Program-made: the position numbers and the translations under genes
The notes under the pieces: generated by a model
Databases searched by the model: none
Told to the model about the DNA's origin: nothing
What the model saw: only the letters and a program-made list of their open reading frames with translations
Source of the DNA: Carex sylvatica
Lineage: Eukaryota; Streptophyta; Magnoliopsida; Poales; Cyperaceae
Direction: 5' to 3'
Assembly: GCA_964058845.1 (NCBI GenBank)
Contig: CAXKVR010000195.1
Coordinates: forward strand, 62,001-126,000
DNA length: 64,000 nucleotides
Shown: positions 1-64,000 of the stretch, piece after piece
Layout: each line of letters begins with the position of its first letter
Position numbering within the stretch: position 1 is the stretch's first letter

Positions 1-3000
1 ATATGGGCAGTTTGGAGAACCCGCCATTCGTAGTTATACCCAACAGATCCTTTCGGGTTTGGCCTATTTGCATGCAGAAAACACAGTGCATCGGTACTGA
101 CATCTTACTTTCCTATTTTTCACTTGTTTTTTCTTCGTTGAGTTTATTTTTTATATGCTTTCTAGCATGATTTACTGATGATGCATTTTTTATATTCACA
201 GGGATATCAAAGGTGCAAATATACTTGTAGATCCTAATGGCCGTGTCAAGCTGGCTGATTTTGGGATGGCTAAACATGTAAGTCACTATGATAGAAACTG
301 AGATATGATTACTTAATCAGCGAAATCTATGTTGTAGTTTCCATTTATTTTAAAACACTGAAGACATACTGATATGTTTGGCGAATCCATATTTGCCTCT
401 TTGTATTGAGCATGACTGCATTTCATGATTAATTGACATTATCAAGTTTGGATGTCTTATTTATTCTACTCTTACTATTTCCAGATATCTGGGCAATCAT
501 GCCCTTTTTCATTCAAGGGTAGCCCCTATTGGATGGCTCCTGAGGTAATATATTTCATAAATTATTTGGTGACAATTTGAGGATTGCTCCACGGACACCA
601 CACCCTTAGTGAACTAAGAAAAGACACCATATCCACAAATACTTTTCTTAGTTCCACTCAAAAGGTGCATGTGAAATAAATTGATGTTCTAAGGGTGCTG
701 GCAGACCACGGAAGCATGTAACTCGAATTACTACCATTTAATTTTACTAATTTCTTTAATGGAATTTTTAATCAATTATTCTTCCTCGTTTTTCTCTTAT
801 TCTTGTCCTTTTAATGGTTTGTATAGGTTATAAAAAATGCAAGTGGTTGTAATCTTGCTGTCGATATTTGGAGCTTAGGATGCACTGTCCTTGAGATGGC
901 CACCTCAAAGCCACCGTGGAGCCAATACGAGGGGGTCAGTATCTACAATATAATTTGCTTTCGTCATTTTCCTACTATATCTTGGATAACTATCCGGGGC
1001 GGAATTAGAAAATTTAGATGGGGGGCAGTACTGTAAAATGAATAATATAAATATGTGGAATTCTAACCACTAGGCTACAAGCACAAGCTTGACATTTTAT
1101 GAGGGGGGACTAAACTCAAGGGTAAATTTCACTGGAGGTCACTAAACTTTGTCCTTTGTCCCGAATTGGTCACTCGAGTTTGATTTGTCCCTCTGTAGCC
1201 ACTGACTTTTTATTTGTCCCGATCAAGTCACTCTATAACTTTTCCAAAATACTAATGGATTAGGCTAATCCATCTCCATATCACTTTATATTTTATTAGT
1301 TTTTTGGATGGAAAAGTTACATAGTGACTTGATTGGGACAAATGAAAAGTTCAGTGGCTACGGAGGGACAAATCAAACTTGAGTGACCAATTTGTGACAA
1401 AGTACAAAGTTTAGTGACCTCCGGCAAATTTTACCCTAAACTAAATAAAAATTTAAAAAGAAGAAGAAGAAACTTTAATTAAATTTCAATATACATTATT
1501 AAAAAAAATTAAATCATGGATGTGGCTAAGCACCCCCTGGCTAACCTTTAGATCCGCCCCTGATAACCATATCAGATGTTTTGTATTGGGAAATGCTAGT
1601 ATTGGCAATATCAGTCTTTTCTAACAAATACATAAACTAGACAACTGTCAGTATGGCACTGGTAACAGTTTGTTTTGGACCAAGCCTTCCTAATTGATGT
1701 TTTGACGAAATTCCCAGCAGATGCTCAACACATTCCCAACATGTACTAGATCAATAAATCTTTGATATTTAGCACCAGGAAATATTTTACCCACGAGTTC
1801 ATTTAGATGTAAGAGCATCTGCATCTGCATTGGAATTTTTTTTTATCTCTAAAGTACACGTGGCACTTCCTATTGTAATTTTGGGATGTAGCGTAATTTC
1901 TAATTTAGTAAGTTTTCTATTAATGAAATCGCTTTCTAACTATTTCTATTGGTTCTTGTTCTCTCTTCCATAATAATAATTACAACGTGGTCAGTAAAAG
2001 AAATTAAAAGTTAATTGCATGAGTGTAGAGCTTTAGAAATTTAAATCAACATAATTTCTACTTAGTGCTTGACAGTAATTTTTAATTTCTTCTTTATTAT
2101 ACTGATGTAGATGCTCTGAGAGTACTAACAGGAGTTCACCTACCTTTTATTAATGATCTTTTTCTACCAAATTTTATGTATTTTCTTTTTACTATTTTTA
2201 TTTTTGGGACAGATTGCAGCTATGTTTAAGATTGGAAACAGCAAAGAGCTTCCTGCAATACCAGACAATCTCTCTGAAGAGGGCAAAGACTTCATAAGGC
2301 AATGTTTGCAGCGGGACCCGGCCAAGCGCCCCACAGCAGCTGAGCTTCTCCAGCACCCATTTGTCAAAGCTGCTGTGCCACTAGAGAAGTCCACTACCTT
2401 TTCTGATCCTCTGGTAGACCGCCTAGCCCTTGCGCCGAGCGCATCTGTTCCGAAGGTATGTTCTATTGAGTTGAATAAATTCAAATTAGCCTTTTAAATT
2501 GTACATGTTTTTTTTTTCATCAGTTAAGGAAATGTTTTTAATTGTCTTGTTGTTTTGTACCTTTTGTTTTGGTCAGGGAGGCAGTCATTTAAGACACCTG
2601 TCTTCTTTAGGCACTGAAGGGCGGACAATTCAACAAAGACGAGGCGCCAAACTTACTTCCATTTCCAGGTACGCTAACTTTGTACGAGTTCCATACTAAA
2701 TCTCATACTTCATCAGATAAGGTGCACTACGAATTCCACAAGTACAGCTGTAGTTGGTGTTTTACTTTTGGCAATAGGAAAAATTATAACATTAGCTGAA
2801 AATCTGAGTATTACCATGCTAAGTTTGGACATAAAATATGCAACGGTATGCAGGTGTAGAGAAATTTCCTATCTTTCACTTGAATTTTTGGGATTGCATG
2901 TAGTAAATGAACGGCAACTGTTTGTTTTGACAAAATATCTTTGTTTCTTGGCAGTGATATCCACCTGCGGAACAACATATCATGCCCCGTCTCACCGACC

Positions 3001-3390
3001 CGAAGCCCGCTGCTGAGGTCAAGGTCACCCCATAACGGCTATATGACACCTTCTCCTATATCAAGCCCTAGAACAACATCGGGTGCCTCCACCCCTCTTA
3101 CAGGTGGAACTGGCGCTGTTCCTTTCAACAACCTAAGCCATCAGTCGTCCTATTACTCGGCCAATGACGGCTATGTCCCTTCTATAAGAGTTCAACAATG
3201 CTCTCCAGCAGCATTTCGTGAGAGAATCATATCTGAATCTGACATACTTAGCCCCCATTTTGGTAAAATGGTCCATGGAAATGTGCGGGATCCATATGAC
3301 AGCCAATCAGTGGCTGATACTGGGTCCCGCAGGATCAAATTGAACCCATCACTGGACCTTAGACCTGGTAACACAACCCGAGGTTACTGA
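1..3390 (+). CDS. YDA: YODA-like MAP kinase kinase kinase, 3' part (5' end outside window)
   Basis: Seven exons fit in one frame: 1-93, 202-277, 485-544, 827-934, 2213-2455, 2577-2668 and 2955-3390 (TGA 3388-3390), all with GT-AG introns. The first exons give the second half of a kinase domain: [10 protein letters not shown] catalytic loop split across exons 1 and 2, DFGMAKH, the activation segment ending GSPYWMAPE, then a substrate lobe with [13 protein letters not shown] and [13 protein letters not shown]. The tail is Ser/Pro-rich, with [14 protein letters not shown] and a C terminus reading SLDLRPG; this tail separates YODA from MAPKKK3/5-type relatives. In the family the kinase acts above MKK4/5 and MPK3/6 in stomatal and embryo patterning. 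The N-terminal regulatory region and kinase subdomains I-V lie upstream of the window. The 1278-bp intron between exons 4 and 5 carries nested repeats. The 3' UTR probably covers several hundred bases after 3390; no firm poly(A) site was chosen. Confidence 0.92.
995..1561. mobile_element. DNA-transposon-like repeat in YDA intron, holding a nested MITE
   Basis: Both ends carry a short inverted motif around GGGGCGGA (996-1003, and TCCGCCCC near 1553-1560). The interior resembles a second copy in the U-box kinase gene at 16994-17203: shared stretches include CTACAAGCACA, GACATTTTATGAG-like sequence and GGCTAAGCACCCC. The YDA copy is longer because another element (1119-1437) sits inside it. The superfamily could not be assigned. 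Confidence 0.6.
1119..1437. repeat. MITE with long terminal inverted repeats, nested in the 995-1561 repeat
   Basis: The left end reads AGGGTAAATTTCACTGGAGG and the right end, reverse-complemented, reads AGGGTAAAATTTGCCGGAGG. Pairing continues inwards over more than 100 bases per arm (for example GTCACTAAACTTTG and GGGACAAAT blocks on both sides), so about 319 bp can fold into one hairpin. No coding capacity. It interrupts a repeat whose other copy lacks it, which shows it arrived later. Confidence 0.75.
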
Positions 3391-5053
3391 GGTAACAGTG
3401 ACAAGCTGTGGAGTTAATTTATTTTGTAACTAATTTGAAAAAGAAAAAAAATACTATGAAAAAGAAATTGTTTCAATGTTGGATGGACTCTGCATTGGAG
3501 GGCGATTGCTGGCATCTGGTTTATTGGTATTTTTTTTCTTCTCGTATCTATTTTTTTTTATATGTTTTTACATAAGAGAATTATTTATGATGTCTGATTT
3601 TATTCTTCTTCATTTATAGGTGAGTACTAACAAGATAGAGGCTGTAATGTTATCTCCACCGTGCCGTGCATGACAAGGCCCAAACTAAGTAGATTTAGAC
3701 CTCCAATACCTCTTCTTCTTTTTTTCTTCTTCTTTTTAAATATCTCAAGGGTCTGAATCAGTTGTTGTACAGAAGGTAAGTTCTGAATGTGGGGTCCAGA
3801 TTTTGCATTGGAAAGAGTGAGCAAGAGATTTACCTGACCTGAAGTTAAATTTATTTCAACTAAAATTAGAAGCTAATGTTGTAAGTCAGCTGTATTTAAC
3901 CTTCTTCTGTTACTTTAATCTCACTCCTGTACCAATTCCTGCTGCAATTTTAGGAAGTTATCAATGGGTTTAAATTAAAAAAAAAAAAAAAAAAAAATGC
4001 AGCTTCCAATATGTTACAGTGTTCTTGTACAGTCTTCCAACCATCTTTGACATATATTTAGTAGTAAATGATGGAATGCCTTGTGTAGCTGTCATTTTTG
4101 TCCTCTGAGATAGAGATCATAATATAATTTGTGATTTGTGAATGGACCATGCTCCAATGAAGCAATGTGGTAATTTGGATTTGAAAACCGAATTAATATT
4201 AATCTGTAGTATGTAGTACGGAGCAATCAGCTTTTAACATTTAACATAGTTTACGTTTACGCATACACTGAAATTAGCACCTAATGTTGTGTTGGATCTG
4301 CGGCCGGAATGTACATGTTGGCAGAAGTAGAACTTGGGAGAAAAATGGAGATGATGATGGAGAGAGGAAAAGTGAAAAATGACAGGGAATCATGCTGCAG
4401 TAAAATTTTAAATACACGAAATTCAAACGGTAAGTAAGACAATTCATGGAACATTGGAACCCACAACCTTTGTGAATTGTGAGCATGTGAGCATGAGGTC
4501 CCCACATGAATTAGGTGACCATGTGAGCATGAGCCACACCTACCCCTATCTTCCCTTTGATGATGCAAATTGTTTGGTAACGGCTATATTATTTCTTTTT
4601 GCCAAGTCTCTAACTTCATCCATGCAAAAATAATAACTTATCTTCTTTTCTTTTGTTAATAACAAATTAAATACAGGCTTACTAATTTTTGTGGTTTGGT
4701 ACGTTGTTCCTTTTTAGTTTTTAATACCTTAGACATTTTTTATACTATGAATATACAACTACCTTTCTCTTTGACCACATTATACATACCTTTCTGCATA
4801 GGCACCAAGGTTACCAAGTTTTTCTTTGAGTACAATTTAGAACGTTGTCAATTTGACCGTAATTTAACCCCCTTAATTTTTTTTTTTTTTTTTTTTTAAC
4901 TTGCCGTTGCATTAACAAACAAACAAACGATTAAAGAAAACAAGTGAAGCAACCAAGATACTCACTAATTCTAATTGAATCACTGACATCATGCACATAG
5001 AACTAGAAGTACTTAATTTACATTGAATAAACAAGAGAGGTTCTGGACTCAAC

Positions 5054-5100
<47 letters not shown>

Positions 5101-5196
5101 AGAGAAGAAAGGTTCAACAATCACTAGAAACTGATAGAAAGAAATTGACATGGAATTGAGTGAAGCCACATATTTTTCTCTGGTTGGATAATTAAG
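3391..5196. other. Convergent intergenic region between YDA and PIP1
   Basis: Holds the YDA 3' UTR at its left and the PIP1 3' UTR (minus strand) at its right. Contains a poly(A) run near 3977-3997, a poly(T) run near 4879-4898, and an (ATA)n microsatellite at about 5054-5097. No other gene was recognised. Confidence 0.7.
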
Positions 5197-5705
5197 TTAG
5201 GATTTGGAATGGAAGGGGATAGCTCTGATCACCACCTGGTGGTAGAGAGCAGCAAGTGCAGCGCCAATGAAGGGTCCCACCCAGAAGATCCACTGACAAC
5301 AAAAAAAATATCACAAAACATGACAAACACTCCTCCAATTATTAACAGAGACAACCAAAAAAAATTACAGTTTATTTCAAAACAAAACAAAAAATTACAG
5401 TTTAGTGAAACCAGTGTTGTGGTACAGGTACTGTGCGTCTAGACAACAATGTTTTGCTTTTATCTGGCGGATAGTGCCGACAGGTCCAGAATTTTTTTGT
5501 TTACAGAAATTAATATAAAATAATACAAGATATTTGATTCTCATTCTCATTCTATCCACAGAGCCACAAACAGTAGGATAATATCTAAAAATACAGACAC
5601 CGCAAGAATAAATATTTCATACAAAAAAATTTTAAAACTTTTTTGTAACTTAATTGGTTTCATTTATACAAGTCAATATATATAACATTATTTATGCAGC
5701 TAGCA

Positions 5706-5736
<31 letters not shown>

Positions 5737-7574
5737 AATGTGAATGTGAATGTGAATGTGAATGTAACCAAACTACTGATCAAGTAATTAATTGTTGAAT
5801 TGAAAAGAAAAGAAAAGAAAAGAAAAGAAAAGAAAGGGAAGGGGAGACTAACATGGTCTTCCCAGGCATGGTGCTTGTTGTAGATGATGGCAGCACCAAG
5901 GCTCCGAGCTGGGTTGATGCCGGTTCCCGTGATGGGAATCGTGGCCAAATGCACCAAAAACACCGCGAACCCAATGGGCAACGGGGCTAGAATCTGTTAT
6001 TGCACCAAAAAATTGTAATGTCAAATCTCAGTGACAAACTGGTTAGGATGCTTGTGGTTACTAACACCTGTCAGTTAATACTCATTGTGAGTGGTTAGCA
6101 TTCATTTTCTTAGATGATGTTATATACTAATTAACTATTCAAATATATATATATATGCTCATTTTTGTTCAAATGTTGCATGTAAATTGCAGATTAGGCA
6201 CTAAACATTAAGGTATAGCAACAAAAACCTACTGAACAAAACCAAATTTCAAACAAATTAACCAAGTTCTGTTTAGGTTCGTTTATAATTAAAAAGTAGT
6301 AATTAAATAATATAATTTGGTTGAACTGCACACCAAGGAATGACTAGCTACTTACTGGGACATGAGAATCTCTGGCCTTCCTCTTGGCATCAGTAGCAGA
6401 AAATACGGTGTAAACAAGGACGAATGTTCCGATTATCTCAGCACCGAGGCCGTCTCCTTTAGTGTATCCGGGTGCAACAACATTGGCACCACCTCCATTG
6501 CCCTCGTACAGTCCTGTTTGGAAACCCTTCACTACACCCGCACCACAGATTGCCCCGAGGCACTGCATTATAATGTAAAAGATAGCCCTTGTCAGGGACA
6601 GTTTGCGTGCCAGGAAAAGCCCGAAAGTCACCGCCGGGTTGATGTGACCACCTGCCATCAAAAATATATAGGAGATCAGTAATTTGAAGGTTTTTATATT
6701 TCAAAATAAATAAAAAATAAAAAAAGGATAAAATTAAGCGTTAAGAGTTAAGAGTCACATATAATTCTTTTGTGGAGAAAATTAATTAAGCGTGAATAAA
6801 TTAAGGTGAAAATAAAGTTGAAAAGGTAAATTAAAGAGTGTTTGTCTAATTATCTTGGGCTTTTGCTGCAAAGACCCAAAAAAGACTTAACTAGTTAATT
6901 CAACAGTGTTGGCCATCTTCAACGAGACAACGACCAAAATAAAATAAAATAAAACAAACAAAAAAAACTTTATGTTGGCATGCATCGTCGCGGCCTCAAC
7001 GATTGGCAATAAAATTATGAATCTAATCTTTTTCAGTGTTGCTTCCCTTTTCCTTTTTCCATGATAAAATATTAAAATTTCAATTTGAATATTCAAGTAA
7101 ATAAAAGAACTTAATTTCCTGCCTCACAATTGTGTTACATACATACATATATAAGTTTCCACTTCAATGGCTAAAATTTATCTAACAAAAACAAAATCAC
7201 AATTTGAAACAATATTAAACAATGCAAATTAAAATTGACTAACCAGAGATGCCGGCGGTACAATAGACGAGGGCAAAGATCATGCCACCGAAGGCCCACG
7301 CAATCCCTTGAATCCCGACTGTCCCGCACTTGGTAGGGGACTTCACCACGCCCATCACTGTCAAAACTGTAATGTACAAGAAGAGAAATGTGGCAACGAA
7401 CTCGGCAATGCCAGCACGGTAGAATGACCATGATTTGAGCTCACCCGGCTCAAAGAGCGGGGCGGGTGGCGGTTCCTTGTAGTCTTTGTCTTGGCTTTGC
7501 GCCGACGTGCCAATTGGCTGTCTCTCAGAGAACTTGTTAGCACCAAGCTTCACATCTTCCTCCTTCCCCTCCAT
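5197..7574 (-). CDS. PIP1: Plasma-membrane aquaporin, PIP1 subfamily
   Basis: Complete gene of 287 residues in four exons: 7574-7244, 6651-6356, 5993-5853 and 5292-5197 (stop 5199-5197). All introns are GT-AG and the frame is kept at each junction. The long N terminus [15 protein letters not shown] is the PIP1 signature. Two NPA boxes are seen: [11 protein letters not shown] (about residue 115) and [11 protein letters not shown] (about 236). The ar/R filter residues F100, H224, T233 and R239 fit a strict water-type pore. The loop A cysteine (C83) and the loop D histidine (H207, in RDSHVP), used for pH gating in PIPs, are present. PIP1 proteins move water and sometimes CO2 or H2O2 and often need PIP2 partners to reach the plasma membrane. 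The last intron carries a (TA)n tract (5707-5734) next to (GAATGT)n and (AAAAG)n tracts. The start at 7574 gives the conserved PIP1 N terminus; an upstream in-frame ATG at 7604 would add ten low-complexity residues and is less likely. Confidence 0.96.
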
Positions 7575-7651
7575 TTTTTGTTTTTTTGTTTTTTTTTCTC
7601 TCACAAAAGGAAGTGGTTTTGGGTGATCAAAGAAGAGGCTGAGGACTTCTC

Positions 7652-7658
7652 TTATATA
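7652..7658 (-). promoter_or_regulatory. TATA box of the PIP1 gene
   Basis: On the minus strand the sequence reads CACTATATAAG, 78 bases upstream of the start codon. A normal TATA-to-start distance would place transcription start near 7625, leaving a 5' UTR of about 50 bases. Confidence 0.7.
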
Positions 7659-7679
7659 GTGGAGTAGCGTTGGGTGAAG

Positions 7680-7786
7680 ATTTTAACAGATTAGCTTTCC
7701 CTCTATGCAGCGCATGGAATGCATAATCAAAATATTGCTGTATATGGTTTGTGCGCTTCGTGAAGCTAAGACTGCTCTGTTAAAAT
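7680..7786. repeat. 107-bp MITE just upstream of the PIP1 TATA box
   Basis: Ends are ATTTTAACAGA and, inverted, ATTTTAACAGAGCAG. A second copy of the same length (107 bp) lies at 19314-19420. The near edge is 22 bases from the TATA box, so the element forms the proximal promoter sequence of PIP1. Confidence 0.7.
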
Positions 7787-10400
7787 ACTTAACCGTAGCG
7801 GTTGAGCATAGGATGGATGTCAATTTGTTGTGTATGATTTGGCAGTATAAAGTTTGCATTAAAAAAAAAAAAAATCTGCGAGGATAATGTGAGTAGGGTA
7901 TGTGATGTACAATTCTAGTTAATATTGGTCAATAAACTAATACTACCGAATTATACTTGAATTAATATATATGAATAAGAATAAGTTACGTGTTGTTGTG
8001 TTTGTGGTCGATGATGATAATAATAATGTGTTTTTTTTTTTCTTTCTCTCCTCCTCTCTTTCTGTCTATTTTCACTGTGGTGGTATCATGTGAAGTGACT
8101 GTTTTAGTCCGATTAACTCAGCTTTAAGTCTGGTTTGATTCAGTACTTTTTCGGCTGAGTGGTGAGTGTCCTGGTCTAGTTGATTCAGTTTCCTATCCGA
8201 TTTGATCCAGTGCTTTCTCGGTTGAAGTGGTGACTGCCCTGGTCCAATCTCTCAGGTGTGCATTCTTCTAAGCGATGTTGACACGGTGTAGTCACACTCG
8301 CTCGACTGCTACGTTTGCATATCAAGATAAGAGAATGAACATGCCAATTAACTTGCTAATATGGCGCGAACTAAATATTTCACAACTACTAATTTTATTT
8401 TTCCTCTTTAATTTTTAGTAGTGAGAGATTTTACAAGTAGTTCAGTGTATATGATACTATTACTGTGTAATAAGAATACCTATGCTGAAACGAACTTATA
8501 ATTCACTCTGATGTTAAATGAAATTGTCTAAGAGCTTACAACAAAAAATATATATATATATATATATATATTATACTTGAATTGATTTTAATAAATGAGC
8601 GTGGAAAGCATGGTGTGGTGTTTCTGGATTACTTGGATCATTGGATGTGAAATTGTATTATTAAGCAACATGTGCAAACATGTGAGGCCTTTTTTATTTT
8701 ATTTTTTGAGGAAAACATATTAGGCCTAGTTTCCTTAAAATTATATTGGAAATGTAAGATTATCATAACATTGGCAATTGATAATATGAAATATCATTAG
8801 CAAAGATAATACTTTTGTTGTCATGTTCAAGTTTCTTAATTAGTTCTGTTCCGCTTTTTTTATCTACCAAATTTTAAAATCTTTAGAAACAAAATTCTTA
8901 ACTTAAAAGTTTTAATAATATTGAGAATCAGTCTTTGATCTAGTGACAAAGACAATACAAAACTAATATTTGATCTAATGATCGACAAAGATAATACTAT
9001 ATGTATAGAAAATTGCAGATTTAAAATTCAAATAAAAAAAATCTATATTGAATATTAAATAGTTGATTGACTTGTCCTACAATATTTACTCAATTTTTGT
9101 TTTAGAATACTATGTTTATTTTTTGAATATATTCTCACAAAACGATTAAATTCGTTGGACCAATTAAGAAAAATAAATAAAATTGAAAGCACATAAACAA
9201 ACAGATTGAAAACAGAGTATGAATGCATGCGTTTAGAATAAATTGTGAAGGAATTTATTTTGAACACATGCTTTTCAGTTTAGTGGTTAAAATTTAATTT
9301 TTTTAAAGTTTTTATATAGTTTAGCTCCCTCATACATCTCATCTCAACCCAAATCAAATACTGGCTGTCTGCATGGTCCAGCGGTCCAGACATGATCAGA
9401 TCATGAGATGACACATCGCCAGCTAGCGATTTTTGAAAAACCCAACTTAATTAAATTAGCTCGATCATTGTTATTTAATTTGTCATGAATTAACATGAGG
9501 CTGAGGCTGAGGCTGAGGCTGATTTCTTAAGTTAAAAGGGACCTACTTTAATTTGACCACGTACTCCACTAGCTAGCTCGATCTATTGCATTGCAAGTTT
9601 GCAATTTACAGCTCACTTTAATTATCTAAAATTATCCCCACACCCATATATACCCATGTGATTTTCTTACCAGATCAACACCTCAGCTCAGCATTCATTA
9701 CTATCCACTATACCACTGTACCACTATTCTTTGTATTAATTAATACTTGGTGATCAAATATTAATTAAGCAAATGCCAGATACATACAAGTATATTTATA
9801 TACAACTATATATACAAGTACAACTCAATCAAATTAACATGCGATGCGCGCGCACGGTTATGGAATTAATTAAGGTTTCAGCATGCAATTAATCATTCAA
9901 CATATATTAATTTATTTGCTTTTATTCAATTCTATTAATTCTATTACGGATTTCTGTATCCTCATCTACAAATTACTATATAGTCATGCGTGTTGACACC
10001 AAACCAAAAATATATATTATACGTACGCTAGCAGTAGCAGCTAGCGGATCTCCTTAATTTTGAACGTTAATTAATTTGTACTTTCAAATTCCAGTACTAT
10101 TAATTCACCTGCTACGTACTCTTTGGTCGCTATTAGCTAGGGACATCAAACCAAAAATATATATCTCTTCTTCTTATTAAGGAGCTTAAAATCTAGATCC
10201 TACAAGAGTTCTGATTTACACGCTATAAATTTAAATTGAATCTGAACCCTCTAGTTAAATAATATGCTTTCGTTTGATTAAATACATCATATAAAATATG
10301 TGTAGAAGTCTAAATTTAGTGAAAATTATATACGCCGTACATATTGTCACACGTATTATATTACCACATGTTCTTTCGTTCTAAATCTAAATTCGCGCAG
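7787..10400. other. AT-rich intergenic region upstream of PIP1
   Basis: No gene recognised. It contains a diverged tandem duplication (about 8128-8180 and 8195-8250, both with a TTTGATYCAGT...CTTTYTCGG core), a (TA)n tract near 8547-8570, and four units of GAGGCT at about 9497-9520. The rest is unique AT-rich sequence. Confidence 0.6.
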
Positions 10401-10860
10401 ATTAAATCTTTCGCAAGTTCAGCGAGACGCTCGGTCATTCGCTGGAGGCGTCCAGCCGCCTCTCCCAATGAATTTTTCTCTGTTTGCTCCCCTCTCCGAT
10501 CTCTTCTTCCCAAAGAAAGAAAAACCCTAATCGCCTCACACCAGCCATCTCTCTCCCCCCCAGCCTCTCCGCTCTCTCGCCTCAGCAAACTATTAGTACG
10601 TCACCGTTCTTCTTCCAATTTTTTTCTACTTTTCTTTCCTCCATTGTGTCTACCGACTTCTACCATCTTCTTTCTCTTCCAAATAGAAAAGCTAGGCTTT
10701 CCTTCGCTTCTCCTCCCTCCGTTGTCAGTTTTTCCTCTTGGCTTCGTCTGTCGATTCATCGACTTTCCATAATCAAATACCAGTTTCGCGCCTTCATCGT
10801 CTCTCGATTCATCGAATTTCCAGTATTTACGACTTTCTACAAGTGTGCACTCAGGTTAGA
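10400..10860 (+). promoter_or_regulatory. Pyrimidine-rich leader with telo-box, probable 5' end of a WD40 gene
   Basis: A CT-rich stretch of GC content above its surroundings contains AAACCCTAA (about 10522-10530), the telo-box common in promoters and leaders of plant ribosome-biogenesis and translation genes. It ends at a plausible donor, CAG|GTTAGA near 10854. The open frames across it are low-complexity Ser/Pro/Phe strings and are not believed to be protein. The first recognisable coding sequence downstream on this strand is the WDR43/UTP5-like fragment at 12266, which belongs to the functional class expected of a telo-box promoter. Confidence 0.45.
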
Positions 10861-12265
10861 TTTTTTCGTAGTATTATCTCTTAATTAAATTCTCTACATA
10901 ATTTCATGTTATTGTTGGTTTTTTTTTTGTCTGTACCCTATTTTAGGGTTTCAGTTTTTGTGAAAAATTCATTCGTGAAAATTTTATTTCTATTCTATTG
11001 TTCTTAGGGATATAATTGGAAAGGGGATTGAATCTAGCTTGAATATTTGAGAGTTAATTTGTGATTCTGAATTCTTGAGTAACTGTGGATGAATTTGAAT
11101 CTACGAACGAATTAGTGGATACACAGGCTTTCGACAGTTCAATCCAACAAATTACTAGATAGACAGCCCTCATATTATTAGCTTACTGTTATTGTTAGTA
11201 TTTGTTAGCAAATCAAGCCCTTAGATTGTGGGATTTTTTGTTTATGCTTGTCATATTTTTTAAGTAATTGTAAAGAAAACCTGAATTTTTGAGTAATTGT
11301 TAAGCAACATTTATCATGTTTGGGTTGGTACAAGTGTTACCAGTCCAATGAAATAAAATACTGATTAAATACATAATTGACCCAATAAGTAGAGGTATTA
11401 TCGGGTCAGGTAGGGTCCAGATATTATTATATTTGGACCTTTATGTAATTTTGCTAAAAAAAGTCAATATTGTACTAACGGAATTTTTCATGTTTCGTCT
11501 GTTCAATGCGATGTCGATCACCATTCAAGCTTGCATCGATTATTTTTGGTGCATTGTTGGACATCAGAAAAAGCTTCGTTGCTTTCTCTAACTTTTTGCA
11601 TGCACAAAGGTAAAGCACTGCCTTCTAAATTGTGTTTGTACAAACTGCAAATTGTAAGCATCAAGGTACAGTTTACTCATAGTCTCCTTGTGACATCTAA
11701 ATTTTTTAGTGTTCTTTTTTACTGGTATGCTATGTAATTACAATATTATCATGGTTTTGATGTTTCTAAAGGAACGAGTGTTCATTATTACGGGGGACTA
11801 GTAATTTTTATGTCTGGGTACCGGAACTGCTCTTGTCAGGAAATGAGAAAAGGGTACCATAACTGGTATTATAAGGGAATGGGGAAGGGAGATTGTTTAT
11901 TAACATAGTTGGATCTCTAAGGTAATGGAAAATGGAATTGTTATTGTCATGAATTAGTGTTCCATGAAATAAAAGCAAGAGACTAAAACACTGTTTATGT
12001 ACCTTTTTTCCTATTAATTATGATTAAAAGTGTACTATGTATACCTAATCTCATGAATTAGTCACGACAATTGAAAAAATTTGGTACACATAGTACGCTT
12101 TTAATCATAATTAACAGGAGGTAATACACCCAAAAACATGAGACTATATAATATAGTAATTCATAACTTACTGTTCAATTACTATCCTTTTCTTTTTACA
12201 ACACTTTTGTTTTACCCCTTGACTCATTTTACCAATGATCTTTGTTTTTTAATTTTTTTTAAAGG
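10861..12265 (+). other. Region between leader and WD40 fragments, with a stem-loop repeat
   Basis: No exon recognised; the first WD40 exons expected in an intact gene are missing. An inverted repeat at 12014-12114 has arms starting TTAATTATGATTAAAAG and pairs over about 30 bases, likely a small MITE. Confidence 0.5.
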
Positions 12266-13234
12266 GGTGTAACTGCCACTGCATACTCAGCTAATGGTTT
12301 CTTTATATACACTGCTGGTGCTGATGGCCTGGTTTGTAAGATTAAGGCCTCTGCTGAGATGATTTTGGGAACATTTAGCATCTCCTCCAAAGCAATCTCA
12401 TCTCTCTGCCTCTTTTGGTACTATTACACAGAAAACGAATAACAAGTAGTGTTATATATTTTTTACTAAAACTCTCAATTTCATTTTTATTTATTTTTAG
12501 ATGGGAAGATGTTGGCAACCACTGGACAGGTGAGAACTTTTAGTTGTTATAACTACAAGAGGATACAAAAAATTTATGGGCATCCTGTAAGTTTTAATTT
12601 TACTGTTAAAATCACATAGTTCTCCTATAAAATCTTGATTTCTTAATTCAGTCTTTTGCAGAATGATATATATTCCTGATCTGCGATTGGAGATTATGGA
12701 TGTGTAGTTCACTCCCCTTAGTTCTTTTAGAATATATAACCCTGCTTTTAGCTCTTACATAGAGAGATACAATAGAAACTGGATACTTGTAAGATAAAGT
12801 GTACTTTTTCAAAGAATTGTGAAACAAAGGGTATAGAAGTTATTTTCTCTCTAATTCTCTAAATTATGTTTAGATGGATGTTAGGTGTATGGCTTCCACT
12901 AAAGATGAGTCCTACATCCTCATATTAGGTGTAGGAGAGAGACATAGCCATTTAGAAAACTCACCCTGCTTGTAAAATCCAGGGTGCTAATTTCATCCTC
13001 TCAACCCGCCTTTTTTTAGACTCCAAAACTGAGACTGCTACGGGTCATGGCGAAATGAGATTCTACATTCTTGCTGTTTCTGAACCTGACATCTGCTACT
13101 TTTGGTACTGTATGATTAAGAGACAAGAAGCTCACAAAATTTCAGTTGAGAGGGTTAGCAAGGGCGATTTGAGGATCTTTGGAGAGAGGATTCAAGGATT
13201 AATGAATGAGCATGTGATATCATTACTTTTTTAA
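12266..13234 (+). pseudogene. WDR43/UTP5-like WD40 protein gene, decayed fragment
   Basis: Three blocks read as one family. 12266-12412 gives a WD repeat (GVTATAYSAN..., TAGADGLVCKI, SSKAISSLC). 12501-12586 gives DGKMLATTGQVRTF and RIQKIYGHP, ending at a GTAAGT donor. About 12950-13234 gives ILAVSEPDICYFWY followed by a stop. The order and spacing match the middle of plant UTP5/WDR43-type proteins of the small-subunit processome. The N-terminal WD repeats, the repeat expected directly after GHP, and the Utp12-type C terminus are not found, so the gene is judged broken. A short product could still be made from the leader upstream. Confidence 0.65.
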
Positions 13235-13992
13235 CAAAATAATTATTATTTTCATTGAAATGTTTTTTTAATAAGAATATGTTTTTGTTTTCTTATAATA
13301 TATTCTGTTGCATCGCACGGGCACGATACTAGTTCATAGTTCATATATGATGTACCTAATTAATGTGTTCAAACTAAACACACTCAGAGCCAAAGCCAGC
13401 GCCAAACATATTTTATATATATGAATAGACTGCATATATATATGCTTTGTGTTGTAAATGTACGTATTTCCACACATGTTTACGTATGATTAACAATAAT
13501 TAAAAATGGGTTTATGTACGTTCAAGTATTTGACGATATCTTAGAATATTAATCTATCAGAGAGTAGTCGTCAGTTTTCTAAATTTTGAAGTTTCTTTCA
13601 GAACAGAACGTACATGCTAGCTATTGAATGATCGATCAATATATTTATTATCTGGTACTAGCAATTTTATGAACCAATGAAATCATGTGACACGTACTGC
13701 AATGAAATTAACCTTATCCAATCAATCCAAAAGCAAATGCTTACCCCTACCCTGACAGACAGCAAATAATGTTACACACCTTCATTATTCATACATGGCT
13801 CTCAGCCTCAGGCTCTGCATGTCATCTCAAGGCTAGGCTAATAATATGTAACATACAATTACATTATTGAGAATAAAGAATGAATTAGAGATCAATCAAT
13901 TACATTAATAATTAGTATCAATTAGCAGATATAGCAAATCATATATATAATTAGAAGAGAAAATATTTCAACATGTATATATGAAGATTTAA
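13235..13992. other. Intergenic region downstream of the U-box kinase gene
   Basis: AT-rich, no gene recognised. It probably includes the 3' UTR of the minus-strand gene that ends at 13993. Confidence 0.6.
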
Positions 13993-16900
13993 TTAGTTGA
14001 TCATTGGCTTAGTTGCGGGAGGGAGCCATTCTAAAATAGCCGAACGAAGAGCCCGGTTGGGGATGAGATCATGGTGAACCAATTTTAGGTTGGTAACGGG
14101 AGAGGTGACCTGGCCGCTGTCCAACCATCCCTCTATAGCCTCTGCTTCGTATGTGAATCCATCTGCCGCAATATGCGGGTCTTTCATTACCTCCTGTATC
14201 AATCAATTACACAATTACACAATTACACAATTACATTAATTAGTTATGATACATGACATGCACAACTATTTTATTTTAACTTAATTAGTTAGTTAGGGAT
14301 AGATAGTTAATTTATGGAAAGCCGCAATATTCACCAGGCCTTCTAAATTAATCTTAAACTACTACTCATCACAAACTGGAATTTAAGTCTACCTGAAGAA
14401 TTGGGCACATAAAGTATGACGGTACATGCCGATTATCTGAGCCAGAGAGGAAAGGCAAAGAGTGGGCCGGCAATGCAGCTACCTTAATCATTGGCTTAAT
14501 CACCTGCCACACATCCCGCATCAAATCAGCGCGTTTCCTCCTACTCAGCTCCGTGCATCGAATCCCAAGGTGTGCCAGCTGGCTTGCCTGGACAAACGGC
14601 CACTCTCCAGCTGACGGGTCAATTGCTGAATGCAACTTCCCTGCCTCTATCGCTTCTTCGACTCTCGTCGAGATATTTAATGGTGTCCACCCTGTCAGCA
14701 GGCGTAGAATAATTATCCCAAATGAGTACACATCAGATTTCGGTGTCACTTCGCCGGTTCTTACAAACTCCGGGTCCATGTAGGCTAAAGTGCCCTTGGG
14801 ATTGGTGGTACGGTACATTGAACTTGTGGTTGTGTTAGATTGTATAAGCATTTGGCAGATGCCGAAATCACTCAGTTTACTGACAAGGTTCGCGTCAAGG
14901 AGGATGTTATCAGGTTTGAGGTCTCCATGAACCAGGGGCCGAGGCTGGTTGGAGTGAAGGAATATGAGAGCGGCACATATCTCACTGATGATCCGGGTAC
15001 GTTCCTGCCATGTCAGTGGCGGGGTATTGTTGGTGCACGCTAGGCGGTCCTCGAGACTCCTGTTTGGTAGATACTCGTAAACCAATGCGCAGGCCTCTGG
15101 GCATAATCCTATTAGGGTTACAAGATTCGGGTGCCTTACCTTGGTTAGCACCGCAACCTAAAGAAAATACTCAAAAATAAAAGAATAAAATATAGTTAGG
15201 ATTTAGGAATGTTATATAATTATAACAGTACTGATTCTTTTTCTCAAGATTTGCTGTTGAGAAACTTTCAATTTGATTATGAGAATTCCCTTTCTATAAA
15301 TAAGTGATCTGCATTCCCAATTCATGTTATTTCTACAGGTTCTCATAAAAAAGCATAGTTGTATTTTTTTTTTTCTTTCTATAAAAATGTGATCTGCATT
15401 CCCAATTCATGTTATTCTACAGGTTCTCATAAAAAAGCCATATTTGTATTTTTTTTAGGTGTAGTTGTGCAAATAAACTGTACTACAAACCAAAAATACA
15501 TATGATGTACATTTCTATGCCATACACGACCAGACATTATATTTCACATAACTTGGGATAAAAATTTGATGTAAGATCACCACTTGAACAATAATTTATC
15601 GGAAGCACGCATATTTTTTAAAACAGTTTTAATAGGTTAATGTAGGGAAGAGGGGACTGAACTTAGGAGAAAATGAAAATGCCTCTTCTGGGTTGTAAAC
15701 CCAAAAAATCCAAAACCGACACGTACTGGTAATAGCATTTCAGACTTGTTTAGTATTGAATTGGGACGAAGAACAAAATAGTTCCAAGAAAAACCTGTCA
15801 ATTCTTTGAGGTCTTTTCAGATATTCGTAAGTTAGAGGCGAGTCCTAAATAAATTGGTTACTTGACAATAAGACCCACAGTTATCTCAACAATTAATGTA
15901 TACGGCCTTTTGTCTTTATACTAAATGGATGAGGAAGATCAAACCTAATGGATAAACCAAAATGGTCAGAGAGATCAGATGCGGATCAGGTTATCTAATC
16001 TACCTCATCCACTGTAACCAAAAATTATGAAATAGTAGTGACCCAATTAGAAATCCATAATTTCGAGGTTTTTGAGGGGCATACATGAAATTCTCCTAAT
16101 AGGAAAGAAACAAGGTACCTCTTGCTGGAATTCAGATATTCCTTGATCTTCATCCTGGTGGAGTAACTTCACGGCAACTGGTGTACCCCTTAACAAGCCC
16201 TTGTATACACATCCGGAATCGCCTTCCCCGATCTTCATTTGATCACTAAACCCCCTAGTTGCCGACTCCAGCTCAGCATGTGAAAACTCCATGTTCAACT
16301 CTTTGCAGGCTGCCGGTACTGTCCGCTGTAGCATTGTCTTCTTTAGCTCCTCCACCTCATGCAAAGCCTCATTTCGCTCTTGTTGCAGATGCTCATGTTT
16401 TGACTTAAAAGACTGCATGAGATATCGTGTGGCCGAAAGCTTATCTTCTAGATCCTTTGTGGCCCGCTCCAGCTCTGCAATTCGTTGTTCATTTTTTGAT
16501 TTGCTTTCTTCTGCTTCCCGTAATTTGTCGATTATGTTATCTATTTGGCTCGTCATACGCTCGTTTTCTTGTCTCTCTTGGATTAACGCCTCTTCGAATC
16601 CCTGCCTCTTTTTAATCTCATTTTGGTATAAGGTGTCAGTTTCCCGTGCCTGCATGAAATGATTGTATCTATTACAACAACAACAACAACAACCAAGCAT
16701 TTAGTCCCAAACAAGTTGGGTTAGGCTAGAAATGATGATTGTATCTATTAAAATTACAAATTGAGAGGAAGGTTAGGATTATGAATTTATGATATTAAAT
16801 TAACCTTCTGGAGAGATGACAGTAAGTCCCTCTCAGCTCGTCTACGCTTGTTGGATTCTTCATATGCTTCCTTCTTTGCTGCTTCGACTTCATTTATTGC

Positions 16901-18993
16901 TTCTTTATATTTTTCATACATGCCAGCATTTATCTCCTCATCCTCCTAAAAAATAACAAGGAATGAGAAATCGTGACAAGAAAATTTACATAGGGGGCTG
17001 AACGTAAAATGCACAATAACTGAAACTTGAACCTAACTCTACAAGCACACATTTAACATTTCACGAGAGGGGCTGAACTATATAAAAACTTTTAAAGAAA
17101 AATAAAAATTCAATTAAATTTCAATCTACATGATGTAAAAAAAATTAAATAATTGGGGGTGGCTAAGCACCCCTTGGCTATATGTAGATTTGCCCCTGTG
17201 AGAAGACCTATTACTAAATGCAGTAAGTCTACATTTATAAATTATAATGGGAATAGATTCTGACATATGACTAACTTCATAGCGAGTGCTTGGCGATGAA
17301 AACTGGGTATCATCATCTGATCCTGTCCCGGCCTTAGGCCTTGTCATACTTGCCAGGTCATCATGTACCGTCCACTGAAAGTGCTCTGAGCTTGCTGTCT
17401 TGTGCCTTGGGATTCCCTCCAATGGTTTTGGAGTTGACGGGTTGCTTAGCGGTCGACTTTTCACCATTGCTTCGTGCGGCCCATTGTGCAGTGAGAATGC
17501 AGCAATTCCATCTGATATGCTTGATATGGAACCTGTGCCTGAGCTAGGGGCTGGTGATGGTGGAGTTGATGACATAATTCCAGTTGCATCCCTGGAAAAT
17601 ATATAAGGTATATACCTGGTGCAAATCAGGGCTCCTTTACTGACTGTCTGTACTGAGAAGTGAGAAAAAGGGAAATAATTTGAAACTAATACCTGGTGCA
17701 GATCAGGGCTCCTTTACAAACAAACCATATTTTGCATGAAGAATCAGCTTTCTCCATGACCGTAGTTGCCTTCCTAGATTTTGGTGTTTTCATTTTCCTA
17801 GGTACAATCAGAAAAAATACCTCCAACATTAATTAGAACACTATATATTATAAAAGTGCAGTGCAGTGCTTAATTAACTAGATCGAGTATAATTTACTTA
17901 GAGTAGTGCTTATCGGAAGCTGCTCCCATGACAAGTCTGGTGACACGATGGAGCGAAATTAGCACCAGGATTCCTTGAGCTATATCATCCATCTCTATAA
18001 CTAATTTTTCAGCTGGGACCTGTATATATTATTTTATGTTATGTTATAGTATTATTTTTTAAAGGTTAGTGGCTTGAATGCCTACAAACGATTATTGATT
18101 AATAACCAAAAAAAGTATTTAAAACACTTAAACAAAAAAATTATTTCAGAAAATAAGTCTCTAATTCTCTATTCTACTATAAGCTAGATTAAGAATCTCT
18201 ATTTGGTCCATATACAAACAACCTTGCTAGGTAGGAAATATGTTACTCTTTGAACCGCTCTGGCATTTTCATATCTACATCCTTCTTATTCCCCTTAATT
18301 CCTCCCAGAACCTGAAAAATTAAAATTACTTTCTTCATTCCCTCTATTGTCCTATATTCTATTCTATTCTATTCTAGAGATGTCAGTTAGACAATTGCCA
18401 CAGCTATATTATACCAAATTGAATTGAATTGAATTGATTACTTGTTTTAGACAATTGCCACAGGTAGATTGTTTTTTTTTTTTTCCCTTTAAACATGACG
18501 AGAATGTATTGTATAGTGCACGTACCTTGAGTTTTGAGCAGGCTTTGATGTAGTGATCCAAATTAGCCTCCATCTTTTCCCTTTGAAGATGGGAGGAAGC
18601 GCTGACCTCTTGCTCTTTCATCTTATTATCATAAAACTTGGCACCCCCTGAGATGTTCATGTTTAATATATGATACTAATTAATATAATAATAATAAAAT
18701 TATGGGGTAAATTAAAGAGAGTGAGAGAGAAAAAGAGAAGTAGAACATAATTAATATATACTGAATGGTGTGGTCTGAGGTGGAACATGAACATGTGCAA
18801 GAACAATCTTGGCATCTCTGTGTAAATTCTGTATGGCCCAAACCAGCGTCGATTTTCCCGCCTTGAAATCCTCGGTGACAGCCACGTAAACCTTGTCATC
18901 ACTTGCCTCCTCGTGCTCCTCCATCTCCATCTCCTTCGTGCTGCTCATTGGAGGTGACCGCTTGGTCCGGTAACCACCTCTCTGGCTCTGCAT
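13993..18993 (-). CDS. U-box E3 ligase with USP, coiled-coil and protein kinase domains (RLCK-IX/PUB33-52 type)
   Basis: Nine exons: 18993-18762, 18647-18526, 18019-17898, 17797-17693, 17591-17276, 16945-16805, 16649-16119, 15157-14393 and 14193-13993, summing to 845 codons with the stop. Domain order: universal stress protein fold at about residues 25-195 (KVYVAVTEDFKAGKSTLVWA, then SCKIWFVCKGALI); a Ser/Pro linker; a long charged coiled coil at about 300-445; a kinase at about 475-735 with glycine loop GEGDSGCVYKG, lysine in VAVKLL, catalytic loop HGDLKPDN and DFGICQM; and a C-terminal U-box from about 770 (FMCPILQEVMKDPHIAADGF...). The catalytic loop has G in place of R before the Asp (non-RD), usual for this group. 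The family acts as E2-dependent ubiquitin ligases with membrane-receptor partners; the substrate is unknown here. The start at 18993 opens a short lead-in to the USP domain; in-frame upstream ATGs exist at 19176 and 19131. The intron after exon 5 carries a repeat. Confidence 0.93.
16677..16731. repeat. Short interspersed repeat with (CAA)n head, in a 155-bp intron of the U-box kinase gene
   Basis: (CAA)n is followed by TTAGTCCCAAACAAGTTGGG and TAGGCTAGAAAT. The same string occurs at 61861-61909 in an intron of the DUF4378 gene. The motif resembles a tail sequence seen in many plant genomes, which suggests a SINE-like or retroposed source. It ends 27 bases from the exon 7 acceptor. Confidence 0.6.
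16994..17203. repeat. Second copy of the GGGGCGGA-type repeat, in an intron of the U-box kinase gene
   Basis: Aligns with the outer parts of the element at 995-1561 in YDA (GGCTAAGCACCCC, AATTAAATTTCAAT, GATTTGCCCCTG end) but lacks the nested MITE found there. It fills much of the intron between exons 5 and 6. Confidence 0.6.
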
Positions 18994-19849
18994 ACTTGAT
19001 TCTTGATTCTTGATTGTAACTGCAACGGGAACCACCACTGCTTCCAGTTTTAATTTGATTGTAATTAGTTGTGCTCGCAACTCGCAAGGAAGGAAGGAAG
19101 GGAGGAAGGGAAATGAATGCAATTTCCGCATCAAATTATTAAAAACTTGAGACGTGCAGTGCACACCCCCATTCATTCATTCATTCATTCATTCATTTGA
19201 CTTCACTTGGTGTATAATTTGGGAAAAAAAAACAAAGGTAACAAGAGGAGGAAGAGGAAGGGATATTTACTTGGGAATATTTTATATTATAAAGGGGTAA
19301 TCACTAATCACACATTTTGGCAGAGCAGTTTTAACTTCATCCAGCGTATGTACTCTACAATCACAGTAGCCCTGCATATGATTGGGGCCCTGTCTCAAGT
19401 CAAAAATACTCTGTTAAAATCTATACCCTATATTATTATATTACATGATTGAATGTGTATTTATGGAAAATGAAATATTCAATGTAATGTATCAATTTGG
19501 AAAAATTCGAGTGCCGTTATGGTTAACGGAATGAAATTATCTTTTCTTTTATTATTTATTTTATTATTTATTTTATTTTCTTTTCTTTTCTTTTAGGGAA
19601 AAATAATTGAAAGGTCCCCTGATCTGATCTGATCTGATCTGATCTGATCTGATATTGTGATCTGATAGACTGATAGGAATATTATTACTTACGGAGTCTC
19701 GTCCTCCTAATAAACGAACAGCAACCCGCCGCCGGCCCTTGCCCAGTCTCCCTCTCTCTCTCTCTCTCTCTCTCTGTTGACTTCCTCTTCCACTCTTCCA
19801 GAGAGAATAAAAAAAAATAAAAAAGAAAAGAAAAAGAGAAGAGAGGGCA
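18994..19849. promoter_or_regulatory. Divergent promoter region between the U-box kinase and BCAT genes
   Basis: The two starts are 856 bases apart and face away from each other. Visible elements are a (CATT)n tract (19169-19197) near the kinase leader, the 107-bp MITE (19314-19420), five to six ATCTG pentamers (about 19620-19652), and a (CT)n tract (about 19750-19775) in the likely BCAT leader. No clear TATA box was chosen for either gene. Confidence 0.55.
19314..19420. repeat. Second 107-bp MITE copy, between divergent promoters
   Basis: Left end ATTTTGGCAGAGCAGTTTTA, right end inverted GATTTTAACAGAGTA. It matches the PIP1-promoter copy (7680-7786) in ends and exact length; the left end here corresponds to the right end there, so the copies lie in opposite orientation. 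Confidence 0.65.
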
Positions 19850-22800
19850 ATGGAGTACTGTTTCTCACTACAGCTACAGCTACAGCTACAGCTACGGTCG
19901 AATCGTGCTTTCCTTGCACCGCCGTGTCCCAGCTTCTCTGGACGGAAGTCCCTTCCCTTTCCCTTTCCCTTTCCTGCCAACTCATCATCCCTCAAGGTTT
20001 GTTTATTTATTTATTTATTTCAAACCTCCCTCCCTCCTAATCTCTCAGATTCAAAATACTTTTTCTTATTTCTACCGCCAAACACAATCTTTCTTTCTTT
20101 CTTTAGTTATTGATTATCAATGCAATGTGCTTCTTTCAAACAATCCCTGCTTTTCTTAGCGTCTCTATTTTAATTTAACTTAATTTAATTTAATTTAATA
20201 TCACCATAGGATAAAAATAAATATTATATACCAATGTGCAGTGCTTCTTCTAAATTGTTTTTCTTCAATATGCAGCAGCAGACTCATCCTTTTCTCTCTT
20301 TCTCTCCTCATTTTTCTAAAACCACACCATGCAAGGCTACTGTAAGAAGTGCTACTCCGTAAGTGCAACACCCACCCCCTTTCTACTCATGCAATTTCAT
20401 TATATTTCAAGTTACTTTATTCTTCAGTCTCTGTGGGTGGCCCATTTCTTCTTTTCCTTTAATTTATTTGGTTCAAACCACTCTTCAATACATTTTAACT
20501 CTTACTTCAACATTTCAGTGTGGGAACCACTCAAGTAACTGAATTAAATTGGGACAATCTTGGTTTTGGTCTTGTGCCAACTGATTACATGTATGTCATG
20601 AAATGCTCTTCTGATGGAATCTTTACAAATGGCGAGTTGAACAAATTTGGACCTATTGAATTGAACCCATCGGCTGGTGTTCTAAATTATGGACAGGTAT
20701 GCTGTTTTAATTTATCTTCTACCTACATTTTTCAAAATGTTACATGGGGCTCATGCAATATTTCATATGCGGTGCTACAGGGATTGTTTGAGGGGTTAAA
20801 GGCGTATAGGAAAGCAGATGGGTCAATTTTACTTTTTCGCCCAGAAGAAAATGCAATGCGCATGATTGATGGTGCCGCAAGGATGTGCATGCCGGCACCA
20901 ACCGTTCAGCAGTTTGTGGATGCCGTTAAGATGACTGTTCTGGCCAATAATCGTTGGGTACCAGATTTATGTTTTCACTCTTATTAGATAATAATTTGCA
21001 CCTCTTTTCTTTTATGTGATATTTCAATGCTTTATTTTCAGGTACCGCCAACTGGGAAAGGTTCTTTGTATGTGAGGCCACTACTCATGGGAAGTGGACC
21101 TGTGCTTGGCCTTGCACCTGCTTCTGAATACACATTTCTTATTTTTGTTTCTCCAGTTGGAAACTATTTCAAGGTACCAATTTATGTTTTTTCTAAATTC
21201 ATATTTAACGCATGGATTGGTGCTTTGTAAATATTGCTAATCGGATATAAAGTTATATTTGTTAGGAGGGTCTGTCTCCGATTAACTTGATTGTCGAAAA
21301 TGAATATCATCGGGCGACACCTGGCGGAACTGGGGGTGTCAAGACCATTGGAAATTATGCTTCGGTAAGTTTATTCCTTTGACTGGTATGGACACTTTGG
21401 TCGTACTATCGATGCATATCTCCATTTTAGAAGTCTTAATAGTTGATCTTAATAGTTGATCCGAACCACTCAACATGATCTCCATTTGAAAATATGCTTG
21501 GATGCTAAATTTTACATTTTTTAGAATTTTTTACTATTTTTTAGATAGGTAGAAAATCACTACTTTCGGATGATCCAGAATCTTTAGATCGAGTGATTTT
21601 GTACCTCCTTTAAAAAATAGTAGAAGGAATCTAAAAAATGTAAAATTTGGCCTCCAAGTTCATTTTCATATGGAGATCATGATGAATGGTTTAGATCGGC
21701 TATTTAGACTTTGAAAATGAAGATATGAATCCATAGTACGGATCAAAGTGCGCTATGCATAGTACCGTAGCCTCACTCGGCTATTTGGTTATCTTCCTTG
21801 AATTTTTTTTTTTTTTTTTGCCAAATGCAATTTAGGTGCTTAAAGCACAAAAAATAGCCAAGGAGAAGGGCTACTCAGACGTATTGTACTTGGATGCAGT
21901 ACACAAGAGGTACCTTGAAGAAGTTTCTTCATGCAATATATTTGTGGTTAAGGTAGGTTACAATTTCTTTATGTTACCACAGAGAGTGGAATTGTGCCAG
22001 TTTATTTACCAGTTCAGATCCAGTGAAGTAACTCAAAGATTGGGTTTTAAATCGGGACCGTCCGATTTGAATCCGAGATAATATATTCAAAGTGGAGCGC
22101 ACACATGCCCAGAGATGAATTCGAATCACAAAGCAATCTCAAGCGACGGATTCGAATCGGACGGTCCCGATCCAAAACCCAAAGATTGGGTTACTTTAGG
22201 GGATCCAGACCCTTTATTTACCGGGTTGATCTGATGTTTACATACTTCTTTTTGGTAGGGAAATGTGATCTCAACACCAGAAATAAAAGGAACTATCCTG
22301 CCGGGAATTACAAGGAAAAGTATTATGGATGTCGCTCGAGGCCAAGGATTTCAGGTACATTTTGTGCAATTTACACCTAGGTAACACCTGAACTTATTCA
22401 TTTTGAAATCTGATGATATCTTTTCTCCTTATTTACAAATTGCAAGTATTTTCCGAAATGTTACTGCTAGTTGACGGTATTCTTCTAAAGCCATTTACTG
22501 GCAGCTGCTTTCTAATTAATTGATTATGTTTCATCAAATTTGTGCACATTGTTTTATTTTTTCTATATTGGTTAGTTGATGCTAACCATGTGCCTGTGTT
22601 TTGAACACTCCATCTCGTGTGAAATTGGGGCTGTCGATTCTCTACCTGACCTGATCTACCTAACGGCTAAATGGGTCGGGTACCTGTCTAAATTTTTTGA
22701 CCGGTCTTGGGTCGGGCATGGTACTGGTATGACCTGACTGACTTGATTTATTTGACAATGAAAATATGAGTTATATAGATCATACTATTTAACCATCAAT

Positions 22801-25386
22801 TTAAAATGCTAATAAATTATTAAAAAATATTTGGCCAATTAAATTTATTTTGAGGTATTCTCACATTATACTACATGATGACTGAAGTAAAATATATATT
22901 GGCTTGGGATTTTTTTGGCCTTGTTTGAAGAAAATGCAGCAAGGATCTAGCTTTGTACTGAATATTATGGATACCAACATATAAACTAGAGAACTGGACC
23001 CTTTGTATTCATAAGTATCAAATAACTATAATTATATTAACAAGTAGTCACATTAAACGAGTTGGTCAGGTTGACCCGTATAAGAAACATTAATAAAATA
23101 ATACTGACTCAACCTGACCCATTGACAACCTTATGTGGAGTACATGTCAGTATGTTTACTTTATTCTTTTGACGTTATTCAGTATGTTTATTGTGAGTAA
23201 TTGAATATACTTTTGACGAGATGTTCAACTTCAAAGCTTTGCTTTGTAAAGTCACTGATTTTATTTCCAATCTCACTATAATTTTAAGTTGTGGCTTATT
23301 CTGTACATTAAAGAATTAATGTTATATTTTGGAAGAGCACAACGAATCAAAAGTAAACATAGTTTTGTTAATGAATGCCTACTTTTTTTTTTCTTTTTGA
23401 AGAAAAGGGGCTAAGCCACCAATTTCATTAATGAAATCCAAGTCCAAACATTCAAACCCAAAATAGTATACCTACATAACTAAATTTATCTTAAAAGAGT
23501 GGTACCATACCATGTACCAAAAGAAAATTACTACCCTAATCCCTTTAGCATCATGTCCGGACTCCAGATTACATGCAATAAGCAAGCTTAAAACAGTATG
23601 CAGATCAGCAAAATGTATCAAATTACAAGCCTTCCATCTAAAAGAAGCACTTATTGGACTCAAGAAAATATCAATCCAAAATGGATTATGACTTAGAGTT
23701 GATAGGGTGTTTGTAAGTTCACCAAGTCTCTCGGTGAACTTAATTCCATAAACTTATCAGGCTGACTTAAAATGAAAAATCCAAACCCTGAAACCATTCT
23801 ACTCTACAAGTGATGTGTTTACATGTCAAATTTATAAATTTTCGAAGTAATTTAGTATAAAGTAAAAAAAAAAATTACAAATTAATTTTAATGCATTCAT
23901 TTTATATTAATTTTTTTACCTCTTAACTTTATACTAAATTAATTCTACTCTATGACTTATCCTCCTTTTGCCAAGCATTTGTAAAATTGTTAAGCACCAT
24001 ATGGATAACATCAATATGAAGTAGCCCTCCATGTGCCATGGTAGAAAAATACTGACCGATCTTCACCTCTAGTCTCAGACACTGATACGTTGTACCTTCT
24101 ATGGTGGATCTACTACCAGCTCTTCAAATTCTTCAGGAGCTATATTATTCAATAATATCTCTCCATAAATCTAAACAATTACTGTGTAAATATTTCCTAT
24201 TTTGCAATTAAAGCTTTGTGTCTATGCTTACAGACTATATTCCATGCAACTAGAGCAATTTTGTTCCTATTAACACTACCTAAATCCTCCACCCCCACCC
24301 CACCCCACAAAAATTGCTTCATAATCTTATCGATTCCTTTCCTAACCTTAATGTGAATTTATTTTATAAGTAGATATAAAGGAATAGTGGATAGTAGATG
24401 ACAGAGATTTTAATAATACAAGTCCACCTTCTAATGAATATAATTTTCATTGTCACCACCGTAATATTTCGTCAATTTTACTAATAAGTAATAACCATTT
24501 CCCAACCGTAAATGGTCAGTTTATTGGATGTAATGGATCACCTCAATAGAAAGTGCCACCATTTCTAATGAACCTAGTCAATGGAATCATGCAATATCCT
24601 GGCTTGGCTGTTCTCTGCAAAATGCTAGGAACAGGGGGGGGCTTAGTGCAAATGGACACAATATAGGTGTTAATTACTGATGGAATTTGTGGTGAAGTTT
24701 GCAAAAGTTCCAATAAAAATATTAAGTTAAATATACAGGGACAATTAGCTTTAGGCCACATCTAAATAATTTTGCATGAGAGCACATTATTATTATTATT
24801 ATTATTTTTTGCAAGGAAGAGCGCATTATTATTCCTTTCGATAATTAAGATATTTTTTTCTTAACTGAAGGTTGAGGAGCGTGCTGTTTCAGTAGAAGAT
24901 TTACTTGATGCCGACGAAGTCTTCTGCACTGGAACTGCTGTTGTGGTATCTCCTGTAGGAAGCATAACCTACCTTGGTAAAAGGTAATTTTTCATGGAAG
25001 CCCAGAATATATATGAATTAGAATTCTAAGGTTATTTGTGGTTGTGGTACCTCCTCTTTAAGACACAGATTAAGTTTGGTTAGATGTGTTCCAGTCTACT
25101 TTTGCAATCAGTGGGACTCTAAAGTGGACTTCCATTTCAAGAAACCAAATTCCCACTCGTTGTTTCAAACTTCCACATAGCATATAGCATGTCCCCTCCT
25201 ACTTGTTCTATATTTTAGTGGTCATAAATAAATAAATAAATAAATAAATGTTGTATAAAATTTAACAGGGTGGAGTATGGAAACAGCGGCGTAGGTGTAG
25301 TATCGCAACAACTCTACTCTGCCCTGACGTGTCTCCAGATGGGTCTTGCTGAGGATCATTTCGGATGGACTGTGCAATTAAATTAA
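19850..25386 (+). CDS. BCAT: Branched-chain amino acid aminotransferase, plastid type
   Basis: Ten exons: 19850-19996, 20276-20358, 20519-20696, 20781-20957, 21042-21173, 21266-21364, 21836-21952, 22259-22354, 24871-24983 and 25269-25386 (TAA 25384-25386), giving 419 residues. All junctions keep frame and use GT-AG. The first two exons code for a Ser/Phe/Leu-rich leader with LQLQLQLQL, a likely plastid transit peptide. The mature part starts at [20 protein letters not shown] and follows fold-type IV PLP aminotransferases: [10 protein letters not shown], the PLP lysine in [10 protein letters not shown] (exon 6), [11 protein letters not shown], and [12 protein letters not shown] near the end. 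The enzyme moves the amino group between Leu/Ile/Val and 2-oxoglutarate; plastid forms do the last step of synthesis. Intron 8 is 2.5 kb; introns 6 and 7 hold MITEs. The short first exons would be missed by simple ORF calling. Confidence 0.95.
21388..21779. repeat. Palindromic MITE in BCAT intron 6 (family P)
   Basis: Arms pair around the centre: AAATTTTACATTTTTTAGAA on the left against TCTAAAAAATGTAAAATTTG on the right. The right end is CATAGTACCGTAGCCTCACT. The same core occurs at 59333-59724, 38159-38576, 29147-30378 and 35985-36285. Recurrent core blocks are AACGGTTCAGATCG and GGTCTCCAAGCAC, or their complements. Confidence 0.75.
22028..22194. repeat. Small palindromic MITE in BCAT intron 7
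   Basis: Left arm GTAACTCAAAGATTGGGTTT pairs with right arm, inverted, GTAACCCAATCTTTGGGTTT. Both arms continue through ATCGGGACCGTCCGAT, about 39 bases per arm. Ends and interior resemble the element at 60900-61014. Confidence 0.7.
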
Positions 25387-28160
25387 ATTAAATTAAATTT
25401 CCTATTTAATAATTAGCTAATCGGTTCAAGTTTTTCTGTGTAAACCTCTATACTCCAAAATTATTGCATCAATTTATTAGGTTTGAGAGCGAACATGAAT
25501 GAATTTTGCAATTAGCACTTGTGGCAAGTTGTGTTACCCGAATTTAAGAGTAGTTTTGCGGGTGAATCTAGTATTACCAGTTATGTCCTGTATGCTGATT
25601 TAATATTTTGATTATTTTATTTTTAGTGGGATTGGTTATTGTAGACAATAAATTTATATGACAAATATGAATAAAATATTGGCTAAATTTGAAATTCAAT
25701 TAATTATTTATTGGACAATATCAAATTTTAAAGGTTCACTACTATGGTCACTGAACCAGTAACAAGGTGATTTTAAGTAACTCTAAATTTTGTAGTCAAT
25801 AAATCTAAATTGTAGAAAATATTTATACAATTTTACTTTCTCTATTGATAACCATTTTGTTTGTTCTCGCAAATTGTCATACGAGGGGAAATTTCATGTA
25901 TCCCCTTAAAAACTTCAACATTACGTATGCCCCTCTCAAAAGTTTATAATATTGTATTTGCCCTTCTAGATTTCTACGGTACGGCATCATCTAAGTGGCC
26001 AAAGCCCAAATCTTTATCTTGAAGAATCTCCCAATTCTGCATTCTGCAAGAGTTGGGCTGAGGAGATGGCAACCTCAACAAACTCCTTCAAAGGTTAAAT
26101 GGAGATTAACACCTTTTTACAACCACTAATTTTTTTTTTACCCTTTTAATTATGTCATGACATTTATATTTTATCCGTCCGATTTAGTTTTTTTTTGTTA
26201 TTTTTTTATTGGATGATTCCTGAATCCTGTATCATGTTTTTTTTTTCCTCCTTTAAAATATGTGTTTGATATTTATAAGATGCAATATATATTGTAGTTC
26301 TTGAAACATTATAACTTTTGTGTTTTGTTAAATTACCAAGTGGTCAATTGTTTTGTTTACTATTATATATGTCATTAGTGTTTTAGAAAAATATTTATTT
26401 CCGTTAAAATTTTCTAAATGTCAAATAATAATCTATAGAAATTATTTTACTTTCGAGTGTAATATTTTCTTCCACGGAGCGAAACTTTAAAATAGTCCTA
26501 AAAGCAATACATGATGATAAAATATTTTTGGCATCAATGTAGTGTTTCATAAATGGATCCAAAAAATATTATATTTTCTTGGGTAAGACGAGAGTTATGT
26601 GTAAATTTAAAAGAAAAAAAAAAACATTTTCTCACTAGTTTGAAATTCCTGCTAATATTTAGCGAAACATAATGATGCATGGCGATAATTTTTTATCAGC
26701 ATCCATTCAGATTTTTAAAAACGAAAACAAAACGGACTTTCTTGATTCGAACGTAGTATAAGCTTATATAAAAATTACTTTAGGTTTTTTGGTGTGCTGC
26801 TATTTTCAAGGACATGAGATCTTATGCAGTCATTTATAAAAATTTAGGAAGCTGATAATATGAGTGTCCGGACTTGCGTACCCGCACAGTATTCATACTT
26901 AAATTGCCATAACTCTATAACTGTAATTAAAAATTTTATAACTGTAATTAAAAATTTTATAACTATAAATAGTAGTATTCTTTATAAATGCCTCAAGTAT
27001 ATTTATCTATGCAATGAACGTTATCAAAAATAAAAAAATATACGTAAACAAAGTGTACCTGCATATTTTCTTAAAATTTCTAACATCGTACCCGCACTAG
27101 GGACCACTCAAATTGAATATGTGGAACCACTCAAATTCAACATATAATGTTGACTACAAACATTAACTACGATAATATACTTACGATATTTGAACACTAA
27201 GAATTTATAAGTATATGTTGTCATATTTATATATCCTTAATAAAGTGCTAACACGTAAGTTGTATACTTATAAAAATATATTAATATCAAATTAATTCAT
27301 TTTGTAACTAATGTAATCTTAAAAAATGAAGTATTTATATGTATACATCCATTAATATTAAAATATTAAGTATTTATATCTATATAAAAATATATTTATA
27401 TATCCTTAATAGATAAAAGTATTTATATCTATATCTTGTTGTATTTACATATCTGCTTAACTTTTATAAAATGAAGTATTTATATGTATACTTCCATTTA
27501 GATATAACCATTAAAAAAAATCTATTTATATGTATGCTTCTAACTACAAGTAACATAAACAGAACATAATTTTAAAAAACAATATAACAACTAACAACAA
27601 AATCACTTCGTACATATCAATTATAACATACCAGATATAAAAACACATCTCCTACATATCAGTTATTACAAAACCATGTAAGTTTCAAAAGTAACAAATC
27701 AGATTTAACACAGAAACACATGCAAATCAAAATTAACACAGTACCAAGTTTACAAAGTTCAAATAAAATATTTCTTTAGTTCCCACCCCACTTGCAATCA
27801 TTCTTATCATGGATAAGAAGATTTTATGCAAAACTGTGGCGCTCTTTGCTGATAAGACTCTAAAAATATAAGAAATAACATTATTTCATAAAAATAACAT
27901 AAAATTCACTAAAAAATTTACCGTATAAGTAAGAAAGAAAAATTACTTGATCAAAGTCCATATCCACTCTCCTTATGAGACAGTCAATCATTCGAATGAC
28001 AAATACTGCACAATCGTAGCTATTCTGTTTCAGACATTTCTCTCAGGTATATTTCACACCTCGCCATCCATCATCACCTAATTACAACATCACCTAATTA
28101 CGTACTACTTTTGATATAAAGTATTTATACTGATCACAATGTGTACTAACATATCTACTA
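25387..28160. other. AT-rich region between BCAT and the FAR1/C48 MULE coding remnants
   Basis: Left part is BCAT 3' UTR and unique sequence. About 25890-25985 resembles one end of a repeat (AGGGGAAATTTCATGTATCC). From about 26860 rightwards the base composition and the recurring AAGTATTTATAT-type strings match the interior of the MULE region at 28-34 kb. No gene recognised. Confidence 0.5.
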
Positions 28161-29146
28161 TTACAAACAAACAAACAACTCACCAAGTCTCCAAGCCAAA
28201 TTTTTTTTGACCCATTTGATTACTTCAAGATGTGGCTCTATGTAGTGGTCATTCAAATCATCAAAATCAGAGTTGAAAATAAGAATTTCTCGATTGTGCA
28301 GGTCGGCAGCACAAAGAATCCAATGCTTCCGACCACACAAGGGAATAAACAGCCACCTTGCTCTTTCAAACTGAGGGCAGAATAGAAATGGTACTAATGT
28401 CAAAAGCTTCAGGTATTGAGTTTTTGACGCTAACTTCTACAAAATAACAAAATTACAAATAAAAACTTCTTCAATAATATGAAACATCACACAGAATGAT
28501 ATGTATACATAACAACATATAGATATAAATACTTGCATACACTCACAAAATAAATTAAATTATAATGACTTGCAGAGACATAAGAAGTAAAAAAAAAATC
28601 AATCATCGTCAACAGGTACTTCATCTTGCATTAATCGTCATGCTATTTCAACAAACTGCAACAACCATATGTATATCAACTGTCAAGTATTAATGTTTAC
28701 ACTTGAAACATATACAAAAATCAAATGTAATATATACTGTTAAGTATTAATGTTTGTAATATAATTAATAGTAGGTATTCAATAAGGTATTTATATTTAT
28801 AAAAACAAGTGAGCTCCTTACCTTAGAACCAACGAAGTGTGTGCTGAACAATAAATCTCTAAACTGCACTACAGTGGCAAAGATGTTTAACTCTGAGTTC
28901 TTGAATGAATAGTCGGTATCTTTCAGCTCCAATGGCTTATACTTAATAGCCCAATCATCAAGAAGTCTGCATTGTTGCTCGCTGATGAGATCCCTAAATC
29001 CATAGTCTCGCGTTGGATCAAGCATCTCCATTGTTCAGTGTTTTAAAATGCACTTTTGTTCATGCATGCGGAAGGTCACTGCATACCGCATATGCAGATT
29101 TTCATGAGGATTTATATATGCGAATTATATATATATATATAGAGAG

Positions 29147-30378
29147 AGAGGCTGGCTACTATGCTTATATAAGCATATCCCCATATATGCTTATAACTCA
29201 TTTTTGTGTTTCTAATGCCCAAATGGTCGATCTGAACCGTTAGATGTGATCTCTATATTGAAATGTGCTTGGAGATCGAATTTTATATTTTACCAGGGTT
29301 CTAAATAGCTAACTATAGTGGCGCTATAGTTAGCGCTATAGCTTTTTCGGACCATAAACGCTACGCTATGAGATAAAACTGTGCTAACTCAGCTACGACC
29401 GCTATAGCTGTAATAGCTAACCGCTATTACCGCTAAATGCGATGCGCTATTGCTACCGCTATGCTACATGGACTTTTTTTTTTACAATTTATATGGACTT
29501 CTGTTTCTTCTATTCCTATTTTTAATTCTACATGGTCTTCTACGATAAGTATGCTAAACCAAACTATATGCTTCTGTTTTTATTTGTGCATGATTTAGTC
29601 TCTCATTCTATATTAAAAAATATTCAAATATTAATTCTTCCTTTTGATTGCTCTCCGTATAGTATTCATTTGTAAAAGTATTATCATTTGTTTCAATTGA
29701 AAGCTGATTTTGATTATTAATATTATTATAATATATAAAATATTTAAATATGTATACTGACTTCATTTACCTAATAAAATTAATTATTCTTTGTCTATTA
29801 TAATATGTAATACTATGAAATATGAACTATTAAATAATATTTCTTTTTAGATCTTTTTTTTCCTTCTTATTTGCGTAATTGATAAAAAGTATAGACTTAG
29901 GTTAGTTGTGATTTAGTTGTTATCTCAATTCTCCTATTGATTATGTTGATAATTAGTAGAAATATAGCATATAAAATTTGAAAAGAAAAAAACGCTATGT
30001 ATGATAGCTTTCGCTATAGCTACGCTATTCACAATAGCTTTTTTTTCTTGTCTCTCAGCTACGCCGCTATAATCGCTATTTAGAACCATGTATTTTTCTG
30101 AATTTTTTTACTATTTATTAAGCCACTTTGAAAATCGCTGATCCAACGGTGGCTTCTGATTTTACTGTTTTGTTAAATCACCGTTGGATCAGCGATTTAC
30201 AAAGTGGCTTAATAAATAGTAAAAAAATTCAGAAAAATGTGAAATTCGGTCTCCAAGCACATTTCAATATAGAGATCACATCTAACGGTTCAGATCGACC
30301 ATTTAGACATTAGAAACACAAAAATGAGTTATAAGCATATGTAGGGATATGCTTATATAAGCATAGTAGCCAACCTCT
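29147..30378. repeat. Palindromic MITE (family P) nested in the hAT-type element
   Basis: Ends AGAGGCTGGCTACTATGC and, inverted, AGAGGTTGGCTACTATGC, with arms that continue through GGGATATGC-like and AAATGTGCTTGGAGA-like blocks. It is flanked on both sides by TATATATA. The left arm is interrupted at 29297 by a third element. Confidence 0.75.
29297..30087. mobile_element. Element with GGTTCTAAATAGC termini, nested in the palindromic MITE
   Basis: Termini are GGTTCTAAATAGC (29297) and its exact complement GCTATTTAGAACC (ending 30087). Both ends are dense in GCTATAG/CTATAGC units (for example GCGCTATAGTTAGCGCTATA). Interior is AT-rich without coding capacity. A target duplication could not be defined; the superfamily is uncertain, possibly hAT. 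Confidence 0.7.
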
Positions 30379-31486
30379 ATATATATATATATTCATATTC
30401 ATATATTTAAATTTATTTTCATATAATGACATAACCAACAATAGTTTTTTGACTTTTTTCACATAAATTCTAATTAAAATACAAACAAATTATCAAAACC
30501 ACATGGGAGGACTGCATGGCCGCATATTCAGATCGCATGGCCGTATTTTTAATCCGCATATGCGCTTTTTTATTTCGCATGGCCGCATATGCAGCCGCAT
30601 GCTCAAAACAGCATGGGATGACTGCATGGCCGTTCTGAGCGTGGCTGCCGACTGCATATGCATATGCAGTCGTATTTTAAAACATTGCCATTGGTTCACT
30701 CAACGGAGGATTACCACTATTAGCAAACAAACTATCTGTACCGAAACTCCAATCTCTGTAAATATCATTGTATCTGAAATGATATGCTGGAAGTTGTACT
30801 TCTGTTTCAATGAGAGCTGGCTCAATCCATTCACCAAAACTCATATCCAATTGAGATAAATCTGCAATATATGGCTACTCTTCATACACATCTTCATCTT
30901 CTTTTTCTCCGGTAATCTATACCTCAGGAGTAGCTTCAACTTCTATTTTCTGCTTCTTTGCTTCCCTTGATTTGTAACTTCTACGTTGTGGTACATGTAT
31001 TCCTTATAGTTTCAACTTCTAAGTTGAAAGTACTTAACAAATAGATATGTATTAACACATTATGCTTGTAGTATTAATACCTGACAGATAAAGTATGTAC
31101 AATTACACTGTATAAACAAGTATTAACACATTAACATTGTATTATTAATACCTAACATTGATAAAAAAAAAATTCATGCATACATAACAAAATAATGACA
31201 ATAGCTACATACAGTTCAGTTATACACCAAAATCAAATGTATATCTACTGTCAAGTATTAATGTTTAGAATTGAAACTGACAATATGGACAGAGTGTTCA
31301 AGTGTACACAACAATCAAATGTATGCCTATTGTAAAGTATTAATATGTACACTTTAAAATTGCACTAGCTACATACAGTCCAATTGTACACCAAAAATAA
31401 AATGTAAAACTACTGTAAAATATTAATGCTTACAATGTAATTAACAGTAGATAAACATTAATTATACCTATATAAAGTTAATATTT

Positions 31487-33095
31487 TTATCCGAAAATAT
31501 ACCACTTATAATCTTCCACACTTTCCCTACCAAGCAAAGCACAAGCAAATATGATGATCTGTCCATGGTGGTTAACACCGACGAATAACACTAGTGGTAT
31601 ATCATACCTGACACATATATCAAATTTTATTAATTTCAATATAAATAAGTATTTACTTCTATAAAATATATAAAAATTCATATGAAATATACTCATGTAT
31701 TTACTCTTTACAATCAAGTATTAATAGTAAATGTTCAATGTATGTATTCTTCTGAGCTTAGTAAGTATAACTCCAACATAACTTTGTATGTATTACCACT
31801 AGAACAAATCCTTACATATAGTAGTCACAAATTTTTTAATCATAATTATTTTAACAAAAAACAAAATAGTTACTTGTTCGTCAAGTATGTAGCATCCATA
31901 ACAACAACATCATGAAAATACTTGTAAGATGCTCGACTATGCCCATCAGCCTAGAATACGCTCCATAAACGTCCATCTGTTGTATATTCATATCTATGGA
32001 AAAAACCTCTATCAATTTTCTCCTTCACTGCAAAATACTCAAAGAGTAATTGGGCATCATTTCCTCCGATAGACTGCAACTTCAACCTCTTGTATTTATC
32101 AATATGGTTCTGTGCATCTCTACGTGTAAAAGGGCACTGCATATAACCTCCAGCAGTTTTTATTACCAGATTAATATTCACTAACACACCAAGCCCCTGT
32201 TCTTCATTATACTCCAATAGTTTCTGGTATTGATTCGGAATATATCGGAAACCCGCAATAAGAAATACTGTTTCGGGTACCAAATCATGATTGTGCTGTA
32301 AAAATACTTTTTTCACCACCCAATTTCCACTCAAATCAGTGTCACCCGACTTAATTTCAGCTTGACAACCTATCCTTATTTAATCATTTGTTTTCTTCGG
32401 GATAGGTCCATTCTCAAGATTTAATGGTGGTTTTCATTTTCTACAGACAAAAGTTACATGGTTGACTATGACAGTACCTCTCTTTTTGTGGTTCGATTTT
32501 TTTACAATAGAGAATCTCATTTTCTTCGCATATAATTCATAATATGGCATGCTTCATCAATCGAACCATATACATCATCAACAGCTGGTGACAATAATTG
32601 ATGATTCTCATCTTCTATTAGATCAGTTTCATCTTCTACAACTCCTTCCCCTCCTTCTACAAATCTTTCACCTTGAACTTTAACTTCTACATTTTCAATA
32701 TCATTAACCCCAGGTCTTTCATTTTGTACAACTTCAAAATCATTGTTGACATCTTTCAAGTTCAAATTCAAGTCAAAATATCTTATGCCAATATTATCAA
32801 CATCACTTATTATATTTTCATCTACATCAGAAAATTCACCTTGGAAATTCACTATTTCATGTTGAATTACATCCAAATCCATGTTCTCACCCTAGTCAAA
32901 CTCTCTAATGTTCACATCATCACTGATTGCCTCACTTTTCTGATATAAGTTCTCATACAGACGATATAAATTCACCTCATTGAATGCATTACCATTATCT
33001 AGAATACATAATTCATCTCCAAAATTCTCATTTAGATCAATATCCATCCTAATATTAAAAAAATACACAATATTAATAAGTTGAACATATAACAT
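31487..33095 (-). pseudogene. FAR1/FHY3-type MULE transposase, decayed
   Basis: Minus-strand pieces in order: 33095-32892 (acidic N terminus, MDIDLNENFGDE); 32882-32517 (acidic, ends DEACHIMNYMRRK); about 32500-32335, a FAR1-like zinc-binding stretch with two in-frame stops (KRGTVIVNHVTFVCRK, then GCQAEIKSGD); 32334-31951 (NWVVKKVFLQHNHDLVPETV, then YFAVKEKIDRGFFHRYEYTT); and about 31955-31880 (VVVMDATYLTNK, the first catalytic Asp of the MULE domain). A TAG replaces the Trp expected before ADGHSR. The next exon at 31610-31487 gives [20 protein letters not shown]. The rest of the DDE domain and the SWIM finger are missing or unrecognised. This lineage includes the FHY3/FAR1 host regulators, but stops and gaps mark this copy as a dead transposase. 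Confidence 0.75.
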
Positions 33096-35227
33096 ATCAC
33101 TGTCGTAAATTATTCATAACTATTATATCTAATACAACTATTATATCTAATACATATGTACATATAGTCAAGTATTGATAACAATATCTACAAGTATTAA
33201 TATCTAATATATGTATGTAGAAACAACATGAAAATTAGATATCAAATTAAAAAACTATTAATACATATAATACCAAAATGTGAATAACTAATATATACAA
33301 GTATTAACTACCTGTAATATACACAAGTATTTATATATGTACAAACAACATTTCTGCATTTACTCAAATGTTAACAACAATATATACAAGCATTAATATC
33401 TACTATATATGTACAAATAACATAAAAAGTAACATATAAAATTATAAAAGTATTAATACATATAATATCAAAATGTGAATAAATATCATCAGATGTATTA
33501 ACTACATCAATGAAATATTAATAGTTGCACAACACACTTCATTAACAAAATGTTAGAACACATACTTGCAAACTACATACAACTAGTATTTACAAATATA
33601 AAAAAATAATTTATAACATAAACATATAAAAATATTACATGAGAAGAAAAATCACGAAATATTAATTTGATCGCAGACCTACAAAAGAAGTATTAACACG
33701 TTATGAGTGTAGTATTAATGTCTGTCAAAAAAATATATATATAATGACACAATAAAACTGATATATTTTCCTTATTAACAGTAAACTAATTCATTCAAAT
33801 AATAATCAGTGTATTTGACACTAGATCTATCAAATATGTAACACCAGATCTATGAGGTATTAACACCAAATCTATTAAGTATAAACTAATATAATAAGTT
33901 CACACAAATAACATAAATAACTGTGTATTAACACAGTACAATTGTAATATTAATACATGACAACCCAAATATGTACAATTACACTATAGAAACATATATC
34001 TTAACCTACATATTTTATGCTGCAAAACTAATTCACACAAATAACGCAAATAACTGTGTATTAACAATGCTTTCTTGCAATGTCAAGTATTAATACAAGA
34101 TCTATCAACTATTTCTTAAAAAAAAAAAATTTCACACACATTACACCAAAACATCATCATCGCAAATTAGATTGTCAGAAAACATCTGATGATTTCAAGT
34201 ATAACCAGAAATTGCTGAACTATTTCAAATAAAAAAAGAAAACGATTCTGTAACCAAATTGCTGAGCGATTTCATTTCAAAAACGATACAATCTATCAAA
34301 TTGATTCGCAAAAACTCCAATCAATTCATCGAAATGAAAGAAAAATGAAATAAAGCTCGATGATCACCTATCAAAAATCGTAATTCAACGTAGATTACAC
34401 AATGCCATCGCAAAGAAGATTTAGATCAGCACGAAATAGCTGCCAGATTTGAAATTGCCTCCAAATCGCCTCAATATCTCCTCAAAAGGAATGCGGGGAC
34501 GAGATAGTCAGTTAGATCGGTAGTTTGTGAGAAAAACCGATCCAGTTATGGCAGTTAATCGCCACACGATACACGCGTGTACGGTGCGGGGACAGAAATG
34601 CGGGTTCTTAAATGATTATTCAAAAATTTAACGGTACAAAGAATTAGCTTTTATTTTAGTAATAAGGACACATATTCTCTGATATGAAAGGTCATGAGTT
34701 CAAAATTAAAATTGAAAAAATTATTTATTGTAATAATAGAGATTTGAAAAAAGTATTTGGTGACTTGATCTTCGACCCTTTCATTTAAAAAAAAAAAATT
34801 ATCGGCACAAAAAAAAATTGAAAATGTATTTTTATCATTTAAAATGTTAATTTTTAGAAAGAAAAAAATCATATTGTTAGCTCTCTTATAAAATAAATTT
34901 GAAGATATTACACGTCGAACTCCCCAATATAAATTTTCTGATTATGTATTTATGTCCGTTACAATCACAATAATTAAAAGGACAATGTCAGATTGTCAGG
35001 TATGAATTAAGAAAAATAAAACATAGATACATACAGCTTGTGTTTTTCTTTTTTAATGTGTTATCTTAAATCTTATCTTATCTTACTAACCCATTAATTG
35101 AACAAGTCGAGAGCCAATTATTATATGATTAATCAACAGCGAACAGCCTCATCTTTCTGTCTATCTCTCTCTCTAAAAGAAAATTATATAAAATAATAAA
35201 CAGTGACGCGACACTGTGACAGAGACA
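33096..35227. other. AT-rich flank of the MULE and intergenic sequence
   Basis: 33100-34140 is dense in AAGTATTAAT-type motifs with no gene. 34140-34600 may be the 5' leader and right terminus of the MULE. 34600-35227 is AT-rich unique sequence with no gene recognised. Confidence 0.5.
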
Positions 35228-35437
35228 ATGCCCATGGCAGGTCCGGCTCTGGTGCTGTGCAGCTAGGGCGACCGCTTCGGACCCACAAATTCAAGAGCTT
35301 CCGAAAAAAAAATTGTATATATTAAAAATAAATAAAATATTAAAACTTAAATATTGTATATATAAAAGCTCTAATTTATCTTAAATAGGTATGATTTATT
35401 GACATATCAATAAAAAATCAGACTGGCTAATTGCTTC

Positions 35438-35946
35438 TAGGGGTGTTCATTGAGTCCGGTTTAGTCGGTTTTGAACCAAACCAAATTAGTTTGGAGTAAA
35501 CAGTTCGATTTTTTTGATTTAATGGTTCGTTCGGTTTGTTTTTTAAAATCAAATTATAACTTTAGTTCAGTTCGATTTGGAAATTTTCAAAACCGAACCG
35601 ACTGAAATTTTATATATTATGAATTTGGTCCGGACTGCCCCAGTTTATTCCTTAATACCCCGGTTTATTTCTTAATCAATTGCTTTAAATACTTTGGTTT
35701 ATTTCTTAATATCACGGTTTATTTTTTTTAATACCACGGTTTATTATAAATCAATTGCTTTAAATAAAAATAATAATATATTTTGGTTTGAACCAAAGAA
35801 ATCGAACAAACCGAAATAAAACTTTAGATCAGTTCGGTTGCAATGCTAAATCGGTTTGGTTCGGTTCTATTTTTGAAATCAAATTATAACTTTGGTTTGC
35901 CTAGTTCAGTTCAGTTGAAACCAAACATAACCGATGAACACCCCTA
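35438..35946. repeat. MITE with TAGGGGTGTTCA ends
   Basis: Begins TAGGGGTGTTCAT and ends ATGAACACCCCTA, exact complements. The interior is full of GGTTCGGTT/AACCGAACC-type units and contains ACCACGGTTTATT repeats. Such ends are frequent in plant MITEs. Confidence 0.75.
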
Positions 35947-35984
35947 ATCACTTCCATATGTACTTCAACACCATATGCTTATAT

Positions 35985-36285
35985 GTAGTTTTTGCGTTTT
36001 AAAAGTCCAAATAGTCGATCCAAACCGTTCAACAAGATATCCATATTAAAACGTGTTTGGAGACCTAATTTTACATTTTTTTTATTTTTTAACTATTTTT
36101 TAAGGTAAGTAGAAAATCATTATTTTTTATGATTCAAAATCTTCAAAATCAATAATTTTTTTGCCTATCTTAAAAAATAGTAAAAAAAATTTCAAAAAAA
36201 ATGTAAAATTTGGTCTCCAAGCACGTTTTAATATGGATATCATATTGAACGGTTCAGATCAACTGTTTGGACTTTGAAAATGCAA
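35985..36285. repeat. Palindromic MITE (family P), truncated copy
   Basis: Carries the family core AAATTTTACATTTTTT..., CCAAACCGTTCAACA and GGTCTCCAAGCACG in palindromic order. Its outer ends lack the termini seen in the 38159-38576 copy. Confidence 0.65.
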
Positions 36286-36358
36286 AAATGATCCGGATTC
36301 AAATTTTTTTCTGTCCCGGACCTCAAAATCTTCAGGACCGACTCCGGCCCATGGCATA

Positions 36359-38099
36359 GATCTTTTGGATTAAAAATGTTAAAAGAAAATCTAATTTAAA
36401 CATTCGGACTAGCTTAGGCCTTAGGCTACGCATGCATGAACATTGCACACCACAATTTGGTCTGTCATAATTCACAATCATATATAATTCTTAGAATCAG
36501 AAATCTAAGAATTAATTAATACAAAAGTGAATGAATGAATGAATGAATGAATGAATGAATGCGTTTCCTCCCGCGGCTCCTCACCAAAGAATCGATCGAA
36601 TCTCACGGCCTCACCACAAGTCCAAAAGTTACGCCGCTCTCTCTTTCCGCCTCCACCGAAGCGAACTCCGCTAGTCCACCACCAATCCGGCTCCATCAGT
36701 CTAACAAGAGCCCAGCGTCTTCTCCTTTGATTTTCGTCTTTTGATTGAGAAAGAAATGGTGCTTTCTGCTTTAGTTTAATTTTTTTTTCCAAAAAAAACT
36801 GTCATTGTTCAAGCACTGTCTTTCATGAAAGATTTTGGTTTTGGGGAAGTAACCGAGTAACTCATGCACAAAGTTTCAAAAAGTTTTTTAGTCAAATCTG
36901 TTATTTTATTTTTTTAATTCAGTTGTTGCTTGGTGCTAAAATTCTTCTGCTTTACTACAATTTGCTCATTTTCAAGACTTGAGAATCAGAGTATAAGAAC
37001 TTGAATTTTTCTTTCCTTGTTAATTTTTAATGATAGATGGAACTTGGATGTCTAGCTCACGGTCTCAACATTATAGTGCCGCATTCAGGTACAAAGTTGG
37101 TTCTTTGTTCTATTTTTTGTCACCTTATTTAGTCTAAAAGAGGAATTTAAATTGGAAGAGGTCCTGAAATTAAGATGCCCAAATTTGCACCATGACAAAT
37201 TCAAATTAGTGTTTTGGTAAGATTTTAGACTTTTAGTTATCTCTTAGAAAATATGTGCACTTTAGAGATTTAGTTGGCTTTTTAGTCTAATTAATATGGT
37301 GGAGTTTTTAATTTTCCGATATGCTAGTTTACTAGCAATTGTGATCTAATTTTCTAATATAATAGCTTACTAGCATGGAGGTTTGGTTAAACTGTGCTTT
37401 TAACCTTTTGGCTTATTTTTTAAGGGCTGATTAGGTTCTGAGGTTATTTAGTTCAACAATGCATTTATCTTTTTGGCTTTTTTTTCAGATGCTGGAGAAT
37501 CAAGTGGTTGATGAAAACAATTATTCGCATAATTGGAGGGAGCTTATTAGAAGTGAAGGAGCTTATTAGAATTTAACTAAAATGTAATAGTCTGATTGTG
37601 TAATGTGTTTGTGTGATCTTTTTTGTGTTAAAACTATATTATTTTGTGTTAAAACATATTTTTTTAGTGTAAAATTCTATTTTGTGAATCTCATTGTGTA
37701 AATTGTTTGGTTAAATTGCTATGTTGAATGAATTGGGCTGGGACAGGCATACGAGTACGGACCGGATAAGGCAGCCCATTGACCTAGGCAAGCAGGCTCA
37801 GGAATGATGGAAAAGTCCATGGGCGGACCGGGTTGGACCTAAATTTTCAAGCCCGTCAAATTAGGCCAGGCAGACGGGTCATTAGTTTTTAACAGGTAGG
37901 CCAAATCTGAGATTGACAAAATACCTGTGGGTTCGACCCATTGCCATCCCTACATCAGACAGATTTCGACCTCATGCCTCTCCCATTCTACACAATTAAT
38001 GTATGGAAAGCATGAGATCAGATCAGATAGTCGTCTCTTTTTTTATGAGCCAAATTCATGCAACTTTAGATAAATTCATAGCACAGACCGAATGCAATA

Positions 38100-38101
<2 letters not shown>
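36359..38101 (+). other. Intergenic region with a possible short transcribed leader
   Basis: 36520-36562 is a (TGAA)n tract. 36565-36745 is GC-richer than its surroundings and reads like a Ser/Pro-rich open frame or a 5' leader. 37030-37600 shows possible splice-like signals but no recognisable protein. About 37735-37950 looks like one end of a repeat (ending GACCCATTGCCATCCCTA). I assign no gene. Confidence 0.35.

Positions 38102-38158
<57 letters not shown>
38102..38158. repeat. (TA)n microsatellite, about 28 units
   Basis: A pure AT/TA alternation that stops at the left end of the palindromic MITE; a shorter (TA)n run resumes at its right end (38577-38592). Confidence 0.95.
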
Positions 38159-38162
<4 letters not shown>

Positions 38163-38576
38163 TAAGTCTACCATACATTGCAATGCATAGGCACCTCTAT
38201 GCATTGGACTATAAATCACGGATTCAAAGTCCAAATGACCGATCCAAACCGTTCATCTTGTTCTCCATATTAATATGTGCTTGGAGACCAAATTTTACAT
38301 TTTTTGGAATTTTTTTACTATTTATTAATTCACTTTGAAAATTACTGATCCAACGGTGCCTTTTGATTTTACTGTAACCGTTGGATCAGCGATTTTCAAT
38401 GTGGCTTAATAAATAGTAAAAAAATTCCAAAAAATATAAAATTTGGTCTCCAAGCACATATTAATATAGAGAACAAGATGAACGGTTTGGATCGGTCATT
38501 TGGACTTTGAATATGATCATTTATAGTCCAATGCATAGAGGTGCCTATGCATTGCAATGTATGATAGACTTACTCT
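38159..38576. repeat. Palindromic MITE (family P), best-preserved copy
   Basis: A near-perfect 418-bp hairpin. Ends are AGAGTAAGTCTACCATACAT and, inverted, AGAGTAAGTCTATCATACAT. Arms pair to a centre near 38370 (TTTTGATTTTACTGTAACCG). Sitting inside a TA microsatellite, it fits TA-target insertion as in Tc1/mariner or PIF-type MITEs. No coding capacity. Confidence 0.85.
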
Positions 38577-38592
38577 ATATATATATATATAT

Positions 38593-41500
38593 TGTCATAT
38601 CCTCACTTCTTTTTAAATATATATTATTTGGAGGGGCAAACTTATAAATTTAATGTTATATTAGTTATATATGTTGATTTTTGAAAGTGCTGCTTCTTCC
38701 CTGTCTCTCAAGAGGTCCGCCTCTCATGAGGAGCATAAAACTAGGTCTTAAAATAATTTTGTAATGTATAAGTGTATGATCTTATATGTTAAAGTTTGTT
38801 AAATTAACATTTTCAATTGGTTCACCTAAAAGACTAATCCAGCTTGGCAATAACTTTATCATTTTAATTATAAAGTTGTAATGCTTATGCTATCCATGGC
38901 AAGACAATATTCTCCTACTAAATAGTAAATTAAATACACATGCATTTAGATAAAAATTATGAAATATTAAATAGCCTCCGATCAAAAGATTTAAAAGACA
39001 ATTATATGCAGCCAGCTGTAGGTTTGTAACCAACTTTAGAAACATCAATCCCCCGTAGGCCCCACATCGACAGACATTAGCTATCAATGGCACAAGGCCA
39101 AGGCTCACAGTCACAGGTACTACATATCATATCACATCATATCATTTGACTACCCTCTGAGTCTGTGGGGTTCACTTACACGGTTACACCTTGTTTGGAT
39201 CAAGGGAGAGGGTGAAGAATAAAAAGAAATGGAATGAAATAGAAATAAAACTATGAGTCTATATCACGGACCATTGTATAATGTATAATATGGATATCCA
39301 CAGCCTCACATGTTTCGTATTAATTATATAGTCTGAGGCTCGCTACGAGCATTGTTTAATACTTTAATTACGTGATTAGAGTGGATTGCACAGTTTAATG
39401 ATTTTACCTTTTAACAGTGATACTATATCAGACTTGTGGCTTTTAGCGTTGAAATTTCGGATAGGTAATATGTGCAACAATTTGAATCAATTCAAGATTT
39501 ATTTACTATCTAAAAGTCAGAATTTATATGTAAATTAGATTTCAAAATTAATATAGAGTTTACTACTAGATATATAGCAAAAATCTTCGTCTAGTTGTTT
39601 CTTCCAGCAATTGCTTTTATGCTTCTTCTCCTTGTCAGATAAACGCACTAGCAACAACAGTTGCGTTTTTACCGGTATCCATATGAACAAGTTCGAAAAC
39701 AACCGCGTGTTAGAGTACTAGCACCAATTGGCAGTCCTCTTTTTGTCTTTGTTTCTCTTTTGATTTCTGAACTAGTGCGAATAAATAATCTGATTTTCGA
39801 TCTAACCGAAAAATCTTGTTTTCTATCTTTTTTGTCTTTTTCACTTGTGTCTGAAAACTGAACAATTCATGGAGTGTCACGAAAATATCATATGTATGTG
39901 TATAAGTGTATTTATAATACAACACACTAATTGATCACATCTATTGATCGAGCCTATTCAGAAGATCTTGTCCAGATGTTCGAATTAGATCAGATTAGAG
40001 ATTTCGGGCTTACAGATATATGCGGCTCAATAAGACTTGATTCATATTATAATTTAATTAATTAATAATTAATTATGACCCAAAATATTATGGCATGTAG
40101 AATATATTTCTAACATTAAGATGCTTGGATCACTAAAAGATTAATTGAACTAATTAGGTCAGCTGCTATTTGAGTAGTTTCGTTAGCTAGAAATAAGATC
40201 GATGTGCTGTAATGATGCTCTAATATCTTCCAGTAAATCTCTCAAGTAGGGGTGCAAACGGATTGGATATTATCCGACTGTATCCGAATTCGTGTTTAAA
40301 AATTTAATACGGATATCTGATATCTGAATATCTGTACGAATACGGATACGGATATGATTTTAAATTTTAATTATCCGTATCCAAATAGTAGATATATACT
40401 ATATAATTTAATATATATTATGAAATTTTTTATGTTATTTACTATTATAAAAAGCGGATATTTGTATCTGTATCTGGTTAATATTTGATCTGTATCCGTC
40501 TAATATTCAATCCGTATCTGATAAATAAAAACAGATACAGATATGGTTTTACCACTATCCGATCCGTATAGCCGTAGATATTATTTTGATACTTTACACT
40601 TTGAAGATCTTTGTCATTTATAATTTGATGAATTTTGTATGAACTATATATTATATTATATATGTTTGTAATGAAACATATATACGTAATGAATCAGATG
40701 ACTTGCCACTTTTAATAAGAAAAGAAAAATTACGTTACGAGAGGACATCGGACGTTACCCAAACCATGATCGATCATGACCATAATTAATTTGTTTGATC
40801 TTTTTATACGGTGAGTTAGAAAGAAAAAGGTAAATTAAAGTTTTCTTTTTAAAACAGGCCAGAACAGTGTGAGTGATGCTGTCTAGTAGGGTGCACTTGT
40901 GTAGACCCATGCGATCGATGCGTACAATATATTTTGGTGAAGATCGATCTAGTCGATCGAGTAGGTTTCCCGTTTGCCTGGATCAGGTCATCAGGATGTG
41001 TAGCAAAAAATGATTTGTTTCTAATATTAATTAATTGCTAGAATTAATGCTAGTTAATTCATTCAATGAATAAACAAATAAGAATTAATTAAACGATCAA
41101 TTTGTTGGATTTGGCAAGCTGATACGCAAAGAACCAGACAAGATATTTCCAGAAGATTGCAATCTATCACTATCTTTTGTAATTGTTATGTTTATAGCTA
41201 TGTATAGTATAGGTAGTCAATATTTATATAACTAGTAACCTCTGTTGCCACAACTGTCGTGTTGGATTATCAAGTATATATCAAAATATATATGTACAAA
41301 TTATATATAAAAATTATATTGATTATTGTTCCGGAGCGGTATTTTCTTTCGTATAGTGAATTTATGCCCAATTTTTTTTAATGTCAATAATATAAAGTTA
41401 CAGAGAACTTAGTTTTAAAAATGATAGTATAGTTCGCACGGAAGATCAATTATTATTTTATTATTTTGTTATTTCTTTCACTCTCGACTCTATCTGATGA

Positions 41501-41691
41501 TGATAGAATCAACATTCGGATTGGATCGGATTGTTGATGAGATAAGTTTTAAGTATAAGATTTCAATGTATAGAAAGCCAACAAATGATTGACTTAATTT
41601 GCAATTGATTATTGCTAAAAGTACAAACAATTGTACACAGACATTTCTATTGATACATGAAAAAATGGAAGAAGAAATGTTTTCATCCTTT
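38593..41691. other. AT-rich intergenic region left of the CACTA termini
   Basis: No gene recognised. At 40247-40590 a repeat starts TAGGGGTGCAAACGGAT and holds many TATCCGTATCC/GGATACGGATA units, resembling one end of a MITE. The rest is unique AT-rich sequence. Confidence 0.5.
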
Positions 41692-42030
41692 CACTAGTAC
41701 AAAAAATCTCTTCACCGACTCTTAACCACTGACTGTTTTAAGCAAAGCATCAGTGTTGCTCATACTACACTGACTGTTTTCTCAAAACAGTCAGTGTTAG
41801 TGCTCAACACTGACTGTTTTAGAAAAGAGTCAGTGTTGGTCTTCAACACTGACTCTTTTCTAAAACAGTCAGTGTTGGTGTTCAACACTGACTCTTTTCT
41901 AAAACAGTCAGTGTTGAGCACCAACACTGACTGTTTTTAAGGTGTCAGTGTTGAGTACTAACACTGACTCCTTAAAAACAATCAGTGTTGGTGCTCAACA
42001 CTGACTGTTTTTAAAGAAATAATCAGTGTT
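41692..42030 (+). mobile_element. CACTA (En/Spm) left terminus A with subterminal repeats
   Basis: Starts CACTAGTACAAAAAATCTC at 41692, followed by TTCACCGACTCTTAACC. About a dozen units of ACACTGACTGTTTT and its complement AAAACAGTCAGTGTT follow, arranged as head-to-head pairs. Terminal CACTA and dense subterminal repeats in both orientations are the diagnostic pair for En/Spm elements. No matching right terminus (TAGTG) was found. Confidence 0.8.
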
Positions 42031-43074
42031 AATTCTTAAATTTTTTTTTCAAATATCATAATTGAAAATATATTATTTTGGTTTGAACATTTCATTGAAC
42101 ACATGTAATACATTAATTTATTTAATAAAATCTTTCAAGTTTTTACAAATATGAATTAAATAATTGATTTCAACCAGAATTTTGCGTGTGTTAACAAATT
42201 TTATAAAGGAATCAAATTAAGTAATTTGTGGATTTTTACAATACAATTAAGTCTTTTAAAATTTATAATATATTTTAAAATTTTGATTAGTTGTTAAGAA
42301 AATACGTACATAAATAAATAATATGATAATTTGATTTATGTTAAACAAAATAAAAATAAAAATATATTAATTAGAAACAGTGAAAATTTAAATTGTAGAT
42401 AGATTTCATGTTAGGGATGTATAATTATTTGAGAAATAAATTATTAATATCACTTGTACATTTAGAAATAACTTATTAGGGATGTATAACTATTTGAGAA
42501 TAAAAATTTATGCATTGTGTATATTTTGTAAGATATGTAATAATTAAGTTTAATTGTTTAAATTGAATTTATAGATGCAATAAATATTTTATCGTTGTAA
42601 TTCATAAAATATAGAAATAGGATTGGAATTATATTTGGTAAGACGTTCGTTGTATAGTGGTTAAAAGTTTGTTAATGATGGAATGAAAAACCTAGCTAAT
42701 ACAATGTAAATTACTAATTAATTGTTTTATCAAAAAATTATAATGCTTGTTTGTTAGAATGAACATATTACGTTTAATAAGTTAATTTACGTGATTAGTA
42801 AAATTTAGACAATTAACATCAAATTTTGACTTTAATTTTAGAAAATATTTTGTAATGAAAATTATATTAGTAATATTTATAAAATAATTAATGTTATTAC
42901 ATATTTAGTGCTTAATTAAATGATTTTAACACATTATAGTATATAACATTACACGCATATTGTATATATGACTCACATCTTTATGCATGAACATGAAATA
43001 TAAACTCTTGTTTCATGAGTTAATAAAGACGGACGGGAATAAATAGTCCGTGGGTCGATCAGAACAGTTGAAAT
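42031..43074. other. AT-rich stretch between two CACTA left termini
   Basis: No gene or repeat unit recognised apart from AT-rich sequence; it may be the interior of element A or flanking host DNA. Confidence 0.4.
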
Positions 43075-45229
43075 TACTAGTACAAAAAACTCCTTCACCG
43101 ACCTTTAACCAACAACTATTTTAATTAAATGATAGTCAGTTCATCAACCTTATACATTGAATGATGATAACTCAGTGTTATTACTCTCATATATTAGTAA
43201 TGCATTAAAAAACTCAATCATCATTAAAAAATCTGATTCACTTCCAAATTCCGATATACTTTTATACCCAACTCTCATAAGCTCTAAAAAAGTCATACAA
43301 GAAATTTAAAAATCATTGCATCAACCATGCAAGAAATGTGTACAAGTAATTAAAAAATCGATTCAACACCATATATCAACTGTGCATGAGGCGACAAAAT
43401 ATCATTCTAATTAAAACAAAGTCTCTGATACAACCGCCATGAATTAACTCAATTCAAATTTCAAATATATTTCCACTTCATATGCAAAAATCTTACCAAA
43501 AAACGATTTCCAAACCATACAATTGACTGTTTTTAAACAACAATCCATATATCAACACTGACTGTTTTTTAAAAAAACAGTCGGTGTTGGCTACCAATAC
43601 TGACTGTTTTTTGAAAAAACAGTCGGTGATGGAAACCAACACTGACTGTTTTACAAAAACAGTCGGTGATGGCAACCAACACTGACTATTTTTAAAAAAT
43701 AGTCGGTGTTAGTTAATTTACTGACTGTTTTATTTGTAGCCGTCAATGTTAGATGATTTACTGACTATTTTTTTTCCAGGACCGTCAGTGATTTTATTTC
43801 CCTTCTAAGCTATCCTTTTTCCAGTATAACTATCTAGGTCAGCCAGCTGCTTGTAATTATTTTCATTTCGCTCTTTGCCTCCTTTTCGCTTATCCTCGGC
43901 CTCCTTTCAGCTCTCTCTCTCCGCCTCTTTTCTGCTTAGTCTCGGCCCACTGTTTCTACCTGCCTCACTCTGCTCAGCTGCACTTCCCTCTTCTCCGATC
44001 GCATCCTCTTTCTCCCCTCCTAATGCCGTAGATTCATCTCCTGTGGACTGCAATATAACTCGGTAAGATTTGCTCAATTTAACTCTGCTACTGATTTTTT
44101 TTGCTTTACTTATGGTATTTGACCAAAAGAAGTATCAAAGATACGAGGTTGATACCAAACTGACAAGGTATCATGCATATTAAGTACGAATCGACGAGTA
44201 TAAGACAAAATTATTGTAGCCATATAGGGATTAGAGAAGAAATGATAGCATGGGTATCTATTTATAGCAGCAGAGATGGGTAATCTCAGCAAATTTTGTC
44301 CACTGTTGTCTTATGTCTGAATTTGGAAGTAGAATGCATATAAAGTGGTCACTGTCAAGGGGTGGAGTTGGTGTTAAACTAAGCTTTAGGGCTGAGCTAA
44401 TAGTGAGATGAGATTGAACTGCGTACCCAAGGTGTTATAGAATTAGGGCTGGACCCTATCAGGACCAAGATTCAACCAAAGAAGTTTTGATGTTCAATTT
44501 CAAATTTTATGGGTTACTACATAAAAACTTTCATTTACTCGGGATGTAATCATAAAAAGACAAGGCCTAGTTTTTTTTTGCTTTAACTTATGATATTTGT
44601 TTTTTTTTTTGTGTGTGTAGATTGACCAAAAGAAGGCACAGTGCAACCAATACATCATTAATCCAAGTTCAGAAGAGAAGGTAAATTTAATTAAATTTGT
44701 TGATGGGTTAAAGTAATTGTTTTTTTTCATGATTGTTTTTTTTCCTAATTTCAATCGAATTATATATGGATAGTTTGTAGCTTAGTATTATTGTATTGTG
44801 CGATCTATCCAATTTGCCTTGAACATTTAGTATGCCTTTTAGGTCGATGCCCGTTCAAAATTAATCCAATAGGGATTAATTTTGAATAGTTCCCTGTTGG
44901 AACTGCTCTTTGAATGTTTTGTCTCATTTAGGATGTGAACACATGTCAGCGGATTTGGTATTTAAGAAAAATTCGGTAGCATTTATCATTGTTCCCACGA
45001 GTACGTATTGGATTTCATTTCCAAACGGATGAGATTTTTACGCGTACTTGGGGAACAAAGGGGAAATGCTGTCGAATTTTTCTTAAATACCAAATCACGT
45101 TGACATGTGCTCACTACTGAGACAAAGCATTCAAAGAGTGGGTTAGGATTGTGCACCGGCCCTATGTAAGCCCCAAATTATAATTTTAAGATATACTGAC
45201 CTCTTACCTAATTATTTTTATAATTACAG

Positions 45230-48200
45230 ATGGATCGAGATTGGATGTATGGAGGTCGTAATACCATAGAGTATTTGGAGGGTGTGAAAAGTTTCATAAA
45301 ATTTGCCGAGCAAGATATGAAGGCAAAGGGTGATGACACGATTCCGTGTCCATGCAAAGACTGTTTGAACTTGAAGAGGTTTCGCACTATTGAAACAGTA
45401 AAAAATCATTTGATTCATCGTGGTTTTAAAGAGCAATATGCACGTTGGACCAGGCATGGAGAGAGTTATGGAGAAACAAGCACCGCTGCTGGAATTGAGA
45501 TTGACCAGGAGGATGAGGATGCCAATGTTGATAGTGATCAGGAAATGGATGTGAATTATAATTTTAATCTGAATGACAATTTAGGAGAAATATTTAGTGA
45601 TGATGAAAATGACAATTTACAAAAGTTGTATGTTGAATCTGAAAAACCTTTGTTTCCTGGTTGTGATAATTTTACAAAAATGGATGCTATGTTAAAATTG
45701 TATAATTTAAAGGCAAGTAACCGTTGGAGTGATAAAAGTTTTACCGCTTTATTACAACTCTTAGGAGATATGCTCCCAGATGAGAACGAGTTACCAAGAT
45801 CATGTTATCAAGCCAAAAAATTATTGTGTCCTATGGGTCTAGATGTAGAAAGAATACATGCATGTCCGAACGATTGCATATTGTATAGGAAAGAATACAA
45901 TAAATGTGAATTTTGTCCTATATGTGGTGAATCTCGCTATAAAAGAAAGAACAAAACTGACGATAATGATGACACAGATAGAAAAGGACCTCCAGCAAAA
46001 GTGATATGGTATTTTCCCGTGATACCGAGATTCAAGCATTTGTTCAAAAATCGTAAGGACGCACAGTTGTTGCGTTGGCATGCCGATGTCCGAAAAACAG
46101 ATGGAAAACTCAGACACCCTGCTGATTCACCGCAATGGAGAAATATTGACAGAAAGTTCAAAAAAAAATTTGGTGATGAACCAAGAAACCTAATGCTTGG
46201 GTTAAGTTCGGATGGAGTGAACCCGCACAGTAACATGAGCAGTCAGCATAGCACGTGGGCAGTTTTATTATGTATTTATAACCTTCCTCCCTGGTTAACT
46301 ATGAAACGCAAGTACATTATGATGTCGTTACTAATTTCAAGCCCAAAACAACCCGAAAATGACATAGATGTGTATTTAGCACCGTTGATTGATGACTTGA
46401 AAAAATTATGGTGCGATGGGGTGCAAGTGTGGGATGCATACGGTAAAGAAAATTTCAAATTGCGAGCAATGATTTTTTGCACCATAAATGATTTTCCAGC
46501 ATATGGTAATTTGTCAGGTTATAGTAACAAAGGGAGGAAAGGTTGTCCTGTTTGTGAAGATGATACGGTTGACATTCGTTTAAAAAATTGCAAAAAAACA
46601 GTGTACATGGGTCACCGTAGGTTTCTTCCTCCTAATCACCCATATCGTAAGAAGAAGAAATCTTTCAATGGTGATTTTGAGACTGGACGAGCCCGTTCTC
46701 CACTGACCGGTAAGGAAGTGTATTCACGAGTTAAAGATATCAAAGTTCAATTCGGAAAATTTATTAAGAAAAAAACAGACCTGAAAGGTGAAACTTGGAA
46801 GAAGAGATCAATTTTTTGGGATTTACCATATTGGGAGGAGTTACAAGTGCGACATTGCCTTGATTTGATGCACATTGAAAAAAATGTATGTGAAAGCTTA
46901 GTTGGTTTGTTGTTGGGCATTTCGAAAAAGACCAAAGATGGATTAAATGCTCGCAAAGATATGGTCAGTATAGGCATAAAATGGAGAGAGGTTGCACCTG
47001 AACTGAGAAAAACCAAAGATGGATTAAATACTCGAACTTACCTTCCTCCAGCTTTGTACAATTTGTCAAAAGGCGAAAAGAGAAGGCTTTGCCAATGCCT
47101 TCATACTGTTAAAGTTCCTTCTGGATATTCTGCTAACATAAAAAAGCTAGTGTCAATAAAGGATTTAAAATTGACCGGGATGAAGTCTCACGACTGCCAT
47201 GTTTTGATGACACAAATGCTACCTATTGCAATCCGTGGTATACTTCTAGAAAAAGTACGGTTACCAATTTTAAAGCTTTGTTTTGTCTTTAATGCAATTT
47301 GTAGCAAGGTTATCGATCCCGAAAGTTTGGATGAATTGCAACGTGATGTTGTCGTCACTTTATGTGAGCTTGAAATATACTTCCCTCCGACCTTTTTTGA
47401 TATCATGGTTCACCTAATTGTTCACCTGGTCTATGAAATTAATCTTTGTGGTCCTGTGTTCTTGCGGTATATGTATCCATTCGAGAGATACATGGCTATC
47501 TTGAAGGGATATGTAAGAAATCGATATCGGCCCGAGGGGAGTATTGTCGAAGGTTATATTGCAGAAGAGGCTATCGAATTTTATAATAGTTATATAGCAG
47601 ATGTACAACCTATTGGTATTCCTAAATCATGCCATGAGGGCCAGGTTGAAGGTGTGGGAACCATTGGTTTGGAACCAATCGAGGCTGATAAGTCTTTACA
47701 TGAAAAAGCACACCTTTTGGTCTTACAGCACATGACATACATCTCTCCATACATTAATGAGCACAAAGCCATTTTGAAAGAACTTAATCCGACAAAAGGA
47801 GACTTGTGGATTACCAAAGAACATAATAGTAAGTTCACATAATGGATCAAAAACAAAGTTATTAGACAAAGCGAGGTGGAATTGGCAGATAAATCTATAA
47901 AATGGTTAGCAAGAGGTCCAACTTTTATTGTTAATACGTACCAAGCATATGACATCAATGAGTACACTTTTTACACAATAAAACAAGATGGAAAAAGCAC
48001 TAATTAAAGTAGTGGTGTAACTCTAGTAGCTATTTCAGAAGAATTCTCCAGATCTAAGGATGCTCGGGCAATACATGCGAAGAACTCATACTATAGTCAA
48101 ATTGAAGAAATATGGGAGCTCGATTACGTCAAATTTAAGATTCCGTTATTCCGGTGTAAATGGGTTGATAACCGCAGCGGTGTTCAAGTAGATAAGTACG

Positions 48201-48499
48201 ACTTTACTATCGTGGATTTGGAAAAATTGGGATATAAAAATGATCCATTCATACTTGCCAATCAGGCCACCCAAGTCTTCTATGTGGAGGACCCCCTCAA
48301 TAGTAAGTGTTGTATTGTCCTTCACAGTAAAAGACGCATAGTGAGCGTTCAAGATGTGGTCGATGATGAAGAGTTCAACCATTTTGAAGAAACACTCCCA
48401 TTCTCTATTGGCGTGTCATCTAACGAAGTAAGAAATGATGATATCGATGATGCCAGTTATTTACGGCATGATCATCAAGATGGAGAATATGTGAATTAA
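45230..48499 (+). pseudogene. CACTA transposase TNP2/TnpD-like, two in-frame stops
   Basis: The first ATG directly follows a splice acceptor and opens 870 codons to TAA at 47840-47842. The same frame resumes with KWLARGPTFIVNTYQAY, meets a second TAA at 48005-48007 (where relatives usually have Gln), and runs on to 48499: about 1090 codons in all, the usual length of the family. Order: an N-terminal transposase-associated domain (MDRDWMYGG, CPCKDCLN); the transposase core (GLSSDGVNPHSNMSSQHSTW, LAPLIDDLKKLW, MIFCTINDFPAYGNLSGYS, GCPVCEDDT, DLMHIEKNVCESLVGLLLG); a DUF4218-like part (SHDCHVLMTQMLPIAIRGIL); then, after the first stop, a DUF4216-like tail (WVDNRSGVQVDKYDFTIVDL, DPFILANQATQVFYV). 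KTKDGLN appears twice, 81 bases apart (46931 and 47012). With only two stops the copy looks young, or the stops could be read through. Confidence 0.9.
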
Positions 48500-49065
48500 T
48501 TAATCAGTCAATGTGATTAGCTATTAAGGTACATTATTCTAAATTCAATTTAATTTCTAACTTCAAATTTTGGATAAAATTATTCTAATGTTGTATATAT
48601 ATTTATTGCAGAAAAAATTGGATTCACTCCAAAGGGAAGGCAACAGTTGCAACTATACTGATTTTATTGTCAATTTTATGTGTCAATTTTTTTTAGTTCT
48701 ACAATGACTGTATTTTTTTAAGTGTTTTTTCTACTCGTTTTTGTGTGGAGTATTTTTTTGAAAGAAGATTTTATGTGAAGTATTATAAAAGTATATATCA
48801 TTTGTATGCTTTTATATACTTTAACAAACAACACTCAAAATTATTAAAAATAGCTTCCTTTTTTTAAACCAAAACTTTAAAGAATTTTTTTTATAATAAT
48901 ATACTAGAGAAACAATTTCTAAACATAGTGAATTATTTTATAATGTTAAGTAAAGAAAATCCTACAATAATATATGAGAGAGAAGCCACATTTAAAAAGA
49001 AAATAATTAATGAATTGATAAAACTGTCTTTATAGATAAACTAATTTAAATAATATTATAATGAA
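48500..49065. other. Sequence downstream of TNP2
   Basis: AT-rich, with the probable 3' UTR of TNP2. No gene recognised. Confidence 0.5.
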
Positions 49066-49200
49066 CACTGACTGTTTTCTAAAAACAGTCACTGTTGGCA
49101 TCCAACACTGACTGTTTTTAAAGAAAACAGTCGGTGTTTTTTGCTACCACTGACTGTTATCGCAGAATGAATAAGCCGTCGGTGATTTTTCGATCAACAA
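49066..49200 (+). mobile_element. Third block of CACTA subterminal repeats
   Basis: Three paired units (AACACTGACTGTTTTCTAAA with AACAGTCACTGTTGG, and similar) are followed by GCCGTCGGTGATTTTT and then ATATTTCCCTTCTAATTTTG. The tail resembles the junction of subterminal repeats and 5' leader at 43790-43810 (GTCAGTGATTTTATTTCCC), so this may be the inner part of another left end whose CACTA terminus is lost. Confidence 0.6.
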
Positions 49201-49369
49201 AGACTGTTTACACGGTGAATTTCATTTCCCGGGTTTGAAACTTAAAATTTTGATCAGCCACGAAATATTTCCCTTCTAATTTTGATTTCCATTCTAAAAA
49301 CCACAGGGCCCAAAACCGTGAATCATCTCTCCTTCTAAACCCTCCTCTCACCGCGTGAGTACTCCCCAC

Positions 49370-49800
49370 CCAGAGCGAGCACTCCCCACCCAGCGCGAGC
49401 TCTCACCTCACTAAGCGGCGGAGCATTTACCCGAGCACATACTCTAAGCCGCGTCAGTACTCTGATCCCCACCCAGCGCGAGCTCTCACCTCACTAAGTG
49501 GCGGAGCATTGGCTGAGCACATACCCTAAGCCGAAAACGTCAACCGTGAGTTCTCCTGAGTACTCCCCACCGAGCGTGAGTACTCCCTACCGCGAAGCAT
49601 GGGCAACAAAATTGACTGGTTATCAGCACAATTTGAAGTCGGGCACTTCTATCTCTTCAGATTCCTCCCTCCAGGTGCCTAAATTTTATTCCTCTTGCCA
49701 ATAAGTAGGGTATTGGTAGGGTACTGGTATTTACCAGTAAGTAGGGTACTGTTATTTACCAGTAAGTAGGGTACTGGTATTTACCAGTAAGTTCTGCTGA
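49370..49800 (+). repeat. Direct repeats in a CACTA leader: a duplicated block of about 80 bp and a triplicated 28-bp unit
   Basis: 49380-49450 and 49470-49530 share CCCACCCAGCGCGAGCTCTC, CACCTCACTAAG and CGGAGCATT. At about 49709-49792, GTAGGGTACTGGTATTTACC AGTAA is repeated three times; each unit holds the small palindrome ACTGGTATTTACCAGT. Confidence 0.75.
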
Positions 49801-50427
49801 CAGGGGCTGTTCAGTCCAAGTTCTGCTGCCACAAATTTGTGAATTTTTTTCTAGCCAATTGGCTACATAGAATTTTGATTTCTTTATATAGAAATGCTCA
49901 TATTAATCTGTACTATATGTGTGATTTTTGTGGTGGCCTCAGGATCTTTCTACAAGGTACTGGTAAGGAGGCTTGATGTCATGGTTCCTATTTCCAGCAG
50001 CAGAAAAGAAAAGATATCAGAAACTTGAAAAAGCCGAACTTTAGAAATCCATTAAAAATGGAAGAAAAATCCAAATAAATCAAAATTTGGCTCTAAACTG
50101 TGTGGAATGAAGTCCTCTACATACTGGTGTAATTTATTTTGCATTTCAGTCCCTGCATCAGCCTGCACTAACTGATTTACCCGAACAGGTCATTTTCATT
50201 GGTTTTGGAGTTATAACATGGTTTTAATAGCTTCAATCCACTGTTTTGACATGAGCAAGCATAGAGACAAAATCAAACAAGCTTCACTGTTTGTATTTGC
50301 TTGAAAAACTGAATAAGGGCTTCTATTAGTGATCAATGCCAAAACTGAATTAGGGTCTATTTGCTTGTATTAGTGCTTCTATTTATAAATTCTGAACAAA
50401 TTTTTTAAAATCTTAAAAGTTTAATAG

Positions 50428-50874
50428 GTCAAGATGGAAAAGTTCCATTGAGCATCGAAAAAGCTAGGGAAGAGAGGATTAACTCAAACACGGAAAGGAT
50501 GAAACAACTTGGCATTCACACAATCGCATGCGATGTCAACGGTTTATCGAATATGAAGAAGATTGATCCAACAAGGAAGAGAAGGGTTGAAATGTCAAGT
50601 GAAGAGCAAGGTGTGGTTGGAGAAGGCAGCAGCCCTCAAAATCATTGTGGTACCAAATTTTTTTTTTTTTTTTTTGAGGAGGATTTTCAGAGCCGCGTTG
50701 AGGGTTTCGCCCCAAATTATAAGTTGACCTATTAAATTATGTAATTGCAGATATGCATGTAGAGGAGTATAATCCTTTAAATTCTACCAATGAATCAAGT
50801 AGTGTGGAGGAAGCACCACAAAAAAAGAAGAGAAAGAAGAGAAAGATAGATTCAAACCCTGCCATTAACTGGAG
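50428..50874 (+). pseudogene. CACTA second-gene (TNP1-like) remnant
   Basis: An exon from the acceptor at 50427 codes for LSIEKAREERINSNTERM and KQLGIHTIACDVNGLSNM, a pattern (EREERI..N..RM..LGI) often seen in plant transposon-encoded accessory proteins. A poly(T) tract (50659-50677) interrupts the frame. A second exon (about 50752-50874) gives EEAPQKKKRKKRKIDSNP, a nuclear-localisation-like cluster, and ends at GTATAT. The start and the rest of the gene were not found. Family assignment is by resemblance and position next to CACTA sequences. Confidence 0.45.
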
Positions 50875-51935
50875 GTATATTTTCATCATTAATTCAATTG
50901 TAATTAAGTAAATCAACTACTATAAATTAAGTTTACAGCTAAATTCATACATACAAATATATCAAAATCCTAAATTCATACAAACATATTCACAGAATAA
51001 ATTCATGCATACCAAATCAAACAAATTCATACAAATTAACTTAATTACTTATAATTAATTCACACATATTTCATACAAAATTACCAATCAACTTAAACGC
51101 AGTCCAAAGTACAATTGCCATAACACTGGCTATAACATCCACAAACCATAATATCCCTAATCTAAAGTTAACGGATCCGATTAAACTATTAAACTATGTA
51201 TATTAAATAGCTCGTTAACGACCGAGCTGGCTCGTGCCGAGCTAGCCAAACTCAAACTCGTTAATTTTGGCTCGAGTATGTAGCGAGCGAGCTAATTTTA
51301 ACTCGATCCACTAACAAACGAGCTGTTACCGATCGAGTCACGAACGAATACCAAGTGGACCACGAGCCACGAGCTTTTTTGCCAGTCCTACTTGTGGCAC
51401 AGTATGATGCATATATCTGGAGTTAAGATTCCTTAATTTGGGGTCAAGATTTAGGGATTCTCTGTGTTATTGATTTGTTGACAGTATTGTACGTCTTGGA
51501 AATTAATTAGTACAATTTATGGTGCCTGGACTTTGTTTATAATTAATTTCTAAAATATATATATATATATATATATATTAACAATCATCCAAATGAAATT
51601 AATACAATACGCTGATTTTTCAATGTCATGGTCTTGGATAAAACAAACACATTTTTTTTATTATTATTTTTTAAATATATACATCATCTTAGAAATAAAA
51701 TAATATACACCTATCATGTGAAAAATTTGGAATTCAAAGTTTTATTAAAAAAAATTGAGATCAGCATGAGCAGTACATGTACACAACAACGTATTATTTT
51801 GTTAAGGTAGCTGAATGTAAATAAATTGATGTGACGGCTCACTTACCTAGTTATCCTCAGCGATATAGCCATAAATCATAGGAATTAAGACGTACCGTAC
51901 GTACTCTCAAGTCTCAAATCTCAATACATATATAT
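50875..51935. other. AT-rich region with a GAGCTCGTT-rich repeat
   Basis: 51170-51395 is rich in ACGAGCTNGCTCG-type units, typical of a plant MITE or its remnant. A (TA)n tract lies near 51558-51579. No gene recognised. Confidence 0.45.
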
Positions 51936-52909
51936 GAATTTTTTTCATAAACTATAATTAATAAATTAAAAATTAGGAAACTAATATGATTGTTTTTTTT
52001 TTTTTTAAATTATAAGGACCTAACGGTCTGTTCGATCTCCAGAACTCCATTTTTTCAGACCGAACGGACCATTCGGTCTCAATATTTTTTTTTTCATCTG
52101 CGGCCACAGAAGATCTCTTCCTACATTTTTTTTCGCTCGGTCTCCCTGTTTATTTAATTTTTTTTAACCCGACTCCTCTTCTCCCTTTTCTGCGTCGCAC
52201 TTCCCCATTTTTTTTCTTCTTTCATTCTTCCTCATTCAATTTTTTTTTTTGAACTCTCAGATATTATGTAATTTCTATTATAATTACATAGGTTTATATA
52301 ATTTTAAAAGGAGAACAATAAGAGTTTCAGATGTACAAGTTTTGTTAGGTATGTATTTAATTCTTTTATTTTTTAGAAGAAGAAATCAATCGTCTGTTGG
52401 AGGAAGGAGGAAGATGGATATTTATATTCAAAAAAAAAAACATGGAGACCGAATTCCTAATTCGATCTCCAATTAAAATTGTCGGACCAATAATAACACT
52501 TGTTCAGTCAAACTACTAATAATTATTTCTTTAGAAAAATTAAAAAATTTACTTTATATTTACGTTGAAATTATTTCTTCAGTCAAAAAAAAATTGAATG
52601 AGAAAGAAAGTAAGAGAAAAAATGAAGGAAAAAAAAATGAGAAAGTGCGACGCAGAAAAGGGAGAAGAGGAGTCGGGTTAAAAAAATTAAATAAACAGGG
52701 AGACCGAGCGAAAAAAAACGCAGGAAGGAATCTTCTGTAGCCGTAGATGAAAAAAAACATTGAGACCGAATGGTCCGTTCGGTCTGAAAAAAAAGAATTT
52801 TGAAGACTGAACGGACCATTCGGTCCTTATGGTTTTTCAAAAAAAAAAAAAACAATCATATTGATTTCTTAATTTTTGATTTATTAATTATGGTTTATGA
52901 AAAAAATTC
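51936..52909. mobile_element. 974-bp fold-back MULE with perfect 9-bp target-site duplication
   Basis: Ends GAATTTTTTTCATAAAC and, inverted, GAATTTTTTTCATAAACC. The two arms pair over about 325 bases each (51936-52258 with 52580-52909). The flanks are CATATATAT on both sides (51927-51935 and 52910-52918), a perfect 9-bp duplication as in Mutator-type elements. The outer bases, an AGACCGA...TCGGTCT hairpin, a CCACAGAAGATCT block and the transcribed-leader-like sequence at 52253-52374 all match the element at 53268-57556. No coding sequence remains. Confidence 0.9.
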
Positions 52910-53267
52910 CATATATATTGTGTCTGTGCAGTTGTGCACTGGCACCTCTTTTTCTATTTTGTGTGTAGCGAATGGAGAGGAGGATCAATTCTAAGTTTGC
53001 TTTTTCTACTAATTTATTAAACAAAATAAACAAGTGCTAATTAACTACAAAAATGAAAACCCATGGCGTTGTTGACATTTACAAGTTACAACCATCCATG
53101 TAAAGCAATTCTTAATCCCATTTCATTTTCGCAGCGTTGTCTCTTACGATTCTTCGAAAAAATGTTAAATCGATCATGCATGCATGTCTCTTTTCTTTTC
53201 TTTTCTTTTGTCATGATTGGTGCATGGTGCATGGCCCTTCCTCTGGAATGGAAGGGCAGATAAGATG
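52910..53267. other. Host sequence between the two related MULEs
   Basis: About 340 bases of sequence outside both target duplications. No gene recognised. Confidence 0.6.
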
Positions 53268-53828
53268 GAATTTTTTTGATAAACTATAATTAAGAAAATA
53301 ATTTTTATTAATTTAGCATGATTACTTTTTTTTTTAGAAAAATCATAAAGAACGAGAGCTACTCTTGGTCTCAATTTTGCCTTTTCTCAAGACCGAGAGT
53401 AGCTCTCGGTCTCACCATTTTTTTTTCTCAAGACCGAGAGTAGCTTTCCTTCTCACTATTTTTTTTCAATTTTCGTCGACGGCGCCACAGAAGATCTGAA
53501 AATAGCCAGACAATTTTATTTCACAGAAGGGCTCTGTCTCCTCCCATTTCCTTCTTCCTCTCTTCCTTCCTCTCTTCCTTCCTTTCTTCTTCTCAAACCG
53601 TTGTTCCATCATTTTTTTAACTCTCCAAATTAATGTAATTTTAATTCTAATTACATAAATTTGTGTATTTTTGAAAGAAGAACAAGAAAATCTTCAGATC
53701 TACAAGTTTCGTTCGGTATGTGTTTAATTCTCTTATTTTTGTTAAATAATTCGAAATTAAGTATGAATGATTTATGTAGTAATTGTAGTATAAATAAATA
53801 ATTTATGTAGTAATTGTAGTATAAATAA

Positions 53829-55020
53829 ATGGTTTATGTAGTAATTGAATTGGTTGAGTCAGTACCAATTGTTAGTCAGGCCAATAAAAATGTGGAGCAT
53901 GTGGATGAAACCAATGAGAAAACAACAATCTTAAAAAACTATATGCGTCTTGTATGGTTGAAAAGAAAATTTAACCTGTTGAATTTGGAACTAGTGGATG
54001 ACCAGGAGATAATCAATAAGTATACACGAGTATATGCAATGGACTTGTTCGGGTCTATAATGTTTTCGAATTCTAATTCAAGCTTTGTGTCATTAATGTA
54101 CTTACAATTCGTGAAAGATTTGGGTCCTCAAGGTGCCAACTACTACAACTGGGGAGGTGATGTTCTCGCTTGCCTGTATCGCGAGTTGTCACACGTATGC
54201 AAATATAAACCAGTTTTAATTCATGGTCCATTACTACTACTCCAGATGTGGTCTTGGACTCAATTTGCTATAGGCTGGTCTGTACCACATAACCCACAAT
54301 TTGACGGCGAAGTCATATATGAGAGACGAGCTTATGGAGCAAAGTGGACTATTCCGCATACTTGGGATGGTAACCCTGTGAGAGGTATATTTTAATAATA
54401 AATATTATGTTTATCCATATAAGTTTGTGTTGATTCAATATATAATTGTCATGTATTTACAACTTAGGCACAAAGCAATATCGAGATCAGTTTGAGAGTT
54501 TGAAGGTCAATGTTGTCAATTGAAGGCCATACAGGGATTACCAATACCTCCAACCTTGGGTCGGGATAAGAGACCAGGCATTATTTGCATGTCGTGTGTG
54601 GTGCATCCATTTTTGGGAGGCAGAGATTCACCTTCCCGAGAGGGTTTTTCAGTAGTTCGGATTATTTCAGGAAGTTCCTCCACTGGCTCCGCCATCCTTC
54701 AAATATCTAGAAGAGATTCGCAAATGGACATTCGCAAATGGGTTGTATGATGATGAACTCTCTGCGGACTGGACCGAACATTTTAGTGAATTAATCGCGG
54801 CACCTCCCCAGACTTTTGCACATCGGTTTGAAAATGGATAGCTTACTCCTTATCTTCCGGATAAGTACGATTTAATTTAAGATAGAAAATACAATATTTA
54901 CATTTAACAATGCTATGAAATAGTTATTAAGTTTCACTTTTTTTCAAGGTATCACGAGTATATGGAATGGTTCTTCATCAATGGCATGTATACAATTTTT
55001 CCAAATCAGGGCAATCCTGA
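53829..55020 (+). pseudogene. Plant mobile domain (PMD, MAIN/MAIL-like) gene within the MULE
   Basis: Exon one (53829-54385) codes for YTRVYAMDLFGSIMFSN, then YLQFVKDLGPQGANYYNWGG and VLACLYRELSHVCKYKP, then GPLLLLQMWSWTQF: the central PMD signature. After a GT-AG intron (54386-54468) the frame goes on with QYRDQFESLKVNVVN, then stops at 54521 (TGA where Trp is usual), 54653 and 54839, before HEYMEWFFINGMY from about 54950. PMD proteins of host type (MAIN, MAIL1) act in silencing and development; related domains travel on transposons. The N-terminal part of the domain is missing, and the first 20 or so codons match the transposase gene on the other strand. Three tandem units of about 32 bases (TTTATGTAGTAATTGTAGTA, 53773-53845) precede and overlap the start. 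Confidence 0.7.
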
Positions 55021-56416
55021 AATTTTGAGCCAGGCAATGCCCGAACCGACTGGCATACCGTTCTGACGACTCCATACAATGCAGAGGATAGGTGTCCAGC
55101 ATCTACACTTATAACTGGTCGGAGATATGGCCAGGATTGAATGCATGGACCAAAAGCCCATGCCACACGAGTGAAAATATGGACGCCCATACGCATAGAT
55201 GGTTCGTACTCAATTATGTATTTTGTGCCTAGGGTAGACATCTGAATTACACCGAGCAGAGAAGGTAGCAGTTTGTATGCTTTTTTCCAAGAACCAAATA
55301 AATCAGCAATAGCCAACTCCCTCCCTCTCCAAATCTTGTTGTATGAAGGCTGAACCGCTTTGTATACCTTTCAAACTGCAAATCGACATGCTTTAATTGA
55401 CATCTTCAGGTCCTCATGTAGACCAGGTTTGATTATATCTGCAATCATCCTGGCAGTCATCTGACGACTGTCTACTTTACAAGCAATACTGTAACAATTG
55501 TGCTCGTATGGGTTTGTTGCAATTGTTCAATTTTCCGTCTCAGTGGTTTTTGCATATAACCTCCATGGATACCCCTCTGCTCTACATATAACTACATAGC
55601 CAGTACGATTAGTATGAATTTGTTGTTATTCTAAGTTATGATCTAGGACAAATTCACCCAACTGGATTGAAGATTGGCTTTAGATTCAAACATCTGTCCC
55701 ACTGAAAATTGACCGTCAATTCTGGGTGGATAACCAAAAAATGATTCATCCTTGTACGGCATCGACACATCGTCATTAAATGCCGGAAAAAGATGCTGCA
55801 ATCCTTGATTAATAAAGAAAATAAACGTTTCTCACTCTTTCATTACATCTTGTATTCTAATTTGATCATCTATTTCAGCCATATCATCTTCCCCGACAAC
55901 TGGACCACTAAGGTCAGAGTTTGTGTCTGAGTTAGAGTTTGTATCTAAGCTAGTATTATTATTCAGCTCGTCAAAACGAGTTACCATATCATTCATTATC
56001 GATATTTCAGGGGTGTCATCATAATACATGGGTGAATCAGACACCTTTGTGTCTCTACTACTTCCAGGTACACTACCCGGATAAGGGTCATAATTGGTCT
56101 GACTAACAACTAGTACTGACTCAACCACTAATTCAAGAAGGTTAAAATTCAATACCGGAGTGGCATGTCCAAGCACCATGTGCCATATCCTTTCGTGGTC
56201 TATGTTATATAACTGGTATTTTTCTGCTGAGTCAGGTGGTGCCGTGTTCAAACGAGCCCTAATTGTCAGATCGAACTGGCTAGGGAGCAAATGAATGCCA
56301 ACATATATATGTTTTCTTAGCTCATCAAGACTCGTTAAGTTAGTAACAAAAAATGTGTAGGTCGGTGCGTCTGAAATTTCGCATCTATGATAAACATTTA
56401 TTATAACTTCAGACAT
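54978..56416 (-). pseudogene. MuDR-type transposase, truncated after the first catalytic Asp
   Basis: 56416-55832 gives the N-terminal region (MSEVIINVYHRCEISDAPTY, HLLPSQFDLTIRARLN, then an acidic Ser/Asp stretch). 55832-55316 holds FSVGQMFESKANLQ, the DNA-binding-side motif of MuDR proteins, but is broken by stops. 55316-54978 gives DLFGSWKKAYKLLPSLLGVI, FTRVAWAFGPCIQSWPYLRP and VISVDAGHL, where ISVDA holds the first Asp of the DDE core. The second Asp, the Glu and the zinc finger are absent: sequence homologous to the transposase stops close to where the facing PMD gene ends. Confidence 0.8.
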
Positions 56417-57556
56417 TATCTGGAAAAAAAATTCACAATTACTAAATATATAAATAAATATAGTTTATTTAGTTTCAAATTAATCTACAGGTTTTCTCCA
56501 CTTTTATCAATAAAGAATAAAATAAATAAATATAAGGACAGTATATTGTAAGATATTAATACGAGTGTAGGATTTTGACAGAGTAACTTAACTTGGTTTT
56601 ATAAATTTCTAAAAATTTTATGGCTTAATATGTTTGTTGAACTTCACCTGATTTATTAGCCTCTATAGATTTATTTTAGACCAGAGACAAACTGACAACA
56701 AATTAATTTGAAAATTTTAGCAACTATAAAAAATAATTTTTATTTCAAAAATTGAACAATTACAACATAAATTGAACAACTACAACTACAACATAATTTT
56801 TATTTTAACAACTCAGGCTATTGGTAAAATGTTTTGGTTACAGACTATTGGTTACATAACCAAAAATACATTAACCACTCTGGAGTATTTTTTGGTAAAA
56901 TGCATTAAGACTATTGGTAAAATATTTTGGTTACAGACTATTGGTTACATAACCAAAAATACATTAACCACTCTAGAGTACTTTTTGATAAAATGCATTA
57001 ACTACAACTTTTTGTTTTAACCATTATGGAGTACTTTTTGGTAAAAAGGATCAAGCAATTTCAATCACAATCAACCGTCGATATCATTTTTAATTTTACA
57101 ACCTAAAATATGATCGTAATTGAAAAAAAAAACTTACTACAATCTTTAGATTAAAACTACCAATACAATGAAGAGGCCGAACTGTAAAAACACAATATTT
57201 CGTTGGAGCTTGATTATCAGCTAAAAATGACAGAGAAGAAAAAATTTAGAAGATCATGGGTTTTGAGTTTATATTAGACGGGAGAGAAAAGAATATGTAT
57301 AGTATAAAAAGAAAAGAAAAAAAGGGAGACCGAATGCTACTTTCGTTCTCGAGCAACAGCTATACACTCGCCGCACGGTTAGCTGACGAAAATTTTAAAA
57401 AAATGGTGAGACCGAGAACTACTCTCGGTCTTGAGAAAAGGCAAAATTGAGACCGAGAGTAGCTCTCGTTCTTTATGATTTTCTAAATAAAAATAATAAT
57501 AATCATGCTGAATTAATAAAAATTATTTCCTTAATTATGATTTATCAAAAAAATTC

Positions 57557-58731
57557 GATAAGATGTCACTAATTTAAAAAAAAAAAAAAGCAACCTAGCT
57601 CTTAATTTGGATCATTAATTAATGAGCGATGCATACCGACGCAAATATTAAACCATTAATTGGCGTGTGCACTCAAAAGAAATAGACAATTTAACGTTTT
57701 ATATTTGTTCTATTAAATGAAAGAGACCTCTATTAAATTCATTTTCTTTTTCTGATAAATTATTGATTTTTTTAAAAAGAAAAAAGTTGCGAATTGAAAA
57801 GATCCTTTTCTCTCTCGTGAATTTTTGCTGTCGCACCTGCCACATGTCATAATCTGCAAGTTTTCTCGAGAAAAGGAAAGAAAACTATAAAACGAAATAA
57901 AAAAAAAGAAGGGAGAGAGAGAGGCAGTTGTCTGTGACTCCCTACTTGATTTGAAGCGCTAAAAAATTAAATTAAAGAAAGAAAAAAGAGACACGCAGCG
58001 CAGCCCACCAATTCAAGGAAAAGGAAAAAGTCCCCGTCAATGTACAGTGTCTCTTTCATTCATTCATTCATTCATTCCCACGAGAAAGAGAGAGATAGAA
58101 GAGAAGAGAGAGATGTGATGGCGTGAAAGCTCGCTCTTTTGACAGTTCCAACAAACTCCCGCCTCCCCATCTTCTCTCTTTTCTCTTCTTCTCTTCCTCT
58201 CCATCTCCTCCCGCCTTTATGCGATCAAAGAGAGATCCTTCTTCCTTCATCTCTCTTTCATATTTGATATCATCTTTCATGGTTGTTCTGTTTAATTACT
58301 TGGAATGAGTTGCTTTTGTCGGGAAAGAAATAAGCTATTCGGTGCATTGTAAATACAAATATTCATTTCGATTGTCTGATGCTCTGGATTTCTCTCTCAA
58401 CACACACACACAAATTGACCCTCTTCATTTCAGATTAATTAGTCTTCTCCTCTAATTTTGTTCAGAGTCAACATCAACAAAGGTAATCAATCATTTGTTT
58501 TGTTGCTTTCACCTCAATTTCATGATTGTGCTTTATTCATCATTTTTTATCCCTCTAAAACTTGCCCTTTATCTGCAAAACCAAACTCTCTTTTTTTTTC
58601 TCAATATATAAATAAGTTCATATTGGCTCTTTGCCTTTGACCAACAATGTTAGATGGTATCTAAATGCAAAATATGACCTCCAAGTCTCTACTGACCTCT
58701 CACTTTTTATACAGTTATTTATAAGTGTATT
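57557..58731 (+). promoter_or_regulatory. Promoter and leader of the DUF4378 gene
   Basis: Holds the right target duplication of the MULE, AT-rich sequence, a purine-rich block (57890-58000), a (CATT)n tract (58057-58077) and a CT-rich leader from about 58120. A 5'-UTR intron is likely: donor AAAG|GTAATC at 58483, acceptor ATACAG at 58712. The MULE ends 1175 bases before the start codon. Confidence 0.55.
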
Positions 58732-61700
58732 ATGATGAAGCATTACTCCGCTGTGATGAAAAAGAGTACTAATGGCCGCAGTCAGCAACATCAGTCCGAA
58801 AATGTCGGTTGTATTTCCAGCATCTTTCGCATGTTTGAATTTCGCCGAAGCCCCAAATTGATTTCATATCTGAACTATACTGACAATCATGCTGGTAAGA
58901 AAATTTTATGATCTAATTTTAATATTGTTAGGATTGCAAAATCACATGTTATTCATCCATTTAAGTAATTTTTTTTCGTAATATTTTGAAGAAATCTCTC
59001 TAATTTTTATTTGATCATTTTTGCAGTGCTTGAAGTCAATGCAAAAAGTAAGACCAATGGAGGACTCCATGAATGTGTTGATGTAAGCTATCACTGGATT
59101 CTTTTTTTCTTATGCAATATGGTCCAAATTTTTACTGTATTACTAACAACATTCAGTTGCTAATTATATTTAGATGTAATTGATTTCCTTTGTTTCTTAT
59201 GTCAGAAACAATGTTTTTTGTCATGATGATCACTTTGTTGTTCTTTTAAATATGCTTTAATTAGTGTTAAGGTAATGGGGTCACTTTATAATGTGGGACT
59301 TTTAGCTTTGTACATTTAATATAAAAAATAATGAGTGAGGTTATGGTACCATGGATAGTGCATATCGGTCCTTACTATGGATGCAAATCTTCAATTTCAA
59401 AGTCCAAACAGTTGATCCGAACTGCTCAATATGAATTCCATATGAACACGTGCTTAAATGCCAAATTTTACATTTTTTAGAGAGTTTTTACTATTTTCTA
59501 GATAGGTAGGAAATCACATTTTAAATAGTCCAAAATCTTTAGATTAAGTGATTTTCTACTAAATTTAAAAAAATTCTAAAAAATATAAAATTTGATCTAC
59601 AAGTACATTTTCATATGGAGACCATGTCAAACGGTTCAGATCGATTGTTTGGATTTAAAAAATGGTGATATTGATCTATAGTACGGACCAATATGCGCTA
59701 TGCATAGTACCGCAGCCTCCCTCGTAAGTTATTTATAATTATTATTATTATTGTTATTATTGTTGTTATTATTGTTGTTATTATTATTCTTATTGATACA
59801 GAAACCAACTCTTCTTACAGAATGTCAATAAAAATACAAGAGGAGCTCATCCTAGCATGCAGAGTGTTAAAACACTCATGGAAGAAGAGATGGCAAAATT
59901 AATTCCAGAAAGCATGGTAACCAGCAAAAGCTGTCAAAACAAAATTTCAGAAGACAAAACTCAGGTTAAGTTAGAGAAAAAGTTAAATCAAGAAATAGAG
60001 AGGCCAAACAGACCAATGTTCCCTCAAAGTCCCGAGAGTTTTGATTTCACAAATCAAACAGATTGCTATGATTTGGACTCATGTTTATCTGAATTCAGTT
60101 CTCGAGAAATCTACCCCAAGAAGTTTGCTAAATCCAATCGTAACTCGAGAGATTCAAATTCTATTATTCTGGAGTGCCTTGGTGGGTTGGATCAATCTGA
60201 CAAACAGAGTAGAAATCATTCCTTTCGGGAGATGGAGAAATCAAAGAATAATCTGGGTTATAGTCGTATAGTTATCTTAAAACCAAGTTTATCAAGATTA
60301 AATAGCCCACTAGATGGGATTGATACTGAGAGAGGACTTCACCATTTTTCTCTCACTGAAATAAAAAACAGGCTCCGAAAGACCATTATTGAGAGTAGAA
60401 AAGAGAGAGATTTGATCTCCATTGAACCTGATGTTTCGCACAATGCATCCAAAGTGGACCCACTAGAAGAAACTGGAGAGTCAACTCGAGAGGAGGCTGA
60501 AAGAACAGCACAATCTTTCTCCTATGAAATGGCGAAGATGCACTTAATCCAGAGGGTAGATAAAATCGGAAAGAATGAAATCAAAATCGGCCGGGAAAAG
60601 AAATCGCTTTCAAGCCTGTTTTCACTTCCCGATTTTGATTCTTTATCATCTCCAATTTGCACCCCAAGAAAAGAGGATGATGCTGATTTATTGGCTGAAA
60701 ATTCAAACTTAATGTACTTAGAACCTCTTGAAGAAGAAGACTATAATGCTGGTATTTTAAACCGGCTTGCAGGCTACCCAAGAACAGAGGATGGTTTCAA
60801 GGTAACACCTCAAGGTAATTTGACAATGAGATATTTTCTTGGTTCCAGGGGTAGGCTAGGTGGAGGAAGGGTGGTGTGCTTGCCTAATTCATATCACCCG
60901 AGGTAACAGAAGTTTTGGGTTTAGATCCAAAGCGTTCGATCTGATTTGGCTCAAATATTAAAGGGGCCCCGTGCATTCCACCTCGGATCGGATCAGCCTG
61001 TATTCCGTTACCTCAAAGGATATGGACTCATGCTTGCCTCCCCCTGGCCAAAATAATTGCAAAAATATACTTGTGGAACTATACCTCTATAGTAAAAATC
61101 ATTGTAAAAAATATGCTTTGACTTTAAAAGAATTATAAAGCTATGCCCCACCATATACTCCATACTCCCGTTCCTGCTTGGTTATTTTTTTTTTTTGTTG
61201 TACTTTTGTTGTCTGGTATCTGGTAAATTATTTGAAACTCTAGTACAGTAGACCATGGTTTATTTGAACACTGATTTCAATAAGAGGTATGTACTAGTGT
61301 TAGTAACTACAGTGTACTAGCGGCATTTGTATAGTTTTGTTATTCTTGACTCGGTAATTTTGATTAAGGAAACAATTTATTTGTAGAGGTAGGCACGCAT
61401 GGCGATAACACACAAGCAACGGAGAGCGTTGATCTCGGTGAAAGCGTGGATCTTTTAGAGATAGTAAGTTGTTGTTAAATATGAATGCATTTACTGGATG
61501 CAAGTTCAATTGATTGCACCTACAATGATTCCTTCTCTTTATTTCAGGGGAATACGGAGAAACCTGAATCTTTGCAATTATCCGAAGAAGACGACACATC
61601 AAAATCAGATGACAGATCTATCGACAAATTAGTTCAACCAACTGTACCAGAAGTTATCGAGTCTACCGACACTTTGGAGGAAAAGATAGAGAATTCATGC

Positions 61701-62589
61701 TCAGCTTCTTTGCATGATGAAGTTGTACAGGATGATATTGTCAAATTTACTTCAATATCTACAAAGCATGGTAACTTTTTATGGGTCAAAGTTTACACAT
61801 CATGTATTTTAATCATTTCGTACCAGCACCTGACCCGTTTGTACTTAGCTTCTATACTGAACAACAACAAAGCCTTAAGTCCCAAACAAGTTGGGGTAGG
61901 CTAGAAATAAACCCAACCAGAGGAGGGTTTCATTTCCATAAAAGGTACTTGAATTTCCCAAACATCTATATATTTTTGTCAAATATTAAACTAATCTGAA
62001 ATAATGCCCATTTTCAGAAGAGCTACTACCTATACAACGAACAATAATTCGACTCAAAGAGTTTGACATCTCGTCTTTTCTTAACCCTACATACGAGACA
62101 CCTATTCTAGATGACAAAGAAATCCAGTATGAATTTGTCAGTGTGGTTGTAGAAGCATCGGGTTTGTGCAGAGCAGGCTCAGAGAGGTGGAGAGCTGATG
62201 ACCCACTACTCGACTCGTTCTTATATGATGAAATTGGAATTTCATATGATTACTCTGACAATTCAAAGTACCTTTTTGACCTAATAGAGGAAGTGTTGAA
62301 TGAGATAAGGAATAAATTTATCATTACCTCGCCTTGGGTTTGGTCTATTCATAAAATAGTACAGTCTGTGCCAGTGGGCGAAGACCTAATTAAGGAAGTG
62401 TGTAAAGGTATTGATTTGCATTTAAAGCACAAGTTTCCGTGCACACTTGATCAAATAGTTGCAAAAGATATGGAGTATCGGTCCTGGATGGACACTCGAC
62501 CTGATATTGAGGTCATTGATTTAGAAATTGGAGATGATATATTAGATGATCTACTAGAAGAAGCTATTTTTGACTTGTGGTTTTTATAG
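58732..62589 (+). CDS. DUF4378-domain protein (TRM/LONGIFOLIA-like superfamily), 689 residues
   Basis: Six coding exons keep one frame: 58732-58894, 59027-59082, 59821-60801, 61389-61463, 61548-61770 and 62018-62589. The acceptor of exon 4 is TAGAG|GTAGG; the earlier AG would bring an immediate stop. The C terminus (LFDLIEEVLNEIRNKF, VGEDLIKEVCKGIDLHL, DMEYRSWMDTRPDIEVIDLE, DDLLEEAIFDLW) is a typical DUF4378 domain. The long exon 3 is Ser/Lys/Glu-rich and disordered, with MQSVKTLMEEEMAKLIPE near its start. Members with this end include TRM/LONGIFOLIA proteins that bind TONNEAU1 and microtubules, but no M-motif assignment was made here, so the role is only inferred. Without splicing, exon 3 would read on to 60906. 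The start pair ATGATG (58732) leaves a one-residue uncertainty. Introns hold a MITE (59333-59724), a smaller one (60900-61014) and a short repeat (61861-61909). Confidence 0.85.
59333..59724. repeat. Palindromic MITE (family P) in intron 2 of the DUF4378 gene
   Basis: Left end GAGTGAGGTTATGGTACCAT and right end, inverted, GAGGGAGGCTGCGGTACTAT. It is closest to the BCAT-intron copy (21388-21779), sharing the end GCGCTATGCATAGTACCGNA and the same core. Confidence 0.8.
60900..61014. repeat. 115-bp MITE in intron 3 of the DUF4378 gene
   Basis: Ends GAGGTAACAGAAG and, inverted, GAGGTAACGGAAT, followed on both arms by sequence near GATCC. It resembles the BCAT intron 7 element in end and interior motifs. 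It starts 99 bases after the exon 3 donor. Confidence 0.6.
61861..61909. repeat. Short interspersed repeat, second copy, in intron 5 of the DUF4378 gene
   Basis: ACAACAACAA, then TTAAGTCCCAAACAAGTTGG and GGTAGGCTAGAAAT, matching 16677-16731. Confidence 0.6.
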
Positions 62590-63844
62590 AAAAAGAAAAG
62601 AAGAATCAATGTTTACTAATAAGTAACCTGTATGAATAATGTTGTTTGTGTAAATATAGGTCAAAGTTCCTTTTATTAGACAGAGTCAGGGAGGACTCCT
62701 ATTTGAATTTTATGATTTCACTTCTTTTGTATAGGTTTCCCTTCTCACAGTTTTATTCTATATCTGTTGTGTTAGAACTTAGAAGAGCTCTTGTTTTTGT
62801 TTGTGCAACGGTACCGTTATGCTAATAATGGTCAAAATGAAAGAAAAGGGTACAGATTTTTTTTTTTTTTTTTTTTTCATTTTGAAAACTTGACTGATGC
62901 AGTCAAGGTTATATTTATAAATAAAAAAGTTCATTACAACCACTGCTTCAAATTCATCGATAAATAAATAAAAGCAAAAACAGATGAGCTTCTAACACCA
63001 GGGCCACCTGTTTGCAAATGACCTACATGCATACTCTACGTGATGGAGCAGCAAAAGAACACCTGCTTCCTCATGCCAATTTCTCCCATAGCCTGCTCTC
63101 TTCAACAATTCTGACAGCCAGGGTGTGTGCTGGTAACTTCGTTCCTCTAAAGATTAGAGCATTTCTATTCTTCCATATATATATATGCCAACATGCAAAA
63201 GGGGTACAGGTTGGGTAGATGAAATTCATTGGTTAACACTTTTGAAGTTATGATCTCATGGTCATGGACAAACTGTAAAACTGCATTTATATTTAGAGTT
63301 TTAACATTGTAGTTAAACAGTAAATAAGCATGTCATTTTTCATTTTGACATTTCCAAATGAACGTAATTCAACATTACAAACAATGGTACTGTTAACACA
63401 TAAGCAATGTAAATGATATAGATACTAATATTATTATTATTCACAACATCATGTATTACTTTACTTTAGTGGATAATATATAACATTAAGGCATGTCACC
63501 CTAGTTTTTTTTTATTTTTATTCAGACATACTGATGTAGATTTTCATCCTACTTTCTTTAACCGGATATAGCAGTAGGACCAATTTGGTAAAAAAATGAA
63601 AACATTCAAGGATCACTATGATACTTTTCGTTTCTTTTGATAAAAATCTCCACCCAAGTTAACCTACAATGGAAAACAGATCTGGCATTACACTTCATCT
63701 TTAGTAGCTAACACTAATGCTCATTAATTTTTACCAGAAGAAGAAGAAGAAAACTGAGTACTAAAGATAAATTGAATTATTTTTATACATTAGGTAACTA
63801 ATTAACTATTTTTTCTTGCTTTTCCTCTTCTGGTAAAAATAAAA
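62590..63844. other. Convergent intergenic region between the DUF4378 and RopGEF genes
   Basis: Contains the 3' UTR of the DUF4378 gene, a poly(T) tract (62856-62878), and probably the 3' UTR of the minus-strand RopGEF at its right. No other gene recognised. Confidence 0.6.
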
Positions 63845-63961
63845 TCATCTCTGCTTTACAGATGCATCAGTAAAAAGAACATCATCAATCAATGAAACAA
63901 TGTTGTGTGCCAGGCTTTCTAACACTCTCGAGTAGCTCTCCAGTACCGATTGTCCGACATC
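63845..63961 (-). CDS. ROPGEF: RopGEF (PRONE domain), last exon only
   Basis: On the minus strand, an acceptor TTTCAG (63967-63962) opens 39 codons to TGA 63847-63845. They read [20 protein letters not shown] then [27 protein letters not shown]...IDDVL is the conserved end of the PRONE domain of plant Rho (ROP) guanine-nucleotide exchange factors. The rest of the gene lies beyond the right edge. A GTAAAG within the last codons could act as a donor to a further 3' exon, so the true C terminus is not certain. Confidence 0.75.
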
Positions 63962-64000
63962 CTGAAACAAAATTATTTTAACTCGTTTTGTATGCAACAC

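What the first reader, a model, noticed from the sequence alone, without database searches (positions are those of the whole stretch)
53268..57556. A MULE that unites a PMD gene and a MuDR-type transposase, with a perfect 9-bp target duplication
Seen directly: inverted ends, GATAAGATG on both sides, and two convergent pseudogenes inside. The transposase is cut off just after its first catalytic Asp, at the place where the facing PMD gene ends, and the PMD gene lacks its own N-terminal part. This suggests a composite made by joining halves of two elements (or a PMD cargo replacing the transposase C terminus), which then moved as one unit. PMD genes on transposons are known as a class; this arrangement could be an undescribed lineage.
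Basis: partly seen in the sequence, partly recalled or inferred. Interest (0 to 1): 0.85.

Follow-up and report, generated by a model that had tools for sequence, protein, structure and literature searches.

The report
Deleted copy of two-gene Mutator transposon
This is a broken copy of an ordinary plant jumping gene that normally carries two facing genes, a transposase and a "plant mobile domain" gene; it looks like a patchwork only because internal pieces were lost and clumsily repaired.

Summary
In detail: a 4289-bp Mutator-like element (53268-57556) with ~160-bp inverted ends, a perfect 9-bp duplication, and facing remnants of a PMD gene and a mudrA transposase. The composite origin does not. 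In the same genome (a sedge near Carex), 114 of 180 PMD loci face a MULE transposase within 8 kb; 1 diverges, 1 is parallel, 64 have none found. C347, with the same ends (7085 bp, perfect 9-bp duplication), has both genes facing, though its mudrA lacks about 1 kb; C474 (over 7.7 kb, right end beyond the contig) has the fuller pair. The window copy is an internal-deletion derivative: it lost the PMD 5' exon and mudrA beyond the first catalytic Asp, and one junction holds a 35-bp inverted copy of its own mudrA (32/35; null maximum 24), as in interrupted gap repair. PMD and mudrA have co-diverged through five lineages (Mantel r 0.89, 42 pairs). PMD antisense to the MULE transposase is already catalogued (PMC6446971, passages). 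New: within lineage I the two halves differ threefold in silent divergence, suggesting older module exchange.

The parts
53259..53267 (.). target-site duplication, left copy GATAAGATG
57557..57565 (.). target-site duplication, right copy GATAAGATG
53268..53424 (+). left terminal inverted repeat (PMD side), with 23-bp near-palindromes such as AGACCGAGAGTAGCTCTCGGTCT
57397..57556 (-). right terminal inverted repeat (mudrA side)
53268..53852 (+). PMD-side end segment, matches C347 7085-6473 (73.6%)
53851..53885 (+). 35-bp filler at the PMD 5' deletion junction: inverted copy of mudrA sequence 56093-56127 (32/35)
   Evidence: (I5)
53884..55048 (+). PMD gene remnant (lacks the first exon and the start of the second), 87.7% to C474, PF10536 from profile position 74
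55049..55075 (-). 27-bp mudrA scrap (26/27 to C474), collinear: retained island or filler
55087..56439 (-). mudrA remnant, cut about five residues after the Asp of VDAGH; about 91% to C347 and C474
56440..57396 (.). mudrA-side non-coding segment, partly rearranged against C347 and C474; much of it shared with the 990-bp element C447

Best explanation
It is an internally deleted, non-autonomous copy of a two-gene Mutator-like element whose fuller form is longer than 7.7 kb: TIR - mudrA > ... < PMD - TIR. In fuller copies, mudrA (MuDR DNA-binding domain, MULE DDE domain, SWIM-like exon) and a spliced PMD gene run inward from the two ends and meet tail to tail. MURA would bind the long, palindrome-bearing ends and cut and paste the element with a 9-bp duplication (inferred from the MULE superfamily). 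The PMD protein is probably a helper, for example against host silencing, in the place that mudrB has in maize MuDR (inferred). This copy lost about 1.3 kb at the PMD 5' side (against C347) and about 2.5 kb between the genes (against C474), probably by interrupted gap repair after an excision, which left a 35-bp filler copied from its own mudrA. It can make neither whole protein but keeps ends that a transposase could use in trans (inferred).
For: C347:5107-12191 has the same ends, a perfect 9-bp TSD TAAACCGTA and both genes facing. Collinear blastn of the window copy on C347 and C474, with gaps at C347 5163-6472 and at C474-locus 2948-3713 and 3741-5437. C474 shows what is missing: PMD exon 1 (PF10536 1-59, 3.6e-22), MULE (3.9e-13), DBD_Tnp_Mut (3.1e-9) and a SWIM-like exon. 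114 of 180 PMD loci face a MULE transposase within 8 kb, 1 divergent, 1 same strand, 64 none found; about 10.7 expected in any orientation under uniform placing. The filler matches 32/35 against a maximum of 24 over 1510 other overlapping 35-mers and 24 in 300 shuffles. PMD and mudrA distances correlate over 42 pairs (r 0.89; 0 of 2000 permutations). PMD dN/dS is 0.41-0.60 in 10 lineage-I pairs of PMD-stop-free copies, mudrA 0.22-0.38 in 8.
Against: No element with two intact genes and both ends was read: C347 lacks about 1 kb of mudrA and has stops in both genes, and C474 runs off its contig. The mudrA-side 5' region of the window copy is not a simple deletion: it has 93-bp repeats and about 450 bp without a match in C347 or C474. 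No second copy with the same junctions was found, so whether the deletions came before or after insertion is unknown. The 27-bp scrap cannot be told from filler. The SWIM hit of C474 is below the curated cut-off (18.2 against 19.6 bits). Over all lineage-I copies dN/dS ranges up to 1.06 (PMD, 65 pairs) and 1.13 (mudrA, 55 pairs), and the lineage-II PMD median is 0.70, so constraint is modest. The helper role of PMD was not tested.
Confidence: 0.9

Rival explanations
1. One reading: halves of a mudrA element and a PMD element were joined, and the joint unit then transposed.
For: Both genes are truncated close to the point where they meet, and the flanking duplication is perfect. In lineage I the silent divergence of PMD and mudrA differs threefold between subfamilies A and B, so halves may have been exchanged at some time. 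Two single-ended places show only one gene: C21 with PMD, C808 with a mudrA piece.
Against: Both genes face each other inside the 7085-bp element with the same ends and at 114 of 180 PMD loci. Of the 18 other paired elements with these ends, none shows a hit to only one gene; all 18 show neither, in capped hit lists.
Confidence: 0.04
2. Pack-MULE style capture: PMD is a host gene fragment picked up as passenger by a deleted MULE.
For: PMD proteins exist as host genes (MAIN, MAIL1), and MULEs capture genes (PMC5418596, passages).
Against: PMD accompanies mudrA in five lineages with congruent groups, 42 of 42 nearest neighbours within group for both genes, and dN/dS in PMD-stop-free lineage-I copies is below 1. 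A passenger would be lost or vary.
Confidence: 0.04
3. A variant of the main reading: the deletions with filler came from ordinary double-strand-break end joining in the resident copy, not from transposon gap repair.
For: Filler DNA copied from nearby sequence is typical of plant end joining (PMC2686159, passages).
Against: At least two separate internal deletions, both inside the ends, in a family where 18 of 20 paired copies are short and show neither gene and C347 has its own internal loss: this fits repair after excision somewhat better. No result decides.
Confidence: 0.35

Closest known systems
MULE clades 42 (MULE-Solanaceae_1), 47 (MULE-Monocots), 48 (MDR), 49 (MUDRAVI2) and 50 (MUDR) of PMC6446971 (2019; passages of text and table seen)
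   Same: Transposase with a zinc finger (mostly SWIM) and an additional PMD, tabulated as '(antisens)', 'sometimes antisense', 'often antisense' or 'in antisense for most of them'; TSD 9 or 9-10 bp where given; TIRs of tens to hundreds of bp where given
   Different: The table refers to RepBase entries; a sedge family is not named in the passages seen. The present copy lacks most of both genes. Placement in one of these clades could not be tested.
Maize MuDR (mudrA + mudrB)
   Same: Long TIRs, 9-bp duplication, transposase gene facing a second gene (recalled in part; mudrB's opposite direction is in PMC9168764, passages); internal-deletion derivatives attributed to interrupted gap repair (Hsia and Schnable 1996, title seen in a reference list; content recalled)
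   Different: The second gene here has PF10536 (PMD); its relation to mudrB was not tested.
PMD-C of MULEs in grasses and Amborella (PMC5418596, passages)
   Same: PMD carried by MULEs; the paper speculates on anti-silencing use
   Different: Described there as fusion proteins with the transposase; here PMD is a separate gene on the other strand.
Barley Abermu (PMC9168764, passages)
   Same: A further ORF in the direction opposite to the transposase, without similarity to MURB
   Different: Described there as of unclear function; its relation to PMD was not tested.

Membership tests
Mutator-like elements (MULE) | long terminal inverted repeats | tested here: met
   about 157 bp at 92%
Mutator-like elements (MULE) | 8-11 bp target duplication | tested here: met
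   9/9 bp here. Of the 13 paired relatives: 5 perfect (C370, C34, C347; C447, C418 read by eye), 4 with one mismatch (C435, C803, C894; C279 by eye), 3 without a clear one (C288, C568, C3), 1 not read (C315)
Mutator-like elements (MULE) | MURA transposase with MULE DDE domain | tested here: inconclusive
   Truncated in this copy near the first Asp; present in the relative C474 (PF10551 3.9e-13, PF03108 3.1e-9), 91.5% identical over the shared part
Two-gene PMD MULEs (PMC6446971) | PMD gene antisense to the transposase | tested here: met
Two-gene PMD MULEs (PMC6446971) | transposase falls in the clades tabulated with PMD (42, 45-50) | not testable with these tools
   RepBase sequences are not held
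PMD-C fusion MULEs (PMC5418596) | PMD fused in frame to the transposase | tested here: not met
   opposite strands
Pack-MULE | captured host gene fragment and no transposase gene (recalled definition) | tested here: not met
   a mudrA remnant is present and PMD co-diverges with mudrA in relatives
MuDR | second gene is mudrB | not tested
   no mudrB sequence was compared; the second gene has PF10536

The most novel reading that the evidence does not exclude
PMD is an obligate second gene of a deep MULE group. It co-diverged with mudrA through at least five lineages in one sedge genome, under purifying selection, while evolving faster than the transposase. In lineage I the PMD and mudrA halves of different subfamilies were exchanged (PMD dS about 0.40 against mudrA dS about 0.12), as if a fast-evolving anti-silencing helper were swapped between transposon families in an arms race.
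Probability: 0.3. Interest if true: 0.55.

Novelty: new member of a known kind. Interest (0 to 1): 0.27.

Why it matters
The copy itself is an ordinary fossil. The family makes an open question testable: what TE-borne PMD does. Over a hundred places in one genome have a PMD facing a transposase, some with stop-free pieces, and the two genes have diverged together over long times. That argues for a function in the transposon rather than passenger status, alongside the anti-silencing idea that PMC5418596 put forward as speculation.

Tried and rejected
Composite of two elements: rejected because two-gene relatives exist. Host gene capture by this element: rejected. Assembly gap at the junctions: no N. 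The PMD tree with named proteins was too weakly supported to say whether all MULE PMDs descend from one capture: wheat, rice and Carex proteins interleave with lineages III-V, names are the sources' own, midpoint root. Sigma-70/terminator scan of the TIR: not meaningful for a plant, ignored. matK as host marker: only broken fragments on contig C29. GRAS gene as host marker: located but not fetched. Full subfamily-B elements to map exchange breakpoints: not fetched.

Limits: the genome searches for PMD, mudrA and MULE score only the best candidates (117 of 610, 150 of 335, 150 of 317, 150 of 305), so counts are lower bounds and 'no gene found' is not proof of absence. Element pairs and single ends were also paired and typed by hand. 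The 43 pairs for one search were chosen by me across the groups, not at random; C423 was dropped there (PMD piece of 53 aa), leaving 42. In one search the 'intact' set is 6 lineage-I copies chosen as stop-free in PMD; two of them have stops in mudrA, and pairs with dS at or below 0.05 were left out (10 of 15 PMD and 8 of 15 mudrA pairs kept).

Full report
Observation. The element 53268-57556 (4289 bp) is flanked by GATAAGATG on both sides without a mismatch. Its ends are inverted repeats of about 157 bp at 92%. They recur elsewhere in the genome: 48 matches for the left end and 41 for the right, where only the best 40 of 166 and 110 candidates were scored. Inside, a plus-strand PMD remnant hits PF10536 at 6.6e-18 from profile position 74 on, and a minus-strand mudrA remnant is recognised through relatives.

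Host. A window gene (DUF4378 domain at 62143-62586), joined from two exons as a search query, is 95% identical to a Carex rostrata protein and 68% identical to one of Rhynchospora tenuis, each over 66% of the query. I infer a sedge close to Carex. The held genome is 63.98 Mb in 950 contigs.

What other copies look like. From the end matches I paired 20 elements with both ends (by hand). Two of 20 contain PMD and mudrA hits, the window copy and C347:5107-12191, and each contains both; 18 of 20 are 348-2036 bp long with no PMD or mudrA hit in the capped lists. Of 16 unpaired ends, 14 show neither gene within 9 kb, C21 shows PMD only and C808 a mudrA piece only. C347 is 7085 bp with a perfect 9-bp duplication TAAACCGTA. 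It is not complete: against C474 it lacks about 1 kb of mudrA (C474-locus 3496-4526) and about 0.2 kb more, and has stops in both genes. C474, whose contig ends 7.7 kb in, before a right TIR, has a left end, an open 705-residue mudrA frame and PMD exons facing it. Its pieces hit PF03108, PF10551, a SWIM-like exon just below cut-off, and PF10536 in three exons.

The layout is general. Merging the family and protein searches gave 180 PMD loci and 237 transposase loci. 116 of 180 PMD loci have a transposase within 8 kb: 114 facing, 1 divergent, 1 on the same strand; 64 have none found. About 10.7 would be expected in any orientation if loci were placed uniformly. Seen from the transposases, 114 of 237 have a facing PMD as nearest within 8 kb, 4 a PMD in another orientation and 119 none found; both lists are truncated.

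The window copy as a deletion derivative. Against C347 and C474 the window element reads, from its left end: end segment (element 1-585 = C347 7085-6473); a 35-bp filler (584-618); PMD (617-1781 = C474 locus 6603-5438); a 27-bp mudrA scrap (1782-1808); 11 bp of unknown origin; mudrA (1820-3172 = C347 2801-1446); and a rearranged 5' region. Missing are C347 5163-6472, which in C474 terms includes PMD exon 1, and about 2.5 kb of C474 between the genes. The mudrA homology ends about five residues after the Asp of VDAGH. The filler matches the element's own mudrA at 56093-56127, in inverted orientation, at 32 of 35 positions; the best of 1510 other overlapping 35-mers reaches 24, and 300 shuffles reach 24. 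No listed relative begins before residue 20 of the PMD query, that is, within the filler. In the mudrA query the listed relatives stop by residue 108 of 130, with the DNA junction near residue 95; some of that extension is chance alignment, so this side is weaker evidence that the junction is private. Filler copied from nearby is known from plant break repair (PMC2686159, passages). Interrupted gap repair is a published explanation for MuDR deletions (Hsia and Schnable 1996: title seen in the reference list; content recalled).

Co-divergence. For 42 element pairs chosen by me across five lineages, PMD (169 positions) and mudrA (186 positions) distances correlate at r 0.89, with 0 of 2000 free and 0 of 2000 within-group permutations reaching it; within lineage I alone (14 copies) r is 0.64, with 0 of 5000 reaching it. 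All 42 nearest neighbours stay within the lineage for both genes. The trees agree on the split I+II against III+IV+V and differ on the order of III, IV and V. PMD dN/dS among 6 PMD-stop-free lineage-I copies is 0.41-0.60 over 10 pairs and mudrA 0.22-0.38 over 8. Over all 13 lineage-I copies tested the medians are 0.52 (65 pairs, up to 1.06) and 0.47 (55 pairs, up to 1.13), as expected with dead copies included. In lineage II they are 0.70 for PMD and 0.44 for mudrA (20 pairs each). So PMD behaves as a component of the transposon, under modest constraint.

An anomaly. Between subfamily A (C474, C76, C701) and B (C758, C187, C120, C336, C157), median silent divergence is 0.405 in PMD and 0.119 in mudrA, with PMD larger in 15 of 15 pairs; C347 and the window copy against B give 0.401 and 0.148, with PMD larger in 10 of 10. 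Elsewhere PMD is also usually the larger, but by less: ratios of medians about 1.1-1.6 within A, B, II, III and V, for the outlying copies of A and B, and for C9 against III; C119 against III, 0.109 to 0.041, is another exception. A single-pair Fisher test on approximate counts 35/115 and 15/130 gives 0.0004, but the pairs share one branch. Exchange of one half or gene conversion of mudrA explains the threefold gap best; a generally faster PMD contributes, and a local rate difference is not excluded.

Known kind. PMC6446971 (2019; passages of text and table) lists PMD as an extra feature of several angiosperm MULE clades, often antisense. PMC5418596 (2017; passages) reports PMD-C fused to MULE transposases in grasses and Amborella and speculates on anti-silencing. 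PMC8616336, PMC7156037, PMC9168764 and PMC2686159 were seen as passages; other papers only in search listings. I make no claim that the co-divergence or the module exchange is absent from print.

Mechanism. Shown: ends, duplication, gene layout, deletions, filler, co-divergence. Inferred: MURA acts on the ends, PMD helps (silencing escape or integration), the deletion arose by interrupted gap repair, and this copy could only move in trans.

Noticed in passing
window 45230-47842 (+): An 870-residue open frame with Transposase_21 (tnp2), DUF4218 and Transpos_assoc domains: a CACTA-type transposon gene (type recalled) without stops.
   Followed up: no
G000:C195:152557-156999 (outside the window, same contig): A second facing mudrA (962-residue open frame) and PMD pair, more distant in sequence (47% and 44% to the window's).
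   Followed up: no
G000 contigs C35, C190, C321, C387, C584, C665, C700, C843, C877: Nine places with identical scores, each with a 900-residue open mudrA frame facing PMD: likely a recent burst of one two-gene family.
   Followed up: no
window 53349-53453 and 57327-57472: Six copies (70-100% alike) of a 23-bp near-palindrome (AGACCGAGAGTAGCTCTCGGTCT) in the terminal regions, spaced 41 or 82 bp within each end; possible transposase binding sites.
   Followed up: no
lineage I pieces L067-L077 and L107-L117: PMD silent divergence is three times that of mudrA between subfamilies A and B.
   Followed up: partly
G000:C29:235906-236536: Broken matK-like fragments with several stops, as from a plastid DNA insertion in the nucleus (inferred).
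   Followed up: no
window 14000-16700 (-): Exons of a protein kinase gene (Pkinase domain); the last piece looks like a U-box (recalled motif).
   Followed up: no
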